From: Acinetobacter sp. NCu2D-2
GTDB lineage: Bacteria; Pseudomonadota; Gammaproteobacteria; Pseudomonadales; Moraxellaceae
Assembly (NCBI RefSeq): GCF_001647675.1
Contig: NZ_CP015594.1
Coordinates: forward strand, 868,001-932,000
DNA: 64,000 bases
Reading direction: 5' to 3'
The position numbers were made by a program, and so were the translations under genes. Below, one piece after another: positions 1 to 64,000 of this stretch. Positions within the stretch are counted from its first letter, which is position 1. The number at the start of each line of letters is the position of its first letter. The notes beneath the pieces were generated by a model. It saw only the letters and a list, made by a program, of their open reading frames with translations. It was not told the origin of the DNA and did no database searches.

Positions 1-457
1 TCAAATTAGAAATTAAAACACCAGCGGCAAAAATTAAGGTCCATAACCAGATTGAGGTCTGTGGAAACCATTCTTGCATCAAAATAGCGGCGGCAGTGAA
101 TTCAGTACCGAGGGTCGCTGACCAGCCCAGCCAGTACATCCATGACACCATATAGCCTGTACCTGGGCCAATGTAATTCGTTGCAAACGCACCAAATGAG
201 CCAGAAACAGGTAAATGGACAGCAAGTTCACCTAAGCAGAGCATCACCATATAGGCAATCAAACCACCAATAATATAGGCAAGGACAGCACCTAATGGGC
301 CAGCTTGTGAAATTACTTCACCTGAACCCATAAATAGACCTGTACCGATTGCACCACCGAGGGACAACATCACCAAATGGCGTGTCGTCATTGCGCGTTT
401 AAGCGTAAGAGCTTGTCCTTCTCCAGACGACTGGGAAGGAGATGAGGGAGAATGCAT
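1..457 (-). CDS. Amino-acid permease, N-terminal part (runs off left edge)
   Basis: Reading the minus strand from an ATG at 457 gives about 152 residues, open to the window edge. A short Ser-rich cytoplasmic tail is followed by KRAMTTRHLVMLSLGGAIG and GTGLFMGSGEVI, the signature of TM1 in the APC superfamily (AAT family), then GELAVHLPVSGSFGAFA and further membrane segments. The stretch WLGWSATLGTEFTAAAILMQ resembles the S-methylmethionine permease MmuP as I remember it, but LysP/GabP-type substrates cannot be excluded. It should be an inner-membrane proton/amino-acid symporter. The C-terminal two thirds are outside the window, so integrity is unknown. Confidence 0.88.
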   Translation of the reverse strand, partial: MHSPSSPSQSSGEGQALTLKRAMTTRHLVMLSLGGAIGTGLFMGSGEVISQAGPLGAVLAYIIGGLIAYMVMLCLGELAVHLPVSGSFGAFATNYIGPGTGYMVSWMYWLGWSATLGTEFTAAAILMQEWFPQTSIWLWTLIFAAGVLISNL

Positions 458-690
458 TGACAAATCTTAAGAGAGATTGAAAACAACTATTTTAAAGAGA
501 TTCTAATCAAAATTATCATATATCGAGATTATTCTATTAAATTGTATTTTTGATTTAAAAAATAAATTAAATTAGTACTTTAGTGAATATGCATTAAGAT
601 TTTTCTTGATATAAAAGAGGCTAAAATTATACAAAATGGTAAAATAATGAACAGCTTAATTTTAATACAGATGTGGAATAGGAAGATTTA

Positions 691-733
691 GTCCCCGCAT
701 TGTCACAGAGAAATAAAACAATAAAACGGGGAC
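691..733. repeat. Perfect 7-bp inverted repeat with 29-nt loop
   Basis: GTCCCCG at 691-697 and CGGGGAC at 727-733 are exact reverse complements around an AT-rich 29-nt loop. They are GC-rich islands in a very AT-rich 297-bp gap (458-754) that otherwise shows nothing I can call. There is no strong T-run in the rnt direction, so a classical terminator is doubtful. Confidence 0.45.
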
Positions 734-754
734 ATTTTTACGCTGAACGAAAAT

Positions 755-1411
755 TTATTCCGTTACCAGTGTATCGAGTAGGTGTGGGCCAAGTTTGTTC
801 AGAATGAAACAGAACAATTCAGCGGTTTTTTGTGTGTCATACAGTGCTGAATGCGCTTCTTTACCATCAAATTCAATACCAGCTTGAATACAAGACTTCG
901 CCAGTACAGTTTGACCAAACATCACCGCGCTTAAAGTCACTGTATCGAATACAGAAAAGCTATGGAACGGATTTTGATTTTTGGTGCCTGTACGGGCAAT
1001 TGCGGCTTGAACAAAGCCTAAATCGAAATGAGCATTGTGACCGACAAGAACAGCATGGGTGCAGTTTTGTTGACGACGAACTTCATTAATTGATTTAAAA
1101 ATACGTTTTAACGCTGTTTTTTCATCTTCCGCCATGGCGATACGCATAGGGTTAGATGGATCAATCCCAATAAATTCCAATGAACGACGGTCTAAGTTTG
1201 CACCTTCAAAAGGATTGATATGTGCATGATGTGCCTCACCTGGCACAAATTGACCTTCTTCATTATAAATAATCGGAATTGCAGCGATTTCCAGTAATGC
1301 ATCAGTCTGTGCATTGAAACCAGCTGTTTCTACATCGACAACAACTGGTAAGAATCCACGGAAACGTTGACCAATGACTGGGAGAGCTTCATTTGTCACA
1401 CTTTTCTCCAT
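755..1411 (-). CDS. rnt: Ribonuclease T
   Basis: A DEDDh 3'-5' exoribonuclease that trims the 3' ends of tRNA (including the CCA end) and other stable RNAs. It acts as a cytoplasmic dimer. The 218 residues match the family length (about 215). Motif ExoI is VVDVETAGF (D26, E28), ExoII is [11 protein letters not shown], and ExoIII is [16 protein letters not shown], with the HxAxxD pattern of the DEDDh subgroup. The start codon lies inside the end of pyrC (16-bp overlap), so the two genes are translationally coupled and co-transcribed. All catalytic residues are present. Confidence 0.96.
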
Positions 1412-2430
1412 TGGATGGTTTTACCCGCATACAACGGAATAATTTGTTCACCATCCAAATAGTCTAAACTTGTCGGAATCACTTGATCTTCTTTCACCAA
1501 TGTAATGGTATTGGTGTTGCGAGGTAGTCCGTAGAAGTCTGCACCAAAGTGACTAGCGAAACCTTCTAAACGGTCAATACGACCTACTTGATCAAATGCC
1601 TGAGCGTATAGCTCAATTGCGGTAGGGGCACTATAGCATCCTGCACAGCCACATGCATTTTCTTTTGCATTTTTTGAGTGCGGTGCGCTGTCAGTGCCTA
1701 AGAAAAATTTAGGATTGCCACTGGTTGCCACTTCAAGCAAGGTTTGCTGATGGGTTTGACGTTTCAAAATCGGTAAGCAATAGAAATGCGGTTTCACGCC
1801 ACCGACCAACATATCATTACGGTTAAATAATAAATGTTGTGGAGTGATACTCGCAGCCACATTGCGATCTTGCTCTAAAACAAAGTTCGCGGCTTCACTT
1901 GTCGTAATATGTTCAAGTACAAGTTTCAGTTTAGGGAACTGTTTTAAAAGGGGGGCAAGGACTTCATCTAAGAAGCGCTTTTCACGGTCAAAAATATCAA
2001 CATGGTTATGGGTGACTTCACCATGTAAAAGTAATGGCACTTGATGTTCTTCAAGTTGCTCAATCACTGCATATACTTTACGAATATCGCTTACACCGCT
2101 ATCTGAATTGGTGGTTGCACCAGCAGGATAGAGTTTAATGGCATTAACGAATTCTGAATCTTTGATTTTTTTCACTTCGCTTGGTGCGGTATTGTCTGTG
2201 AAATACAGCACCATACGCGGATCGAAATTCGAGCCTTCAGGCACATGCGCCATAATGCGTTCACGGTAGGCATTGGCTTCTTCCACCGTTTTGACCGGTG
2301 GAACAAGGTTTGGCATACAAATTGCGCGAGAAAATTGTTTGGCTAAATCAGGAACTGTACGTTGAAGAGCTAATCCATCACGTAAGTGAGCGTGCCAGTC
2401 ATCTGGCTGAAGAATCGTAATCGTATTCAA
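1396..2430 (-). CDS. pyrC: Dihydroorotase (class II)
   Basis: Catalyses reversible cyclisation of N-carbamoyl-L-aspartate to dihydroorotate, step three of pyrimidine synthesis. It is a 344-residue amidohydrolase-fold zinc enzyme (E. coli PyrC 348). Visible motifs are the HxH metal ligands in [10 protein letters not shown] near residue 13, the lysine in [15 protein letters not shown] expected to be carboxylated, then LLLHGEV, LEHITT, and FLGTDSAPH with the catalytic Asp. The reading frame starts with TTG (2428-2430), with no better in-frame ATG upstream. The Shine-Dalgarno is weak. It is first gene of a pyrC-rnt pair. Confidence 0.96.
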
Positions 2431-2581
2431 GGCGAATTCAATCAGAGAAATAAATCAAATGATAAAGCAAATGGACAAAAATTGGTAACCGGAAATACTG
2501 ACAAATGGTAGGAAATCTATGAATTAATTTAAAAAAGTATGATATTTTAAAAATACATAATAATTAAATAATTGCTTGGCA

Positions 2582-3856
2582 ATGGAATACAAGTACAATC
2601 TGGCGAAATTACAATCCGATAAAGAGAAAGTAGAAGAACTGATCGTTCGGCAAACGCGACGAGTAGGGCAAGTGTTTCCTCAAAAGCTAGAACAAGAGTT
2701 TTGGCAGAAGAATGTCGAACGCGCGCGTAAACATGCAGAAAAATATGTTTGGGCAGGGATATTGGCCTATTTCGTTTTTATGATGGTCATGATCCCCACT
2801 GACTTTTGGATTGTCGATAAACGTTTCTTTGAACATGATTTTGCGCTTTGCTTACTTGGCTTAATTGTGGGTGGGCTGGCTTTACTCGTCTTTTATTTCT
2901 TTTCTTGTTTACCGCGAATTAAGCGTTATTTCTCACAAGCCTCGATGGTCATTTTATTTTTCACTCTAGTGACTATTTCGTGCTTAACGATGTCGATCGA
3001 AACTGTCGCTTTGCAACATCAATCGATGGCAATTGTTACGATCATTTATATTCTGGGTAATATTCTCACCGGGATACAACCGCGCCTGATGTTGATTACA
3101 GGATTATTAGCTGCATCGACAACATTGGTGATTTTAATGACCTTTGATTTTGTCTTTAATACCTTGGTATTTGGGCGAATCTTGGTGGGCAGTTGTTTGC
3201 TCGGTTATGTGATTAGTCATATGATTTTTGCACGTGAACGTATGATGTATTTATATACCATTCGAGCAAAAATCAGTGAACAAATACATCGTATACATAC
3301 CACTGAGCTTTTGCATTTAAGCCAGCATGACGAATTAACTAAGATTTCCAATCGTCGAACCTTTGATGAAACTTTGGAAATCTTTTTTGATCGTGCCAAG
3401 CGTGCTGAGTCCGCTTTGGCAATTCTGTTTATTGATGTCGATTTTTTTAAAAACTATAACGATCACTATGGTCATCAAAAAGGCGATGATGTGATTTCGA
3501 CCATTGCTAAGTCGATTAAAAATGCCATTCGACATATGGATTTTGTCGCACGTTATGGCGGTGAAGAATTTGTGGTTTTATTACCCGAAACGGATGCACA
3601 TGGGGCTTATGCAGTAGCATCTAATATTTTTAAAGCCATTGAACGACTTGAAATTCCACATGAAAAATCTTCAGTATCGCGCTATGTAACGATTAGTCTT
3701 GGGATTACGGTGTATCGCGGCGAAAACTTTATGGACAAAGAATCTTTATTGGGAATCGCAGATCAAGCTTTGTATCGGGCTAAACAACTTGGACGTAATC
3801 AAATTTATTACCAATCGATTCGTTCAGCCAATTCAGACAATGTCATTGGTTTTTAA
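2582..3856 (+). CDS. Membrane-anchored diguanylate cyclase (GGDEF)
   Basis: Makes c-di-GMP from two GTP. An N-terminal cytoplasmic helix (about 60 residues) leads into about six membrane helices (residues 60-215), then a GGDEF domain. The active loop reads ARYGGEEF near residue 326. Five residues upstream is RHMD, an RxxD allosteric I-site, so product inhibition is expected. FIDVDFFKNYNDHYGHQKGDD carries the metal- and base-binding residues. No EAL domain is present. The membrane part fits a MASE-like sensor, but I cannot name the subfamily. An in-frame TTG at 2576 is an alternative start; neither has a clear Shine-Dalgarno. It is a single-gene unit. Confidence 0.92.
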   Translation: MEYKYNLAKLQSDKEKVEELIVRQTRRVGQVFPQKLEQEFWQKNVERARKHAEKYVWAGILAYFVFMMVMIPTDFWIVDKRFFEHDFALCLLGLIVGGLALLVFYFFSCLPRIKRYFSQASMVILFFTLVTISCLTMSIETVALQHQSMAIVTIIYILGNILTGIQPRLMLITGLLAASTTLVILMTFDFVFNTLVFGRILVGSCLLGYVISHMIFARERMMYLYTIRAKISEQIHRIHTTELLHLSQHDELTKISNRRTFDETLEIFFDRAKRAESALAILFIDVDFFKNYNDHYGHQKGDDVISTIAKSIKNAIRHMDFVARYGGEEFVVLLPETDAHGAYAVASNIFKAIERLEIPHEKSSVSRYVTISLGITVYRGENFMDKESLLGIADQALYRAKQLGRNQIYYQSIRSANSDNVIGF

Positions 3857-3980
3857 AGTAAGTGCCTACTTAAAAATTTTGCTAAGAATTACAAATAAAA
3901 GCGAGGCGATTTTGATTAAATGGTTTTATTTATAACAAGTTATTAATATGTCGAAAAATATATACCTAATTAAATTGTTA

Positions 3981-4009
3981 AAAAAACCGCTCAAAAGAGC
4001 GGTTTTTTT
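3981..4009. terminator. Bidirectional terminator between GGDEF gene and argG
   Basis: AAAAAACCGCTC, loop AAAA, GAGCGGTTTTTT. The stem is flanked by A and T runs on both sides, so it can end both convergent genes. Confidence 0.85.
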
Positions 4010-4040
4010 AACTTAACTAAATATTAGAACAAACTAAAAC

Positions 4041-5384
<1,344 letters not shown>

Positions 5385-5611
5385 TCATCCTAATGATTTG
5401 AAATAGGCGCGCCAGAATTGGTGGCCTGAATAAAACTCATAATTTCTCGATTGTAGCACTATTTTATTTAGGTGTGGTTTAGAAAAGAAAAACTCGTTTT
5501 AAATTGTATAATCAATAGGCTGAGATAATCATCACACTACAATAAACCGTATAAGTTGGTTTATTGATAATTTTAAGTATTATAAAGACATAATCATAAT
5601 TAAATGATGGA

Positions 5612-5965
5612 ATGAAAATAAAAATGAATCAGCCACCACCTTTTAAAAATACGCCCCTCAATCAAACTTTAGCCATGTTACATGCCATTTATGCAGGGAT
5701 TAAGGGGCTATCTGGAGCACTTTTTGTATATTTAGAGTATCAAAACACCACCACACCTAGAGAAATTTTATGGGGTGTTTTGCTTATGCTTGGCTTTTTA
5801 ATCTTTTTAAATTTATGGGCCAGTACTCAGGTAAAGCGCGGTCAGGATCAAGGGAGAACCTTATCTCGCGTGATGTCTGTACTGATGTTGCTTAGTTTTC
5901 CATTAGGCACATTGCTTGGTTTGATTGCGCTTTGGAAAAGTACAGAGAAGCAGTGGCAACGTTAG
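5612..5965 (+). CDS. Small membrane protein of unknown function
   Basis: 117 residues with three likely membrane helices: about 14-38 (AMLHAIYAGIKGLSGALFVYL), 49-70 (ILWGVLLMLGFLIFLNLWA) and 87-110 (VMSVLMLLSFPLGTLLGLIAL). The loop between helices two and three (TQVKRGQDQGRTLSRV) is basic and probably cytoplasmic. It lies alone between argG (divergent) and fadH. I do not recognise a family. A second in-frame ATG five codons downstream is possible. Uninterrupted hydrophobic segments and an AT-rich upstream gap support a real gene. Confidence 0.7.
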   Translation: MKIKMNQPPPFKNTPLNQTLAMLHAIYAGIKGLSGALFVYLEYQNTTTPREILWGVLLMLGFLIFLNLWASTQVKRGQDQGRTLSRVMSVLMLLSFPLGTLLGLIALWKSTEKQWQR

Positions 5966-6033
5966 AATTGACTGAATTCATCAAGAATTTAAAAAAAATG
6001 CCATAAACAAAGTGATAAAAGTCGATAAAGTAG

Positions 6034-6051
6034 TTTGCAACAAGTTGCAAA
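6034..6051. promoter_or_regulatory. 18-bp palindrome upstream of fadH (operator candidate)
   Basis: TTTGCAACAAGTTGCAAA: two perfect 8-bp arms around AA, ending 17 bp before the fadH ATG. This position is typical of a repressor site. The cognate regulator is not identifiable from the window. Confidence 0.5.
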
Positions 6052-6068
6052 AGCCAAAAGGATGAGCC

Positions 6069-8105
6069 ATGACCACTACACCGTATGCCAATATTTTAAA
6101 GCCTCTACACCTAGGTTTTACCAGTATCAAAAACCGTGTGGTCATGGGGTCGATGCATACTGGTCTGGAAGACCGTTTCTATAATTATCCAAAACTAGCT
6201 GCGTACTTTGGCGAACGGGCTAAAGGCGGGGTGGGCTTAATTATTACCGGAGGGATCTCACCGAACCGTCAAGGCTGGTTGCTACCTGCTGGCGGAACCA
6301 TGAATACCTTAGGTGATATTGCACCACATCGTTTAGTCACACATGCAGTACATAAGCATGGCGCCAAAATCTTACTCCAGATTCTGCATGCAGGGCGTTA
6401 TGGCTATCAACCATTTGTAGTGTCTGCAAGTCCAATCAAATCGCCAATTTCACCTTTCAAACCGCGTCAGCTTTCTGAAAAGCAAATCTTAGCGACGATT
6501 GATGATTATGCACATACTGCGAGTCTTGCGAAAAAGGCAGGCTATGATGGTGTAGAGATTATGGGTTCAGAAGGGTACTTGCTGAACCAATTTTTAAGTC
6601 GACATGTGAATCAGCGTAATGACCGATGGGGCGGCGATATTCAGAATCGTATGCGCTTTGCGGTTGAAGTAGTGAAAGCTATTCGTCAAAAAGTGGGTGA
6701 GAAATTTATTATTTGTTTCCGCCTTTCGATGCTTGATTTGGTTCATGACGGTAACACTATGGATGAAGTGATTACTGTAGCGAAAGCACTCGAGAAAGCA
6801 GGTATTACGTTATTGAATACAGGGATTGGTTGGCATGAAGCCCGTATTCCCACCATCGTGACATCTGTGCCACGCGCAGCATTTGTGGAATACACAGCAG
6901 AAGTTAAAAAGCATGTTGCTGTCCCTGTAATTGCATCTAATCGTATTAATATGCCTGAAACAGCAGAACAAATTTTAGCGTCTGGTCAGGCAGATATGAT
7001 TCAAATGGCACGTCCACTTTTGGCAGATGCTTTTTGGGTAAATAAGACTGCGACTAATCGTGTTGATGAAATCAATACCTGTATTGCCTGTAACCAAGCG
7101 TGTCTGGATCATACCTTTAAAAATAAACGTGCAACGTGTTTGGTGAATCCAAGAGCTGCCTATGAAACTGAACTGGTTTATGTCAAAACCAAAAAATCAA
7201 AACGTATTGCGGTCGTCGGTGGCGGTGTGGCAGGTATGTCAGCTGCAACCGTGGCAGCAAGTCGTGGTCATCAGGTGACATTATTTGAAGCGAGTCATGA
7301 AGTCGGTGGTCAGTTTAATTTGGCGAAAGTGGTGCCGGGTAAGGAAGAATTTCATGAAACGATTCGTTATTTTAAAGTACAAATTGAAAAGACAGGCGTT
7401 GAACTTCGCTTAAATACCAAAGTAAATCGTGAGCAGCTTGAACGAGAGGGTTTTGATGAAGTTGTTGTTGCAACGGGTGTAGTTCCACGTGAGTTAAAAA
7501 TTGCAGGCAGTGATTTACCGCAAGTGCTTTCTTATGCCGAGGTGCTACGTGGGGCAGAAGTGGGACACCGTGTCGCGGTGATTGGTGCAGGTGGAATTGG
7601 TTTTGATGTCTCTGAATATTTATTAAAACCTCCTCATCAAGCACAGCCACAAGCGTTGAATGAATGGAAGAAGGAATGGGGCGTAGATCCAAATCCAAAT
7701 TATGTCAGCGAAGGAGGTATGCTGCGTGCAGAGCTTGAAGCACCTGTCCGTGAAATTTATTTATTGCAGCGTAAAACGACGCCACTTGGTGCGGGATTAG
7801 GTAAAACTTCAGGTTGGGTACATCGTACTCAATTGAAAAAACATGCTGTGCGTATGCTGCGTGGTGTGCAGTACAAAGCAGTTACTGATGAAGGTTTATG
7901 GATTGAAACCAATGGCCAAGATCAGTTGCTTCGTGTAGATACAATCGTCGTATGTGCAGGTCAGGAATCGGTAAAAGATATTTTCCCAACTGATTCTGAA
8001 ACAACTTTAGCGAATTACCATATCATTGGTGGTGCAAAACTGGCTGCAGAGTTAGATGCGAAACGTGCTATACGTGAAGGAGCTGAATTAGCAGCCAAAT
8101 TGTAA
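6069..8105 (+). CDS. fadH: 2,4-dienoyl-CoA reductase (NADPH), FadH type
   Basis: Reduces 2,4-dienoyl-CoA esters so that polyunsaturated fatty acids can enter beta-oxidation. The 678 residues (E. coli 672) show three modules: an Old-Yellow-Enzyme TIM barrel binding FMN (1-330), a 4Fe-4S cluster loop CIACNQACLD...C (C-x2-C-x3-C-x11-C, about 338-357), and FAD/NADPH Rossmann domains beginning RIAVVGGGVAGMSAATVAA (about 378) with a second GxGxxG in VAVIGAGGIGFD. The Shine-Dalgarno is AAAGGA 5' of the ATG. It stands alone with an 18-bp palindrome just upstream. Unusually for an oxidative gene, no other beta-oxidation gene is adjacent. Confidence 0.95.
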   Translation: MTTTPYANILKPLHLGFTSIKNRVVMGSMHTGLEDRFYNYPKLAAYFGERAKGGVGLIITGGISPNRQGWLLPAGGTMNTLGDIAPHRLVTHAVHKHGAKILLQILHAGRYGYQPFVVSASPIKSPISPFKPRQLSEKQILATIDDYAHTASLAKKAGYDGVEIMGSEGYLLNQFLSRHVNQRNDRWGGDIQNRMRFAVEVVKAIRQKVGEKFIICFRLSMLDLVHDGNTMDEVITVAKALEKAGITLLNTGIGWHEARIPTIVTSVPRAAFVEYTAEVKKHVAVPVIASNRINMPETAEQILASGQADMIQMARPLLADAFWVNKTATNRVDEINTCIACNQACLDHTFKNKRATCLVNPRAAYETELVYVKTKKSKRIAVVGGGVAGMSAATVAASRGHQVTLFEASHEVGGQFNLAKVVPGKEEFHETIRYFKVQIEKTGVELRLNTKVNREQLEREGFDEVVVATGVVPRELKIAGSDLPQVLSYAEVLRGAEVGHRVAVIGAGGIGFDVSEYLLKPPHQAQPQALNEWKKEWGVDPNPNYVSEGGMLRAELEAPVREIYLLQRKTTPLGAGLGKTSGWVHRTQLKKHAVRMLRGVQYKAVTDEGLWIETNGQDQLLRVDTIVVCAGQESVKDIFPTDSETTLANYHIIGGAKLAAELDAKRAIREGAELAAKL

Positions 8106-8192
8106 TGATTTGATGAAAGTATATGCAGTCGAACTTAATAACTGTAACTTTCACTTGTCAGTTTTTAAAAAGCTCCGTATTATTGCGCACAT

Positions 8193-8283
8193 GGAAGCGT
8201 GGCAGAGCGGTTTAATGCACCGGTCTTGAAAACCGACGAGGGCTTATACCCCTCCGTGAGTTCGAATCTCACCGCTTCCGCCA
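8193..8283 (+). tRNA. tRNA-Ser(UGA)
   Basis: Acceptor arms GGAAGCG and CGCTTCC pair perfectly. The anticodon loop is CTTGAAA (anticodon TGA). A long variable arm (GAGGGCTTATACCCCTC) is typical of tRNA-Ser. The T loop is TTCGAAT and the CCA end is encoded at 8281-8283. Confidence 0.97.
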
Positions 8284-8290
8284 AATTTTT

Positions 8291-8323
8291 AAAAGCCCTA
8301 ATCGAAAGATTAGGGCTTTTTTT
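8291..8323 (+). terminator. tRNA-Ser terminator
   Basis: AAAAGCCCTAAT, loop CGAA, ATTAGGGCTTTT followed by further T residues, eight bases after the tRNA. Confidence 0.9.
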
Positions 8324-8345
8324 ATGCTTATAATATGAATAAGAA

Positions 8346-8363
8346 ACCCAGCCTAGGCTGGGT
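8346..8363 (-). terminator. Pirin gene terminator (perfect palindrome)
   Basis: ACCCAGCCTAGGCTGGGT is self-complementary over 18 bp and can fold with a CTAG loop. In the minus direction it is followed by TTTCTTATT. It sits 12 bp beyond the pirin stop codon. Confidence 0.6.
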
Positions 8364-8375
8364 GTTTTATTGGAT

Positions 8376-9077
8376 TTAGTTTTGAATACGTTCTGGCAAA
8401 TCAAACCAAATTACTCGAGCATTCTCTAAAGCTTGAATATCTACATCATCTAAGAATGCAATCGCATCTCCAGCATTTAACGTATATTCAGCAATTTGGA
8501 CACGACCTTCAATTACATGGATATAGTTTACGTGTTGTGTGGCTTTAATTTCTAAAGTTTGGTTTTGATCAATTACCGCCGTTTTCACTTCTGCATTTTG
8601 GCGAATATGCATTGGTGCATTGTCATTCGGTCCACAAATTAAGTGCCATTGATTTGGCTGATCTTGAGGATCTAACTTAATTTGTTGGTAATTGGGTTTT
8701 GCATCACGCTCATTTGGAATAATCCAAATTTGTAGTAAATGAACTTGTTCATCACCTTGGTTCATTTCACTATGGCGCACGCCTGTACCGGCACTCATCA
8801 ATTGCCATTCACCTGCAGAAATACCACCGTGATTGCCCATACTGTCTTGATGGGTAATCGTGCCATTTAACACACAAGTTAAAATTTCCATATTGTCATG
8901 CGGATGTTGACCAAAGCCTTGATGAGCATCAATCAGGTCATCATTAATCACACGTAGAGCACTTACACCCATATATTCAGGGTTGTACCAATTGCCAAAT
9001 GAGAAGCTGTGTTTAGACTCAAGCCAACCCATTTTGACATGACCACGATTTTCACTACGATGTACGAAAGCATCCAT
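8376..9077 (-). CDS. Pirin family protein (YhhW-like bicupin)
   Basis: A 233-residue two-cupin protein of the length of E. coli YhhW, which has quercetin 2,3-dioxygenase activity in vitro. The four metal ligands of the N-terminal cupin are visible: H58 and H60 in GFGQHPHDNMEIL, H102 and E104 in GTGVRHSEMN. SFSFGNWYNPEYMG and WQLMSAGTGVRHSE are pirin signatures. The physiological substrate is unknown; redox or metal sensing is also proposed in the family. It is a single-gene unit. Two TTGCAA half-palindromes lie about 85-98 bp upstream (9162-9175). Confidence 0.93.
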   Translation of the reverse strand: MDAFVHRSENRGHVKMGWLESKHSFSFGNWYNPEYMGVSALRVINDDLIDAHQGFGQHPHDNMEILTCVLNGTITHQDSMGNHGGISAGEWQLMSAGTGVRHSEMNQGDEQVHLLQIWIIPNERDAKPNYQQIKLDPQDQPNQWHLICGPNDNAPMHIRQNAEVKTAVIDQNQTLEIKATQHVNYIHVIEGRVQIAEYTLNAGDAIAFLDDVDIQALENARVIWFDLPERIQN

Positions 9078-9193
9078 AATATAATCTCGACGTTATTTTT
9101 AAATTAAGGCTATTTTAGGGTTGTTCTAATTTGATAAAAATAGTGATTTAGCGACAGATCATTGCAATTTTGCAACGATAATATTTAGACAAT

Positions 9194-9220
9194 AAAAAAC
9201 CCACATGATGTGGGTTTTTT
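9194..9220 (-). terminator. L,D-transpeptidase gene terminator
   Basis: AAAAAACCCACATGATGTGGGTTTTTT hairpin, 13 bp past the stop codon of the minus-strand gene. Confidence 0.88.
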
Positions 9221-9233
9221 ATCTGAAAAAGAA

Positions 9234-10454
9234 TTATTCAAGGAAACGTACAGTCGTACCGTTTTTCACTTTACGACCTAGATCGTTTGCATCCCAGTTG
9301 GTTAGACGGATACAACCATGTGAATATGATTTAGAAATCATAGAAGGGTTTGGTGTACCGTGAATACCAAATGAACGTTTGCTCAATGAAATCCAGATAT
9401 TACCCACAGGACCGTTTGGACCAGGTGGTAAAGAAAGCGGTTTCAAGTTATTCCCTTGAACGAAGTTCGAAGGTGAGTAACTGTAATGCGGGTTTTTCGC
9501 AACGCCAGTCACTTTGTAGGTGCCTGTTGGTGATGGCGTATTTGTACCACCAATCGTAGCAGGGAATGAACCTACCATTTGGTTTTTACTATTGAATAGA
9601 TAAAGCTGTTTTGCACCTTTATGCGCAACGATTAAATGAATATCTTCAGATAGATCATTACGAATATTAGTTACAATAATTTTTTGACCGACTTTGTTAA
9701 AATTCGCACCTGGATTCAGCATTTTCAAGAAATCTTCATCCATGTGGAATTTTTCACCCAACATTTCAGTTACACGGGTGTAATACAAGCCTGGCATTTT
9801 TGCTTGTAAAGCATAGTCAGATGGAATTGATTTGGCATAAGGACCTTTAAGGTCATCTGCAGTAATGGTGTATTCCACATAAGCAGGCTTTGAACCATGT
9901 AGGGCAACTAATTTGTCCCAAGTTTCTTGAGTCAAAATACCTGTAGGTTTAATGCCGTTCATTTGCTGGAATGACGCAATTGCTTTAAGTGTGTTTTTAC
10001 CACTTGTACCATCAATTGCGCCTGGTGAAGCATGGGCATTGTTTAACATCACATGTGCACGTGCATAAACAGGGAATTGACCTGCACCGATATTTTCATA
10101 CCAAGTTGCGTTGTTTAAACCATCCAAAGTCCAAGACGCTTTTGGCGCTTTAGTATTGGTGCTTACGGTATTTTTAGATGAAACACCGATATCTGCATTT
10201 GTATCTTCAGTGTTATGAAGTGTATCGAGTGCGTTTGATGCAGAGTTTAGATCTTGTTGTTCTTGTTGAGAAATTGGAGTCTCGACATTAGCTTTTGCTG
10301 CAGATGCTTCTGTCGCTAAAGGATCGATCGGGTCTTGAACTGCTACGTCAGCAATCACTTTAGGATTTAAAGCTTTTTCAGCAGTTGTTGCGGCAAAAGC
10401 AGAGCCTGCAATAATGCCACTTAAACTCATAGCGAGTATGGTGCGAACGAACAT
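9234..10454 (-). CDS. Secreted L,D-transpeptidase (YkuD) with peptidoglycan-binding domain
   Basis: A periplasmic enzyme forming 3-3 peptidoglycan cross-links or attaching/exchanging D-amino acids. A signal peptide (MFVRTILAMSLSGIIAGSAFA) is followed by a low-complexity linker, then a PG_binding_1 domain (about 130-190, with IDGTSGKNTLKAIASFQQMNG). A LysM-like segment (VTEMLGEKFHMDEDFLKMLNPGANF) precedes the YkuD domain ending SYSHGCIRLTN (H379, catalytic C381). The ATG at 10454 is chosen because AAGG lies 9 nt upstream; an upstream in-frame TTG at 10463 abuts that site and would spoil the signal peptide. Acinetobacter encodes several such enzymes, and I cannot assign LdtJ or LdtK with confidence. 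Confidence 0.93.
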   Translation of the reverse strand: MFVRTILAMSLSGIIAGSAFAATTAEKALNPKVIADVAVQDPIDPLATEASAAKANVETPISQQEQQDLNSASNALDTLHNTEDTNADIGVSSKNTVSTNTKAPKASWTLDGLNNATWYENIGAGQFPVYARAHVMLNNAHASPGAIDGTSGKNTLKAIASFQQMNGIKPTGILTQETWDKLVALHGSKPAYVEYTITADDLKGPYAKSIPSDYALQAKMPGLYYTRVTEMLGEKFHMDEDFLKMLNPGANFNKVGQKIIVTNIRNDLSEDIHLIVAHKGAKQLYLFNSKNQMVGSFPATIGGTNTPSPTGTYKVTGVAKNPHYSYSPSNFVQGNNLKPLSLPPGPNGPVGNIWISLSKRSFGIHGTPNPSMISKSYSHGCIRLTNWDANDLGRKVKNGTTVRFLE

Positions 10455-10660
10455 GTAATTCAACCTTAAGAATTATTCATTAACTTTTTGAAATAACTCT
10501 CTAAGTATTACAGAAATAATTTCACGTTGCAGTATTTGTTTTGTGTAAATAGACACATTTATCCATTCAAGTTAATCGTTATTTAGCGTTAAGCGAAGTT
10601 ATTCAAAAGCTAGGGATTTTGCTATGATGGAGGACAAATCAAAGTTTGATAGGAATGTGA

Positions 10661-11731
10661 ATGACGACCCTGAAGAATGATCGTTTTCTACGTGCATTAT
10701 TACGTGAACCTGTAGATACAACGCCTGTATGGATGATGCGTCAGGCAGGTCGTTATTTACCAGAATACCGTGAAACACGTGCAAAAGCAGGAGATTTCCT
10801 ATCACTTTGCAAAAACACTGAATTTGCATGTGAAGTCACCTTACAACCGCTGCGTCGTTATGATCTTGATGCTGCGATTTTATTTTCAGATATTTTAACT
10901 GTCCCTGATGCACTGGGTTTAGGGCTATATTTCGAAGCAGGTGAAGGACCTAAGTTCCGCAAAACCATTCGTACAGAACAAGATGTTGCGAATCTACCAG
11001 CGTTCAATGCGAAGTCAGATTTACCGTACGTGATGAATGCGGTATCGACTATTCGTTCTGCGTTGGGTGGACAGGTTCCTTTGATTGGTTTCTCGGGTAG
11101 CCCTTGGACACTTGCAACTTATATGGTCGAAGGGGGTTCAAGCAAGGACTTCCGCTATACCAAAAATATGATGTATGCGCAGCCTGAAGTTTTGCATGTA
11201 CTTTTATCGCGTTTAGCCGATGCTGTGACCGATTATTTAAATGCCCAAATTGATGCGGGTGCGCAAGCCGTGCAAATTTTTGATAGTTGGGGTGGTGCAT
11301 TAGCTCATCGTGAATATCAAGAGTTCTCACTACAATATATGCAAAAGATTGTAGCAGGCTTACAACGTGAAAAAGAGGGGCGTAAAATCCCAGTGATTTT
11401 ATTCACCAAAGGTGGTGGGCAATGGCTTGAGCCAATGGTTGCAACGGGTGCTGATGCATTTGGTTTAGACTGGACCACATCACTACAAACCGCGCGACAA
11501 ACTGTAGCAGGTCGTGCGGCATTGCAAGGAAATTTAGACCCTGCAACCTTATATGGCTCACATGAACGTATTATTAAAGCAACTCAATTGATGATTGATG
11601 ATGCCTATGCCAATGGTGAGAAAACAGGCTATGTGGCTAACCTCGGTCATGGGATTACCCAATGGGTTGATCCAGCCAATCCTAAAGCGTTTATTGATAC
11701 CGTACATGAATACAGTGCGAAATACTTCTAG
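10661..11731 (+). CDS. hemE: Uroporphyrinogen decarboxylase
   Basis: Decarboxylates the four acetate side chains of uroporphyrinogen III to give coproporphyrinogen III in heme synthesis. The 356 residues match the family (E. coli 354). The N-terminal signature [19 protein letters not shown] carries the substrate-binding Arg residues, the [15 protein letters not shown] block carries the catalytic Asp, and [17 protein letters not shown] is conserved. The Shine-Dalgarno is TAGGA 7 nt before the ATG. The next gene starts 9 bp after the stop, so the two are one transcript. Confidence 0.97.
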
Positions 11732-11740
11732 GATAAGAAC

Positions 11741-12541
11741 TTGATTGCAATTTTAAAATCAGGTTTTGAATTTACTTATAAGGCAGCTTCGGCTGCCTTA
11801 TTTGGAATTTTACTCCTGCTCGCGTTTGTGTTCACCGCATTTATGGGCAGCAGCGAATTTCATGGTTTCTTTCGCTATGACTATTTACTGTTTTATGCCC
11901 TAACGATTCAGGTGATTTTGCTCTATGCCAAATTAGAATCTTGGGCAGAAGCCAAAGTGATTGCCTTATTTCATATCATGGCAATGGGTATGGAAATCTT
12001 TCTTACTCATCCTGCGATTGCATCTTGGCAATATCCTCAGCCCGCCGTTTTTAAAATTTTGACTGTACCTTTATTTGCAGGATTTATGTATTCTGCTGTG
12101 GGTAGCTTCTTTGCGCGCTCATTGCGTTTGTATCGCGTTTCTTTTGAAAATTTACCGACATTCGGCAATATGCTGAGCTTGGCATTGTTGTCTTATATTA
12201 ATTTCATGAGTAAGTTTTTTATTCCAGATTATCGCGCACTACTTTTTATTTGGAGTGTGGTGATTTTTTGGAAAACAAAAATACGTTTTGAGCTTTCACT
12301 GCATAAATTTCAAATCCCCATGTTGCCCATCTTGGTGCTACTGGCCTTTATTATTTGGGTCGCTGAAAATATTAGTACCTTTTATCAAATTTGGCTCTAT
12401 CCAAGCCAAGTCGAGAAATGGCATATGGTTGGTTGGGGTAAACTGGGATCATGGTATTTATTGCTGTTGCTCAGTCTGGTTTTGGTATTAAAAATTTTGG
12501 GTCAACGGAATGTGCATGGGCGCTGGGTATTGAAGCAGTGA
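11741..12541 (+). CDS. DUF817 integral membrane protein
   Basis: 266 residues with about eight hydrophobic helices. WLYPSQVEKWHMVGWGKLGSWYLLL near the C-terminus, EIFLTHPAIASWQYPQPAVFKI in the middle and SAVGSFFARSLRL are recognisable as DUF817 (YoaT-like). The biochemical function is unknown. The start is a TTG at 11741 whose Shine-Dalgarno (AGGATAAG) overlaps the hemE stop codon, which implies translational coupling. That links its expression to heme synthesis, but the linkage may be positional only. Confidence 0.85.
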   Translation: MIAILKSGFEFTYKAASAALFGILLLLAFVFTAFMGSSEFHGFFRYDYLLFYALTIQVILLYAKLESWAEAKVIALFHIMAMGMEIFLTHPAIASWQYPQPAVFKILTVPLFAGFMYSAVGSFFARSLRLYRVSFENLPTFGNMLSLALLSYINFMSKFFIPDYRALLFIWSVVIFWKTKIRFELSLHKFQIPMLPILVLLAFIIWVAENISTFYQIWLYPSQVEKWHMVGWGKLGSWYLLLLLSLVLVLKILGQRNVHGRWVLKQ

Positions 12542-12611
12542 TAGCACTTAGCAGTTAATTTCATTTTGGAAGAAATTATTTTGCAATTGACTGAAATGCA
12601 AGCTAATCTGA

Positions 12612-12983
12612 ATTGGTCAATCAGGTAAAGTTGCAAAAATCTTAGCTGCAACAACCAACGGTATTTTCGCGAACCAACTATTTGGTATTACTTTTGGTAC
12701 TTTGGGTTGTAGCGGTACAGGTACTGTGACTGCGCAAGTGGTAACTTTTACAAATGAAAATGCTGAATCTTTAGCGCGTGATATGGCTGTTGGTGAAGGT
12801 GAAAGCTTAAATGTTTTAGCTGAATTGCTAAACATTAAAGCGGATGATAAAGCACGTTTCTTCGCGGTTTCTAAACAAAACTTCGGTACAATTTATTCAG
12901 ATGAAAACCAAAATTCTTTAGAAGTTTTGGCATCTCTACAAGCTGTAATGGCAAATGATGACGTATTAAAAGCATACGTTTAA
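12612..12983 (+). pseudogene. 5'-truncated DUF3015 protein gene
   Basis: The frame reads IGQSGKVAKILAATTNGIF..., then NQLFGITFGTLGCSGTG and ENAESLARDMAVGEGESLNVLAEL, to a normal C-terminus and terminator. This is the body of a periplasmic DUF3015 protein. The signal peptide and the first Cys-containing segment (CGLGS-type) are missing, and a TGA stop (12609-12611) directly precedes the homologous part in frame. The first plausible start is an internal TTG at 12702. The 70 bp between it and the DUF817 gene show no N-terminal remnant in any frame. I infer a deletion that removed promoter, start and signal peptide. Confidence 0.75.
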
Positions 12984-12991
12984 TCTGTTTT

Positions 12992-13020
12992 AAAACCCTG
13001 TCTTTTGGCAGGGTTTTCTT
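12992..13020 (+). terminator. Terminator after the DUF3015 remnant
   Basis: AAAACCCTGTC, loop, GGCAGGGTTTTCTTT. It could also end hemE-DUF817 transcripts that read through the pseudogene. Confidence 0.8.
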
Positions 13021-13045
13021 TATCTAAAAATTACTTTGTCATTCT

Positions 13046-14929
13046 ATGAAGCTTAAAACGATATTCTTTTTTTCTTTCTTATTTCATTCATCTATTCTTT
13101 CAGCATCCACAACACTGGGTGAGTTTTATCAAGATAAAGCAGTGCAATTGCAATTAGCCAATGATCCGACATGGCAACGACTACTTTATGCAAATTCTAA
13201 TAAAAATAGTGAAGTTGATTATGCCGGCTTTTTCTATGCTGAACAGGGTAAACATGATCTAACGCAAGAATTAAAACAAAATATCACAGCTTTATTTGAA
13301 CAGCATGAAGATAATAAATCTATTCAGTGTAAATTCCCTGCACGTAGTGAATTTCTTATTCAAAAATTAAATATTACTCAGTCTGATTTACCTGAAGTTT
13401 CCTGTACAGAATTTGATGAGTGGATTGGACAAATTAAGCCCTATAAAGCGACTTTAATTTATGCCACAGATTTTATGGGCAATCCAAGCTCTATGTTCGG
13501 GCATACCTTATTGCGTTTAGACCCCAAAAATCTCAAAGAATTAAATCTGGTTTCTTATGCAGTCAATTATGCAGCGACTGTATCTGATGAACAAAGTTGG
13601 TCTTATGCATGGAAAGGTCTAACGGGGCAATATCCGGGTGAATATTCCTTAATGCCCTATTACCGCAAGGTAAAAGAGTACGGTGATTTTGAAAGTCGTG
13701 ACTTATGGGAATATGAGCTGACTTTGACTGAGCAAGAAACCCGTTTTTTAGTGAAACATATTTGGGAACTCAAGCATGTTCAGTTTCCCTACTATTTTAT
13801 TAATGATAACTGTGCTTACCGATTATTAGGTTTAATTGATTTAGTTCGTCCTCAAGCCAACCTACAACGCCGTTTTAAAGCCAGTGCCATCCCAATTGAA
13901 ACTATTAAAGCTATTCGTGATGAACACTTAATTGAAACTGCTGAATATCGACCTGCTTTAGAAACTCAGCTCAATGCACAAGCCAAACAGCATGGATATG
14001 CTTTAGCCAAACATGCCCATGTGTTAACGCAACAAGAACGTTCTGAATTTGCAAATTTCTTGCAAAAATTTAATGTACAGCAACAAGCCAGAATATTGGA
14101 AATGGCTTATGACGATCTGTATCTACAATTGCTCAGTCGTAAGGTCGAAGCAAAAGTTGCAGAGCCAAAATTAAGACAATTATTAATTTTGCGTAGTCAG
14201 ATCGATCTCGATAAACAACGCGCTACAGTCTCTCTACCGAAAGTTGATCCTGTCGATAGCCATCATGCTCGTCATATTTCATTGGGTGTTGGTAAAGTTC
14301 AAGGTGAGGATGTAATCACACTTGGGCATCGTCAGGCCTATCATGATTTGATTGATCCACAAGGGGGTTATCGCATTGGGACGCAACTTAAATTATTGGA
14401 CGGTCAGCTGCAGTATCGCGATGATCAACTGAAGTTAGAGTCATTTAATGTACTGTCTGTGAATTCCTATAATCCGATCACGCCATTTAAAACGCCTTTA
14501 AGTTGGGGATTCAACTTGGGCTGGAAACAAGAAGCACAGCATCAAGGGCATTTTAGTGAGACAGAGCAGCACGGTGTGTTTAATTTAAATACGCAGTTTG
14601 GTTTTAGTGCTGTAAATACTGAGCTTGAACATCTATGTTATGCCCAAATTCAAAACCACTTACAAGCAGGCAAAAACTTAGATAAAGGTTGGCGTGTAGG
14701 ACTCGGCCCGACTCTAGGCTGTCAGAATATCTGGACTGATCGAATTAATAGTTTGGTGCAAATAGAATTACCTTATTGGAGTGATCGGCATGTATGGCAA
14801 ATGAATATCGGTAGTGCAGTGCAATATAGTTTAAATGCACAAAACTCACTGCAACTGAGTTGGAATTATCAGCAATCTAAACATGAAAATTGGCAACAAA
14901 TTGCTGTCAATTTATTGCATTATTTTTGA
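13046..14929 (+). CDS. Periplasmic Lnb/DUF4105-family protein with C-terminal barrel-like domain
   Basis: 627 residues with a signal peptide (MKLKTIFFFSFLFHSSILSAS). The central region (about 130-300) matches the DUF4105 family, now named after Lnb of Bdellovibrio, a lipoprotein N-acyltransferase (from memory). The papain-like fold uses His and Cys: H153 in PSSMFGHTLLRLD and C256 in FINDNCAYRLLGLIDL are the candidates. From about residue 400 the sequence alternates like outer-membrane beta strands and ends in LLHYF, a terminal aromatic as in barrel proteins. Acyltransferase activity here is inference. No strong Shine-Dalgarno is seen, and the gene stands alone. Confidence 0.8.
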   Translation: MKLKTIFFFSFLFHSSILSASTTLGEFYQDKAVQLQLANDPTWQRLLYANSNKNSEVDYAGFFYAEQGKHDLTQELKQNITALFEQHEDNKSIQCKFPARSEFLIQKLNITQSDLPEVSCTEFDEWIGQIKPYKATLIYATDFMGNPSSMFGHTLLRLDPKNLKELNLVSYAVNYAATVSDEQSWSYAWKGLTGQYPGEYSLMPYYRKVKEYGDFESRDLWEYELTLTEQETRFLVKHIWELKHVQFPYYFINDNCAYRLLGLIDLVRPQANLQRRFKASAIPIETIKAIRDEHLIETAEYRPALETQLNAQAKQHGYALAKHAHVLTQQERSEFANFLQKFNVQQQARILEMAYDDLYLQLLSRKVEAKVAEPKLRQLLILRSQIDLDKQRATVSLPKVDPVDSHHARHISLGVGKVQGEDVITLGHRQAYHDLIDPQGGYRIGTQLKLLDGQLQYRDDQLKLESFNVLSVNSYNPITPFKTPLSWGFNLGWKQEAQHQGHFSETEQHGVFNLNTQFGFSAVNTELEHLCYAQIQNHLQAGKNLDKGWRVGLGPTLGCQNIWTDRINSLVQIELPYWSDRHVWQMNIGSAVQYSLNAQNSLQLSWNYQQSKHENWQQIAVNLLHYF

Positions 14930-14956
14930 TAATTTTTTGGAGCAAATACTTTAAAG

Positions 14957-14970
14957 GTGATGCACATCAA
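14957..14970. promoter_or_regulatory. FNR/Anr-like box upstream of globin-coupled cyclase
   Basis: GTGATGCACATCAA matches TTGAT-N4-ATCAA at 9 of 10 positions and lies 133 bp before the start codon. A poor CRP match is the alternative reading. Confidence 0.35.
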
Positions 14971-15103
14971 CATTAATACTTTGCTTTTTACATCAAATAG
15001 TTAACTATTTAAGATAACTAAATTATCCGCTAGTATTTCCCTTTATTTTTGTTATATTTGTCACATAATTAATGCGAATATTGCAATGGTGGGGATCTCG
15101 ATT

Positions 15104-16495
15104 ATGAATAATGAATGTATGGCCATGCTGGCTGAGCAGTGGAAACATATATGTCAGAATTATTCGTCGGATGATCTCCTGCATGCATTTCAATTCATTC
15201 AAGAACATTCATTGGTCTTGGTCGAAGAATTCTATAAAAAAATGTTAGTCGAGAAAGAATCAGCAGAATTTTTCTCAGATGACATTATTCAACAACGTCT
15301 GCGCGATACATTAAATCAATGGTTACTGGAAAGTTTCAGTGTTGGAATCAATAAGAGCTACAGCGATGCAGTAGAAAAACAACGCATGGTTGGGCATGTG
15401 CATGCACGTGTGGGTATTCCATCATGGTTGATTATGCGCGGTGTACGTGAAATCGAACGTAAAATGTTTGAGTTATTAAATAATAGCGACACTAAAAGTG
15501 CTTTAACGACGTGTAGTTATATTATTCAGATTATGGGCTTTGCGACTGAAATTATGTGTCGCTCATATGAAGCCAAGACTGTGGCTAATCAAGAAGTGAA
15601 GCATAGCTATCGTCTATTTTCTGCGATGCAAGATGTTGCGGTACAAAAAGACAAGCAACGCAGTTCATTACTCGACTGGGAAAATGAACTAATGTTTAAA
15701 GTCTTCACGGGCAATGTTGGTTTTAAACATCCAATGTTATCAAAATCAGAATTTGGCTTATGGTTTATTCATAAAGCATCTTATGCTTTTTCAGGATCAG
15801 ATCAGGTTAAGCTGATTATTGACCGCATTTATGAAGTCGATAAGCTCAATGAGATTGTGACCCAATGTTATGAAAAAGAGCAAATCTTGGAATTAATTCA
15901 GTCTATTCGTGATCTGAATCGTGAAATTCAACATTTGGTCGATCAGTTATTCCAAGTTTCTGAATATATCGAATCAGGGAATGATTCACTCACTCAACTG
16001 TTAAACCGTCGTTATTTAAATACCATTGTCAGTCGTGAGATTACCTATTCACGTCAAAACCGTACACCTTTATCATTACTGGCAATTGATGCGGATTTCT
16101 TTAAATCCATTAATGATAAATTTGGGCATGCTGCAGGGGATTTAGCACTTAAATTTATTGCCGAAGCATTGCAAAAATATAGTCAGGGCAGTGATTATGC
16201 ATTCCGTGTCGGTGGGGAAGAGTTCTTACTGTTATTGGTGGCGACAGATCTTGAACGTGCGGTTAATATTGCTGAAAGCATTCGTAAATATGTTGAACAT
16301 GGCATGATTACCAGTGCTCAAGGACAGCAATTTAAATTTACCGTGAGTATTGGTTGTGCTTTATATGATGGTCATCCAGATTATCAAAAATTCTTGGATA
16401 CAGCAGATACTGCACTTTATGCGGCGAAGAATACAGGTCGAAATCGTGTGTATATTGCGAAGACTGATCCACAAGCATCATTGTCTAACTCATAA
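15104..16495 (+). CDS. Globin-coupled sensor diguanylate cyclase (DosC-like)
   Basis: 463 residues. The N-terminal globin-sensor domain (about 1-155) resembles E. coli DosC: EEFYKKM supplies the distal Tyr (Y44) and GHVHARVGIPSW the proximal heme His (H100). A helical middle domain is followed by a GGDEF domain with AFRVGGEEFLLLL (about residue 370) and AIDADFFKSINDKFGHAAGD. The I-site Arg is missing (QGSD instead of RxxD), so product inhibition is not expected. c-di-GMP synthesis is probably gated by O2 binding to heme. Start 15104 is preferred because GGGGA lies 8 nt upstream; an in-frame ATG at 15086 has none. Confidence 0.88.
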   Translation: MNNECMAMLAEQWKHICQNYSSDDLLHAFQFIQEHSLVLVEEFYKKMLVEKESAEFFSDDIIQQRLRDTLNQWLLESFSVGINKSYSDAVEKQRMVGHVHARVGIPSWLIMRGVREIERKMFELLNNSDTKSALTTCSYIIQIMGFATEIMCRSYEAKTVANQEVKHSYRLFSAMQDVAVQKDKQRSSLLDWENELMFKVFTGNVGFKHPMLSKSEFGLWFIHKASYAFSGSDQVKLIIDRIYEVDKLNEIVTQCYEKEQILELIQSIRDLNREIQHLVDQLFQVSEYIESGNDSLTQLLNRRYLNTIVSREITYSRQNRTPLSLLAIDADFFKSINDKFGHAAGDLALKFIAEALQKYSQGSDYAFRVGGEEFLLLLVATDLERAVNIAESIRKYVEHGMITSAQGQQFKFTVSIGCALYDGHPDYQKFLDTADTALYAAKNTGRNRVYIAKTDPQASLSNS

Positions 16496-16500
16496 TTTGC

Positions 16501-17049
16501 TCAGTTTCGGTTTTGTATAAACGCTAAAAATTTTTCTTTTTGTTCTACATATTTGGGATGAGCTTTGGCTTCATCCCATTTTTGTTTAAAGATTCGTGCT
16601 GCAGCAGCTTTGACTGGATCTTCTTTTTGTCGTGGAAGTTCTTCGCGTCCATGTGCACCACTTAAACCTTTTTTATCATCAGGAACTGGACCATCATATT
16701 TTTTACCACCTTTATGATTAGCATAGCGACGTGCACGTGTAAAACCCATCTGTAAAAATTTACGTGCCATATCTGCACCGACAAAATCTTCAGCTTCCAA
16801 ATACGTTTCAAACAATTGCCAGATTTTGCTACTGCTTTCGATGGCTTTTTCTTCATCGGCAAAGCGCCAATAGGGCAAAATTTCTGATTTATAAGGCTCG
16901 ACCATTAATACACCTTGTTCACCACGTCCAATTCGATAAAGTTCAGGATGTTCGCGAAAATTAATTTTTTTAAAATCTAAACTGTAATCAAAACTGTTGG
17001 AATGAACACGTGATTCGCGTTTAGGTATGGCAATGCTTTTCTTAGTCAT
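16501..17049 (-). CDS. DUF4385 family protein
   Basis: About 182 residues. FDYSLDFKKINFREHPELYRIGRGEQGVL and LPYWRFADEEKA, followed by GADMARKFLQMGFTRARRYANHKGG, are DUF4385 hallmarks. No function is established. The sequence is rich in Lys/Arg at both ends with no membrane segment, so the protein is cytoplasmic and may bind nucleic acid (inference). Three consecutive start codons occur (GTG 17055, ATG 17052, ATG 17049); GGAG spacing favours 17049. It lies downstream of the Lys-rich gene but a terminator separates them. It is convergent with the cyclase gene, 5 bp apart. Confidence 0.85.
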   Translation of the reverse strand: MTKKSIAIPKRESRVHSNSFDYSLDFKKINFREHPELYRIGRGEQGVLMVEPYKSEILPYWRFADEEKAIESSSKIWQLFETYLEAEDFVGADMARKFLQMGFTRARRYANHKGGKKYDGPVPDDKKGLSGAHGREELPRQKEDPVKAAAARIFKQKWDEAKAHPKYVEQKEKFLAFIQNRN

Positions 17050-17083
17050 CATCACTCCAGTCGTGTTATTACAAGATTAAGTT

Positions 17084-17110
17084 AAAAAAGTAGCCCCAGT
17101 TGGGGCTACT
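17084..17110 (-). terminator. Terminator of the lysine-rich protein gene
   Basis: In the minus direction AGTAGCCCC, loop AACT, GGGGCTACT, then TTTTT. It begins immediately after the stop codon. Confidence 0.9.
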
Positions 17111-17111
17111 A

Positions 17112-17438
17112 TTATTTGGTTTTTTTACTGCTTGATTTTGCTTTGGTAGTCTTTGGCTTTTCTTCCTTAGACTTGGTTGCTTTGGTATCGGTTTTCTTTG
17201 CTGTTGAAGATTTTTTGGTAGTTTTCTTCTCAGCTTTTGGTTTCTCCTCTTTAACCTTAGCGCTGGTTTTTGCTTTAGTGGTTTTTTTAGGAGCTTCTTT
17301 TTTTTCAGCTTTCGATTTTGATGAATCTTTAGCTGATGAAGTTTTCTTGGTTTTTACTTTATCATCTTTGGTTGCAGCTTCTTTTTTAGAAGTGCTCTCC
17401 TTAGATTTTTTTGCAGTCGTTTTTTTTGCGGCTGCCAT
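17112..17438 (-). CDS. Lysine-rich histone H1/AlgP-like protein
   Basis: 108 residues made almost only of Lys, Thr, Ser, Ala and Glu, with repeating KKTT, AKK and KEEKPK units. It resembles histone H1 C-terminal tails and the AlgP/Hc1-like nucleoid proteins, and is expected to be disordered and bind DNA or RNA by charge. The ATG at 17438 (MAAAKKTT) has AGGA 8 nt upstream; the in-frame ATG at 17447 has no room for one. The opposite strand shows a long hydrophobic frame only because Lys codons read as Phe/Leu in reverse. It has its own terminator. Function is inferred from composition alone. Confidence 0.82.
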   Translation of the reverse strand: MAAAKKTTAKKSKESTSKKEAATKDDKVKTKKTSSAKDSSKSKAEKKEAPKKTTKAKTSAKVKEEKPKAEKKTTKKSSTAKKTDTKATKSKEEKPKTTKAKSSSKKTK

Positions 17439-17684
17439 AGTGATCATCCTTAGTGAATAAAAAGAAAATAGGAATGAATCTGATCAATTCATCTTGCTTT
17501 CAATGTACGGATTAATCTTAAAAATGGGGGATGAAATCGTGTTATGAAATGTTTAATTTATAAACAGAAATACATTAAGTAATTGATATTGATTTAATGC
17601 TGTAGCTTTGAGTTACAAGTCTTACAGCATGGTTACAAACAGAATTTTTAATTGTATTTTTCAAAAAAAATTTAATTGATTAGA

Positions 17685-18044
17685 TCAGACTTCAACGACC
17701 ACAAAGTATTTTTTTACAGCTTCAATCACTTCGAAAGTCCCCTTAAAACTTGGCGGTATCACACCTGCTTCACCTGCTTTAATTTCGACAAAGGTATTTG
17801 TCTCTGCATGATGTAATCGAACGATGCCTTCAATTAGCGTAAAGAATTCTTGTTTATTTTCAGCAAAAACAATATTCCATGCACCCACTTCACATTGCCA
17901 GATCCCACAGTTCATATTGGGGTGTTCATAGAGGGATTCAGTCAAACGCTTTGGATTACCTTTGACCAAACGGTCAGGTCGGGGAAAATCTACAGTTTGT
18001 TCGCTCTGCGCTAAACCTTGACCTGCTAACCAAATTGCCGACAT
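17685..18044 (-). CDS. Cupin-domain protein (DUF861 type)
   Basis: 119 residues of one small cupin barrel. MNCGIWQCEVGAWNIVFAENKQEFFTLIEGIVRL, then VEIKAGEAGVIPPSFKGTFEVIEAVKKYFVV, match the DUF861 or (S)-ureidoglycine-aminohydrolase-like cupins. The expected metal-binding His pair of the first motif is not obvious, so catalysis is uncertain. Start 18044 has GAGG 9 nt upstream. An earlier in-frame ATG (18071) would put that site inside the gene. It is a single-gene unit behind the folE terminator. Confidence 0.78.
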   Translation of the reverse strand: MSAIWLAGQGLAQSEQTVDFPRPDRLVKGNPKRLTESLYEHPNMNCGIWQCEVGAWNIVFAENKQEFFTLIEGIVRLHHAETNTFVEIKAGEAGVIPPSFKGTFEVIEAVKKYFVVVEV

Positions 18045-18085
18045 TTTTATTTCCCTCTGTATAAAGCGCATAGATTAATCGAGAT

Positions 18086-18116
18086 AAAAAAAAGCCTCAA
18101 TATATTGAGGCTTTTT
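18086..18116 (-). terminator. folE terminator
   Basis: Minus-strand AAAAAGCCTCAATATATTGAGGCTTTTTTTT, 17 bp after the folE stop. Confidence 0.88.
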
Positions 18117-18132
18117 CATTGAATGCATTTAA

Positions 18133-18687
18133 TTAATAGCTTTCAGGCACAGCACTTAAGAATTCACGACGTTCGTCTTTATTGGTTTTAAAGTCACCCA
18201 CAAATGAAACAGTGCGTGTGGTTGATTCTTGTTTGCCGACACCACGCATCATCATACACATGTGTGCTGAGTCAATCACAACAGCTACACCACGAGCACC
18301 TGTAACTTCTGCAACCGCTTCTGCAATTTGCTGAGTCAAGTTTTCCTGAATTTGCAAACGACGTGCAAACATTTCAGTGATACGTGCAAATTTTGACAAG
18401 CCTAATACATGACCTTCTGGTAAATATGCAATATGCACACGACCATAGAAAGGAAGAAGGTGATGTTCACACAATGAATAAAATTCGATATTTTTAACCA
18501 ATACCATTTCACGGTTTTCTGATGGGAACACCGCATTATTGGTCACTTCTTCAAGTGTTTGGCTATAACCAGAAGTCAAATACGAGAACGCTTTGGCAGC
18601 ACGCATCGGCGTATCTTTGAGACCTGGGCGATTTAAATCTTCACCAACGGCAGTAAGAATGTTTGCGTAGGATTGCTGCATAGTCAT
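18133..18687 (-). CDS. folE: GTP cyclohydrolase I
   Basis: Converts GTP to 7,8-dihydroneopterin triphosphate, the first step of folate synthesis, in a zinc-dependent toroidal decamer. The 184 residues match the bacterial core. [23 protein letters not shown] carries the zinc Cys and catalytic His, [11 protein letters not shown] and a second ligand in [12 protein letters not shown] are present, and TRTVSFVG follows. A second ATG at 18681 is possible. Zinc ligands are complete. Between this gene and the Smr gene lies an imperfect hairpin (GGCATT...AATGCC, 18724-18753) without a T run. Confidence 0.96.
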
Positions 18688-18776
18688 GTGACGTATTCAC
18701 TTACACTGAGAAAAAGAATAAGGACGGCATTGTAGCAGAAAACTACCTTAATGCCTTGCTTTAGCAATTAAACTGT

Positions 18777-19463
18777 CTATTGTTTGAGCTGAGGATTTTT
18801 TTCAGCACGTTTCAATAATACCAGTACTGCACCTGTGCCACCTTGCTTCTCAGGTGCGCTGACAAATGCCAATACGTCACGATGCTGACGAAGCCAACTA
18901 TTCACATAGGTCTTTAAAATCGCTTCTGGACCTTTCCCATGCACGATTTTAATTACGTTTTGGTTTTCATCTTTTGCAATTTGAATAATCTGTAGTACAG
19001 CTTGACGGGCTTCTTCTACCGTACAGCCATGTAAGTCAACGGCTTCATACCAACGTAAATTACCCGCTTTTAAATCTTCAAATACTTTATGCTGTAAGGT
19101 GGCAATACGATAACTCAGACTTGCCTGACTGCCGACAGGATTCAGCATCGCTTGCGTGTCTGACATGATGGTTTCTTCAGTTTCCATTGGCCCCATCGCA
19201 GCAGCACGTTTTGCTAATGTTTGTGCATCAATTTTTTTCTTTTTTGGTTTTTCAATTTTAGCCGTGTTACCCGAATCAATTTTTTGTACGCCTTGCATCT
19301 GCTTGCGGAACAGCGCCATTTCATCTTCTTCATTCGGCTGTACTTTTGCAGAAGCTTGTTGAACTTTTTTGATTTGTTCTTGCACGTGTGTGGTGTTGAT
19401 TTGTTTTTTCATTTGCTTTAACAAATCAAGCTGTGCTTTTGAAAGGGAAGAATCGTTGCTCAT
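18777..19463 (-). CDS. Smr-domain endonuclease-like protein
   Basis: 228 residues. The N-terminal half is charged and coiled-coil-like (KAQLDLLKQMKKQINTTHVQEQIKK). The C-terminal Smr domain (about 140-222) has VDLHGCTVEEARQAVLQII, the HGKG motif in IKIVHGKGPEAILK, and a conserved end FVSAPEKQGGTGAVLVLLKR. Smr domains, shared with MutS2, act as DNA nicking or RNA endonucleases. Proteobacterial stand-alone forms (SmrA, SmrB) include the ribosome-rescue nuclease SmrB. Which of the two this is cannot be settled here. Confidence 0.88.
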   Translation of the reverse strand: MSNDSSLSKAQLDLLKQMKKQINTTHVQEQIKKVQQASAKVQPNEEDEMALFRKQMQGVQKIDSGNTAKIEKPKKKKIDAQTLAKRAAAMGPMETEETIMSDTQAMLNPVGSQASLSYRIATLQHKVFEDLKAGNLRWYEAVDLHGCTVEEARQAVLQIIQIAKDENQNVIKIVHGKGPEAILKTYVNSWLRQHRDVLAFVSAPEKQGGTGAVLVLLKRAEKNPQLKQ

Positions 19464-19579
19464 AATGAAAAACAGGGAAGAGATGAAAATAGAATAAAAT
19501 TATAGTCTTTATTATAAAAAATGAAAAATCTATTCGCGAGTATGACAGGCTGAACTGAACAGCTTTGGATTATTTTAAT

Positions 19580-19612
19580 AAAAAAGCCTGAATCATGTGA
19601 CTCAGGCTTTTT
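19580..19612 (-). terminator. trp cluster terminator
   Basis: Minus-strand AAAAAGCCTGAGTCACATGA TTCAGGCTTTTT hairpin, 27 bp after the trpC stop. Confidence 0.85.
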
Positions 19613-19638
19613 ACTAAGATTTGTGATTAGTTTTGTGG

Positions 19639-20445
19639 TTAAAGCTGTTTAGGCTCACCAAACAAATCACGGAATGCATGATCAGGGTGAGGTTGTTTCA
19701 TAAAGCTTTCACCGACCAAGAATGCATGAATATCATTTGCTTGCATCATTGCCACATCACTCGGAGTTGCAATGCCACTTTCAGTGACTAAAAGACGAGA
19801 TGGATCGAGTAATTTTTTCAAACGTAGTGATGTGTTTAGATCAACATCAAACGTTTTTAAATTACGGTTATTTACACCTAAAAGACAACGATCATCGAGT
19901 TTTAAAGCACGTTCAAGTTCAGCTTCATCATGCACTTCAACCAAGACATCTAAGTTGTATTCAAAAGCTGTTTTCGACATTTCTTCGAGTTGTTGATCTG
20001 ACAGGCAGGCCACAATCAGAAGAATACAGTCCGCATGTAAAGCACGTGCTTCAATCACGCCATAAGGATCAATTAAAAAGTCTTTACGTAATGCAGGTAA
20101 ATCGCAATGTGAACGTGCAATCTGAATGTTCTCATCGTGACCTTGGAAAAAGTCAACATCCGTTAAAACAGATAAACATGCTGCTCCTGCATCTTGATAT
20201 TGTGCAGCAATCTCAGCAGGGTTGAAGTTCTCGCGAATTACACCTTTAGATGGAGATGCTTTCTTAATCTCAGCAATAACGCCTGGACGCTTTGAAACTA
20301 AAGATTGTGCAAAACCTCGTACAGCACTTGCACCTAGCGCAAGTTCTTCTTGGTCTTTATAACTTTTATGCTTCAGACGTGCAGCAAACTCTTCTTTTTT
20401 ACGATCAACAATTTTGCCTAAAATTGTATTTGCAATATCAACCAT
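19639..20445 (-). CDS. trpC: Indole-3-glycerol-phosphate synthase
   Basis: Ring closure of carboxyphenylaminodeoxyribulose phosphate to indole-3-glycerol phosphate. It is a 268-residue stand-alone TIM barrel, unlike the E. coli TrpC-TrpF fusion. VIAEIKKASPSKGVIRENF holds the catalytic Lys residues. Other conserved parts are LTDVDFFQG, LPALRKDFLIDPYGVIEARA, LGVNNRNLKTFDVD and LVTESGI. The Shine-Dalgarno is GGAAGA 6 nt before the ATG. Sixteen bases separate it from trpD. The trpGDC arrangement, away from trpE, is known from Acinetobacter. Confidence 0.97.
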   Translation of the reverse strand: MVDIANTILGKIVDRKKEEFAARLKHKSYKDQEELALGASAVRGFAQSLVSKRPGVIAEIKKASPSKGVIRENFNPAEIAAQYQDAGAACLSVLTDVDFFQGHDENIQIARSHCDLPALRKDFLIDPYGVIEARALHADCILLIVACLSDQQLEEMSKTAFEYNLDVLVEVHDEAELERALKLDDRCLLGVNNRNLKTFDVDLNTSLRLKKLLDPSRLLVTESGIATPSDVAMMQANDIHAFLVGESFMKQPHPDHAFRDLFGEPKQL

Positions 20446-20461
20446 GATTCATCTTCCAGCC

Positions 20462-21508
20462 TTAGGCGTTGTATTGTTTAACGGTTTTAGTGAATTCTGA
20501 CAGCACGCTCATTTTTTCCAGTGCCTGACCACCATAAATAATGTCATGTGCAAGTGCGACACCATGTTTATAACTTGAAGTTAAACCTGCAACATAAATT
20601 GCAGCACCAGCATTGAGTGCAATCATATTTGCGGCTTTTTCGCCTACAGCTGATTTTTTCTTACCTAAGGCATCTTTAATCATGGCAAGGCTTTCAGCAG
20701 AACTCGCAACTGATAGATGCGTTAATGTTTGAGATTCAATGTCCACATCTTCAGGCAGAATTTCCCACTCAGTCACTTCGCCATTTTTGAGCTCAGCCAC
20801 ATATGTTGCAGAGGCTAAGCTAATTTCATCTAACCCATCACGTGAATGAACCACCATGACATGTTCTGCGTCAAGTTGTTTCAGTACTTCTGCCATTGGG
20901 CGACAAAGTTCTTTAGAGAACACACCAATGACAAAGCGTTTTACCCCAGCAGGGTTAGTTAATGGACCGAGTAAATTGAAAATACTACGGAAACCGAGTT
21001 CTTTACGCGGCCCCGCAGCATATTTCATGGCTTTATGATGATTCGGTGCAAATAAGAAACCAATACCGATGTCACGAATGCAACGCTCAGTTTGTTGCAT
21101 ATCTAAATCTAAATGAATGCCTGCTTGTTCAAGCAAATCGGAAGAACCTGATTTAGATGACACACCACGACCGCCATGCTTGGCAATGGTGGCACCAGCC
21201 GCTGCAGCAACAAAACTAGATGCAGTAGATACGTTAAATAAGTTTTGCTCGTCACCACCTGTACCGACGATATCGACTAAATAAGGCATGTCGCTAACAT
21301 CAATTTTGATGGCATATTCACGCATCACACGTGCAGCAGCGGTAATCTCATCAATACTTTCGCCTTTCAGGCGTAGACCCATCATCAAAGCGCCAATTTG
21401 TGCATCTGTCGCTTCACCATTCATAATGGTGCGCATAACACATTCCATTTGCGCTTGAGTGAGTTCAATATTTTTAGTGATGTTATGAAGGGCTTGTTGA
21501 ATATTCAT
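20462..21508 (-). CDS. trpD: Anthranilate phosphoribosyltransferase
   Basis: Transfers phosphoribose from PRPP to anthranilate. 348 residues, not fused to TrpG. The PRPP loop [22 protein letters not shown] is intact, followed by [22 protein letters not shown] and [31 protein letters not shown] (anthranilate-binding Arg). The Shine-Dalgarno is weak, which fits coupling to trpG 17 bp upstream. It is the middle gene of trpGDC. Confidence 0.97.
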
Positions 21509-21525
21509 GTTTAAACGGTGCTCAA

Positions 21526-22110
21526 TTATGCGTAAATTTCTAAGAAGTTTTTAAAGATTTGATGACCATGTTCACTGAGAATGGATTCAGGATGGAATTG
21601 CACACCTTCGACAGGCAGTGTCTTATGTCGAACACCCATGATCTCTTCCATAGAGCCATCTTCTTCATTGGTCCAGCAAGTCACTTCCAAGCAATCGGGA
21701 AGCGTTGCTTGGTCAATCACTAACGAGTGATAACGTGTTGCTGCAAAAGGCGAGGGTAGGTTACTGAAAATACCGGTATCTGAATGATACATATCAGATA
21801 AACGACCGTGCATCACACGTTTGGCACGAATGATGTCACCCCCAAAAGCTTGACCAATACTTTGATGACCAAGGCAAACACCTAAAAGCGGAATTTTGCC
21901 AGCAAAATGCTGAATGGCAGGAATTGAAATACCCGCTTCACTTGGTGAGCATGGACCAGGACCAATCACTAAATACTTCGGTTGCCATCGCTCAATATCT
22001 TCCAAAGTCACGGCATCGTTACGGACTACTTTTACTTCTTGATTAAGTTCGCCAAAGTATTGGACGATGTTGTAAGTAAAGGAGTCATAGTTGTCGATCA
22101 TTAAAAGCAT
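21526..22110 (-). CDS. trpG: Anthranilate/aminodeoxychorismate synthase glutamine amidotransferase
   Basis: A 194-residue class I glutaminase supplying ammonia to TrpE (and often PabB). The catalytic triad is Cys in [15 protein letters not shown], and His and Glu in [24 protein letters not shown] and [15 protein letters not shown] (oxyanion/binding loop) are normal. In Acinetobacter this subunit is described as amphibolic between tryptophan and folate synthesis (family knowledge). First gene of trpGDC. I see no trp-codon leader peptide or attenuator upstream. Confidence 0.95.
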
Positions 22111-22667
22111 GAGCTTAACCTGTAAAATTTATGCACATCGAGTGCTAGCGTTGTTAAGGTCGGACTTTATTTGTATGTCACATAAACTGATTTGGTTTAT
22201 CAATTAAAGTATTGATTTCATTACGTGAAAATAAAGTGTTCTTCATCATAGCAAAAATATATAGTTTTCTGCGCTACATTTTTAAGCTTTTTTGGCATAA
22301 ATATGGCAATTTTCTACACAAATAGACATTGTTAATTATTAATAAAAAATAGTTCAGAATGACCAAACTGAAAGTTCTTGTTGAATATCGAAAAGCGTTC
22401 AACTTTAGTCGAATCAGAAAACGACTTATTCGCAAACATGCTGAAAAAAGCAACACTCAAATTCAGGCAGATTTTTAAAATTTAATAATTGAAAAATATA
22501 TTTAGAAAAGTGACTCAAAATAGGGAGGAATTCAGAGGAGATCGACCATCTAATCGGGTATCTAAACGGCTTTTTATTACAAATAATAGGTATTTTAGTA
22601 TAAAAATTATACAAAACACCGCATTATTATAAAAAATTCATTGTTGTGGGTATCAAGTTGATACATT
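22111..22667. other. AT-rich intergenic region between trpG and the glnA control sites
   Basis: About 560 bp of very AT-rich DNA with no credible gene. Short frames at 22274-22456 and 22426-22614 lack Shine-Dalgarno sequences and coding bias. The region must hold the trpGDC promoter near its left end, but no -35/-10 pair stands out. Confidence 0.5.
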
Positions 22668-22695
22668 GCACCATAATGACGCACTATTTAGGTGC
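22668..22695 (+). promoter_or_regulatory. Two adjacent NtrC-type enhancer sites upstream of glnA
   Basis: GCACTATTTAGGTGC at 22681-22695 fits the NtrC pattern GCAC-N7-GTGC exactly. An overlapping copy GCACCATAATGACGC at 22668-22682 has one mismatch. They lie about 150-175 bp upstream of the sigma-54 promoter, the usual enhancer distance. Confidence 0.68.
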
Positions 22696-22842
22696 ACTAA
22701 AAAATATCAAAAAAACAAAAATATCTGAGAATGCGTGAATATAGTGCATTTACTTTTATAGCAAGTATAATAACAGCAAAGTAACAGGCCCAAATCTCGT
22801 TTTCTAATATGGATTTCAGGATTTTATCTTTACTTTTAAAAG

Positions 22843-22860
22843 TTGGTACGGTAATTGCTT
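22843..22860 (+). promoter_or_regulatory. Sigma-54 promoter of glnA
   Basis: TTGGTACGGTAATTGCTT contains TGGTACG-N4-TTGCT, a full match to the -24/-12 consensus TGGYRYR-N4-TTGCW. It lies 65 bp before the glnA ATG. Confidence 0.78.
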
Positions 22861-22924
22861 AATAACTACCAACTACTAACACGCACTCAGCAGTGCAACA
22901 AAAAAACATCGGAGCAAATTGAGC

Positions 22925-24334
22925 ATGGCGAACAAGGTCCTTCAACTCATCCAAGAAAGTGGCGCGAAATGGGTCGACTTCCGTTTTACGGATACTAAAG
23001 GTAAAGAGCAGCACGTAACTTATCCAGCTGACACTATCGACGAAGATACATTTGAAGATGGTAAAATGTTCGATGGTTCTTCAATTTCTGGTTGGAAAGG
23101 CATTGAAGCTTCTGACATGATTTTACGTCCAGACGCTGAAACTGGTTTTATCGACCCGTTCTTCGCTGAGCCTACAGTTGTTGTAACTTGTGACGTTATT
23201 GAACCTTCAACTGGTCAAGGTTATGACCGTGACCCACGTTCGATTGCTCGCCGTGCAGAAGAATACCTAAAATCTACTGGTATTGGTGATACTGCATTCT
23301 TCGGTCCAGAACCAGAATTCTTCGTATTTGACGAAGTAAAATGGGAAATCGATATGTCTGGCGCGCGCCACACATTAATCGCTGAAGAAGCTGCTTGGTC
23401 TACAGGTAAAGATTACGAAGGTGGTAACTCTGGTCACCGTCCACGTGTGAAAGGTGGTTACTTCCCAGTTCCTCCTGTTGATTCTCATCACGATATGCGT
23501 GCAGATATGTGTGCAAAAATCGAAGAGATCATGGGCCCAGGTCGTGTAGAAGTACATCACCATGAAGTTGCATCTTGCCAATTAGAAATTGGTGTGAGCT
23601 TCAACACAATGGTTCGTAAAGCTGACGAAGTACAACAGTTCAAATATGCTGTTTGGAACGTTGCTCACCAATATGCTAAAACTGCGACTTTCATGCCTAA
23701 ACCAATGGTAGGTGATAACGGTTCTGGTATGCACGTTCACATGTCGATCTCTAAAGATGGCAAGAACTTGTTCGCTGGTGATGAATACGCAGGTCTTTCA
23801 GAAACTGCTCTTTACTTCATCGGTGGTGTGATCAAACACGCTCGTTCATTGAACGCGATCACTAACCCATCTACAAACTCATACAAACGTTTGGTACCAC
23901 ACTTTGAAGCACCGATTATGCTTGCTTACTCAGCACGTAACCGTTCAGCTTCTATCCGTATCCCTTACGTTTCTAGCCCTAAAGGCAAACGTATTGAAGC
24001 ACGTTTCCCTGACCCAATGATGAACCCATACTTAGGTTTCGCTGCATTGTTGATGGCTGGTATTGACGGTATCCAAAACAAGATTCACCCAGGTGAAGCT
24101 GCAGACAAAAACTTGTACGATCTTCCTCCTGAAGAAGAAGCTAAAATCCCTACAGTGGCTCACAGCCTTGAAATGGCACTTGAAGCACTTCAAGCTGACC
24201 ATGATTACCTTCTTAAAGGTGGTGTGTTCACTAAAGAAATGCTTGATGCGTACATCGAGCTTAAAACTGAAGAAGTTCGTCGTCTTAATACGACTACTCA
24301 CCCAGTTGAATTTGATATGTACTACAGCTTGTAA
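22925..24334 (+). CDS. glnA: Glutamine synthetase (type I)
   Basis: Makes glutamine from glutamate, ammonia and ATP as a dodecamer, the main ammonia-assimilating enzyme. 469 residues. [29 protein letters not shown], the [10 protein letters not shown] block, and NRSASIRIP are intact. NLYDLPPEE carries the adenylylation Tyr at residue 398, so the enzyme should be controlled by GlnE. Start 22925 fits GGAG 10 nt upstream and the E. coli N-terminus; an in-frame TTG at 22919 is less likely. Control by a sigma-54 promoter with NtrC-type sites is visible upstream. Codon use looks like that of a highly expressed gene. Confidence 0.98.
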
Positions 24335-24354
24335 TTCGTTCTCGAATTTCACTG

Positions 24355-24387
24355 TAAAAAACCCGCGCATTGCGCGGGTTTTTTTAT
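24355..24387 (+). terminator. glnA terminator
   Basis: AAAAAACCCGCGC, loop ATT, GCGCGGGTTTTTTT. A very stable stem. Confidence 0.93.
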
Positions 24388-24429
24388 GATTTAGGTTAAA
24401 CTAAATAAAAACATGATGAGTTATAGCGA

Positions 24430-24708
24430 ATGGCGAAGCCACGTAAAAAGCATACGGGATTTTTCCCTTGGAATGACCCTAAAAATCATGAAAAGGGGTT
24501 TAAACTCAATTTTTCTGAGGTGATCTATTTAGAAGTAGGACGTACAGTAGAAGGCTATAAGCTGGCACAATTTGTCGAATTAAAAAATCCGGAACTGGCT
24601 TTGGATTTTGATTATCCCCAAGAGTTTTATATTAGTGCTGAAGGTTTTATTTTAGTAAAAAACCCACAGGGTCAGTTTAATGTCATCGCAAAGACAGATA
24701 ATGCTTAA
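24430..24708 (+). CDS. Small conserved-looking protein, function unknown
   Basis: 92 residues beginning MAKPRKKHTGFFPWNDPKNHEKG. It is soluble and mixed alpha/beta by eye, with FYISAEGFILVKNPQGQFNVIAK near the end suggesting a small beta meander. There is no signal peptide or known motif, and I do not recognise a family. It is 14 bp ahead of ubiC and downstream of the glnA terminator, so it is probably the first gene of a ubiC-ubiA transcript. A role in ubiquinone synthesis would be pure guilt by association. Confidence 0.72.
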   Translation: MAKPRKKHTGFFPWNDPKNHEKGFKLNFSEVIYLEVGRTVEGYKLAQFVELKNPELALDFDYPQEFYISAEGFILVKNPQGQFNVIAKTDNA

Positions 24709-24734
24709 TTGAGCTGAATGATTTGAGTACACAT

Positions 24735-25202
24735 ATGTCGGATATTCCTGCCGAGCTAAAACCATGGCTTTATGCTTCAGGTTCACTCACACAGCAATTA
24801 ACAGATCTTGGAAAAGGGCAATTTAAAGTACAACCTATTTCAGAACAATTTCAGCGTTTACAGTTCCATGATGCTAAGTGGATGCATATGCCACTACATC
24901 ACACCTCATGGGTGCGTGAAAGTCTGCTATTTGGTTCCGAAGCTATACCATGGGTAAAAGCCAAAAGTATTTTTCCAATTTTGAGTTTGCAAAAACGTGC
25001 TCGAATTTTTCAACATATTGGAAGCAAGCCAATCGGATGGTTTTTATTTCAACGTACTAATCCAGTATGTGAAAGACGTGTATTGTTACTAGAAGAAGGT
25101 TGGACACGCCAGAGTTGCTATACTTGGCATGGTTGTAAATTTATTGTTCAGGAAACTTTTTTACCTGCATTTGAAGATTTTATCAGGAATCATAAGGCTT
25201 AA
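24735..25202 (+). CDS. ubiC: Chorismate lyase
   Basis: Splits chorismate into 4-hydroxybenzoate and pyruvate, the first committed step of ubiquinone synthesis. About 155 residues (E. coli 165). LKPWLYASGSLTQQL at the N-terminus, WVRESLLFGSEAIPWVKAKSIFP in the middle (Arg ligand) and RRVLLLEEGW with terminal ETFLPAF are family hallmarks. It ends 2 bp before the ubiA start, giving a coupled ubiC-ubiA pair as in E. coli. An in-frame TTG at 24723 is an alternative start. Confidence 0.92.
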   Translation: MSDIPAELKPWLYASGSLTQQLTDLGKGQFKVQPISEQFQRLQFHDAKWMHMPLHHTSWVRESLLFGSEAIPWVKAKSIFPILSLQKRARIFQHIGSKPIGWFLFQRTNPVCERRVLLLEEGWTRQSCYTWHGCKFIVQETFLPAFEDFIRNHKA

Positions 25203-25204
25203 TC

Positions 25205-26089
25205 ATGTCTACAACACAAGCCATCACGTGGCGTGAACGTCTGAATGCTTATTATTATTTATGTCGTTTTGATAAGCCGATTGGTACAGAATTGGTGTTT
25301 TGGCCGACCATGTGGGCGCTGTGGGTTGCAAATCAAGGTGCACCAAGTCTTAGTATTTTAATTCCCATGATTTTAGGCACAATCTTTATGCGTGCTGCAG
25401 GTTGTGCCATTAATGATTTTGCTGACCGTAAGGTTGATGGTGCTGTGGAACGTACCAAGACGCGCCCATTAGCAACAGGGATCATTCGTCCACGCGAAGC
25501 GATATATGTATTTCTTATTCTTGTACTAGCAAGTGCGTGTATGTTGTTCTTCTTACCGATAGAAACATTTTATTGGTCATTTGGGGCACTGTTTTTAGCC
25601 TTTATCTATCCTTTTATGAAGCGCTATACCCATTTGCCACAAGTGTTTTTAGGTGCAGCATTTTCATGGTCAATTCCAATGGCATACACCGCTGTGGGAC
25701 AAACACCGGATTTAACGTGCTGGCTTTTATATTTTGGTAATTTGGCGTGGACAGTTGCGTACGATACGCAATACGCCATTACAGACCGAGAATATGATTT
25801 AAAAATTGGGGTCAAATCCACTGCGATTTTATTTGGTAAAAATGACATCCTTATTATTTCTATGTTGCAGGCGATCGCAATCTTCTTAATTGGTAGTGCT
25901 TTATATCTAGAAAATTTGCTCATGCCATTTGGTTTAATTACTCTACTGTTTGTTACAGTTGATTTTGTTTACCAATGGACAAAAACAAAAGATAAAGATC
26001 CGCAGCGATGTTTTTGGGCATTTCGACATAATCGTTGGGTGGGTGTAATGATTTTCATTGGAATTTTCTTCGCGACTACTTATTCCTAA
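25205..26089 (+). CDS. ubiA: 4-hydroxybenzoate polyprenyltransferase
   Basis: An inner-membrane prenyltransferase adding the polyprenyl tail to 4-hydroxybenzoate. 294 residues, about eight to nine helices. The two Asp-rich Mg-pyrophosphate motifs are seen: NDFADRKVDGAVERTKTRPLATG near residue 75 and DTQYAITDREYDLKIGVKSTAI near residue 195. Both motifs are complete. It is second gene of the ubiC-ubiA unit, ending at a terminator. Confidence 0.96.
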   Translation: MSTTQAITWRERLNAYYYLCRFDKPIGTELVFWPTMWALWVANQGAPSLSILIPMILGTIFMRAAGCAINDFADRKVDGAVERTKTRPLATGIIRPREAIYVFLILVLASACMLFFLPIETFYWSFGALFLAFIYPFMKRYTHLPQVFLGAAFSWSIPMAYTAVGQTPDLTCWLLYFGNLAWTVAYDTQYAITDREYDLKIGVKSTAILFGKNDILIISMLQAIAIFLIGSALYLENLLMPFGLITLLFVTVDFVYQWTKTKDKDPQRCFWAFRHNRWVGVMIFIGIFFATTYS

Positions 26090-26109
26090 ATACAGCATCA
26101 TCGATTTAC

Positions 26110-26138
26110 AAAAAGCACCTTAATGAGGTGCTTTTTTT
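26110..26138 (+). terminator. ubiA terminator
   Basis: AAAAAGCACCT, loop TAATG, AGGTGCTTTTTTT. Confidence 0.88.
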
Positions 26139-26198
26139 ATGCTTAATTTAAATAAGCTCGATACATAAAGAGCATGAATAAGAAAAAGGAAAGTAAAA

Positions 26199-27434
26199 AT
26201 GAAACCATATATCAAAAATATCGCTCTAACGGTTCTGTGTTCTTCTGTCTTATTTTTAACTGCCTGTGGCGGTGATGATGACGGTAAAACGATTATAGAA
26301 TTTGGACCAGCCAAAACCTTTAAGGTGGATTCTGATGTACTTGCTGTTGTCGATCGGCATGATGTATTTAGTTATCCAATGACCAGTGTTACAGGCAAGT
26401 CGATTACTGCAACCACATTGGTATTCACACCTAAAGGGACACCGCCAGCAGGAGGCTGGCCAATTGTAGTTTGGGCACATGGAACAACTGGTGCAGCCGA
26501 TAAATGTGCACCATCACGCTTGCAATTAGAAAATCCTGAGAAAGCATTGATTATAGGTCTGGTTGAAAAAGGTTATGCTGTCATTGCGCCAGATTATGAG
26601 GGGCTTGGAAATGATAATGTACCGCACCCATATCTGCATTTGACCAGTGCTGCAAATTCGCTGCTCTATGCTGTGAGTGAAGCAAGAAAATTTTATGGAG
26701 ATGTTTTAGGACGTGAATGGAGTGTGATTGGTTGGTCTCAAGGTGGTCATGCAGCATTGGCTGCGGCAGAATATCAAAAAGCATTAACTGGATATGACTT
26801 TAAAGGAACTGTCGCGATTGCTCCGGCATCGTATTTGGCTGAAACGCTAGAATATGGAATGAGTGTCGCAAATACATATGCAGCTGTTCCAAATGGGGCA
26901 GGGCTTCCTACGGCAAGACAAATTGCAGGAACGCTTTATGGTTATGCTGCGATCGTAAGTTCGGGTATTAAAGCTGCAAAACCAAGTTTTAACTACAATC
27001 AAAGTTTCTTGGATACAAAAGTTAATTTGGCTAAATATGCTGAAACAGAATGTTCACCACAAGTGGCAGAAAAGTTCAGAGAAGATATTGATGCCTTTAT
27101 GGGTCCACCTTCCAATGGAACGTTTGCAAATTATAAGGCATTACAAGAGGATTTCCTGTTCGATACAGATGTGGATGAATATCTAGCCAATAATATACCT
27201 GCGCAAAAAGAAATCTTGAAGAAAGTCTATATATATCAAGGAACAGCAGATACCACAGTGCCAGCACAGATAACAGTCGATTATTTGCTTCCTGATTTGG
27301 AAAAAGTGATGCCAGATCCTTTAAATGACTTAATCTTTGTACCCATAAATAATGCAACTCATCAGACTATAGTGACAGACTATACGGAACAATTGATTAA
27401 TACTGTTGATTCATTAATGACAGCGACAAATTAA
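26199..27434 (+). CDS. Lipase-like alpha/beta-hydrolase lipoprotein
   Basis: 411 residues. The lipoprotein signal peptide ends in LFLTAC with the lipidated Cys at 23, followed by GGDDDG. The hydrolase resembles the secretory-lipase (LIP) group: VWAHGTTGAADKCAPS, DYEGLGNDNVPHPYL, and the nucleophile elbow GWSQGGHAA (S180). Acid D351 in GTADTTVP and H388 in NATHQTIV complete the triad. It probably cleaves extracellular or periplasmic esters; the substrate is unknown. The Shine-Dalgarno is AAGGA 8 nt before the ATG. It is a single gene bracketed by two similar terminators. Confidence 0.9.
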   Translation: MKPYIKNIALTVLCSSVLFLTACGGDDDGKTIIEFGPAKTFKVDSDVLAVVDRHDVFSYPMTSVTGKSITATTLVFTPKGTPPAGGWPIVVWAHGTTGAADKCAPSRLQLENPEKALIIGLVEKGYAVIAPDYEGLGNDNVPHPYLHLTSAANSLLYAVSEARKFYGDVLGREWSVIGWSQGGHAALAAAEYQKALTGYDFKGTVAIAPASYLAETLEYGMSVANTYAAVPNGAGLPTARQIAGTLYGYAAIVSSGIKAAKPSFNYNQSFLDTKVNLAKYAETECSPQVAEKFREDIDAFMGPPSNGTFANYKALQEDFLFDTDVDEYLANNIPAQKEILKKVYIYQGTADTTVPAQITVDYLLPDLEKVMPDPLNDLIFVPINNATHQTIVTDYTEQLINTVDSLMTATN

Positions 27435-27447
27435 GTGCTCTAAATAG

Positions 27448-27477
27448 AAAGCACCTTATTGAGGTGCTTTTTTTTAT
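27448..27477 (+). terminator. Lipase gene terminator
   Basis: AAAGCACCTTATTGAGGTGCTTT followed by T residues. Nearly the same stem as the ubiA terminator at 26110-26138. Confidence 0.87.
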
Positions 27478-27489
27478 TAGTCTTGGTAC

Positions 27490-27517
27490 TTGAGTGAAAA
27501 ATCTATTTTGCTATAGT
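27490..27517 (+). promoter_or_regulatory. Sigma-70-type promoter
   Basis: TTGAGT, 16-bp spacer, TATAGT. The predicted start near 27524 rules out the in-frame GTG at 27494 as the translation start of the next gene. Confidence 0.5.
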
Positions 27518-27541
27518 GGCGAGCCTATAATTAATCTTTTA

Positions 27542-27778
27542 ATGAATATGTCAGCTCACCAGCCACGTAGTCTTAAGAAACTTTTGATATTTGGTACATT
27601 GGGATTATGTGTGCCAATTTTTCTCGTCACTATGGCATTTTTAGCAGTCAGTAGTGATGCTAAAAACCAAGAAAAATATAAGCAGCAGCAGGCTGAAATG
27701 CTGGCAAGAATGGAAGCACGTAAAGCCACTGAAAATTTTACCGCAGAGGAAGAATCAGCTGCCTCAGAGAATCATTAA
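27542..27778 (+). CDS. Single-span membrane protein, function unknown
   Basis: 78 residues: a short basic N-terminus (MNMSAHQPRSLKKL), one membrane helix (LLIFGTLGLCVPIFLVTMAFLA), then a charged coiled-coil-prone tail (NQEKYKQQQAEMLARMEARK) rich in Glu at the end. I do not recognise a family. ATG 27542 (or 27548) is chosen over an upstream GTG because a promoter-like -10 lies between. It is convergent with the DUF2726 gene, 2 bp apart. Confidence 0.65.
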   Translation: MNMSAHQPRSLKKLLIFGTLGLCVPIFLVTMAFLAVSSDAKNQEKYKQQQAEMLARMEARKATENFTAEEESAASENH

Positions 27779-27780
27779 TT

Positions 27781-28224
27781 TTATTTTAAATCGCGTTGTA
27801 ACTGGCGAATTGTTGGAATCTCGGTATAACGCAGCACTAAATAGCCTGCAGCAATGAGCATAGCATCACGCTCAGCATCTTCTTTTTCTTTGCCAATATG
27901 ACTTGGGTCATCGAGTTCAATAATAGCAACGACATTATATTTTTGGTCTAACAAAACAAAATCAGTGACTTTGCGATTAAAACGATTACGCATCTTCATT
28001 TGGTCATGCGTGATTAAAGCGCTAAAAGCCACTTGAGCCAACACATAATGATGGGGGAAGGCTTCATTTAATCTTTTAAATAAGCGGCTCTCAAAATTAG
28101 TAATCACTGGCTTTGGATAAAAATTTTCTTTGCGATTAAAAAGATTGGGAAATAAAAGACAAATTAAAGCAAAGCTGGCAAAGCAACCGATAACGAAAAA
28201 GATGATTTGACTTAAATGTGGCAC
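27781..28224 (-). CDS. DUF2726 membrane-anchored protein
   Basis: 147 residues: one N-terminal membrane helix (IIFFVIGCFASFALICLLF) and a cytoplasmic DUF2726 domain (about 35-147). VAFSALITHDQMKMRNRFNRKVTDFVL, then VVAIIELDDPSH and DAMLIAAGYLVLRY, resemble the nuclease-like fold with a D...ExxD core seen in this family. Whether it cleaves DNA is unknown. It stands just before the tRNA-Asn array. Confidence 0.85.
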   Translation of the reverse strand: MPHLSQIIFFVIGCFASFALICLLFPNLFNRKENFYPKPVITNFESRLFKRLNEAFPHHYVLAQVAFSALITHDQMKMRNRFNRKVTDFVLLDQKYNVVAIIELDDPSHIGKEKEDAERDAMLIAAGYLVLRYTEIPTIRQLQRDLK

Positions 28225-28253
28225 AGGAGAACTTTATTAAAAAGTATAAAAAG

Positions 28254-28284
28254 AAAAAGCCCACTGCATAATGAGTGGGCTTTT
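28254..28284 (-). terminator. Terminator of tRNA-Asn pair A
   Basis: Minus-strand GCCCACT, loop, AGTGGGC followed by T residues. Confidence 0.85.
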
Positions 28285-28291
28285 AGAATCT

Positions 28292-28367
28292 TGGCTCTTC
28301 CACCTGGGCTCGAACCAGGGACCTGCGGATTAACAGTCCGTCGCTCTACCGACTGAGCTATGGAAGA
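28292..28367 (-). tRNA. tRNA-Asn(GUU), copy A1
   Basis: 76 nt with encoded CCA. Acceptor arms TCTTCCA and TGGAAGA pair. The anticodon loop contains GTT (CTGTTAA) and the T loop is TTCGAGC. Confidence 0.97.
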
Positions 28368-28368
28368 A

Positions 28369-28444
28369 TGGCTCTCCAACCTGGGCTCGAACCAGGGACC
28401 TGCGGATTAACAGTCCGTCGCTCTACCGACTGAGCTATTGGAGA
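28369..28444 (-). tRNA. tRNA-Asn(GUU), copy A2
   Basis: 76 nt, one base from its neighbour. The body is identical to A1; only the acceptor stem differs, with paired changes (TCTCCAA and TTGGAGA). Encoded CCA. Confidence 0.97.
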
Positions 28445-28455
28445 ATCTGAAAGCG

Positions 28456-28483
28456 ATTATAGAGAGATTTTGAGAGGGGTCAA
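28456..28483 (-). promoter_or_regulatory. Promoter of tRNA-Asn pair A
   Basis: On the minus strand TTGACC, 16-bp spacer, TATAAT, with the -10 ending 12 nt before the tRNA 5' end. Confidence 0.8.
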
Positions 28484-28621
28484 GGAACTTTTAAGAAAAA
28501 CAACAGAAAATGCAGTCAAGTGTTTTAAAAATAATCGAAACTCAAATATGTTCAATATCTTAGTTAGAATTTAATTTATTTCGATGAGCCTCAGATGCTC
28601 TATAAAGCTATAAACCGCCAT

Positions 28622-28655
28622 AAAAAAAGCCCACTGCATAATGAGTGGGCTTTTT
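28622..28655 (-). terminator. Terminator of tRNA-Asn pair B
   Basis: Same GCCCACT/AGTGGGC stem as copy A with longer A and T runs. Confidence 0.85.
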
Positions 28656-28662
28656 AGAATCT

Positions 28663-28738
28663 TGGCTCTTCCACCTGGGCTCGAACCAGGGACCTGCGGA
28701 TTAACAGTCCGTCGCTCTACCGACTGAGCTATGGAAGA
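28663..28738 (-). tRNA. tRNA-Asn(GUU), copy B1
   Basis: Identical to A1 (28292-28367). 76 nt with CCA. Confidence 0.97.
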
Positions 28739-28739
28739 A

Positions 28740-28815
28740 TGGCTCTCCAACCTGGGCTCGAACCAGGGACCTGCGGATTAACAGTCCGTCGCTCTACCGA
28801 CTGAGCTATTGGAGA
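28740..28815 (-). tRNA. tRNA-Asn(GUU), copy B2
   Basis: Identical to A2 (28369-28444). 76 nt with CCA. Confidence 0.97.
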
Positions 28816-28826
28816 ATCTGATGCGC

Positions 28827-28855
28827 ATTTTAGGCAGGAAAATTCAGGTCGTCAA
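28827..28855 (-). promoter_or_regulatory. Promoter of tRNA-Asn pair B
   Basis: On the minus strand TTGACG, 17-bp spacer, TAAAAT, ending 12 nt before the tRNA. The sequence is unrelated to the promoter of pair A. Confidence 0.75.
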
Positions 28856-28932
28856 CAAAAAATAGTGCGAAATGCCTTTTTATTGTGCGATTAAGATTTA
28901 ATGGCTTAAATATTGATTCTATTGTGGTTTTA

Positions 28933-28948
28933 ATATTCAATTGAATAT
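28933..28948. promoter_or_regulatory. 16-bp perfect palindrome upstream of apeA
   Basis: ATATTCAATTGAATAT, ending 42 bp before the apeA start. A candidate operator or a promoter-overlapping site. AT-rich palindromes can occur by chance. Confidence 0.4.
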
Positions 28949-28990
28949 AGCTTTAATTGGGGATTGTGCTTTATAACATAGGTAAATCAA

Positions 28991-30370
28991 ATGCGAATCG
29001 AAAAACATTACAAAAAAACGGGATATTTTTGGTTGCCAGGAAAAGAAGATATAAAAATTCCTGGAGTCTTATCAATAATTGATGGTGGGAAAGCAGAATT
29101 AGAAATTATTGGTCATTTCAGTGGAATAGAATCATTTAACAGTCCAGATGATTTAGATCGAATTCTAGGCTTAGTAGAGGGTGATGGTTTAGTAACTCTT
29201 GATCATTGTTTTTATACTAAAAAGAATTTTACATTTGGAGGAATTTCAAAATCAATCATCTTCGTACACAAGGTGTTTAGTGGTGCTAGTTGGGACGAAG
29301 ATGAAACTATCACTTTCAATACATTTTCATTTGAAGTGGATTGCTTAGATGAATGGGTAGGAATTAGTGGTATAGCAGTCAATGGAGACGATCCAAGATT
29401 ACAAACAACTATTACATATATTCCACCTGAGAAAAAAATATTTGAATTAGCGAATGGTATGGCTCTTGAAATTGGCTTTGCATATACGCTTCCTGGGTTT
29501 CTTAATCTAAAAGAAGCAAAAGTTACTCAACGAGCTTACTTTAGGCTTGTATCTAAAGAATTACATGAGCTAAATGAATTTATTGCTATTGCTTCCCAAA
29601 TTACTAATTTTATGTGTTTTGCTATAGATGATGTTGTTTCAATAAAGAATGTCACTGCAACCTCTTACGAAATACAGCGTAAGATAGGTGAAAATGAATA
29701 TCCTGTACCTATAAAAATATATTATCAAAGCACAACATATGTTGAAAAAGTACCAAATAAAAGTCGGCACAAAATGCTCTTCACCTTTGGTACTATCGAG
29801 GATAATGCTCAACACGTATTCAATAATTGGTTAAATGCTTATGAATATTTAGCTCCAGCAATGAATTTATATTTTTCCACTAAAATGGATGCTCAAAAAT
29901 ATCTTGAAGGAAAATTTCTAGCTTTAGCACAGGGATTAGAGACCTATCATAGGCGAACTAGTAATGAAACTTTAATGGAGACAGATGCATTTACGAAATT
30001 AGTTGAAGAAATCATTAATGGGTGTCCAGAAGATAAACGTGAATGGTTGCAAGGTCGCTTAATGCATGGAAATGAACTTAATCTTGGGAAGAGATTGAAA
30101 TGTATTATGGAGCCATTCAAAGAATATTTTGGAAATAGTAGTGAAAGAAGCAAACTCTTGAGAAGTATAGTTAATACAAGAAATTATTTCACACATTATA
30201 GTGAAAATTTAGAAAGCGAAGCCGCAAATGGAGCTGATCTTTGGGAAATCTGTGAAAAAATAGAAGCTATATTTAATTTACATTTTTTAAAGGTAATTGG
30301 TTTTACTGATGAAGAAATAATGTTGGTAGTGCAAAATAGCCAGTCACTAAAAAACAGATTGAAGAGTTAA
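28991..30370 (+). CDS. apeA: ApeA-type HEPN anti-phage protein
   Basis: 459 residues. The N-terminal half (about 1-290) is a beta-rich domain of the ApeA N-terminal type (GYFWLPGKEDIKIPGVL, then DGGKAELEIIGHF). The C-terminal half is a helical HEPN domain, with FLALAQGLETYHRR near 309-322 and the RNase motif Rx4H as R397 and H402 in NTRNYFTHYSE. ApeA is a single-gene abortive-infection system in which a HEPN nuclease acts on phage infection (family knowledge). The gene is clearly more AT-rich than its neighbours and lies between the tRNA-Asn array and sodB, which suggests horizontal gain. Shine-Dalgarno AGG, 8 nt spacing. Confidence 0.82.
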   Translation: MRIEKHYKKTGYFWLPGKEDIKIPGVLSIIDGGKAELEIIGHFSGIESFNSPDDLDRILGLVEGDGLVTLDHCFYTKKNFTFGGISKSIIFVHKVFSGASWDEDETITFNTFSFEVDCLDEWVGISGIAVNGDDPRLQTTITYIPPEKKIFELANGMALEIGFAYTLPGFLNLKEAKVTQRAYFRLVSKELHELNEFIAIASQITNFMCFAIDDVVSIKNVTATSYEIQRKIGENEYPVPIKIYYQSTTYVEKVPNKSRHKMLFTFGTIEDNAQHVFNNWLNAYEYLAPAMNLYFSTKMDAQKYLEGKFLALAQGLETYHRRTSNETLMETDAFTKLVEEIINGCPEDKREWLQGRLMHGNELNLGKRLKCIMEPFKEYFGNSSERSKLLRSIVNTRNYFTHYSENLESEAANGADLWEICEKIEAIFNLHFLKVIGFTDEEIMLVVQNSQSLKNRLKS

Positions 30371-30434
30371 GAGGTGATTTGATTATTAAATGTTAATGCT
30401 TCTTTTCTTATACTTAATAGTCTTAGTCCATAAT

Positions 30435-30463
30435 AAAAAACCACCCTTTTGGGTGGTTTTTTT
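30435..30463. terminator. Bidirectional terminator between apeA and sodB
   Basis: AAAAAACCACCC, loop TTTT, GGGTGGTTTTTTT, with A and T runs on both sides. Confidence 0.88.
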
Positions 30464-30480
30464 ACTATGAAAAATAAAAC

Positions 30481-31107
30481 TTATTTTTCAACACCAGCTT
30501 CTTGGCCAGCATATTTAGCATTTGCGTAATCCCAGTTTACTAGGCTTTCTAGGAAAGTAGAGATGTACTTAGGACGAGCATTACGGAAGTCGATGTAGTA
30601 AGCGTGTTCCCAAACGTCGATTGTTAACACTGCAACTTTACCGTGTGCAAGTGGAGTGTCAGCGTTAGAAGTTTTAAGGATAGACAAGTTACCATTTACT
30701 TCGTCAGCAACTAACCAAGCCCAACCTGAACCGAATTGAGTTGCAGCAGCATTTGCAAATTCTTCAGCGAATTTTTCGTAAGAACCAAAAGCTTCGTCGA
30801 TTTTAGCAGCTAAAGCGCCAGTTGCTTTACCGCCACCGTTTTTAGCCATACAGTTCCAGTAGAATGTGTGGTTCCAAACTTGAGCAGCATTGTTGAATAC
30901 ACCTGCTTTAGATGCATCACCAGCAGTAGCTTTGATGATTTCTTCTAAAGTTTTACCTTCAAGGTCTGTGCCTTTGATAAGGTTGTTAAGGTTAACAACA
31001 TAAGTGTTATGGTGTTTGTCATGATGGTATTCTAAAGTTTCTTTGCTGATGTGTGGAGCAAGATCTTCGTAACCGTAAGGTAATGCTGGTAAAGTAATGG
31101 TTGTCAT
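30481..31107 (-). CDS. sodB: Superoxide dismutase (Fe)
   Basis: Dismutates superoxide to H2O2 and O2 in the cytoplasm. 208 residues. LPALPYGYEDLAPHISKETLEYHHDKHHNTYV carries the first metal His. AQVWNHTFYWNCM has the second. DVWEHAYYIDFRNARPKYI has the Asp and third His. The AATQFGSGWAWLV motif and a Gln at that site favour iron over manganese. Start 31107 has AGGA 8 nt upstream; upstream in-frame codons (to 31143) lack this. A gap of about 150 bp separates it from the Nif3 gene. Confidence 0.96.
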   Translation of the reverse strand: MTTITLPALPYGYEDLAPHISKETLEYHHDKHHNTYVVNLNNLIKGTDLEGKTLEEIIKATAGDASKAGVFNNAAQVWNHTFYWNCMAKNGGGKATGALAAKIDEAFGSYEKFAEEFANAAATQFGSGWAWLVADEVNGNLSILKTSNADTPLAHGKVAVLTIDVWEHAYYIDFRNARPKYISTFLESLVNWDYANAKYAGQEAGVEK

Positions 31108-31261
31108 GTTTTCAATTCCTTGCATTTTGCTGGGTTTTGACAATAAGTGGCTTTATTGTAATAGATTATTGGACAAAAATGCGCATTGCTTTTAAATAAC
31201 AATACAGAATAAAGCCCTAAAATATACGTATAAAGCTTACGTCAAAATCCGTCAGATGAAA

Positions 31262-32020
31262 TTAAATCGGATTGTTTAATTCGAAATAACTATACTCAAT
31301 ATTGAACTGTTCTGAAATAGCTTTTGCTAAGCGTTGTACACCATATTTTTCAGTCGCATGATGCCCACAGGCATAGTAATGCACATTCAATTCTTGTGCT
31401 TCATAGAAAGTACGTTCAGACACTTCGCCTGAAATATAGGCATCGCAGTTTTGTTCCGCTGCTTTTTTAATAAAATCTTGTGCACCACCTGTACAAAATC
31501 CGACCTTTTGAATATTTGCTTTATCGGCAGGTAAATGAATCGCATCAAAGCCTAATTTTTCCGATACGAATGCTTTAAATTGTTCAGGTGACATAGGAGA
31601 TTTTAAATAACCAATATTGCCAATTGGATGACGTTCAGTAGGATCAAGCGCTTCGATATTTTGTAGTTCGAGCAAATCGGCAATTGCAGTGTTATTACCT
31701 AATGTTGGATGACTATCTAAAGGTAAATGATAACCCGCTAATGAAATATCATTTTTAATCAGGGTTTTAATTCTTTTTCCACGCATGCCCGTAATCGGGT
31801 ATGCTTCGCCTTTCCAAAAATAGCCATGATGAACCAAGAGCAAATCTGCACCTTGTGCAATTGCAGCTTCAATTGCAGTTTGTGAAGCAGTCACGGCACA
31901 CAAAATTTTATTCACGTCTTGTTTGCCTTCAATTTGAAGACCATTCGGTGCATAGTCTTTAAATTCTGCGGACTTTAAAGTTTGGTCACACCATTGAATA
32001 ATTTTCAGCAAATCAGCCAT
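31262..32020 (-). CDS. Nif3-like dinuclear metal-centre protein (YbgI family)
   Basis: 252 residues, the length of E. coli YbgI (247), a hexameric toroid with two metals per subunit. Metal ligands are seen in LLLVHHGYFWKG, YHLPLDSHPTLGNN and the C-terminal YYACGHHATEKYGVQRL. The function is unsettled; the GTP cyclohydrolase I type 2 label in databases is by homology only. It is divergent from the DegS-like protease gene and separate from sodB. Confidence 0.93.
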   Translation of the reverse strand: MADLLKIIQWCDQTLKSAEFKDYAPNGLQIEGKQDVNKILCAVTASQTAIEAAIAQGADLLLVHHGYFWKGEAYPITGMRGKRIKTLIKNDISLAGYHLPLDSHPTLGNNTAIADLLELQNIEALDPTERHPIGNIGYLKSPMSPEQFKAFVSEKLGFDAIHLPADKANIQKVGFCTGGAQDFIKKAAEQNCDAYISGEVSERTFYEAQELNVHYYACGHHATEKYGVQRLAKAISEQFNIEYSYFELNNPI

Positions 32021-32188
32021 AACGATCTCTTGAATTTTACAATTTCACCATCAAAACATATTTTTAATTGTAACTAAAGCAGCACAAATCTCTTTTGTAT
32101 TATTTATGCTAAGGGATATGTTTAAGATTACAATGAACCATAAATTTCTTAGTCATCAACAAATTAAAATATTTAGAGGATGAAGGAC

Positions 32189-33382
32189 GTGCGTAAGACC
32201 TTTAGTTGGTTGCCTTGGGTACTATTGATATTGGTCATTATCGGCTTTATCGGATGGCAACAAATCAATAAACCAAAAGCACCTGTTGCACCTGATGGCA
32301 TTAAGTTGCCTGCGGAAAAGGTAGAACCGTTGGTAAATACGTCACGTACAGGTGGTGTCGTTTCTTATAGCAGTGCAGTCAAAGTCGCTGCGCCTGCTGT
32401 GGTGAACATTTTCACGACTCAAAAAGTACGCCAACAAGCAAATCCATTGTTGAATGACCCTGTATTCCGTGAGTTTTTTGGCAATCAATTACCAGATCAA
32501 CTACGTCAAGCACCGAATGAAAACAGTTTGGGTTCAGGTGTGATTGTTCGTGCGGATGGTTATATCTTAACAAATAACCATGTGGTGGCTGGAGCGGATC
32601 AAATTGTAGTTGCGCTGCAAGATGGTCGCCGTGCAGTTGCAAAAGTGATTGGTTTAGACCCTGAAACGGATTTGGCTGTCATTAAAATTGATTTGCAGGA
32701 TTTGCCTGTTTTGCCATTTAAATTAAGTGGCAATGAAGTGGGGGATGTTGTACTCGCCATTGGTAACCCATTTGGTGTGGGGCAAACTGTGACACAAGGG
32801 ATTATCTCTGCGACAGGTCGTTCTGACTTAGGGATCAATACCTATGAAGACTTCATCCAAACGGATGCCGCAATTAACCCAGGTAACTCAGGTGGTGCGT
32901 TAATTGATGTTGCAGGTAACTTGATTGGTGTAAATACTGCAATCTTCTCGCAATCGGGTGGTTCGCTTGGTATTGGTTTTGCCATTCCTGCGAAAATTTG
33001 CCAACAAGTATTGAATGCAATTTTAAAAGATGGTCGTGTGATCCGTGGTTATTTAGGTATTGGTCTGGCTCAACATCGTGCCAATCAAGATCTAACTGAA
33101 CCGCAAAAAACCGGTGTGGTCGTTGAGAATGTAGAACCGAATGGTCCTGCTGCAAAAGGCGGCTTACAAAAAGGTGATGTGATTTTAAAAGTGAATGATG
33201 AAGTGATTACATCTGCATCACACTTAGTGAATTATGTTGCTTTACAGGCACCGAATAGTGTTGTGAAAATTGCGATTGAACGAGATTCAAAACCAATGGT
33301 TACTGAAGTCACCATTGGTGAGCGTAAACCTCAACGTCGTAATCAAAACGCTCAATATATTCCATTACCAAGTCCTCAGTAA
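32189..33382 (+). CDS. Membrane-anchored trypsin-like serine protease, DegS/AlgW type
   Basis: About 397 residues: an N-terminal membrane anchor (SWLPWVLLILVIIGFIGW), a trypsin-like protease domain and one PDZ domain (about 285-370). The catalytic triad is H131 in TNNHVVAG, Asp in ETDLAVIKI and S234 in NPGNSGGALID. One PDZ and the anchor indicate a DegS-like sensor protease that starts RseA-type anti-sigma cleavage, rather than DegP. Whether Acinetobacter uses it that way is uncertain. The GTG at 32189 has GAGG 9 nt upstream; the in-frame ATG at 32180 overlaps that site. Confidence 0.92.
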   Translation: MRKTFSWLPWVLLILVIIGFIGWQQINKPKAPVAPDGIKLPAEKVEPLVNTSRTGGVVSYSSAVKVAAPAVVNIFTTQKVRQQANPLLNDPVFREFFGNQLPDQLRQAPNENSLGSGVIVRADGYILTNNHVVAGADQIVVALQDGRRAVAKVIGLDPETDLAVIKIDLQDLPVLPFKLSGNEVGDVVLAIGNPFGVGQTVTQGIISATGRSDLGINTYEDFIQTDAAINPGNSGGALIDVAGNLIGVNTAIFSQSGGSLGIGFAIPAKICQQVLNAILKDGRVIRGYLGIGLAQHRANQDLTEPQKTGVVVENVEPNGPAAKGGLQKGDVILKVNDEVITSASHLVNYVALQAPNSVVKIAIERDSKPMVTEVTIGERKPQRRNQNAQYIPLPSPQ

Positions 33383-33395
33383 TCTGAGCTGACTG

Positions 33396-33426
33396 AAAAA
33401 AAGCCCTTCAAGTGAAGGGCTTTTTT
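33396..33426. terminator. Bidirectional terminator between protease gene and fadE
   Basis: AAAAAGCCCTTCA, loop AG, TGAAGGGCTTTTTT. Confidence 0.88.
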
Positions 33427-33444
33427 ATAACCTTAAGATATGAT

Positions 33445-35925
33445 TTAGATAGGTGGTAAGGCATCCGTCTCTGTACTTTGTTGGGCTTTAATATACGGAT
33501 TTTCTAAGTCCAAAACATTCTCAAATTTAAGATCAAAGACGTCCGTTAACATACTGTCATAACGTTTAGCATTATAGGTTCTGAGTTGCTCAGCTTCATG
33601 CTCAGTAATAAAACCTTGGTTCAACGCATCTTCAAGATGTTCATCAAAAGTAAGACCTTGGAATTTATTTTTTGATTCTGCTTTTTTAAAGCGATCCCAT
33701 AATGGTTCGATTTCAAGCAGCAATTTAAAGGTTGATTCCATGCGACCAGTGACATCATCTTCCGCAGTACAGTAATAAATATGCTGGGTTAATTCATGGC
33801 GGAACGCATTGTCTTCCATCATACTGGCTGCCACTTTTTGCTTTAAGGCATCGGATGGCTTTTGTAATGGTCGACCAAATGGGAAGCATAAGAGTTTCAC
33901 CATCGCTGCAGCCGCAGGTACTGGGAAGTTTTCAAATAAATCAAAAAATGCTTCTTGTGCGGTATATAAAGCTTTCTTAACTGCGAGTTCTGCATGTAAG
34001 CGTTCAGCTTCAGTTTTTCTGCTGTGCTCAAAGAATTTTAAAATCGCAGATGCAATAAACAAATGTCCATGAATATCAGCCAAACGACCCGAAAGCATTT
34101 CTTTGCGTTTGATATCACCTGCAAGTAAGCCCAAACACATGTCTGCTGTTAGTGCAAAATTGGCACTGAGACGATTAATGATTTTGTAGTAAGGCAGTGT
34201 GAAATCCACTGAACTTTGTGGAGTATCACTTGAGCCACCGGTAAAAGCGTAGGCAAATGATCGTGTTGCTCGGTTAAAGGTATAGCCTAAATGCTTAAAC
34301 AGCATGTCATTAAATTGGTCGAGTGCAGTGTTTTTATCTTCGGCTTGTAAAAGCTGCAGCTCTTCATATAAGTAGGGGTGACAGCGCATTGAACCTTGAC
34401 CAAAAATCATCAATGAGCGACTTAAAATATTGGCACCTTCTACGGTAATTGAAACCGGAATTGCCTGATAATTCAATGCAAGGAAATTACGCGGTCCCAT
34501 TTGAATGGCACGACCACCGACGACATCCATGCCATGATTGACAATCTTACGCATGGTTTCGGTTGCATAGTATTTGGCGATGGCAGTCATTACAGCCGGT
34601 TTTCCACCTTGATTCAGGCCACATGTCACCAAATAACGGAAAGCCTCCAACATATAAGTGTCGCTGGCAATTTCACTATTGGCTTCTTGTACACCTTCAA
34701 ATTTACCCACTGAAATTTTAAATTGCTGACGAATTCTTGAAAAAGCACCGACATTTAAATACGCCATTTCAGCTGAAGCAGTCGAAAGTGCTGGGAGTGA
34801 GATACCACGACCGACGGCAAGACACTCCATCAGCATACGCCAGCCTTTACCTGCATTTTTAACCCCACCAATAATCCAATCGAGTGGAATAAAGACATCT
34901 TTACCTTCTACTGTACCATTCATAAAAGGAGGACCAGGATGATGACGTGCACCAATTTTTACGCCTTCATGATCGGCAGGAAGTAAGGCACAGGTAATTC
35001 CATAATCAGTTTGTTCACCGATTAAATGATCTGGGTCGTACATCTTAAAGGCGAGACCGACAACGGTCGCGATTGGAGCTAAGGTAATCCAGCGTTTGGA
35101 AAAGTTCATTTTCAAGCCAAGAACTTCTTGACCTTCGAACTGCCCGTAACACACCACGCCAGTATCTGGAATTGCACCCGCATCAGAACCTGCTTCTGGA
35201 CTGGTCAAGCCGAAACATGGAATTTCTTCACCTTTGGCTAGACCAGGTAAATAACGATCCTTTTGTTCATCTGTTCCGTAGTGGAGGAGTAACTCGCCTG
35301 GGCCTAATGAATTCGGCACCATGCAGCTGACAGCAGCAGTTAATGAACGAGACGCGATTTTGCTCATCACACGGCTTTGTGCAAATGAACTAAAAGCTCG
35401 ACCGCCGTATTCCTTAGGAATAATTAAACCTAAAAAACCATTGTCCTTAATAAATTGCCAAATATGATCAGGCAATTCTCGCTGCTCATGTATATCCCAT
35501 TCATTTAACATGGCACAAAGTTGTTCGACTTCGTTGTCGATAAATGCTTGTTCTTCTAAGGAGAGTTTTGGATAAGGATAATCATTAAAGGTTTCCCAAT
35601 TGGGTGCCCCCATAAAGAGTTCTTTTTCCCACCAACTGGTGCCTGAATCTAAAGCCTCGCGTTCTGTCGGGCTAATACTCGGCATGGCTTTAGCAAGCGC
35701 GTTATAAGCTGGTTTTGAAATTAGTAACATACGTAAAGGTTCAATCATGACGATGATGCTGATTAAAATGAGGGGAAGTCCCAGCAAAAGTGACCAAGGG
35801 CTAATAAAGGCACAGACAATAGCCGCAATAATTAATACAATGGCGCCACTGGTTCTGGAAAGCTCAAAATAAAAGATAGCCCATAAGCTAAAGATTAAAA
35901 TCAGAACTGCGAGTATGAATAGCAT
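33445..35925 (-). CDS. fadE: Acyl-CoA dehydrogenase, FadE type
   Basis: First oxidation step of fatty-acid beta-oxidation. 826 residues (E. coli FadE 814), much longer than ordinary acyl-CoA dehydrogenases because of an N-terminal two-helix membrane segment (1-65) and a C-terminal extension. The dehydrogenase core includes GFLGLIIPKEYGGRAFSSFA, CFGLTSPEAGSDAGAIPDTG, VVGGRAIQMGPRNFL and SITVEGANILSRSLMIFGQG, the FAD and catalytic Glu region. Start 35925 is supported by GGAG 10 nt upstream; upstream in-frame codons reach 35964. It is a single-gene unit. Confidence 0.95.
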   Translation of the reverse strand: MLFILAVLILIFSLWAIFYFELSRTSGAIVLIIAAIVCAFISPWSLLLGLPLILISIIVMIEPLRMLLISKPAYNALAKAMPSISPTEREALDSGTSWWEKELFMGAPNWETFNDYPYPKLSLEEQAFIDNEVEQLCAMLNEWDIHEQRELPDHIWQFIKDNGFLGLIIPKEYGGRAFSSFAQSRVMSKIASRSLTAAVSCMVPNSLGPGELLLHYGTDEQKDRYLPGLAKGEEIPCFGLTSPEAGSDAGAIPDTGVVCYGQFEGQEVLGLKMNFSKRWITLAPIATVVGLAFKMYDPDHLIGEQTDYGITCALLPADHEGVKIGARHHPGPPFMNGTVEGKDVFIPLDWIIGGVKNAGKGWRMLMECLAVGRGISLPALSTASAEMAYLNVGAFSRIRQQFKISVGKFEGVQEANSEIASDTYMLEAFRYLVTCGLNQGGKPAVMTAIAKYYATETMRKIVNHGMDVVGGRAIQMGPRNFLALNYQAIPVSITVEGANILSRSLMIFGQGSMRCHPYLYEELQLLQAEDKNTALDQFNDMLFKHLGYTFNRATRSFAYAFTGGSSDTPQSSVDFTLPYYKIINRLSANFALTADMCLGLLAGDIKRKEMLSGRLADIHGHLFIASAILKFFEHSRKTEAERLHAELAVKKALYTAQEAFFDLFENFPVPAAAAMVKLLCFPFGRPLQKPSDALKQKVAASMMEDNAFRHELTQHIYYCTAEDDVTGRMESTFKLLLEIEPLWDRFKKAESKNKFQGLTFDEHLEDALNQGFITEHEAEQLRTYNAKRYDSMLTDVFDLKFENVLDLENPYIKAQQSTETDALPPI

Positions 35926-36241
35926 TTTTATTTTTCTCCATAATGTGCAATTCAGACATATCATTCGTGATGTGTAGTGAAGTTTGGGTTAATAGAATGA
36001 TGTGCCCGATTGCGTCAGACTGGAGCTCGCAATAAGGCAGCGAGCAATTTTATAAAGCATTGAACTGTTTTGAGATTGTTTGAAAAGTGTTCAATATTCA
36101 AGTGAGAACACGCAACGAAATGTGAACTTGAGTAAGAACTGCTTAAAATAGGAAAATGGTTTTTGATTGATGTTGTGAGATAAGGGCGCAGAGAATAGAG
36201 TGATTTATTCTTAGTCTTTGGTTTTTTTGTATTCTTATAAT
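35926..36241. other. Intergenic region upstream of fadE
   Basis: No gene seen. It must contain the fadE promoter. One inverted repeat, GCTCGC (36025-36030) and GCGAGC (36040-36045) with a 9-nt loop, stands out in otherwise AT-rich sequence. No FadR-type site is recognised. Confidence 0.45.
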
Positions 36242-36270
36242 AAAAAAAGCCCTGAATGATCAGGGCTTTT
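36242..36270 (-). terminator. lipA terminator
   Basis: Minus-strand AAAAGCCCTGATCATTCAGG then GCTTTTTTT, 14 bp past the stop. Confidence 0.88.
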
Positions 36271-36284
36271 GAGTAAAATGATAA

Positions 36285-37298
36285 TTAAGCTTCAATCGTT
36301 TGAACGCTAATTTTTTTCGCAGGATCGGCTTTACGGCGTACAGCAGGTACAGGCTCACCATAATATTGACGGTCAGCAAAGTAACTTGAACGAACCATCG
36401 GTGCAGCCCAGATATTCTTGAAGCCAAGTTTTTGACCATGCGCTGTATAACGTTCAAATTCTTCAGGTGTTACGAAACGGTCAATTGGTGCGTGTTCTTT
36501 AGACGGCTGTAAATATTGACCAATCGTTACATAATCGACATCGTGTGCTTTTAAATCATCAAGTAAAGCAATTACTTCTTCTTCAGTTTCACCAATACCG
36601 ACCATCAAACCACATTTGGTTGGTACGTCAGGGCAATACTCTTTAAACATTTTCAATAAATTTAAAGAATGTTGATAGTCTGAACCTGGACGCATGGCTT
36701 TATATAAACGTGGCACAGTTTCAATATTATGGTTGAATACGTCTGGTGGGCATTCAGTCATAATACGAAGCGCAATATCCATACGACCACGGAAATCAGG
36801 TACTAAGATTTCAAGCAATGTATTTGGGCTTAAAGCACGTGCTTCTTTAATACAATCCACAAAATGCTGTGCACCACCATCAAGTAAATCATCGCGGTCA
36901 ACTGATGTGATCACGGCATATTTCAAACCAAGATTAGAAATCGTCTCAGCCATGTGGCGTGGTTCATCAGGATCGAGTGCATTTGGACGGCCATGGGCTA
37001 CATCACAGAATGGACAGCGACGAGTACAAATATCACCCATAATCATAAAGGTTGCAGTACCACCACCGAAACATTCAGGTAGGTTTGGACACGCAGCTTC
37101 TTCACAAACAGTATGCAATTTCTGCTCACGAAGGGTATTTTTAATACGTTGAACTTCTTCAGGGGCTGCCATTTTGACGCGAATCCAATCAGGTTTTCGC
37201 GGTGTTTCAACCGTAGGGATCACTTTTACAGGAATACGAGCGACCTTTTCTGCGCCACGAAGTTTGACACCCTGTTCAGGTTTACGGTTTTCAGACAT
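36285..37298 (-). CDS. lipA: Lipoyl synthase
   Basis: A radical-SAM enzyme inserting two sulfurs into octanoyl-lipoyl domains. About 337 residues. The auxiliary 4Fe-4S cluster ligands are in [15 protein letters not shown], and the radical-SAM CxxxCxxC is in [12 protein letters not shown]. The C-terminal [10 protein letters not shown] supplies the conserved Ser ligand. The ATG at 37298 is preferred; an in-frame GTG at 37313 would add five residues. No lipB is adjacent. Confidence 0.96.
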
Positions 37299-37511
37299 AT
37301 TCAACTTTTCCACTGTTTTTGAAGGGGAGAGATATCAAAGATAGCCGGCTAAGTATAGCCGACTTAAAGTTGAATTTGGGAAAAAGGATTATTCATTTAA
37401 AAAATGTTCTCATCACTGAATATATACGAGTTAAATACACCAAATACAGGATATTTAAGTCATAATAGGGTCTACATTAAAGCGAATTTTTATTTTTTAA
37501 AGGAGCGTTGA

Positions 37512-38927
37512 ATGCCACGTAAGAAAGAGGTCGTTAGTGGGACTTTCGTTAAATACGATGCGGTAGTTCTAGGTTCAGGCCCTGCGGGTGAAGGCGCGGC
37601 AATGAAACTTGCCAAATCGGGTAAGCGTGTTGCAATCGTTGATATGCGTGAACAGCTAGGTGGTAACTGTACTCATGTGGGTACAATTCCAAGTAAAGCC
37701 TTACGTCAAACGGTGTCGAGTATCATTCGTTATCAACGTGACCCAATGTTCCAAAAAGTCGGTGACTGGAAACAGTTCACGATGAAACAAGTGCTTAGAA
37801 ATGCACATAAAGTCATTCAACAACAAGTTGAAACACACTCGCGTTTCTATGATCGCAACAAAATTGATATCTTTCATGGTCGTGCTTATGTCCAAGACCA
37901 AAATACTATTTTTGTATTTAGCCCAGATGGCATTAAAGAAACGATTCAATTTAAACAACTGGTGATTGCTACAGGTTCACGCCCATATCGTCCAGAAATT
38001 TTAGATTTTAATCATCCACGTGTATTTGATTCAGACAAAATTTTGGATCTTGATTATTCAATCCAAAAAATCATCATTTACGGTGCGGGTGTAATTGGTT
38101 GTGAATATGCATCTATCTTTATTGGTCTAGGTCATAAAGTTGACCTGATTAATACACAGCCAAAACTGCTTAGTTATCTTGATGATGAAATCTCTGATGC
38201 ATTGTCATATCACTTACGTGAACAAGGTGTTTTGATTCGTCACAACGAACAAATTGATTATCTTGAAACCTCTGATGACTATGTAGTGATGCATACACAA
38301 AGTGGTAAGAAGATTAAAGCGGATGCGATTTTGTGGTGTAACGGCCGTTCTGGTAATACCGATGGTTTAGGTCTTGAAAATGTTGGACTAAAACCAAATA
38401 GCCGTGGTCAATTGACAGTTAATGATAAATACCAAACAGAAGTGGAAAATATCTACGCTGCGGGTGACGTGATTGGTTGGCCATCGCTTGCTTCTGCTGC
38501 ATATGACCAAGGTCGTTGCGCAGGTGCAAATATGAGTGGTGAAGAAAACGTTAAACCTGTAACAGATATTCCTACAGGTATTTATACCATTCCAGAAATT
38601 TCTTCGATCGGTAAAACTGAACAACAGTTGACTGAAGAAAAAATTCCATATGAAGTGGGGCAAGCATCATTCCGTCATCTTGCACGTGCACAAATTACAG
38701 GTGACACGATGGGTGAATTGAAGATTCTATTCCACCGTGAAACTTTGGAAATTTTAGGTGTACATTGCTTCGGTAATAATGCATCTGAAATTATTCACAT
38801 TGGTCAGGCAGTAATGAACAGTCCTAACAATACCATTAAGTATTTCGTTGAGACGACGTTCAACTATCCGACTATGGCTGAAGCGTATCGTGTTGCAACA
38901 TTAAATGGTATGAACCGTTTGTTCTAA
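37512..38927 (+). CDS. sthA: Soluble pyridine nucleotide transhydrogenase
   Basis: A cytoplasmic flavoprotein balancing NADPH and NADH. 471 residues (E. coli 466). The FAD-binding [20 protein letters not shown] and the altered redox site [15 protein letters not shown] (one Cys instead of the CxxxxC disulfide) separate SthA from lipoamide dehydrogenase and glutathione reductase. [17 protein letters not shown] is the second nucleotide site, and the C-terminal dimer domain contains HIGQAVM. Shine-Dalgarno GGAG, 6 nt spacing. Monocistronic with its own terminator. Confidence 0.96.
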
Positions 38928-38942
38928 GCAATGCCGTAAGCT

Positions 38943-38976
38943 AAAAAAACCCGTAGATTGATCTACGGGTTTTTTA
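38943..38976. terminator. Bidirectional terminator after sthA
   Basis: AAAACCCGTAGAT, loop TG, ATCTACGGGTTTTTT. It also lies 13 bp beyond the small minus-strand gene. Confidence 0.9.
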
Positions 38977-38988
38977 TTGCAATTTGTG

Positions 38989-39123
38989 TTAGTGAGCACA
39001 AAATGCTTGATTGAAATATTCAAATAAATCAGGTGTCATTGACCAAATAAAAATAGAAAAGGCCAACAATATAAATATGCAAATGGTGAGGCTTAATTTA
39101 AATAACAAAGAGGTATTAGTCAT
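38989..39123 (-). CDS. 44-residue single-span membrane protein overlapping the transporter gene
   Basis: The ATG at 39123 lies inside the last codons of the MFS transporter gene (ATGACTAA, 8-bp overlap with its stop codon), a classic arrangement for coupled translation. The product starts MTNTSLLFKL, has one membrane helix (SLTICIFILLAFSIFIWSM) and ends PDLFEYFNQAFCAH. It stops just before a terminator. I recognise no family. It may be a transporter accessory peptide (inference from position only). Confidence 0.58.
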   Translation of the reverse strand: MTNTSLLFKLSLTICIFILLAFSIFIWSMTPDLFEYFNQAFCAH

Positions 39124-40327
39124 GAACCACTTGTTCCTCATCGACCCAGAAATGTACCAATACCCCTAATATACTTAAGGCAATGGAGAACATCCAGATC
39201 ATATTGTAATCACCAGTTATATCATGGTTCACACCACCGAGCCATCCACCAAAGAAAGATCCGACTTGGTGAGTGAAGAACACAATACCACTGAGCATAC
39301 TTAAGTATTTAACCCCAAACATATTCGCCACAATACCATTGGTCAACGGCACTGTTGAAAGCCACAGCAAGCCCATGATGACGCCAAAGGCATAAACAGT
39401 CCAAATGCTTAAAGGAAGAAGCAAGAAGGCGATTATGGCGATACCGCGCAATCCGTACAGTCCCATGAGTAAATGAGGTTTGGAATATTTCCCACCTAAC
39501 CAGCCTGCTGTATATGTCCCAACAATATTGAATAGTCCTACAAGTGCTAAAAAGACCGTACCTGTCGTTGCGTTAAATCCGTGATCAATTAAATAACCCG
39601 GTAAATGAATACCAATAAAGACCACTTGGAAACCACAAACGAAGAAGCCTAAGGCTAAAAACCAAAAAGGTTTGTGATTTTTTGCAATGACTAAAATATC
39701 TTTAAAACCGAGAGATTTTGAATCATTTGAATTGGTTTGCGGTGCTGCGTAGGTTGGCGCTTTAAGCATATAGGCGAGTGGTATAATTAGCGCAATCAGG
39801 ATGGCACTGACCACTAAAGCTGCTGACCAACCAATGCTTTGTAATAAGAGTAATGTTGAGGGCAACATAATAAATTGTCCAAAAGAACCTGCTGCGCTGG
39901 CAATCCCCATGGCGAGACTACGCTTTTCAGGTGAAGCTGCTCGACCAATTGCGGAAAGCAAAATAGGGAAAGATGTAGCTGAAAGTGCAAGTCCTAAAAT
40001 TAATCCAGCACTGATATTAAGCAACCAGCCTGTTGAGCTGACAGCCATGAGCAATAAGCCGATCACATAAAGTAATCCACCGACAGCAACAACAATTCGG
40101 CTGCCATATCTATCAGCGAGCGCACCTGTAAAAGGTTGCACTGCACCCCAGATTAAATTTTGCATTGCGATCGCAAGGCTAAAGACATTATGACCCCAAC
40201 CAAATTCATCGCTCATAGGGACAAGATAAAGTCCGAAAGCATGCCGAACACCAAGTGAAAGTGCCAGAATAATTGCAGCACCAATCAGCATATAGATGAG
40301 AGGTTTTGAAAATTGGCTTTCGGACAT
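39116..40327 (-). CDS. MFS transporter (OxlT/monocarboxylate-like)
   Basis: About 403 residues, twelve membrane helices. SLGVRHAFGLYLVPMSDEFGW in helix one and GALADRYGSR in the 2-3 loop are MFS signatures. Helix content (GVRHAFGLFL and KAPTYAAP loop) recalls the OxlT and formate/oxalate or monocarboxylate group. The substrate is not determinable. The ATG at 40327 has GGAA upstream; an in-frame TTG at 40345 is the longer alternative. It forms a two-gene unit with the overlapping 44-codon gene. Confidence 0.88.
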   Translation of the reverse strand: MSESQFSKPLIYMLIGAAIILALSLGVRHAFGLYLVPMSDEFGWGHNVFSLAIAMQNLIWGAVQPFTGALADRYGSRIVVAVGGLLYVIGLLLMAVSSTGWLLNISAGLILGLALSATSFPILLSAIGRAASPEKRSLAMGIASAAGSFGQFIMLPSTLLLLQSIGWSAALVVSAILIALIIPLAYMLKAPTYAAPQTNSNDSKSLGFKDILVIAKNHKPFWFLALGFFVCGFQVVFIGIHLPGYLIDHGFNATTGTVFLALVGLFNIVGTYTAGWLGGKYSKPHLLMGLYGLRGIAIIAFLLLPLSIWTVYAFGVIMGLLWLSTVPLTNGIVANMFGVKYLSMLSGIVFFTHQVGSFFGGWLGGVNHDITGDYNMIWMFSIALSILGVLVHFWVDEEQVVHD

Positions 40328-40431
40328 GAAGTTTTCCAGTATCAAATATCTGTTCGTATACTAGACGATTCACAGGATAGTGGCGATTAAATTTAAATTT
40401 TGCCAAAGATAAAATTTAGTTATGTTTCAAT

Positions 40432-40459
40432 AAAAAAGACGGCTAAGGCCGTCTTTTTA
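40432..40459. terminator. Terminator after the OmpW-like gene
   Basis: AAAAAAGACGGCTAAGGCCGTCTTTTT, usable in both directions. Confidence 0.85.
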
Positions 40460-40474
40460 GGTTGTTCAAACTAT

Positions 40475-41587
40475 TTAGAATCTCATCCCTACACCTGCAT
40501 AAAGTAGGATAGGGTTGATCTCAATGTCGGCTTTAGATTCGATTAATTTGCCATGTTCTGTATTGGTTACTGTAATAGTTGTATCGTTTTTTAAATGTGC
40601 ATAAGACACAGAGCCAACAGCAAACCACTTATCATTGATGTCGTATGTGAAGCCAGCAGTAACAACAGGGGCAAAAGCATCTGATGCTTCTACTTTAACT
40701 ATAGGAGCAGAACCAGCACTTTGTAAATTTGTGGGCACGCTAGTACTTGGAGGTAATGCAGCAATTTCTAAAGCCCGACCAGCATTGCCATCTTTGATAT
40801 TTGCAATCATGTGACCTGCTTTAATCAGATCTTTTTCAGTCTGCGGATTAATTTCAACTTCATTGAAATAGGCATACATAAGCCCAAGACCTACATATGG
40901 TCGGAATTTATTCACGCCTGTTTTACCAAAATGATATTGAAACTCAAAAGCGGGCGTCCAAGCACGGGCAGAGGCAGCAGCACCATGAGCTTCGAGATCA
41001 GTAATAAAGATATCATTATCTAAATTGATTGTTCCGACAATTGGACTCGCAACTGCACTAAAAGGAGCATAAATTTGCCCCTTACCTTGTAGATCTACCT
41101 TAGGAGGAATACCCGCCTTCATTTCAAATGAGACATTATCAGTAAAGAAATAGTTGGTCATAATCCCAAGTGTGGTGACATCTTCTGCTTCTAGCCCTGT
41201 ACCTGGGTTGCTCCAACTTTCCAAGCCATTAATTTGAGCTGTTCCGCTAAGAAATGAGGGTAATTCACTATTAGGATTTAGTCCGTTAATTAGATTAACC
41301 AACCAATTGGCAAATCCACCTGTACTTGAATTAGGGTCACGATTATCAATGACTGCTTGAGTAGAAATAGGGCCAACGCCGTAAGATTCATTTGGATCAA
41401 CGGTAGTATTAACTTTAAAGGGCTGCGCTTTACCTTGAGGCATCACATGTAAAGCACCTACAGATACTGAAAAACGCTTAAATCCATCGGCTTCCATACT
41501 GAAGTATTTAGAGGTATCTGCAGCTTGAGACACTGTTGAAACAGATGCTAGACCTGTCATGACGCAGAATAATGTTTTTTTGTTCAT
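40475..41587 (-). CDS. OmpW-like outer-membrane barrel protein with long insertions
   Basis: 370 residues with a cleavable signal (MNKKTLFCVMTGLASVSTVSQA). Barrel strands include FSVSVGALHVMPQG, VTTLGIMTNYFFTDNVSFEMKAGIPP, FRPYVGLGLMYAYFNEVEI and WFAVGSVSYAHLKNDTTITV, ending LLYAGVGMRF with the C-terminal Phe for BAM recognition. These fit OmpW/AlkL, a hydrophobic-compound channel of about 210 residues, but this protein is much longer because of insertions near 70-130 and 255-300, probably extracellular loops. OmpW assignment is by motif; the extra loops are unusual. Single-gene unit. Confidence 0.8.
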   Translation of the reverse strand: MNKKTLFCVMTGLASVSTVSQAADTSKYFSMEADGFKRFSVSVGALHVMPQGKAQPFKVNTTVDPNESYGVGPISTQAVIDNRDPNSSTGGFANWLVNLINGLNPNSELPSFLSGTAQINGLESWSNPGTGLEAEDVTTLGIMTNYFFTDNVSFEMKAGIPPKVDLQGKGQIYAPFSAVASPIVGTINLDNDIFITDLEAHGAAASARAWTPAFEFQYHFGKTGVNKFRPYVGLGLMYAYFNEVEINPQTEKDLIKAGHMIANIKDGNAGRALEIAALPPSTSVPTNLQSAGSAPIVKVEASDAFAPVVTAGFTYDINDKWFAVGSVSYAHLKNDTTITVTNTEHGKLIESKADIEINPILLYAGVGMRF

Positions 41588-41816
41588 ACAACGTACACTC
41601 CATGACGTTATCGTTTTTTGAATATTGTTGGTATTTGCGTAATCGCTTTTTATTCATGCTTATGAAATATACATAAAATAAAGCTCAAATGGGCTGTTTT
41701 TTACATGTTTTAAACATTTTTTGTTAAAGGGGTCACACTGATCTTTGTGCATTTTCAAATTACACTTCACACAATTTTTTTTGTACAATGTCCCTAGATT
41801 TTATTGAGTGAAGCAC

Positions 41817-41999
41817 ATGAGCTCCCAAAATACTTCAGGCAAGAAAAAACCATTGGTTAATTTGCCATTCCCATTGAAAAAAGCTGATAACGATTCATCT
41901 GATGAAGTTCTTGAAGATCTTCGTCCGAAACCGCAACGTTATGCTGACCGAACTTGGATGCCACCTCGTGGTACTCGTCGTTCGATGGGTAAACGTTAA
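41817..41999 (+). CDS. Small basic protein, function unknown
   Basis: 60 residues (MSSQNTSGKKKPLVNLPFPLKK, then DEVLEDLRPKPQRYADRTWMPPRGTRRSMGKR). Hydrophilic, positively charged at both ends with an acidic centre, probably mostly disordered. ATG 41817 has GAG 8 nt upstream; the GTG at 41808 is the longer option. A terminator follows directly. It looks like a conserved genus-specific protein, but no family is recognised. Confidence 0.68.
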   Translation: MSSQNTSGKKKPLVNLPFPLKKADNDSSDEVLEDLRPKPQRYADRTWMPPRGTRRSMGKR

Positions 42000-42001
42000 A
42001 T

Positions 42002-42032
42002 AAAAAAAGCACTGAATTCAGTGCTTTTTTTT
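42002..42032. terminator. Bidirectional terminator
   Basis: AAAAAAAGCACTGAATTCAGTGC then TTTTTTT. It serves the small basic protein gene and the convergent macrodomain-like gene. Confidence 0.88.
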
Positions 42033-42051
42033 AATGCAATAATGCAATGAT

Positions 42052-42837
42052 TTAAATCTGTTTTTTGGCTTTATGTTCGGGTCGAGGTGGCGAAATTTCA
42101 CGTTTTTCATGCCAAACATCAATAAAGTCTTGCTCATTCATATTATAAAGTTCGAGTAATGCGAGAACCACACCACCAAATAACATTGGTTTTTCGACCT
42201 TGCTATCGAAGTCAGTAATTTTTGTATTTAAGTTGTGTAAAATATCCTCAATCTCGAAAATACGATCTCGACCATTACTGTCTACAGGATACATCGGCGT
42301 ATTCAATAAAATTTTAGCTAAACTTTTTTCGTTATCTGAAATGCTGAGCTGATCTAATGAATTTTCGTCATCATCGGGTAAAAGAATAGAATCACGAAAA
42401 AGCGTATGTAAAAAATGCGCATTCAGTTTGGGAAGCGCTTTCTCTATGAATGGGCGAAAGGACTGAGGCAAAATGACATTTCGTGAAATGCCTTTAAACA
42501 TGGGGGCAATTTCTTCAATTTTATAGCCTGCAATACCGCATCCTAAAGAAGTAATGAAATACTGAATTTTTGGATGATTCTTAGTGTAAATTTTAAAATC
42601 ATTGATGTAATGCTGGATCTGCGAGAGCGGCATTTGTTGTAAATGCTCATTCATGGTCGGAATCGCATAACTTTGACCTGACCAACCACGACCAACACCT
42701 TGAAGCGCACCGAAATGCTCGACAGCCGTTTTTGCTGCACCATCATTATGTTGACCTGCCATATCACTGCCAAAAACAAATACAGTATTTTCCGGCAAAG
42801 ATTTAATTATGCTTTCATCATGGTATTTATAAGTCAT
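42052..42837 (-). CDS. Macrodomain-like protein
   Basis: 261 residues. The N-terminal part has NTVFVFGSDMAGQHNDGAAKTAVEHFGA, then GVGRGWSGQSYAIPTMNE and FITSLGCGIAGYKIEEIAPMF. The Gly-rich order and loop spacing resemble macrodomain folds that bind ADP-ribose, in a variant often found in phage and bacterial hypothetical proteins. The C-terminal 110 residues are acidic, then end in a basic tail, and I do not recognise them. Hydrolase or binding activity is inference. It is monocistronic and transcribed away from uvrB. Confidence 0.68.
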   Translation of the reverse strand: MTYKYHDESIIKSLPENTVFVFGSDMAGQHNDGAAKTAVEHFGALQGVGRGWSGQSYAIPTMNEHLQQMPLSQIQHYINDFKIYTKNHPKIQYFITSLGCGIAGYKIEEIAPMFKGISRNVILPQSFRPFIEKALPKLNAHFLHTLFRDSILLPDDDENSLDQLSISDNEKSLAKILLNTPMYPVDSNGRDRIFEIEDILHNLNTKITDFDSKVEKPMLFGGVVLALLELYNMNEQDFIDVWHEKREISPPRPEHKAKKQI

Positions 42838-43072
42838 GGTCTTTAGATTTTAGAAGATGTTTTGTTCATGTTGCCTAGTTAATGAATAGGGGTCAAGTCT
42901 TATTGCCAACCATAAAAGAGTTTATAAATATAATTAAATTTGGGTAGAAGTTGCTTTGTTACTTTAATTAAAACCCATGTAATGATTTGGTTGTTATCTC
43001 AGGCATTTATCGGAACTCGGGCTAAAATCTGTTAAAATATACGGTCCCTATTTTCGGTTGAGTTAAGCAACT

Positions 43073-45094
43073 GTGAGTGAAAAAATCCCATTTGAATTGG
43101 TCACAAATTATGAACCTGCAGGCGACCAGCCTCAAGCCATCGAAAAATTAGTCAAAGGCATTGAGCAGGGTTTCCACGATCAATTATTACTTGGGGTTAC
43201 GGGTTCTGGTAAGACCTATACCATGGCAAATGTCATTGCGCGAACTCAGCGCCCAACAATTGTGATGGCACATAACAAAACCTTGGCTGCGCAGCTTTAT
43301 GGGGAGTTCAAAGCATTTTTCCCGAATAATGCTGTGGAATACTTTGTTAGTTATTATGACTATTATCAGCCAGAAGCTTATGTACCATCTTCAGATACTT
43401 TTATTGAAAAAGATGCTGCCATTAATGATCACATCGATCAAATGCGTCTTTCGGCGACACGTGCACTTTTAGAACGCCGTGATGCCATTATTGTCGCGTC
43501 AGTTTCTGCAATTTACGGTTTGGGTGATCCAAATGCCTATATGAGTATGTTGTTGCATGTTGTTGAAGGTGATCGACTCAATCGTGATGACATTATTCGC
43601 CGTTTGGTTGAAATGCAATATAGCCGTAATGAGCTTGAGTTTTTACGGGGTACTTATCGTATTCGCGGTGAAATTATTGATATTTTCCCTGCCGAATCGG
43701 ATCAGGATGCGATTCATATTGAACTCTTTGATGATGAAGTAGATTCAATACGTTGGTTTGATCCGTTGACTGGTAAGATGGTACGCAAAGTGCCACGCGT
43801 GACGATTTATCCAAAAAGCCACTACGTTACACCTAAAGATAATTTGGCACGTGCCATTGAAACCATTAGAGAAGAGTTGAAAGAGCGTTTAGCTTTCTTC
43901 CGTGCAGAAGACAAGTTGCTTGAAGCGCAGCGTATCGAACAGCGTACTCGTTATGACTTGGAAATGATGCAACAGTTGGGTTATACCAACGGTATTGAAA
44001 ACTATTCACGTCATTTATCCGGACGTCCTGCGGGGGAAGCACCGCCTACATTATTTGATTATATTCCTGATGATGCTTTACTGATTATTGATGAATCGCA
44101 TGTGACTGTTCCGCAAATTGGTGCGATGTATAAGGGTGACCGCTCGCGTAAAGAAAACTTAGTGAATTACGGTTTCCGTTTACCAAGTGCACTCGATAAC
44201 CGCCCAATGAAATTCGAGGAATGGGAGCGTATAGTTCCGATGACGGTATATGTTAGTGCAACACCTGCACAATATGAGCTTGAGAAGTCACAGCAAATTG
44301 TGGAACAAGTGGTTCGCCCGACAGGTTTGATTGATCCTGAAATTGAAATCCGTCCAGTGCTCACGCAAGTCGATGATGTACTTTCAGAAATCAACTTACG
44401 TAAAGATATTAATGAACGTGTTTTAGTCACAACATTGACCAAACGAATGGCAGAGGACTTAACCTCATATTTAAAAGAATATGGCATTAAAGTTGCCTAT
44501 TTGCATTCAGATATCGATACCGTTGAACGTGTCAAAATTATCCATGAGTTACGTACAGGGATTTACGACGTATTGGTCGGTATTAACTTGTTGCGTGAAG
44601 GTTTGGATATGCCAGAAGTATCACTAGTGGCTATTTTAGATGCCGATAAAGAAGGTTTCCTACGTTCTGAACGTTCATTGATTCAAACTATTGGTCGTGC
44701 TGCACGTAATTTGAAAGGTAAAGCGATTTTATATGCAGATCGTGTTACAGATTCGATGCGTAAAGCAATAGATGAAACGGATCGCCGTCGTGCTAAGCAA
44801 ATTCAATTTAACCTTGAACATGGTATTACTCCGCGAAGTGCTGTGCGCCAAGCAATCAAGGAAATTGATACAGGCGAGGTGCTTGATGATGATCAAATTG
44901 ATGAGAAGATTTCACAGCAAGCCCGCGCATTGAGTGCGGATGAGCGACATATATTGGCGGATCCTAAAATCTTTGCGAAACATATTTCGAAGCTAGAAAA
45001 GGAAATGCTCAAAGCATCGAAAGAATTGCAATTTGAACAAGCAGCGCGTTTGCGCGATGAAATTTTGAGTTTGAAAGCGCAGATGCTAAGTTGA
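43073..45094 (+). CDS. uvrB: UvrABC system protein B
   Basis: The helicase-like damage-verification subunit of nucleotide excision repair. 673 residues (E. coli 673). Walker A is [10 protein letters not shown] (K47), the beta-hairpin region is [20 protein letters not shown], Walker B is [10 protein letters not shown], motif VI is [10 protein letters not shown], and the C-terminal UVR domain includes [23 protein letters not shown]. It starts with GTG. No LexA box is obvious in the 235-bp upstream gap, consistent with the atypical SOS response of Acinetobacter (family knowledge). Confidence 0.98.
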
Positions 45095-45232
45095 TTTTTT
45101 GACAGCCTGATGCGAGATTTATGTAAATTGTATCGTAAATCTCACATAAATATACACAAAGTCTGGAAGCTAGGCTTTATCTTAGGGTTGAAATTACTTT
45201 TAAATCTCAATGCTTAAATGAAAGGTAGCTTT

Positions 45233-45820
45233 ATGACAAATAAAAATCTCCCAAAAGCTGGTTTAAAGTTGGCGAAAATTGCAGCGGGTGGGGCAGTCTT
45301 ATTGGGTTTAGGCGCAGCGACAATGGCATATGCAGAACCGAAGCCATTGCCGACAGTAGATAAAGTAGAGTTAGATCGCTATTTGGGTAAGTGGTATGAA
45401 GTAGCACGTAAACCACTTTCATTCCAAAAAAAATGTGATCGAGATGTCACTGCAATGTATACCTTAAATGAAAATGGCAACATCAAAGTCGATAACCGCT
45501 GTTATACCAAAGATGGCGAGCAAACGGGTTCAGAGGGTGAAGCGTTTGTTCAAAATGCGCCATTTAATACGAAACTTAAAGTAAGTTTCTTACCTGAATT
45601 TATCCGCTGGCTCCCTGTAGGTCGTGGTGATTACTGGGTATTAAAGTTAGATGATAATTACCAAACTGTATTGGTAGGTGAGCCAAAACGTAAATATATG
45701 TGGGTATTATCACGTACGCCAAACCCAGATCCAAATGTTATAAATGAATACTTGGATTATGCTAAATCTGTGGGCTATGACCTGAGCGACCTCATTAATA
45801 CGAAACAAACCATGAAATAA
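45233..45820 (+). CDS. Secreted lipocalin (Blc-like)
   Basis: About 195 residues. A signal peptide (LKLAKIAAGGAVLLGLGAATMAYA) is followed by a bacterial lipocalin barrel. LDRYLGKWYEVARKPLSFQKKC is the G-x-W motif; GDYWVLKLDDNYQTVLVGEPKRKYMWVLSRTP follows, with the conserved terminal Arg in LSRTP. Unlike E. coli Blc there is no lipobox, so it should be a soluble periplasmic lipid carrier, not an outer-membrane lipoprotein. ATG 45233 is preferred because AAGGT lies 6 nt upstream; the longer start is 45218. Confidence 0.9.
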   Translation: MTNKNLPKAGLKLAKIAAGGAVLLGLGAATMAYAEPKPLPTVDKVELDRYLGKWYEVARKPLSFQKKCDRDVTAMYTLNENGNIKVDNRCYTKDGEQTGSEGEAFVQNAPFNTKLKVSFLPEFIRWLPVGRGDYWVLKLDDNYQTVLVGEPKRKYMWVLSRTPNPDPNVINEYLDYAKSVGYDLSDLINTKQTMK

Positions 45821-45835
45821 TTGTTTTATCATTTT

Positions 45836-45863
45836 AAAGCCATGCAAATGCATGGCTTTTTTA
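45836..45863 (+). terminator. Lipocalin gene terminator
   Basis: AAAGCCATGCAAATGCATGGC then TTTTTT. Confidence 0.85.
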
Positions 45864-45952
45864 TGGGTTGAACATTATAAATATCGGATTACATAGCAGC
45901 TTTAATTTTGACTCATCGGTATAATAGAGTCGAAATTTGAAAGGTTTGACGC

Positions 45953-46888
45953 ATGTATAAAGGTATTGCACTTTCTGTATTGGCATCTGTAGTCTTCGGA
46001 GTGCTGTATATCTTTACACCATTTTTACAACCTTTGGATAGCGAGCAAACCTTTGCTTGGCGCATGTTATCGACCTTGCCATTTCTTACTTTGTTTATGT
46101 TGTGGACGGGTGATATCAAATATGTTCATCAAATTTTTCAAAGAATTATAAAGACACCATCGATACTAATTTGGTTGCTCATTAGCTCTCTGTTGTGTAC
46201 GACGCAGTTGTGGCTATTTTTATGGGGGCCGATTAATGGAAGAGGGTTGCAAGTTTCATTGGGTTATTTCCTATTGCCTTTGATGATGGTTTTAGTCGGT
46301 TGTATCCTGTACAAAGAAAAGCTCAGTCACTTACAAACACTCGCGGTGATTTGTGCCGTGGTAGGTGTTGGACATGAAATTTGGCGTATCGGCTCAATTG
46401 CATGGGAAACTATTTATGTCGCTTTGGCTTATCCCATTTATTTTTTCCTGCGTCGTAAATTTGCAACCGATCACTTAGGTGGTTTTTGGTGGGATTTGTT
46501 TTTGATCTTGCCTGTCGCTTTCTATCTAGGTTTCGTGCATTCAGATTCCTTGACCTTATTTGTAAATTATAGCCATTTAATTCTTGCAGTATTGGGGCTT
46601 GGATTTTTAAGTGCATTAGGTTTGGGAAGTTATATTTTGGCAAGCCGTTACTTGCCATTCGTTATTTTTGGGTTACTGAGTTATTTAGAGCCTGTATTAC
46701 TCGCATTTGCTTCTATGCTTTTGGGTGAACGTGTAGGCGCAGATGAATGGCTAACTTATATTCCAATTTGGTTGGCAGTATTGTTACTTGTTATTGAGGG
46801 TGCCATACATTTGAAAAAACAACAACAAAATAAAAATGAACTGTTATTGAAAACAGATAAATTTGAAAAGCGAAAAGAGAGAGAATAA
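45953..46888 (+). CDS. rarD: EamA-family transporter, RarD-like
   Basis: 311 residues, about ten membrane helices from two EamA repeats. MYKGIALSVLASVVFGVLYIFTPFL and the early LDSEQTFAWRMLSTLPF, then LFLWGPINGRGLQVSLGYFLLPL, are RarD hallmarks. Unlike many RarD proteins, it ends in a Lys/Glu-rich cytoplasmic tail (LKKQQQNKNELLLKTDKFEKRKERE). RarD is linked to chloramphenicol sensitivity by name only; the substrate is unknown. Single-gene unit. No terminator is obvious before gap. Confidence 0.85.
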   Translation: MYKGIALSVLASVVFGVLYIFTPFLQPLDSEQTFAWRMLSTLPFLTLFMLWTGDIKYVHQIFQRIIKTPSILIWLLISSLLCTTQLWLFLWGPINGRGLQVSLGYFLLPLMMVLVGCILYKEKLSHLQTLAVICAVVGVGHEIWRIGSIAWETIYVALAYPIYFFLRRKFATDHLGGFWWDLFLILPVAFYLGFVHSDSLTLFVNYSHLILAVLGLGFLSALGLGSYILASRYLPFVIFGLLSYLEPVLLAFASMLLGERVGADEWLTYIPIWLAVLLLVIEGAIHLKKQQQNKNELLLKTDKFEKRKERE

Positions 46889-47039
46889 TTTTATTATTAT
46901 TAACGTTGCTATTAGATTTACGTATTTACGGTAAGTAACAAAAGCTGCTTTGCACGAATAAACAACATTTAACAATTTTTCATTTCGATTGTGAAAAATG
47001 TAGGTTTAAAAAATTTTAGACGCAAAATCATTTAGCTAA

Positions 47040-47056
47040 TTGCAACTATTTTGCAA
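47040..47056. promoter_or_regulatory. Paired TTGCAA motif upstream of gap
   Basis: TTGCAA-N5-TTGCAA, each half itself palindromic, 131 bp before the gap start. A related pair is in front of fadH. Confidence 0.25.
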
Positions 47057-47187
47057 ATTTATAGTGAATATAAGCCAAAAACGATCAGTCTAGGTGAGCT
47101 TTTGATTCAAAGTTTCAGTTAATTCCATTACAATTATGGGGTTTTGAAATTTATGCCTAGATTTACAACTAATTAGAGGACGTATCT

Positions 47188-48645
47188 GTGAGCAAAGACA
47201 CCATCGTTGCCCTACATGCAGAGCACCAAGGTCGCTGGAAAAACCGTGAAGAACTTGCGGAACGTATGATTGCCCTAGTGGGTCAGTTATACCGTGAAAA
47301 AAATATCGTAGCGACTGTTTATGGTCGTTCTTTAATTAACCGTTCAGTGATCCAAATTCTTAAAGCGCATCGTCGTACTCGTGTATTAGACGTTGAACTT
47401 TCTGTTGTTCACACTTACCCAATTCTTGAAGCATTGGCTAAAGTTGAAAATATCGGTACAGCTGAAATCGATCTTGGCAAACTTGCTGAAGAATTCAAAG
47501 TGAAAGGCGGCGATGTAAACGAGTTCGTTGCAAATGCTGTAAAATCACTTGAAGGTAATGCGACTTCTGTAGAAAACAAAGACGTTGTACTTTACGGTTT
47601 CGGTCGTATCGGTCGTATCCTTGCGCGTTTGATGATCAGCCAATCTGGTCTTGGTCGTGGTTTAAGCCTTAAAGCAATCGTTGTTCGTAAATCATCTGAT
47701 GGCGATTTAGAAAAACGTGCGTCTTTATTACGTCGTGACTCAATCCATGGTCCATTCGCTGGTACGATTTCTGTAGATGAAGAAAACGAAGCAATCATTG
47801 CGAACGGTCAATTCATCAAAGTGATCTATGCATCTAACCCATCTGAAGTGGATTACACTGCATACGGTATCGAAAATGCACTTGTGATCGACAACACTGG
47901 TAAATGGCGTGATTCAGAAGGTCTTGCTCAACACCTTAAATGCCCAGGTGCTGCTCGCGTGATCTTAACTGCACCTGGTAAAGGTGACATGAAAAACGTA
48001 GTGTACGGTGTAAACCAAGCTGACATTCTTGATGAAGATCAAATCATCTCTGCAGCAAGCTGTACGACTAACGCGATCACTCCAACACTTAAAGTGTTAA
48101 ACGACAAATACACAGTTGTAAATGGTCACGTTGAAACAGTTCACTCGTTCACTAACGACCAAAACTTAATTGACAACTACCATAAAGCGGATCGTCGTGG
48201 TCGTGCTGCAACATTGAACATGGTGATTACTGAAACTGGTGCTGCGAAAGCGGTAGCTAAAGCACTTCCTGCGCTTAAAGGTAAGTTGACTGGTAACTCT
48301 GTACGTGTTCCTACACCAAACGTATCTCTTGCGATTTTGAACTTAACTTTGGACAAAGAAGTTGATCGTGAAGAAGTGAACGAATACATTCGTCAAATCT
48401 CAATCAATTCTAGCCTTCAAGGTCAAATCGGTTATACAAACTCTACTGAAGTTGTATCAAGTGACTTTATCGGTTCACGTACTGCAGGTGTATTTGATGC
48501 GCAAGCTACAATCACTTCTGGTAACCGTTTGACTTGTTACGTTTGGTACGATAACGAAGTAGGTTATAGCTGCCAAGTATTACGTATTGCTGAACAAATG
48601 GGCGGCGTAAGCTATCCAAAAGTTCCTGCTGAAACTAATGCATAA
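47188..48645 (+). CDS. gap: Glyceraldehyde-3-phosphate dehydrogenase, N-terminally extended
   Basis: 485 residues, against about 333 for classical GAPDH. Residues 1-130 are an extra helical region. The catalytic unit starts at VVLYGFGRIGR (137-143) and has C292 in SAASCTTNAITP with the partner His in ETVHSFTNDQNLID. Extended forms are known in pseudomonads and relatives (family knowledge). Acinetobacter lacks a complete Embden-Meyerhof route, so the enzyme serves mainly Entner-Doudoroff and gluconeogenic flow. GTG start with AGAGGACG upstream. Codon use suggests strong expression. Own terminator. Confidence 0.94.
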   Translation: MSKDTIVALHAEHQGRWKNREELAERMIALVGQLYREKNIVATVYGRSLINRSVIQILKAHRRTRVLDVELSVVHTYPILEALAKVENIGTAEIDLGKLAEEFKVKGGDVNEFVANAVKSLEGNATSVENKDVVLYGFGRIGRILARLMISQSGLGRGLSLKAIVVRKSSDGDLEKRASLLRRDSIHGPFAGTISVDEENEAIIANGQFIKVIYASNPSEVDYTAYGIENALVIDNTGKWRDSEGLAQHLKCPGAARVILTAPGKGDMKNVVYGVNQADILDEDQIISAASCTTNAITPTLKVLNDKYTVVNGHVETVHSFTNDQNLIDNYHKADRRGRAATLNMVITETGAAKAVAKALPALKGKLTGNSVRVPTPNVSLAILNLTLDKEVDREEVNEYIRQISINSSLQGQIGYTNSTEVVSSDFIGSRTAGVFDAQATITSGNRLTCYVWYDNEVGYSCQVLRIAEQMGGVSYPKVPAETNA

Positions 48646-48660
48646 TTAGTTTTACGCGTA

Positions 48661-48693
48661 AAAAAAAAGAGTCTCATTTGAGGCTCTTTTTTT
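48661..48693 (+). terminator. gap terminator
   Basis: AAAAAAAAGAGTCTC, loop ATTT, GAGGCTCTTTTTTT, with one G-T pair. Confidence 0.87.
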
Positions 48694-48796
48694 ATTTCTA
48701 AAAAAATATTTAGATATTAGATCACAACAAAAAATTGCAAACCACATCACACTTTTTATCATAATAGAAAGAAACAAGAAGACAAGGGACGCCTTT

Positions 48797-49513
48797 TTGA
48801 AATTAAAATATGTGGTGTATGTGATGACCTTTATTGCAGCAACAGCGCTATGTGGCAGCTTGCTGGCAATTTGGGTATTTCAGCATTTTAAAATTCATAT
48901 CCCTTTAGAAAATCAGCAAGTCAAAATTGATCTTCAAGAGCCATTACAAGCGGAAGTGCAAATACACGATGCATTGAATGTGGATGTCTCTGGGCGTGTA
49001 AATACTGAAATACCTATTCATGAAAACCTAAGTATTCCTTTGCAGCAAACTTTAAATCCACGTGTTTATTTTGATAATCATGTTCCAATTAAAACGGTCA
49101 TTCCTGTCCGTGAAAAATTGGTAGTGCAGCAAAACATGCCCGTAGATACTCGGGTTAAAGTTAAAGTTTTAGGTAAAGACATTAGTTTGCCACTACGCGG
49201 TAATATTCCAATCAATTTAAATATTCCATTGAACTTAGATGTACCACTCGATCAAAAAGTCCATTTGAGATTTGATGCACCAGTCAAAGCATTATTAAAA
49301 GAAAATTTAAATATTCCACTTAATACAACTTTAAAAACTAATATCCCGATTCAAGGACATTTAAATGTCCCAATTAAAACAGCTTTAAAAGCATCTGTGG
49401 ATGTACAGAACACATTGCCGATCACCATTAAACAAGGTGAATTACTTATTCCACTGAATACACTCAAACTTAAAAAAGCTGAACCATCTACATCGACGGA
49501 AGCTGAGAAGTAG
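48797..49513 (+). CDS. Membrane-anchored Pro-bounded beta-repeat protein, first of pair
   Basis: 238 residues. One N-terminal membrane helix (about 5-28) is followed by a periplasmic-type region almost entirely of short alternating units, such as IHENLSIPLQQTL, NIPINLNIPLNLDVPLDQK, ENLNIPLNTTLKTNIP and GHLNVPIKTALKASV. The pattern is roughly (I/N)xxLx(I/V)P(L/I)xxxL every 15-24 residues, suggesting a long beta structure. It ends in a Ser/Thr/Glu tail. I recognise no family. The start is TTG, with AAGGGA 7 nt upstream. The next gene begins 9 bp after the stop. Confidence 0.85.
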   Translation: MKLKYVVYVMTFIAATALCGSLLAIWVFQHFKIHIPLENQQVKIDLQEPLQAEVQIHDALNVDVSGRVNTEIPIHENLSIPLQQTLNPRVYFDNHVPIKTVIPVREKLVVQQNMPVDTRVKVKVLGKDISLPLRGNIPINLNIPLNLDVPLDQKVHLRFDAPVKALLKENLNIPLNTTLKTNIPIQGHLNVPIKTALKASVDVQNTLPITIKQGELLIPLNTLKLKKAEPSTSTEAEK

Positions 49514-49522
49514 AGGTGGCGA

Positions 49523-50197
49523 GTGAATAAGAATATTTACTACGGATTATTTGCATTTATAGTAGTGACATTACTCATAGCCACACTCATTTGGTTCTAT
49601 CTGAATATACAAGCCTCCATGCAAGTCAGTGCACGTAATTCTTCAATACGATTGTCAGATGAATTGCCGACTAAAATCGCTGTAGGTAATTATTTGCAAA
49701 CACATGCACGAGGGAAATTAGATACCAGTATTGATGTTAATCAAAAGTTGCAACTGCCTTTACAGGGGAAATATCGCGCCAATCTACAATTTATTGTTGA
49801 AGTGCCTGTAGCAGTAGATGTGGATTATCAGACCAATATTTCAGTCGATCAGATGATGCCTCTTAAAGCGGATACCAGCCTTATTTATAAAACCAAATGG
49901 TTACCCAAATTTCCTTTAAAACTTGATGTTCCTGTCAAACTCTCTGTTCCATTTCATTTAAAACGACAGTATCACATCCCTATTAAAATTTTATTTAATG
50001 GACCTGTGTATATGGAATTTGATGAGCATGTTTTGATCGCTGTGAATCATCTATTTAAGCCGAGCATTGTTATGGATGATGCAATGACCACGCGTAAAAT
50101 TGCGGACTTTAATGCGACATTAAAGAATATAGAACGCAATACACAAGCGAATTTGGAGATGGAAATGGATCTGAAACTGAGTCAGATCCATAAATAA
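49523..50197 (+). CDS. Membrane-anchored Pro-bounded beta-repeat protein, second of pair
   Basis: 224 residues with the same plan as the gene before it: an N-terminal membrane helix (YYGLFAFIVVTLLIATLIWF), then alternating units (LPTKIAVGNYLQTHARGKL, NQKLQLPLQGKYRANL, FPLKLDVPVKLSVPFHLK and QYHIPIKILFNGPVYM). The last 50 residues are different, helical and coiled-coil-prone (TRKIADFNATLKNIERNTQANLE). It appears paralogous or at least structurally parallel. GTG start with GAGG 6 nt upstream, that GAGG directly following the upstream stop codon, so translation is coupled. Function unknown. Confidence 0.85.
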   Translation: MNKNIYYGLFAFIVVTLLIATLIWFYLNIQASMQVSARNSSIRLSDELPTKIAVGNYLQTHARGKLDTSIDVNQKLQLPLQGKYRANLQFIVEVPVAVDVDYQTNISVDQMMPLKADTSLIYKTKWLPKFPLKLDVPVKLSVPFHLKRQYHIPIKILFNGPVYMEFDEHVLIAVNHLFKPSIVMDDAMTTRKIADFNATLKNIERNTQANLEMEMDLKLSQIHK

Positions 50198-50213
50198 AAT
50201 TTAAAACTTGGAG

Positions 50214-51071
50214 TTAAGCATTTAATGAGTTTCGAATGACTGTAGAAAGTGATGTCGTTGGATGACTTAATAAGGCTTCCAAGTCTTTTCTATCCGTTGC
50301 CATCACACCGTGAGAAGTTTTGAAATCGACATCGGCTAAAAATGCTGAAAAAGCAGCATCTAGTCCAACTTTGACCAATAAACTCTTATAGGCTTCAGGT
50401 GTTAAATCTTCATAGCGAACGGTTTTACCTGAAACTTGAGAGATCGTTTGCGCAAGCGTGGCTTTGGTAAAACTTTGAGAGGAAGCAAGTTCATACGTTT
50501 TACCATCATGATTATTACCGACCAATACACGTGCAGCTGCTTCAGCATAGTCTGAACGTGGGGCAGCGTTGATCTGTCCATCTTGAGCAGCACCGTAAAT
50601 CACACCTGAAGCAATATCTTGCTGAATTGAGCCTAAATAATTTTCCACGTACCAATTATTACGTAGGAATGTGTACGCTAAACCACTTTCACGAATCAGT
50701 TGTTCAGTTTCTCGATGCTCTTGTGCTAAACCAAGCGGAGAGGAATCTCCATTCAATAAACTGGTATAAGCAATATAAGGTACGTGAGCCGCTTTTGCCG
50801 CTTCAATGACAGCTTTGTGTTGTGGCGTGCGACGACCAATTTCATTGGCTGAAATTAGCAGTAATTTGTCGATTCCTTGAAGAGCAGGTTGTAGAGTTTC
50901 TGCTTGATCATAGTCGAAATGACGAACGTCTATACCTTGAGCTTTAAATGATGCAGCTTTGTCTGTATGACGTACTAAAACAATAATATTTTCTGCATCA
51001 GTTAATTTGAGTAGGTGCTGTATTACTAATTGACCTAGCTGACCTGTTGCGCCTGTAATTGCTATTTTCAT
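50214..51071 (-). CDS. qorB: NAD(P)-binding NmrA-like quinone oxidoreductase (QorB type)
   Basis: 285 residues, an atypical short-chain dehydrogenase of the NmrA/YtfG group. GATGQLGQLVIQHLL binds NADP, and YIAYTSLLNGDSSPLGLAQEHRETEQLIRESGLAYTFLRNNWYVENYL matches E. coli QorB (286). The expected reaction is NADPH-dependent two-electron quinone reduction. It is divergent from an HxlR regulator, exactly as ytfG/ytfH in E. coli, which supports the assignment. A palindrome sits in the shared promoter. Confidence 0.9.
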   Translation of the reverse strand: MKIAITGATGQLGQLVIQHLLKLTDAENIIVLVRHTDKAASFKAQGIDVRHFDYDQAETLQPALQGIDKLLLISANEIGRRTPQHKAVIEAAKAAHVPYIAYTSLLNGDSSPLGLAQEHRETEQLIRESGLAYTFLRNNWYVENYLGSIQQDIASGVIYGAAQDGQINAAPRSDYAEAAARVLVGNNHDGKTYELASSQSFTKATLAQTISQVSGKTVRYEDLTPEAYKSLLVKVGLDAAFSAFLADVDFKTSHGVMATDRKDLEALLSHPTTSLSTVIRNSLNA

Positions 51072-51129
51072 CGTTAAACCCTCATTTTTGTATGAAAAAT
51101 AAACTTGATGATGAAATAGTAATCTGATA

Positions 51130-51146
51130 ACTTACTAAATGTAAGT
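51130..51146. promoter_or_regulatory. Inverted repeat in the qorB/HxlR divergent promoter
   Basis: ACTTAC-TAAAT-GTAAGT, perfect 6-bp arms, with a further half-site AGTAAGT at 51158-51164. The likely operator of the adjacent HxlR-type regulator. Confidence 0.6.
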
Positions 51147-51188
51147 ACGTACCAAAAAGTAAGTTTATTACCTGTAGGAAAGATTTTT

Positions 51189-51560
51189 ATGGCTAGCTAT
51201 GAAACCAGTAAATTGCTTGGTCAAGTTTTATCCACTGAATGTCCATCACGTGAAATTTTGGAACATCTCACCAATAAATGGTCTGTTCTCATTTTGCGTT
51301 GTTTAAATGAAGGGGTGCATCGTTTTAGCGAGTTAAAGCAGCGCATTGAAGGAATTAGTGAAAAGATGCTAGCTCAGACTTTAAAAATACTGGAACAGGA
51401 TGGTTTTATTTTAAGAACGGTATATCCCGTTGTTCCACCAAAAGTGGAATATCAACTAACGATTACGGGTTCACAAGCAGCAGAAAAAGTGATGCAACTC
51501 ATTAATTGGATTGAACGTGGTTTACCTGAGATATTGGAAGCGAAGCCTAAGATAGAGTGA
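51189..51560 (+). CDS. HxlR-family transcriptional regulator (QorR type)
   Basis: 123 residues, a winged-helix HxlR/YtfH protein. CPSREILEHLTNKWSVLILRCL has the conserved N-terminal Cys often used in redox or quinone sensing. RFSELKQRIEGISEKMLAQTLKILEQDGFI is the DNA-reading helix and wing, and TVYPVVPPKVEYQLT is the conserved beta part. It most likely represses qorB and itself through the palindrome between them. The downstream EEP gene overlaps its stop region. Confidence 0.92.
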   Translation: MASYETSKLLGQVLSTECPSREILEHLTNKWSVLILRCLNEGVHRFSELKQRIEGISEKMLAQTLKILEQDGFILRTVYPVVPPKVEYQLTITGSQAAEKVMQLINWIERGLPEILEAKPKIE

Positions 51561-51568
51561 TTTTAGTC

Positions 51569-52285
51569 ATGATATTAAAAATTGTGACATGGAATTGTAA
51601 CGGTGCTTTTCGTAATAAATTACATTTATTAGATGAGTTTGATGCTGATATTTATGTGATTCAAGAGTGTGAAAATACAGAGATTGCAAAGAAAAAATTT
51701 GAAGCATGGATGCCAAATTATCTTTGGAAAGGAAATAATTTAAATAAAGGTTTAGCAGTATTCGCTAAATCAAATTTAAAATTAGAGTTATTGAATTGGG
51801 AAGATCAAGGACTAGAGTTATTTTTGGCTGTCAATGTCAATGGCATTCAATTTATTGCAATATGGACAAAATATGCAAACTCACCGACTTTTCAATATAT
51901 AGGTCAACTTTGGAAATATTTGCAATTACATCAAGACAAGATTAAAGAAAAACCTAGTATTTTATGCGGTGATTGGAATAGTAATACGAAGTGGGATGTT
52001 TGGGATCGTTGGTGGAATCATTCAGATGTTGTTAATCAATTAGAAAAAATAAATATAAAAAGTATTTATCATTTGGTTAGAAATGAAGATCAGGGTAAAG
52101 AAACTCAAGCGACCTTTTATATGCATCGTAATGTATTAAAACCTTTTCATATCGATTATCTATTTTGTTCACTTGAATTAATTGATCTGAGTAAGTCAAC
52201 TTGTAACCTAATGAATAGAGATTATTGGTTAAAATATAGTGATCACATTCCTATGCAATTTAATCTTAAACTAATTAATGATTAA
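51569..52285 (+). CDS. Endonuclease/exonuclease/phosphatase (EEP) family protein
   Basis: About 238 residues. LKIVTWNCNGAFRNK (metal Asn), VIQECEN (catalytic Glu), ILCGDWNSNTKW (Asp/Asn), and the terminal YSDHIPMQF (Asp-His pair) are the full EEP active site. It is close to small EEP proteins of unknown substrate. The gene is markedly more AT-rich than its neighbours and has no Shine-Dalgarno, so it may be a recent arrival. It probably shares the HxlR transcript. A longer GTG start at 51557 overlaps the regulator's stop codon. Confidence 0.82.
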   Translation: MILKIVTWNCNGAFRNKLHLLDEFDADIYVIQECENTEIAKKKFEAWMPNYLWKGNNLNKGLAVFAKSNLKLELLNWEDQGLELFLAVNVNGIQFIAIWTKYANSPTFQYIGQLWKYLQLHQDKIKEKPSILCGDWNSNTKWDVWDRWWNHSDVVNQLEKINIKSIYHLVRNEDQGKETQATFYMHRNVLKPFHIDYLFCSLELIDLSKSTCNLMNRDYWLKYSDHIPMQFNLKLIND

Positions 52286-52298
52286 GGCTTGGCTCTAT

Positions 52299-53480
52299 TT
52301 AGGTTTTACTAAAATCATAGCGATCCAAAACTAAGATCCCAATCGAGAATATAAAACCTAAAACAACACAACCAAACCATGCAAAGTGCTCCCAAGCATA
52401 AACAGCACCGAGTGAGCCAATTGCCGCACCACTAAAGTATATGGTCATATAAACGGCATTGATGCGCGAACGCGCTTTCATATCAATGCGATAAACTAAG
52501 TTCTGATTCAGCACGTGAAATGCAGTTAAACCAAAATATGCCATGAGTACGCCAAGTGCATACACCACAATATTTTGCTGCGCGAAATACAAAGGAATGC
52601 ATGAAAAGAGCATTAAGCCAATACAGAGTTTTGCTACAAAATTCTCTTTACCAAGACCTACCGTTTTACCTGACCAGCGTGAAGAAAAAATCCCAATAAT
52701 CCCAAGTAAACCAAATAAACCAATTTCAAAATCAGTAAATTCATAAGGTTTATTTGCTAAAACAAAGGTCATAGAGGTAAAGATCATCGACAAAATGCCA
52801 AAGGCTAAAGCACCTGCGACAGCGCGTCGAATTAAATGTGGATGATGCCGTGCCAATTGAAATAGCGACTGATAGATACCAATGACACTTAAATTAGATT
52901 GATTTGAGGTATTTGGCAATTTCTTCCACATGAGTGTTGCAAAGAGCAGGGTAATAATGCCACTACTCAAATACACCATATTCCATGACCAATAGGTTGA
53001 AACAAAACCTGCAAAAGTCCGCGATAAAATAATCCCGAGCACTAAACCACTCATGAGTTTGCCAACAATGGCAGCACTCGACTCAGGTGGACTAATGGTC
53101 GATGCAAAAGGCACTAATATTTGTGCCGAGATGGCACCAAAGGTCGCACACAAAGTAAAGAAATACAGCGTTGAAAGTGTTGTACTCAATGAAAGACAAA
53201 TTTGTGCAATAGCAGCAAACATCATTAGGCTAACAATCAGTTTGCGCTTATTAAATAGATCGCCCAAAGGAACCAATATCAGTAAACCTAAGCCATATCC
53301 AATTTGTGCAAGAACGACGGAAAAACCTGCTTGGCTCTGACTAATCCCTAAACTATGTGCAATTGAGTAAATTAAGGGCTGATTGAAATACGCTGAACCT
53401 GCACATAAACCACATGCCATTGCCATCAATAAAACGAATTGCGGTGATAAAGGACGCTGACTATTAGGGTCTAATTGCAT
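52299..53480 (-). CDS. MFS transporter (drug/sugar efflux type)
   Basis: 393 residues, twelve helices. GYGLGLLILVPLGDLFNKRKLIV is the MFS loop 2-3 motif. ILVPFASTISPPESSAAIVGKLMSGLVLGIILSRTFAG carries the motif C-like antiporter segment in helix five, and a central loop LPNTSNQSNLS divides the halves. It is most like putative efflux proteins of the YgaY/YdeE-type. Substrate unknown. Convergent with the EEP gene. Confidence 0.87.
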   Translation of the reverse strand: MQLDPNSQRPLSPQFVLLMAMACGLCAGSAYFNQPLIYSIAHSLGISQSQAGFSVVLAQIGYGLGLLILVPLGDLFNKRKLIVSLMMFAAIAQICLSLSTTLSTLYFFTLCATFGAISAQILVPFASTISPPESSAAIVGKLMSGLVLGIILSRTFAGFVSTYWSWNMVYLSSGIITLLFATLMWKKLPNTSNQSNLSVIGIYQSLFQLARHHPHLIRRAVAGALAFGILSMIFTSMTFVLANKPYEFTDFEIGLFGLLGIIGIFSSRWSGKTVGLGKENFVAKLCIGLMLFSCIPLYFAQQNIVVYALGVLMAYFGLTAFHVLNQNLVYRIDMKARSRINAVYMTIYFSGAAIGSLGAVYAWEHFAWFGCVVLGFIFSIGILVLDRYDFSKT

Positions 53481-53754
53481 AGAAGTTCAAAAGTACTGAT
53501 TGGAAAATGCACTATAAATGGGTTAATTAAAAAACAAAAATAAGAATTAGCGATGAGATCATTCATATTATATCTATTTGAAAATTAGTGACTAATATGA
53601 AAAGTACCAATCGAATACGCAATAAAACCCTCTAAACTGAATAAAATTCACGGTGAGAAGCGCTATCTTCATGGAATAGCCCATAAAACTAGTCGAGAAA
53701 TTTAGTAAAATGTGGCAGAATATGCGGTTTTAAAGTTTTTAGAGGATTGGCAAT

Positions 53755-54966
53755 ATGCGCTTTGTTGATGAAGCAGTCATTACCGTAGAGGCTGGCGACG
53801 GTGGCAATGGCGTAGCCAGTTTTCGCCGTGAAAAATTCGTACCATTTGGTGGTCCAGATGGTGGTGATGGTGGTCGTGGCGGTAGCATCTACGTTCAAGC
53901 CGACAACGATACCAGTACCCTAGTCGATTATCGTTATACACGTAAGTACCGTGCAGAACGCGCAAAAAATGGTCGTGGGGCGAACTGTGCAGGCCGTGGT
54001 GGTGAAGACACCATCTTATTAGTTCCAGTTGGAACAACCGTTGTAGATACTGAATCTGGCGATATCATCGGCGATTTAATTGAAGATGGTCAACGCGTAC
54101 TTGTGGCAGCAGGTGGTGAAGGCGGTTTGGGTAATACTCATTTCAAATCATCAACTAACCGTGCGCCGCGTAAATTTACCCATGGTACCAAAGGTGAATA
54201 CCGTGAAATCCGTTTAGAGCTTAAAGTGCTTGCGGATGTTGGCTTATTGGGTATGCCAAATGCGGGTAAATCTACCTTCATTCGTTCAGTATCTGCAGCA
54301 AAACCAAAAGTAGCAGATTATCCATTTACCACCATGGTGCCTAACCTAGGTGTGGTCGATGCCGATCGTCATCGTTCATTTGTTATGGCAGATATTCCAG
54401 GACTTATTGAAGGTGCGGCAGAAGGCGCGGGTCTTGGTATTCGCTTCCTGAAACATTTGGCACGTACACGTATCTTGTTGCATATCGTTGATGTACAACC
54501 AATGGATGGTTCAGACCCTGCTTACAATGCAAAAGCAATTTTGGCTGAGCTTGAGAAATTCTCTCCAACGCTGTCTAAATTGCCAATCGTATTGGTCTTG
54601 AACAAAGTCGATCAATTACCTGCAGAAACTCGTGATGAATGGTGTGACCATTTACTTGAAGAAATGCAGTGGACAGGTCCAGTCTTTAAAACTTCTGGCT
54701 TAACAGCGGAAGGTACTAAAGATGTTGTGTACTACTTGATGGATGAAATTGAATCTCAACGCGAACGTGAAGTTGAAGATCCAGAATATGCTGCAGAAAT
54801 GAAAGCATTCCGTGATCAGCTTGAAGCTGAAACACGTGAACAAACCATCGCTGCAAAAGAAGCGTATCGTGAGATGCGTCGTCAACAACGTCTTGCCGGT
54901 ATTTTGGGTGATGACGAAGATGATGAAGATGGCGAAGACGAAGCAGAATCGTATTACGTACGTTAA
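53755..54966 (+). CDS. obgE: Obg GTPase
   Basis: An essential GTPase in 50S ribosome maturation and stress control. 403 residues. The glycine-rich Obg fold ([22 protein letters not shown], then [12 protein letters not shown]) is followed by a G domain with GMPNAGKST (G1), FTTMVPN (G2), DIPGLIEGA (G3) and NKVDQ (G4). The tail is very acidic ([14 protein letters not shown]), as in other gammaproteobacterial Obg. The start has GAGGA 8 nt upstream. proB follows 29 bp later on the same strand. Confidence 0.97.
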
Positions 54967-54995
54967 GCTCTGATGACAGAGTAACTGAGGACAAA

Positions 54996-56129
54996 ATGGT
55001 AGAAGTGGTGGATGGGCAACGTCAGCTCGAAGGTTTTAAACGTATTGTCGTTAAAATCGGATCATCTTTACTTACAGCAAATGGACAAGGTTTAGATATT
55101 GCAGCGATCACCCATTGGGCAGGTCAAATTGCAAATCTACACAATGAAGGACACGAAATTATTTTGGTGTCATCAGGTGCTGTAGCAGAAGGGATGGTTC
55201 GCATGAAACTGCAAGAGCGACCCACTGATCTACCTAGTCTTCAAGCGTGTGCTGCCATTGGTCAAATGGGTTTAATTCAAACTTGGTCGAGCGTTTTGGA
55301 AAGTTTTTCAATTCAAACGGCTCAAGTTTTATTGACTCATGATGACTTGGCAGACCGCCGTCGTTACTTGAACTCATGTGATGCTTTACAGCATTTAATC
55401 GATTGGCGTGTGATTCCGGTTATTAATGAAAATGACACGGTATCTACCGATGAAATCCGTTTTGGCGATAACGATACCTTGGCTGCTATGGTGGCAGGTC
55501 AGGTGCATGCAGACCTTCTAATTATCCTCACGGATCAGGAAGGGATGTTTGACTCAGACCCACGTTCTAATCCAAATGCAAAATTGTTCCACACAGTGCG
55601 TGCTATGGATGAAAGCCTATTTGATATGGCTGGCGGTGGCGGTAAATTTGGTCGTGGTGGTATGTTGACCAAAGTTCGTGCTGCACGCTTGGCAGCAAAA
55701 TCAGGTTGTCCAACTTTGATTGCGAGTGGTGATAGCGACAACGTACTTGCACGTTTAATGTCGGGTGAATTATTGGGTACGATGTTTGTGACCGATAAAG
55801 ACCGCATGACTGCACATCAGCAATGGCTTGCTGCTCACTTACAAACGGCAGGTCGTCTTGTAATTGACGATGGTGCGGTGAAAGCGATTAAAGAAAATCA
55901 TCGTAGCTTATTGCCTGTCGGGGTAAAAGCAGTCGAAGGTCATTTTGATCGTGGTGATGTAGTTGAATGTGTCGATACCGAGGGGCATCGTATTGCTGTC
56001 GGTCGTGTCAACTTTAGTTCACGCTCTGCTGATATTGTTCGTGGTTTACCTTCGGATAAAGTTCATCAGGTTCTTGGTGAAGCGCGTTCACTTGAAATGA
56101 TTCATCGTAACCATATGGCGATTTATTAA
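54996..56129 (+). CDS. proB: Glutamate 5-kinase
   Basis: First step of proline synthesis, phosphorylating glutamate. 377 residues: an amino-acid-kinase domain ([13 protein letters not shown], then [20 protein letters not shown] and GTGGM-like [13 protein letters not shown]) and a C-terminal PUA domain (about 280-365). Length equals E. coli ProB plus a short N-terminus. Shine-Dalgarno GAGGAC. The obgE-proB order is common in gammaproteobacteria. proA is not here. Confidence 0.97.
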
Positions 56130-56142
56130 TTGTATGCTGTAT

Positions 56143-56173
56143 AAAAAATCCCGCTCAAATGCGGGATTTTTTT
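56143..56173. terminator. Bidirectional terminator after proB
   Basis: AAAAAATCCCGC, loop TCAAAT, GCGGGATTTTTTT. Confidence 0.9.
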
Positions 56174-56174
56174 A

Positions 56175-56771
56175 TTATCGAATCCATTCTTTACGGATAA
56201 ATACAGCAAATATTTTCTGATGAATCCATAAAATCCCATCCATCAATTGATCTGAATATTTCCACCACAGTGGTAAACCTGCCAAATTCACGATTAACGC
56301 AATACAGAATGCACCGAGCATATCAATCGGGAAATGCACACCCACATAGACTCTTGACCATGCAACGAGCCAAGCAACACACAATAAAATTCGTCCGACA
56401 TCGCGCTTGGTTGAAAAGTAATAGGCAAAGGCAATCCCACTAAAAATACTCATATGATTACTGGGGAAAGAACCTGTTGCATCGTGTTGAATAAGTGTCT
56501 GCCCGACATGCATCACGAAAGGACGTGGCGTATTTAAAACGGCAGAGAGTATTTCGCTGATACTGAGTGTAATAGCGGTAAAAATAAAGGCCTTAACGAT
56601 ACCCGTTTTCGTCTCTCGATTACCCATAAACCAAGCAATTACAAAGCCCAGCAGCATCAGATAAACCAAGTCATGGGCAATAAACATGGCATAGTGCATC
56701 ATGATTGAAGATGCATGTTCAGGGACATTAAGTTGATAGAAAAGGTCTAAATTGAGTTGTTCTATGGACAT
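56175..56771 (-). CDS. PAP2-family phosphatase (undecaprenyl-diphosphatase type)
   Basis: 198 residues, about six helices. The three PAP2 motifs are the shortened first motif at LNTPRPFV, ATGSFPSNHMS, and SRVYVGVHFPIDMLG with the catalytic His. It resembles BcrC/YbjG-type enzymes that recycle undecaprenyl pyrophosphate in the inner membrane. Small lipid phosphatase roles are also possible. Its 3' end touches the proB terminator. Single-gene unit. Confidence 0.88.
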   Translation of the reverse strand: MSIEQLNLDLFYQLNVPEHASSIMMHYAMFIAHDLVYLMLLGFVIAWFMGNRETKTGIVKAFIFTAITLSISEILSAVLNTPRPFVMHVGQTLIQHDATGSFPSNHMSIFSGIAFAYYFSTKRDVGRILLCVAWLVAWSRVYVGVHFPIDMLGAFCIALIVNLAGLPLWWKYSDQLMDGILWIHQKIFAVFIRKEWIR

Positions 56772-56883
56772 GAAAGTCTGGTATAACGCGAAAGTCGCCT
56801 TACTTTAATCACTTCCCAATAAATTGCCTACCTTAGTTTGAGTGAAATTGTAGCAATGATGTTTTAATTGAAATATCACATAA

Positions 56884-56908
56884 TAAAAAACCACCAAAAT
56901 GGTGGTTT
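56884..56908 (-). terminator. SIMPL gene terminator
   Basis: Minus-strand AAACCACC, loop ATTTT, GGTGG followed by TTTTTTAT. Confidence 0.82.
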
Positions 56909-56930
56909 CATATTTAGATTGAATCAAAAA

Positions 56931-57635
56931 TTATTTCAGCTGGATTGAACCGTTGGCTGTAATCGTCATTTGTGATTCACCTGCTGCCATATCTTGTTGT
57001 GGCATTGCCATTTCAGGTGCAGCAGACTTCATCATTGCCATACGAGCGACAGGTTGATGACTATAATTGTTGGTGTTCGTATTAAGATTAATTAACTGAT
57101 AACCTGATTTACTCCAAGCCTGTGCAAGACTTTGTGCACGTTGCTGAAAGTTTTTTGAAGCTTCGATCATTAGCTCATTTTCAACCTTTTTTCGTTTTTC
57201 ATCCGAAACTGTAAATTCAATAGATTCAGTTTGGAAATTTTGCTGAAGTTCTGCAATGAGTTGTGAAGCCGCTTTAAAATCTTTGGACTCAAGTCTAACT
57301 TGAGCACGACCGCGCCATTCTTTGAGTTTACGGTTGTCATTGTCATAAATTGGATAAGTGCTTTGAGAGCCTGTTTCTAGTTTTACTGCAGGATATTTTT
57401 TGGCAATTGCCACGGCAGAGCTCATCAATTGATTAATTTCGGCAGCAAGTTGGGCGGGTTGTTTGTTTGATTTTTCAATATATAACGCTGCATGCATTTC
57501 ATCATTTGAGATTTCACGATTGGCTTCAGCACTTAAATTAATGACATTGTAATTGAGTTGTTCGGTTGGTGCAGCATGACTTAAAGTCGCGAGTGCAGAG
57601 GCAAGTACAACGGTAGATAAAGCTGCTAGACGCAT
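56931..57635 (-). CDS. Periplasmic SIMPL-domain (DUF541) protein
   Basis: 234 residues. A signal peptide (MRLAALSTVVLASALATLSHA) is followed by a SIMPL domain with INLSAEANREISNDEMHAALYIEKS, then LETGSQSTYPIYDNDNRKLKEWRGRAQVRLESKDF and ASKNFQQRAQSLAQAWSKSGYQLI. E. coli YggE, of this family, lowers intracellular oxidative damage. The tail is Met/Gln/Ala-rich (PEMAMPQQDMAAGES). The molecular function is unknown. Confidence 0.9.
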   Translation of the reverse strand: MRLAALSTVVLASALATLSHAAPTEQLNYNVINLSAEANREISNDEMHAALYIEKSNKQPAQLAAEINQLMSSAVAIAKKYPAVKLETGSQSTYPIYDNDNRKLKEWRGRAQVRLESKDFKAASQLIAELQQNFQTESIEFTVSDEKRKKVENELMIEASKNFQQRAQSLAQAWSKSGYQLINLNTNTNNYSHQPVARMAMMKSAAPEMAMPQQDMAAGESQMTITANGSIQLK

Positions 57636-58117
57636 ATTTTGTGTCCTATTATTTTGAATCTTGATGAATGTTTTGTGTATCTAAACATATTAAAACTGAA
57701 TCATGTTGAATATCAGAACGCTTTGTCTGAAGATTGTTAATGAAAAATTTAAATGAAATGCTAAAAAATAAGAAATATAGTTTTAGAATGAATCATTTAA
57801 TCGTTTAAATATATGAGAATAATCCATTGAAAATTATTAAGAAAATACCGAAAAAATGAGATAAAAAGATTGTCCTACTAAAAAAAATGCATATAATTTG
57901 AACGCAGAGCGGTTTTTAGAGAAAAAACATCTTTTTTGAAAGGAAATTAGTAGCAAAAGCTCTATTATTTTTTGAAAAAAACTGTATCATCCGCCGTCTA
58001 GTTAGCCATTACACAAGAGCTCTTAAAACTGACTAGAAATCCATAAAGCACCGAGTCAAAAGACCGAAAGTCCCCCGACTTATTTTTATTAACCCATATC
58101 AGAGATGGTAATTCGAT
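57636..58117. other. AT-rich intergenic region before dat
   Basis: 482 bp without a credible gene. It must carry divergent promoters for the SIMPL gene and dat-ddc, but no unambiguous -35/-10 pair or operator is visible to me. Confidence 0.5.
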
Positions 58118-59491
58118 ATGAGCGTTTCTTCAGTAAATTCTGCCACTAAGTCTACTAACGAATACTATTTGACTCGCCAAAGTCAAATGGAATCCAATGT
58201 TCGTAGCTATCCACGTAAACTTCCACTTGCGATAGCAAAAGCCTTAGGGTGCTGGGTTACCGATGTCGAAGGTACAGAGTACCTCGATTGTTTAGCTGGG
58301 GCAGGGACACTGGCATTAGGCCATAATCACCCTGCGGTCATTCAAAGTATCCAAGACACACTTGCAAGCGGTCTCCCTTTGCATACTTTGGATTTAACAA
58401 CGCCTTTAAAAGATGCTTTCACTGAAGCACTACTTGAGCAATTACCAGGTGGTAAGGAAGAGTATTGTCTACAGTTCTGTGGTCCGTCTGGTGCAGATGG
58501 TACAGAAGCAGCAATTAAATTAGCAAAAACGTACACAGGTCGTAGTTCTGTGATTAGCTTTTCCGGTGGCTATCATGGTATGACACACGGTTCACTCGCA
58601 ATGACAGGTAACTTGTCTGCGAAGAATGCCGTAAATGGCTTGATGCCAGGTGTACAATTTATGCCTTACCCACACGAATACCGTTGCCCATTAGGTCTTG
58701 GCGGTGAAGCGGGTGTTGATGCATTAACCTATTATTTCGAAAACTTCATTGAAGATGTCGAAAGCGGTGTAACCAAACCTGCAGCTGTGATTCTTGAAGC
58801 GATTCAAGGTGAAGGCGGTGTGGTGACTGCACCTGTGAAATGGTTGAAAAAAATCCGTGAAGTGACTGAAAAGCACAACATTGTACTAATTCTAGATGAA
58901 GTACAAGCTGGCTTTGGTCGTTCAGGTAAAATGTTTGCCTTCGAACATGCAGGCATTGAACCTGATGTTGTGGTGATGTCAAAAGCAGTGGGTGGTAGCT
59001 TACCACTTGCAGTACTCGGTATTAAACGTAAGTTTGATGCTTGGCAGCCAGCAGGTCACACGGGTACTTTCCGTGGTAACCAACTTGCGATGGGTACGGG
59101 TCTTGCTACGATCAAAACCATTAAAGAGCAAAACTTGGCTCAAAACGCGCAAGAGCGTGGTGATTTCTTACAAGCTGAATTGAAAAAATTAGCGGTTGAA
59201 TTCCCGTGTATCGGTAATGTGCGCGGTCGTGGTCTCATGATCGGTATTGAAATCGTAGATGAGCGTAAACAAGCAGATCACATGGGCTCATTACCAGGTG
59301 ATGGTCAGTTAGCAGCAGCAATTCAGGCGGCTTGTTTTGACAACAAATTGTTGTTAGAAAAAGGTGGTCGTAACGGCACAGTGATTCGTCTACTTTGTCC
59401 ACTGATCATCAACCAAGCTGAATGCGAAGAAGTCATTGTTCGCTTCAAGAAAGCTCTTGCTGAAGCACTAGTTGCAACTCGAGGTGCGTAA
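58118..59491 (+). CDS. dat: L-2,4-diaminobutyrate:2-oxoglutarate 4-aminotransferase
   Basis: Forms L-2,4-diaminobutyrate from aspartate semialdehyde, with glutamate as donor. 457 residues, a class III PLP aminotransferase. Conserved parts are [71 protein letters not shown] with the Schiff-base Lys, and [11 protein letters not shown]. The dat-ddc pair was described from Acinetobacter baumannii. It ends 1 bp before the ddc start. Confidence 0.95.
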
Positions 59492-59492
59492 G

Positions 59493-61025
59493 ATGGTTGA
59501 TTTTGCAGAACATCGTAAAGCGTTATTCTGCAATGATGCACAATCCATTGCTGACTATCAGTCAGCAATGGATTCAGCTGTAAAAGCTGTCTCTGCATGG
59601 TTGCAAAATGACAAAATGTACACTGGCGGTAGCATTAAAGAGCTGCGCTCGGTAATTGCATTCAATCCTTCGAAAGAGGGTTTAGGTGTACAAAAGTCCC
59701 TTGATCGTATGATTGAGCTTTTCCTCAATAAAAGCTTAAAAGTACATCACCCGCATTCTTTAGCGCATTTGCACTGCCCGACGATGGTCACCAGCCAAAT
59801 TGCAGAAGTGCTGATTAATGCCACTAACCAATCGATGGATTCATGGGATCAAAGCCCTGCAGGTTCATTGATGGAAGTTCAGCTCATTGACTGGCTTCGC
59901 CAAAAAGTCGGCTACGGTGCAGGTCAAGCAGGTGTATTCACCTCTGGCGGTACACAGTCTAACTTGATGGGTGTATTACTTGCGCGTGATGCATGCATCG
60001 CGAAAAACTGGAAAGACGAAAACGGTAATCCGTGGTCTGTTCAGCGTGATGGCGTGCCTGCGGAAGCGATGCGTAACGTCAAAGTCATCTGTTCTGAAAA
60101 TGCGCACTTCTCTGTGCAAAAGAATATGGCGATGATGGGTATGGGTTTCCAATCTGTGGTAACCGTTCCTGTGAACGACAACGCACAGATGGATGTCGAT
60201 GCACTTGAGAAAACCATGGCGCACCTTCAAGCGGAAGGTAAGATCGTGGCATGTGTGGTGGCAACTGCGGGTACTACCGATGCAGGTGCGATTGATCCAT
60301 TGAAAGAAATTCGTGACATCACCAACAAATATGGCGCATGGATGCATATCGATGCAGCATGGGGTGGTGCGTTAATTCTTTCGAATGACTATCGTTCTAT
60401 GCTAGATGGGATCGAGCTTTCTGACTCAGTGACGCTAGATTTCCATAAGCATTATTTCCAAACGATTTCATGTGGCGCATTCTTGCTGAAAGATGAAGCG
60501 AACTATCGTTTCATGCATTATGAAGCGGAGTACTTAAACTCGGCTTATGATGAAGAGCACGGTGTACCGAATCTTGTATCGAAATCACTGCAAACAACTC
60601 GTCGTTTTGATGCGTTGAAATTGTGGATGACGGTTGAAGCACTCGGTGAAGAACTTTACGGTTCTATGATTGATCACGGTGTGGGTTTAACCCGTGATGT
60701 TGCAGCTTATATTGATGCAACGGACGGTTTAGAAATGTTGGTTGCACCACAATTTGCTTCGGTATTGTTCCGTGTAATTCCTAAAGGTTATCCAATAGAA
60801 TTACTCGATACATTGAACCAAAACGTGGCGGACGAATTGTTTGCACGTGGTGAAGCGAATATCGGTGTAACCAAAGTCGGTCAAGTTCAATCATTGAAGA
60901 TGACCACTTTAAGCCCGGTTGCGACTTTAGACAACGTGAAGAACTTGCTGGCACTTGTGCTTGCAGAAGCTGATCGTATTAAAGGTTCAATTGCTGATGG
61001 TACATATACACCTGCAATTGATTAA
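59493..61025 (+). CDS. ddc: L-2,4-diaminobutyrate decarboxylase
   Basis: Decarboxylates L-2,4-diaminobutyrate to 1,3-diaminopropane, the characteristic polyamine of Acinetobacter. 510 residues, a group II PLP decarboxylase. [55 protein letters not shown] and [17 protein letters not shown] with the PLP Lys are intact. Start 59493 has GAGG 8 nt upstream inside the end of dat; the in-frame TTG at 59472 does not. 1,3-diaminopropane has been linked to surface motility and virulence in A. baumannii. Confidence 0.96.
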
Positions 61026-61039
61026 TCGATTGTTTGTGT

Positions 61040-61070
61040 AAAAAAGGCGCTCAATCGAGCGCCTTTTTTT
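61040..61070 (+). terminator. dat-ddc terminator
   Basis: AAAAAAGGCGCTC, loop AATC, GAGCGCCTTTTTTT. Confidence 0.92.
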
Positions 61071-61233
61071 AATCAAAAGTATGTCATTTCATCTAATTTT
61101 ATTTTTAAAATATAAATTTCCTTACATCTGCTATGCGTCAATTGGTAGGGGTGTTTGTAATTACGGTAATTTTAAATATATGATAAATATAAATAATATT
61201 TAAAAAATGATTCTGTTTTGAGAAATCATAAAA

Positions 61234-61266
61234 CTGTCATAAACCCGTAACTTGCTTGTCATATTC
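61234..61266 (+). promoter_or_regulatory. Pho box upstream of pstS (three 11-bp repeats)
   Basis: CTGTCATAAAC, CCGTAACTTGC and TTGTCATATTC follow each other exactly. The first two give 15 of 18 matches to the PHO consensus, and TGTCATA recurs at 22-bp spacing. The rest of 61071-61349 shows nothing more. Confidence 0.72.
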
Positions 61267-61349
61267 TAAAATCAAAATGCTGGTATCGAAATAAGTACAT
61301 AACAAAATCCATGTTGCGTACTCATATGACTTAAAAAGAGAGATACACA

Positions 61350-62372
61350 ATGCAATTGATAAAAATAGCACTTGCCACCGCAGTGATTGGGGCAGCAGCA
61401 ACCACTACAAATGCAGCACGCGACACCATTCAAATCGCAGGCTCATCTACAGTTTTACCCTATGCCAGTATTGTCGCAGAAGAATTTGGTCAAAATTTCC
61501 CGCAGTTTAAAACCCCTGTTGTTGGCTCTGGCGGTACATCGGGTGGTTTAAAACAATTTTGTGCAGGCGTGGGTGACAATACAATTGATATCGCTAATGC
61601 ATCGCGAAAAATTAAAAATACCGAATTAGACGCATGTAAAAAAGCCGGTGTAAATCAGATTCTTGAAATGAAGATTGGCTATGACGGTATTGTTTTTGCT
61701 TCAAATGCAAAAAAAGCGGCATACAAATTACGTCCACAACATGTCTATGCAGCCCTCGCTGCTGAGTTACCAGCCAATGGCAAAATGGTGCCAAATCCAT
61801 ACACACGTTGGAATCAAATCGATAAAAACTTACCGAATGAAGCAATTACACTCATTATTCCTGCTTCTAATCATGGTACGCGTGAAGTCTTCCAGGAGAA
61901 AATGGTGGACGCTGGTTGTGAAACGTATGCTGCAATTAAAGCTTTAGATAAAGATGCACAAAAGAAAGTCTGCTCGAGCTTCCGTAAAGATGGTCGCGTG
62001 ATTGAAATTTCAGGTGATTACACAGAGACCCTTGCTCGATTAAAAACGTCTCCGCATGCAGTCGGTGTTTTTGGATTAGGTTTCTATGATCAAAACCGTG
62101 ACAAATTGCGTGTTGCAACCGTGAATAATGTCATTCCTTCAGAACAAACCATTTTAAATGGTGCTTATCCAGTATCTCGTCCACTCTACATTTATGTGAA
62201 AGGTGAGCATCTCAAATCTATCAAAGGTCTGAAAGAATTTTCTGAATATTTCCTCAGTAAAAAAGTCTCTGGAAAAGGATCGAAATTGGATAAAGCAGGT
62301 TTGATTGCATTATCTGATAAAGACCGTGCTGCAATTCTTGCCAATTTTAAAGCAGGCAAAAGCGTTAAATAA
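61350..62372 (+). CDS. pstS: Phosphate-binding protein PstS
   Basis: The periplasmic receptor of the high-affinity phosphate ABC transporter. 340 residues with a signal peptide (MQLIKIALATAVIGAAATTTNA). IQIAGSSTVLPYASIVAEEF, GSGGTSGGLKQFCAG and IANASRKIK, the phosphate-binding loops, are present. It is nearer to the Pseudomonas-type PstS than to E. coli (inferred from the SxxSRxIK pattern). AAAGAGAGA is the Shine-Dalgarno. A 105-bp spacer with a strong hairpin separates it from pstC. Confidence 0.94.
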   Translation: MQLIKIALATAVIGAAATTTNAARDTIQIAGSSTVLPYASIVAEEFGQNFPQFKTPVVGSGGTSGGLKQFCAGVGDNTIDIANASRKIKNTELDACKKAGVNQILEMKIGYDGIVFASNAKKAAYKLRPQHVYAALAAELPANGKMVPNPYTRWNQIDKNLPNEAITLIIPASNHGTREVFQEKMVDAGCETYAAIKALDKDAQKKVCSSFRKDGRVIEISGDYTETLARLKTSPHAVGVFGLGFYDQNRDKLRVATVNNVIPSEQTILNGAYPVSRPLYIYVKGEHLKSIKGLKEFSEYFLSKKVSGKGSKLDKAGLIALSDKDRAAILANFKAGKSVK

Positions 62373-62385
62373 GCGTAATAGCACG

Positions 62386-62413
62386 TCCATGATGAAGCTC
62401 GCTTCATCGTGGA
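62386..62413 (+). promoter_or_regulatory. Hairpin between pstS and pstC
   Basis: TCCATGATGAAGC, loop TC, GCTTCATCGTGGA: 13 bp with one G-T pair and no T run. Position and shape suggest a 3' mRNA stabiliser or partial attenuator that keeps PstS in excess of the permease. Confidence 0.6.
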
Positions 62414-62477
62414 TGATATTTGAGGTCAAATGTTTGATTGAGCAGCATTTGCCCGATCTAAATAAATTGGAGAGTAC

Positions 62478-63857
62478 ATGAATTTACTCCTCATTGGTGT
62501 GTTGTTGGCACTGATTGCGATTGCTTATCAAATTGGACTGACCAAGAGTAAGAGCTTGGCAGGTGTCGGCAAAAACTCTGCTGCACTACATTCGCGTCCA
62601 AAATATTATGCAGCATTAGTCGCTTTATGGTGTGGTTTACCTGCATTTCTCATTTTATTGGTATGGAATATTGTTGAACCATTCCTATTAAAACAAATTG
62701 TTGTAGATCATGTGCCGGCACAATTAATTGCAGGTCTAGATCCAGCAAGTTTGAGTGTATTGATTGATCGTGTGCAAGCCATCGCTTCAGGCTTTGGAGT
62801 CAATGATCAAGCTCAGGTTTATGAGTTACAAGCTGCAGCTGAATTGGCTAGATTCAGTCAACTTGCTCAATATGCAAAATTAGTAGTGGTCTTAACAGTG
62901 GCAATTATGGGATTGATTTGGGCAAAGCGAAAAATCAGTGCGCAATATCGTGCCCGCAATCATGTTGAGAAAATCATGAACATCGGCTTGGCACTTTGTT
63001 CTGGTGTAGCCATTCTCACCACCATTGGCATTGTCATGTCGATGTTTAGTGAAGCGATGCGTTTCTTCAGCTTCGTGAATCCCATCAGCTTCTTCTTTGG
63101 CACAGTGTGGGATCCTGGTTTTAGTACCACAGGTAATGCTGAAGGCAGTTATGGCTTATTGCCTTTACTATGGGGAACGCTCATGGTTAGTGGCATTGCA
63201 TTACTTGTCGCGATTCCTGTCGGTTTAATGATTGCTATTTATTTAGCGGAATATGCATCTCCGAAATTTAGAACTTGGGCAAAACCAACTATTGAAATAT
63301 TGGCAGGTATTCCAACAATTGTTTATGGGGTATTTGCGCTCATGATCATTGGACCCTTTGCCAAATCCTTAGGTGCCAGTATCGGTTTAGACATTAATGC
63401 GACCAGTGCGCTAACCGCCGGTTTTGTCATGGGCATTATGATTATTCCTTTTGTATCGTCACTCTCAGATGACATCATTACTCAAGTCCCACGTGCGATG
63501 CGAGATGGCTCCCTTGGACTGGGTGCGACCAAATCAGAAACCATTCGCCAAGTTGTGATTCCTGCTGCATTACCAGGAATTATTGGTGCTTTTCTATTGG
63601 CTGCATCGCGTGCAATTGGAGAAACCATGATTGTGGTCTTGGCGGCAGGAAATAGCCCCTTGTTGCACATCAATCCACTTGAAGCGGTCTCGACAGTGAC
63701 CATTACCATTGTCAATCAACTGACAGGGGATACTGATTTTGCCAGTCCACAAGCCCTTGTTGCCTTTGCATTAGGACTTACGCTGTTTGTAATTACCTTG
63801 GGACTTAACATTGTTGCACTGATGATCGTGCGTAAATATCGCGAGCAATATGACTAA
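62478..63857 (+). CDS. pstC: Phosphate ABC transporter permease PstC (long form)
   Basis: 459 residues, against 319 in E. coli. The extra N-terminal part (about 1-150) has two membrane helices around a periplasmic-type loop. The canonical permease follows: FFFGTVWDPGFSTTG, GLLPLLWGTLMVSGIALLVAIPVGLMIAIYLAEYASPK, EILAGIPTIVYGVFAL and the EAA-like loop LGLGATKSETIRQVVIPAALPGII. Shine-Dalgarno GGAGAG. Its stop overlaps the pstA start (TAATG), so coupling is strict. Confidence 0.94.
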   Translation: MNLLLIGVLLALIAIAYQIGLTKSKSLAGVGKNSAALHSRPKYYAALVALWCGLPAFLILLVWNIVEPFLLKQIVVDHVPAQLIAGLDPASLSVLIDRVQAIASGFGVNDQAQVYELQAAAELARFSQLAQYAKLVVVLTVAIMGLIWAKRKISAQYRARNHVEKIMNIGLALCSGVAILTTIGIVMSMFSEAMRFFSFVNPISFFFGTVWDPGFSTTGNAEGSYGLLPLLWGTLMVSGIALLVAIPVGLMIAIYLAEYASPKFRTWAKPTIEILAGIPTIVYGVFALMIIGPFAKSLGASIGLDINATSALTAGFVMGIMIIPFVSSLSDDIITQVPRAMRDGSLGLGATKSETIRQVVIPAALPGIIGAFLLAASRAIGETMIVVLAAGNSPLLHINPLEAVSTVTITIVNQLTGDTDFASPQALVAFALGLTLFVITLGLNIVALMIVRKYREQYD

Positions 63858-64000
63858 TGACAACATCTCAAACAACGACACCGATTGATGAAGTGATTGA
63901 GTCAAAGTTGGCTCAAGAGCGACGCGAAAAACGTAAACAAATTATCCAAAGTTCTTTGTCTAAACGCCATCGTAAAGAAAAAACCTTTAGATGCTTAGGG
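63857..64000 (+). CDS. pstA: Phosphate ABC transporter permease PstA, N-terminal part (runs off right edge)
   Basis: Begins with the A of the pstC stop codon (TAATG). Forty-eight residues are visible: MTTSQTTTPIDEVIESKLAQ, then a basic stretch (RREKRKQIIQSSLSKRHRKEK) before the first membrane helix. The identity rests mostly on position after pstC; the basic N-terminus fits long PstA forms. pstB and phoU would be expected further on. Confidence 0.78.
   Translation, partial: MTTSQTTTPIDEVIESKLAQERREKRKQIIQSSLSKRHRKEKTFRCLG

Follow-up and report, generated by a model that had tools for sequence, protein, structure and literature searches.

Gene content of the apeA locus

The window, a stretch of 64,000 nucleotides from the Acinetobacter sp. 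NCu2D-2 genome, contains an open reading frame, apeA, situated between an array of tRNA-Asn genes and sodB (Table 1). The reading frame lies exactly where the original prediction had placed it, and its description as a lone accessory gene between a tRNA array and sodB is borne out, with the four tRNA-Asn genes on the left and a core gene on the right. The choice of start codon is supported by homologues starting with MRIE or MRVE.

Table 1. Features at the apeA locus, in window coordinates
Feature	Position	Strand	Basis
Four tRNA-Asn(GTT) genes, two duplicated pairs	28292..28815	-	tRNA genes; identical 170-nt duplicated segment
Probable tRNA-Asn promoter, TTGACG-17-TAAAAT, at left insert edge	28827..28855	-	consensus match only
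Accessory insert, 1566 bp, GC 31.7%; 49 bp in L040, the closest empty site shown	28864..30429		flank alignment
apeA, 459-aa ApeA_NTD1 + HEPN_Apea protein	28991..30370	+	open reading frame, Pfam, PADLOC, homologues
ApeA_NTD1 domain, residues 9-280; presumed sensor	29015..29830	+	Pfam; AlphaFold2 model
HEPN domain, residues 310-442, C-terminal, helical in model; presumed RNase	29918..30316	+	Pfam, model
E317-x3-R321 (ETYHR), Ex3[KR]-type motif	29939..29953	+	alignments; motif type from the available part of PMC3710099
Rx4H motif, R397-N-Y-F-T-H402	30179..30196	+	alignments
Probable sodB terminator, AAAAACCACCC-TTTT-GGGTGGTTTTTTT, symmetrical, at right insert edge	30435..30463		read from sequence
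sodB, iron/manganese superoxide dismutase, core gene	30481..31110	-	Sod_Fe_N, Sod_Fe_C; found in 175/175 genomes of the genus

The limits of the insert are taken from an alignment of the window with L040, which ends at position 28863 (96% identity) and resumes at 30430 (79%). The insert has a single-gene layout, with no second gene except an overlapping 68 aa open reading frame on the opposite strand. A promoter scan gave 13 promoter-like sites, versus 10.2 in shuffled sequences, and a terminator scan did not list the putative sodB terminator. Empty sites hold sequences similar to both the probable tRNA-Asn promoter and the probable terminator.

The tRNA-Asn pair together with its terminator is duplicated approximately 370 bp apart, the 170 nt segments being identical (window 28254–28821). 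A DUF2726 protein (27781–28224, E-value = 1.3e-15) flanks the tRNA array, and many fetched genomes have a homologue at the corresponding position. A second sodB copy, 40–43% similar, adjoins sodB in five fetched genomes (L034, L055, L079, L118 and L127).

The gene is AT-rich, as predicted. It has a GC content of 32.2% and a GC3 of 20.9% versus means of 40.1% and 31.4% for 53 non-overlapping window open reading frames of at least 100 aa, apeA counted in. The GC3 is the lowest among the 53 and the overall GC the second lowest. The lowest overall GC in the window (28.4%) is that of the open reading frame at 51557–52285, an Exo_endo_phos family protein (E-value = 3.5e-07) that is possibly another acquired gene.

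The ApeA protein

Two Pfam domains are found in the translated sequence. PF18862 (ApeA_NTD1) matches with an E-value = 1.9e-57 and 195 bits against a cut-off of 25.5, over profile positions 2–271 of 271, and PF18739 (HEPN_Apea) with an E-value = 1.4e-37 and 130 bits against a cut-off of 24.4, over positions 1–136 of 136. Thus the ApeA-like N-terminus that had been noticed is recognized, and the proposed profile check on both the N-terminal and HEPN domains is passed by a wide margin, with PADLOC as well as with Pfam. The PADLOC matches are PDC-S58 (6.7e-92, residues 7–451), which is a candidate label with no tested function in the PADLOC table, and Cas13-ApeA (8.9e-72). A search of NCBIfam with the protein gave no match.

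The Rx4H motif lies in the segment RSIVNTRNYFTHYSE, and the two residues originally assigned to it are correct. In an alignment of 73 rows, the window protein and 72 proteins chosen from homologue search listings, R397 is present in 73/73 and H402 in 72/73, the other row showing a gap; residue 398 is N in 66 rows and D in 7. Both R397 and H402 are invariant in alignment A1 (66/66 rows). In both alignments E317 is invariant as well, and R321 is conserved at 90% or more. The available part of PMC3710099 sets out the ApeA family, where the ApeA row reads 'Rx4-6H: yes', and also covers HEPN chemistry and the Ex3[KR] motif type in HEPN domains.

Comparison of the window gene with the plasmid copy of genome G003, its nearest relative within the genus, gives pN = 0.165 and pS = 0.50, thus the protein is under purifying selection.

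In the AlphaFold2 model of ApeA (mean pLDDT 89.5, pTM 0.88), beta strands predominate as far as about residue 245, along with a single long helix (194–212), and helices follow from residue 266 to the end. ApeA-NTD1 is described as mostly beta strands in the same excerpt of PMC3710099. By sequence, none of the solved structures matches ApeA at a meaningful level (best 0.055; a second search gave none at E ≤ 1), and Foldseek with the model returned nothing at E ≤ 0.001. The structure-comparison rows for the model cover mainly residues 4–246.

The window protein shares with the ApeA family (PF18862 + PF18739) both domains in the same order, the Rx4H motif and the single-gene arrangement, its membership being read from the amino acid sequence. 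By these features it is a genuine but ordinary ApeA, a further member of a known family.

Distribution of ApeA relatives

The ApeA protein is present in the window's own genome and in G003, where it is 71% identical. A search with the N-terminal domain profile recovers both of these and no other genome in the genus, and 4 of 274 sampled genomes of the class, the window's own included. Presence in all strains with a GC content like that of the core genome had been named as the outcome contrary to the original prediction; what is found is a gene of low GC in 2/175 species genomes.

A protein collection yields 831 homologues at E ≤ 1e-3 from 5666 candidates. Among the matches listed (best 120 of 831), the next-best homologue is 88% identical and is named from A. 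variabilis. A neighbouring esterase has its next relative in that collection at 77% identity.

Fifty-five of 72,556 annotated plasmid records match ApeA, all with less than 60% identity, and distant relatives are found on plasmids of halophilic archaea. No match is found in 50,697 annotated phage records. A single-protein search of IMG/VR gave 2 loci and an alignment search 13, the contigs of those 2 among them; the four contigs inspected (L155, L156, L158 and L159) all have phage-type genes nearby, e.g. capsid, tail, portal and integrase. In E. coli, 1 of 5,426 genomes carries a relative (L171, NZ_LR778147.1) with 70% DNA identity, situated between two incomplete integrase genes. Gene neighbours of the relatives differ across 13 plasmid records, chromosomes, phage contigs and the one E. 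coli genome. Such a patchy spread over plasmids, phage contigs and few genomes is typical of a mobile defence gene.

Two plasmid records, from Klebsiella and Listeria (L142 and L151), show a SIR2 family gene downstream of a distant ApeA relative, at distances of 588 and 1,243 bp, so that a partner is conceivable for those two. ApeA had originally been described as a single-gene abortive-infection system. The single-gene layout holds for the window, with the qualification of the SIR2 gene in 2/13 plasmid relatives, and abortive infection is presumed. In the Bacillus subtilis plasmid record NZ_CP064819.1 (L154), aimR/aimP follow immediately downstream of a distant ApeA relative.

The tRNA-Asn/sodB interval in the genus

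One hundred stretches from the genus were compared, consisting of the plasmid contig L052 and 99 stretches around sodB that were selected from 175 genomes by sodB similarity and contig room. Both tRNA-Asn and sodB are present in 93 of the 99 and not in the other 6; the 93 form the comparison set. The distance from the last tRNA-Asn to the sodB match is 147–205 bp in 72/93, 289–606 bp in 8 and more than 700 bp in 13, the window interval (1,668 bp) being among the latter. apeA is horizontally acquired, because it is found in two of the 175 genomes, has the lowest GC3 in the window, and occupies a site that in 72/93 genomes holds only the short interval.

The long intervals carry a variety of genes. 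L034 has a chromate transporter, L056 Sel1 repeats and L058 an IS3-type transposase. L091 encodes a DUF2971 protein and L036 an unclassified protein, which match PADLOC candidates weakly (PDC-S31 at 7e-06 and PDC-M53B at 0.0011, respectively). Cargo proteins of L035, L036 and L057 have no Pfam match. Five intervals (L045, L048, L108, L117 and L120) share one homologous family of unclassified proteins with 23–79% identity among them, and these may therefore be old residents rather than separate gains. Of the 12 other genomes, 8 (L034, L035, L036, L056, L057, L058, L091 and L108) supplied the 9 cargo proteins covered by the Pfam scan, and 6 of these proteins, from 5 genomes, were covered by PADLOC. 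Within the reach of these scans, a clear defence gene is found only in the window's interval among the 13 longer than 700 bp. The cargo is mixed and the interval is thus a variable slot, not a defence hotspot; a site reserved for defence genes was rejected on the same grounds. The original prediction was therefore right in expecting a variable interval, but the different defence genes that would mark a hotspot are not what the 13 long intervals contain. With the gap between tRNA-Asn and sodB as a constant location, the gain and loss of single genes can be traced from species to species.

Acinetobacter is naturally competent. Natural transformation followed by homologous recombination between the tRNA-Asn block and sodB, swapping whatever lies between, has in our estimate about an even chance of being the route by which apeA arrived. 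The window shows a replacement between conserved flanks, the insert has no integrase open reading frame and its ends have no long direct repeat, and other genomes hold different genes in the slot between similar edges. However, a donor with matching flanks was not found among the sequences compared, and recombination of this kind leaves the first entry of the gene into the slot unexplained.

dif sites and the plasmid relative

The plasmid copy of apeA in G003 is found on contig 12 of that genome (L052, apeA at 178–1557), where it stands alone between two inverted dif-like sites of 28 bp, at 67–94 (+) and 1568–1595 (−). Each of the two has 20 of 22 consensus bases; the best score in 50 shuffles of a 3.5-kb stretch was 16/22. 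apeA is the sole open reading frame between the sites in a non-overlapping set of at least 70 aa. The contig is 14.4 kb long, with a terminal overlap of 95 bp and a Rep_3 initiator, and is thus very likely a circular plasmid. It also carries further dif-like sites, addiction-module genes, a DndB-like protein and an FRG-domain protein that matches the defence candidate PDC-S15. The nearest plasmid relative has the form of a small cassette, a kind that the recombinases of Acinetobacter itself presumably mobilize.

The XerC/XerD site consensus used here agrees by eye with the sites printed in the available part of PMC12907356. A scoring matrix was trained without any site from the tRNA-Asn/sodB interval. 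Strong dif sites are present inside this interval in 3/93 genomes (L035, L036 and L057). At 16 bits there are 6 sites in 32.7 kb of intervals versus 1 in 987 kb of flanks, and at 13 bits 7 versus 4, the site added in the intervals being that of L091. A binomial figure for this contrast counts related genomes as though they were independent and is not a true probability. With 13.6 bits, the L091 site falls in the range of the best scores reached by chance in the flanks (mean 7.5, max 15.1; 58 genomes). The left site of L036 shows a five-base spacer by eye and scores only 5.9 bits, thus its module is imperfect. Around unclassified cargo, dif-like sites are seen at L035:8040–8748, L036:2380–3849 and L057:2329–3487, the latter two in stored orientation.

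The genome of the window itself contains 16 dif-like sites at up to 3 mismatches, versus 3 in a backward-read control. Fourteen dif-like sites lie within 18 kb of its 310-kb contig 2 (150290–168236, L176), and the main contig has two, of which one fits without any mismatch and may be the chromosomal dif, and the other shows three mismatches. Genes among the 14 sites are, by eye, of toxin-antitoxin-like and arsenic-type kinds.

Thus the L052 relative and the cargo of three other genomes resemble the known dif (pdif) modules of Acinetobacter in having Xer sites around one or two genes. The window's own insert differs in lacking two inverted 28-bp XerC/XerD sites: its interval holds no dif-like site above 4 bits, and the best match in window positions 28001–31500 has 14/22 consensus bases, which is the shuffle level. 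That apeA came from a plasmid as such a module, both sites being later lost or decayed, is thus possible but rather doubtful. The layout of the plasmid copy, the enrichment of dif sites in the intervals and the cluster on the host's second contig, which would give the host the means, are in its favor. Apart from the missing sites, only the coding region (77.4% identical) and not the flanks is common to the window and the plasmid copy, and the three genomes with dif sites in the interval may represent one event in related species. The layout of sites around the plasmid copy is seen directly in the sequence; the movement of the module and its link to the window copy we infer and, with no recognizable dif site in the window insert, Xer arrival of the window gene likewise stays conjectural. 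The broader proposal, also rather doubtful, would be that the dif modules of Acinetobacter carry phage-defence genes too, with the tRNA-Asn/sodB interval as a repeated landing place and the window apeA having lost its dif sites.

In the available text of PMC6449649 and PMC12907356, additional chromosomal dif sites and modules are described, the modules carrying resistance, toxin-antitoxin, metal and metabolic genes. Neither HEPN nor ApeA is mentioned in the accessible portions of PMC6449649 and PMC13141974, nor does the word 'defense' occur in that of PMC12907356. In a limited literature search, no paper combined HEPN with Acinetobacter and 'dif module', so that dif modules with a defence gene have perhaps not been reported before. 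The window protein itself adds one more ApeA to the family; of broader interest is the way in which a lone defence gene may travel in Acinetobacter, since one placed between Xer sites would share its route with resistance genes and toxin-antitoxin pairs.

A remnant of a genomic island placed by an integrase in a tRNA-Asn gene is hardly credible even though the insert adjoins tRNA genes, because the insert has neither an integrase open reading frame nor a copy of the tRNA end beyond it, lies on the promoter (5′) side of the tRNA, whereas the 3′ end of a tRNA is the usual target of integrases, and stretches of four tRNA-Asn genes are also present in 21/72 empty-site genomes. A link between ApeA and the tRNA-Asn array, e.g. 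as target insurance, was rejected on that same count.

Predicted function

apeA is predicted, with a probability of about 0.8, to be a horizontally acquired, stand-alone ApeA defence protein, a HEPN ribonuclease acting in abortive infection. The ApeA family was reportedly tested by Gao et al. in 2020. ApeA is also listed with the Gao et al. systems in the available part of PMC7699616.

A HEPN ribonuclease may also have a housekeeping or addiction role in place of phage defence, and the toxins of toxin-antitoxin pairs include several families of HEPN proteins (PMC3710099, in the part available). For apeA this is quite unlikely. No partner gene adjoins it, the neighbours being tRNAs and sodB; the distribution is patchy, with relatives on plasmids and on IMG/VR contigs; and the family as a whole is assigned to defence by PADLOC.

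In the preferred reading of ApeA as a phage-defence protein, the beta-rich N-terminal domain would sense a by-product of phage infection, possibly deoxydinucleotides, which could accumulate during the breakdown of phage or host DNA. The helical HEPN domain would act as a dimer and cleave host RNA, plausibly tRNA in view of what other HEPN RNases cut. Growth of the infected cell would then halt before phage release. The window genome contains a match (297 bits, cut-off 106) to NF003765/PRK05359, which we take to be oligoribonuclease (Orn). Orn degrades RNA and DNA dinucleotides, according to the accessible portion of PMC11706625, so it is plausible that the proposed signal is scarce at rest. 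The identity of that signal follows the title of a 2026 preprint, cited in the part of PMC13405049 at hand, which names deoxydinucleotides as the ApeA activator; the earlier remark that the trigger is poorly defined may thus be outdated. The same part of PMC13405049 states that HEPN RNases act as homodimers, and deoxydinucleotide-specific nucleases are found near defence genes, as described in the excerpt of PMC11706625.
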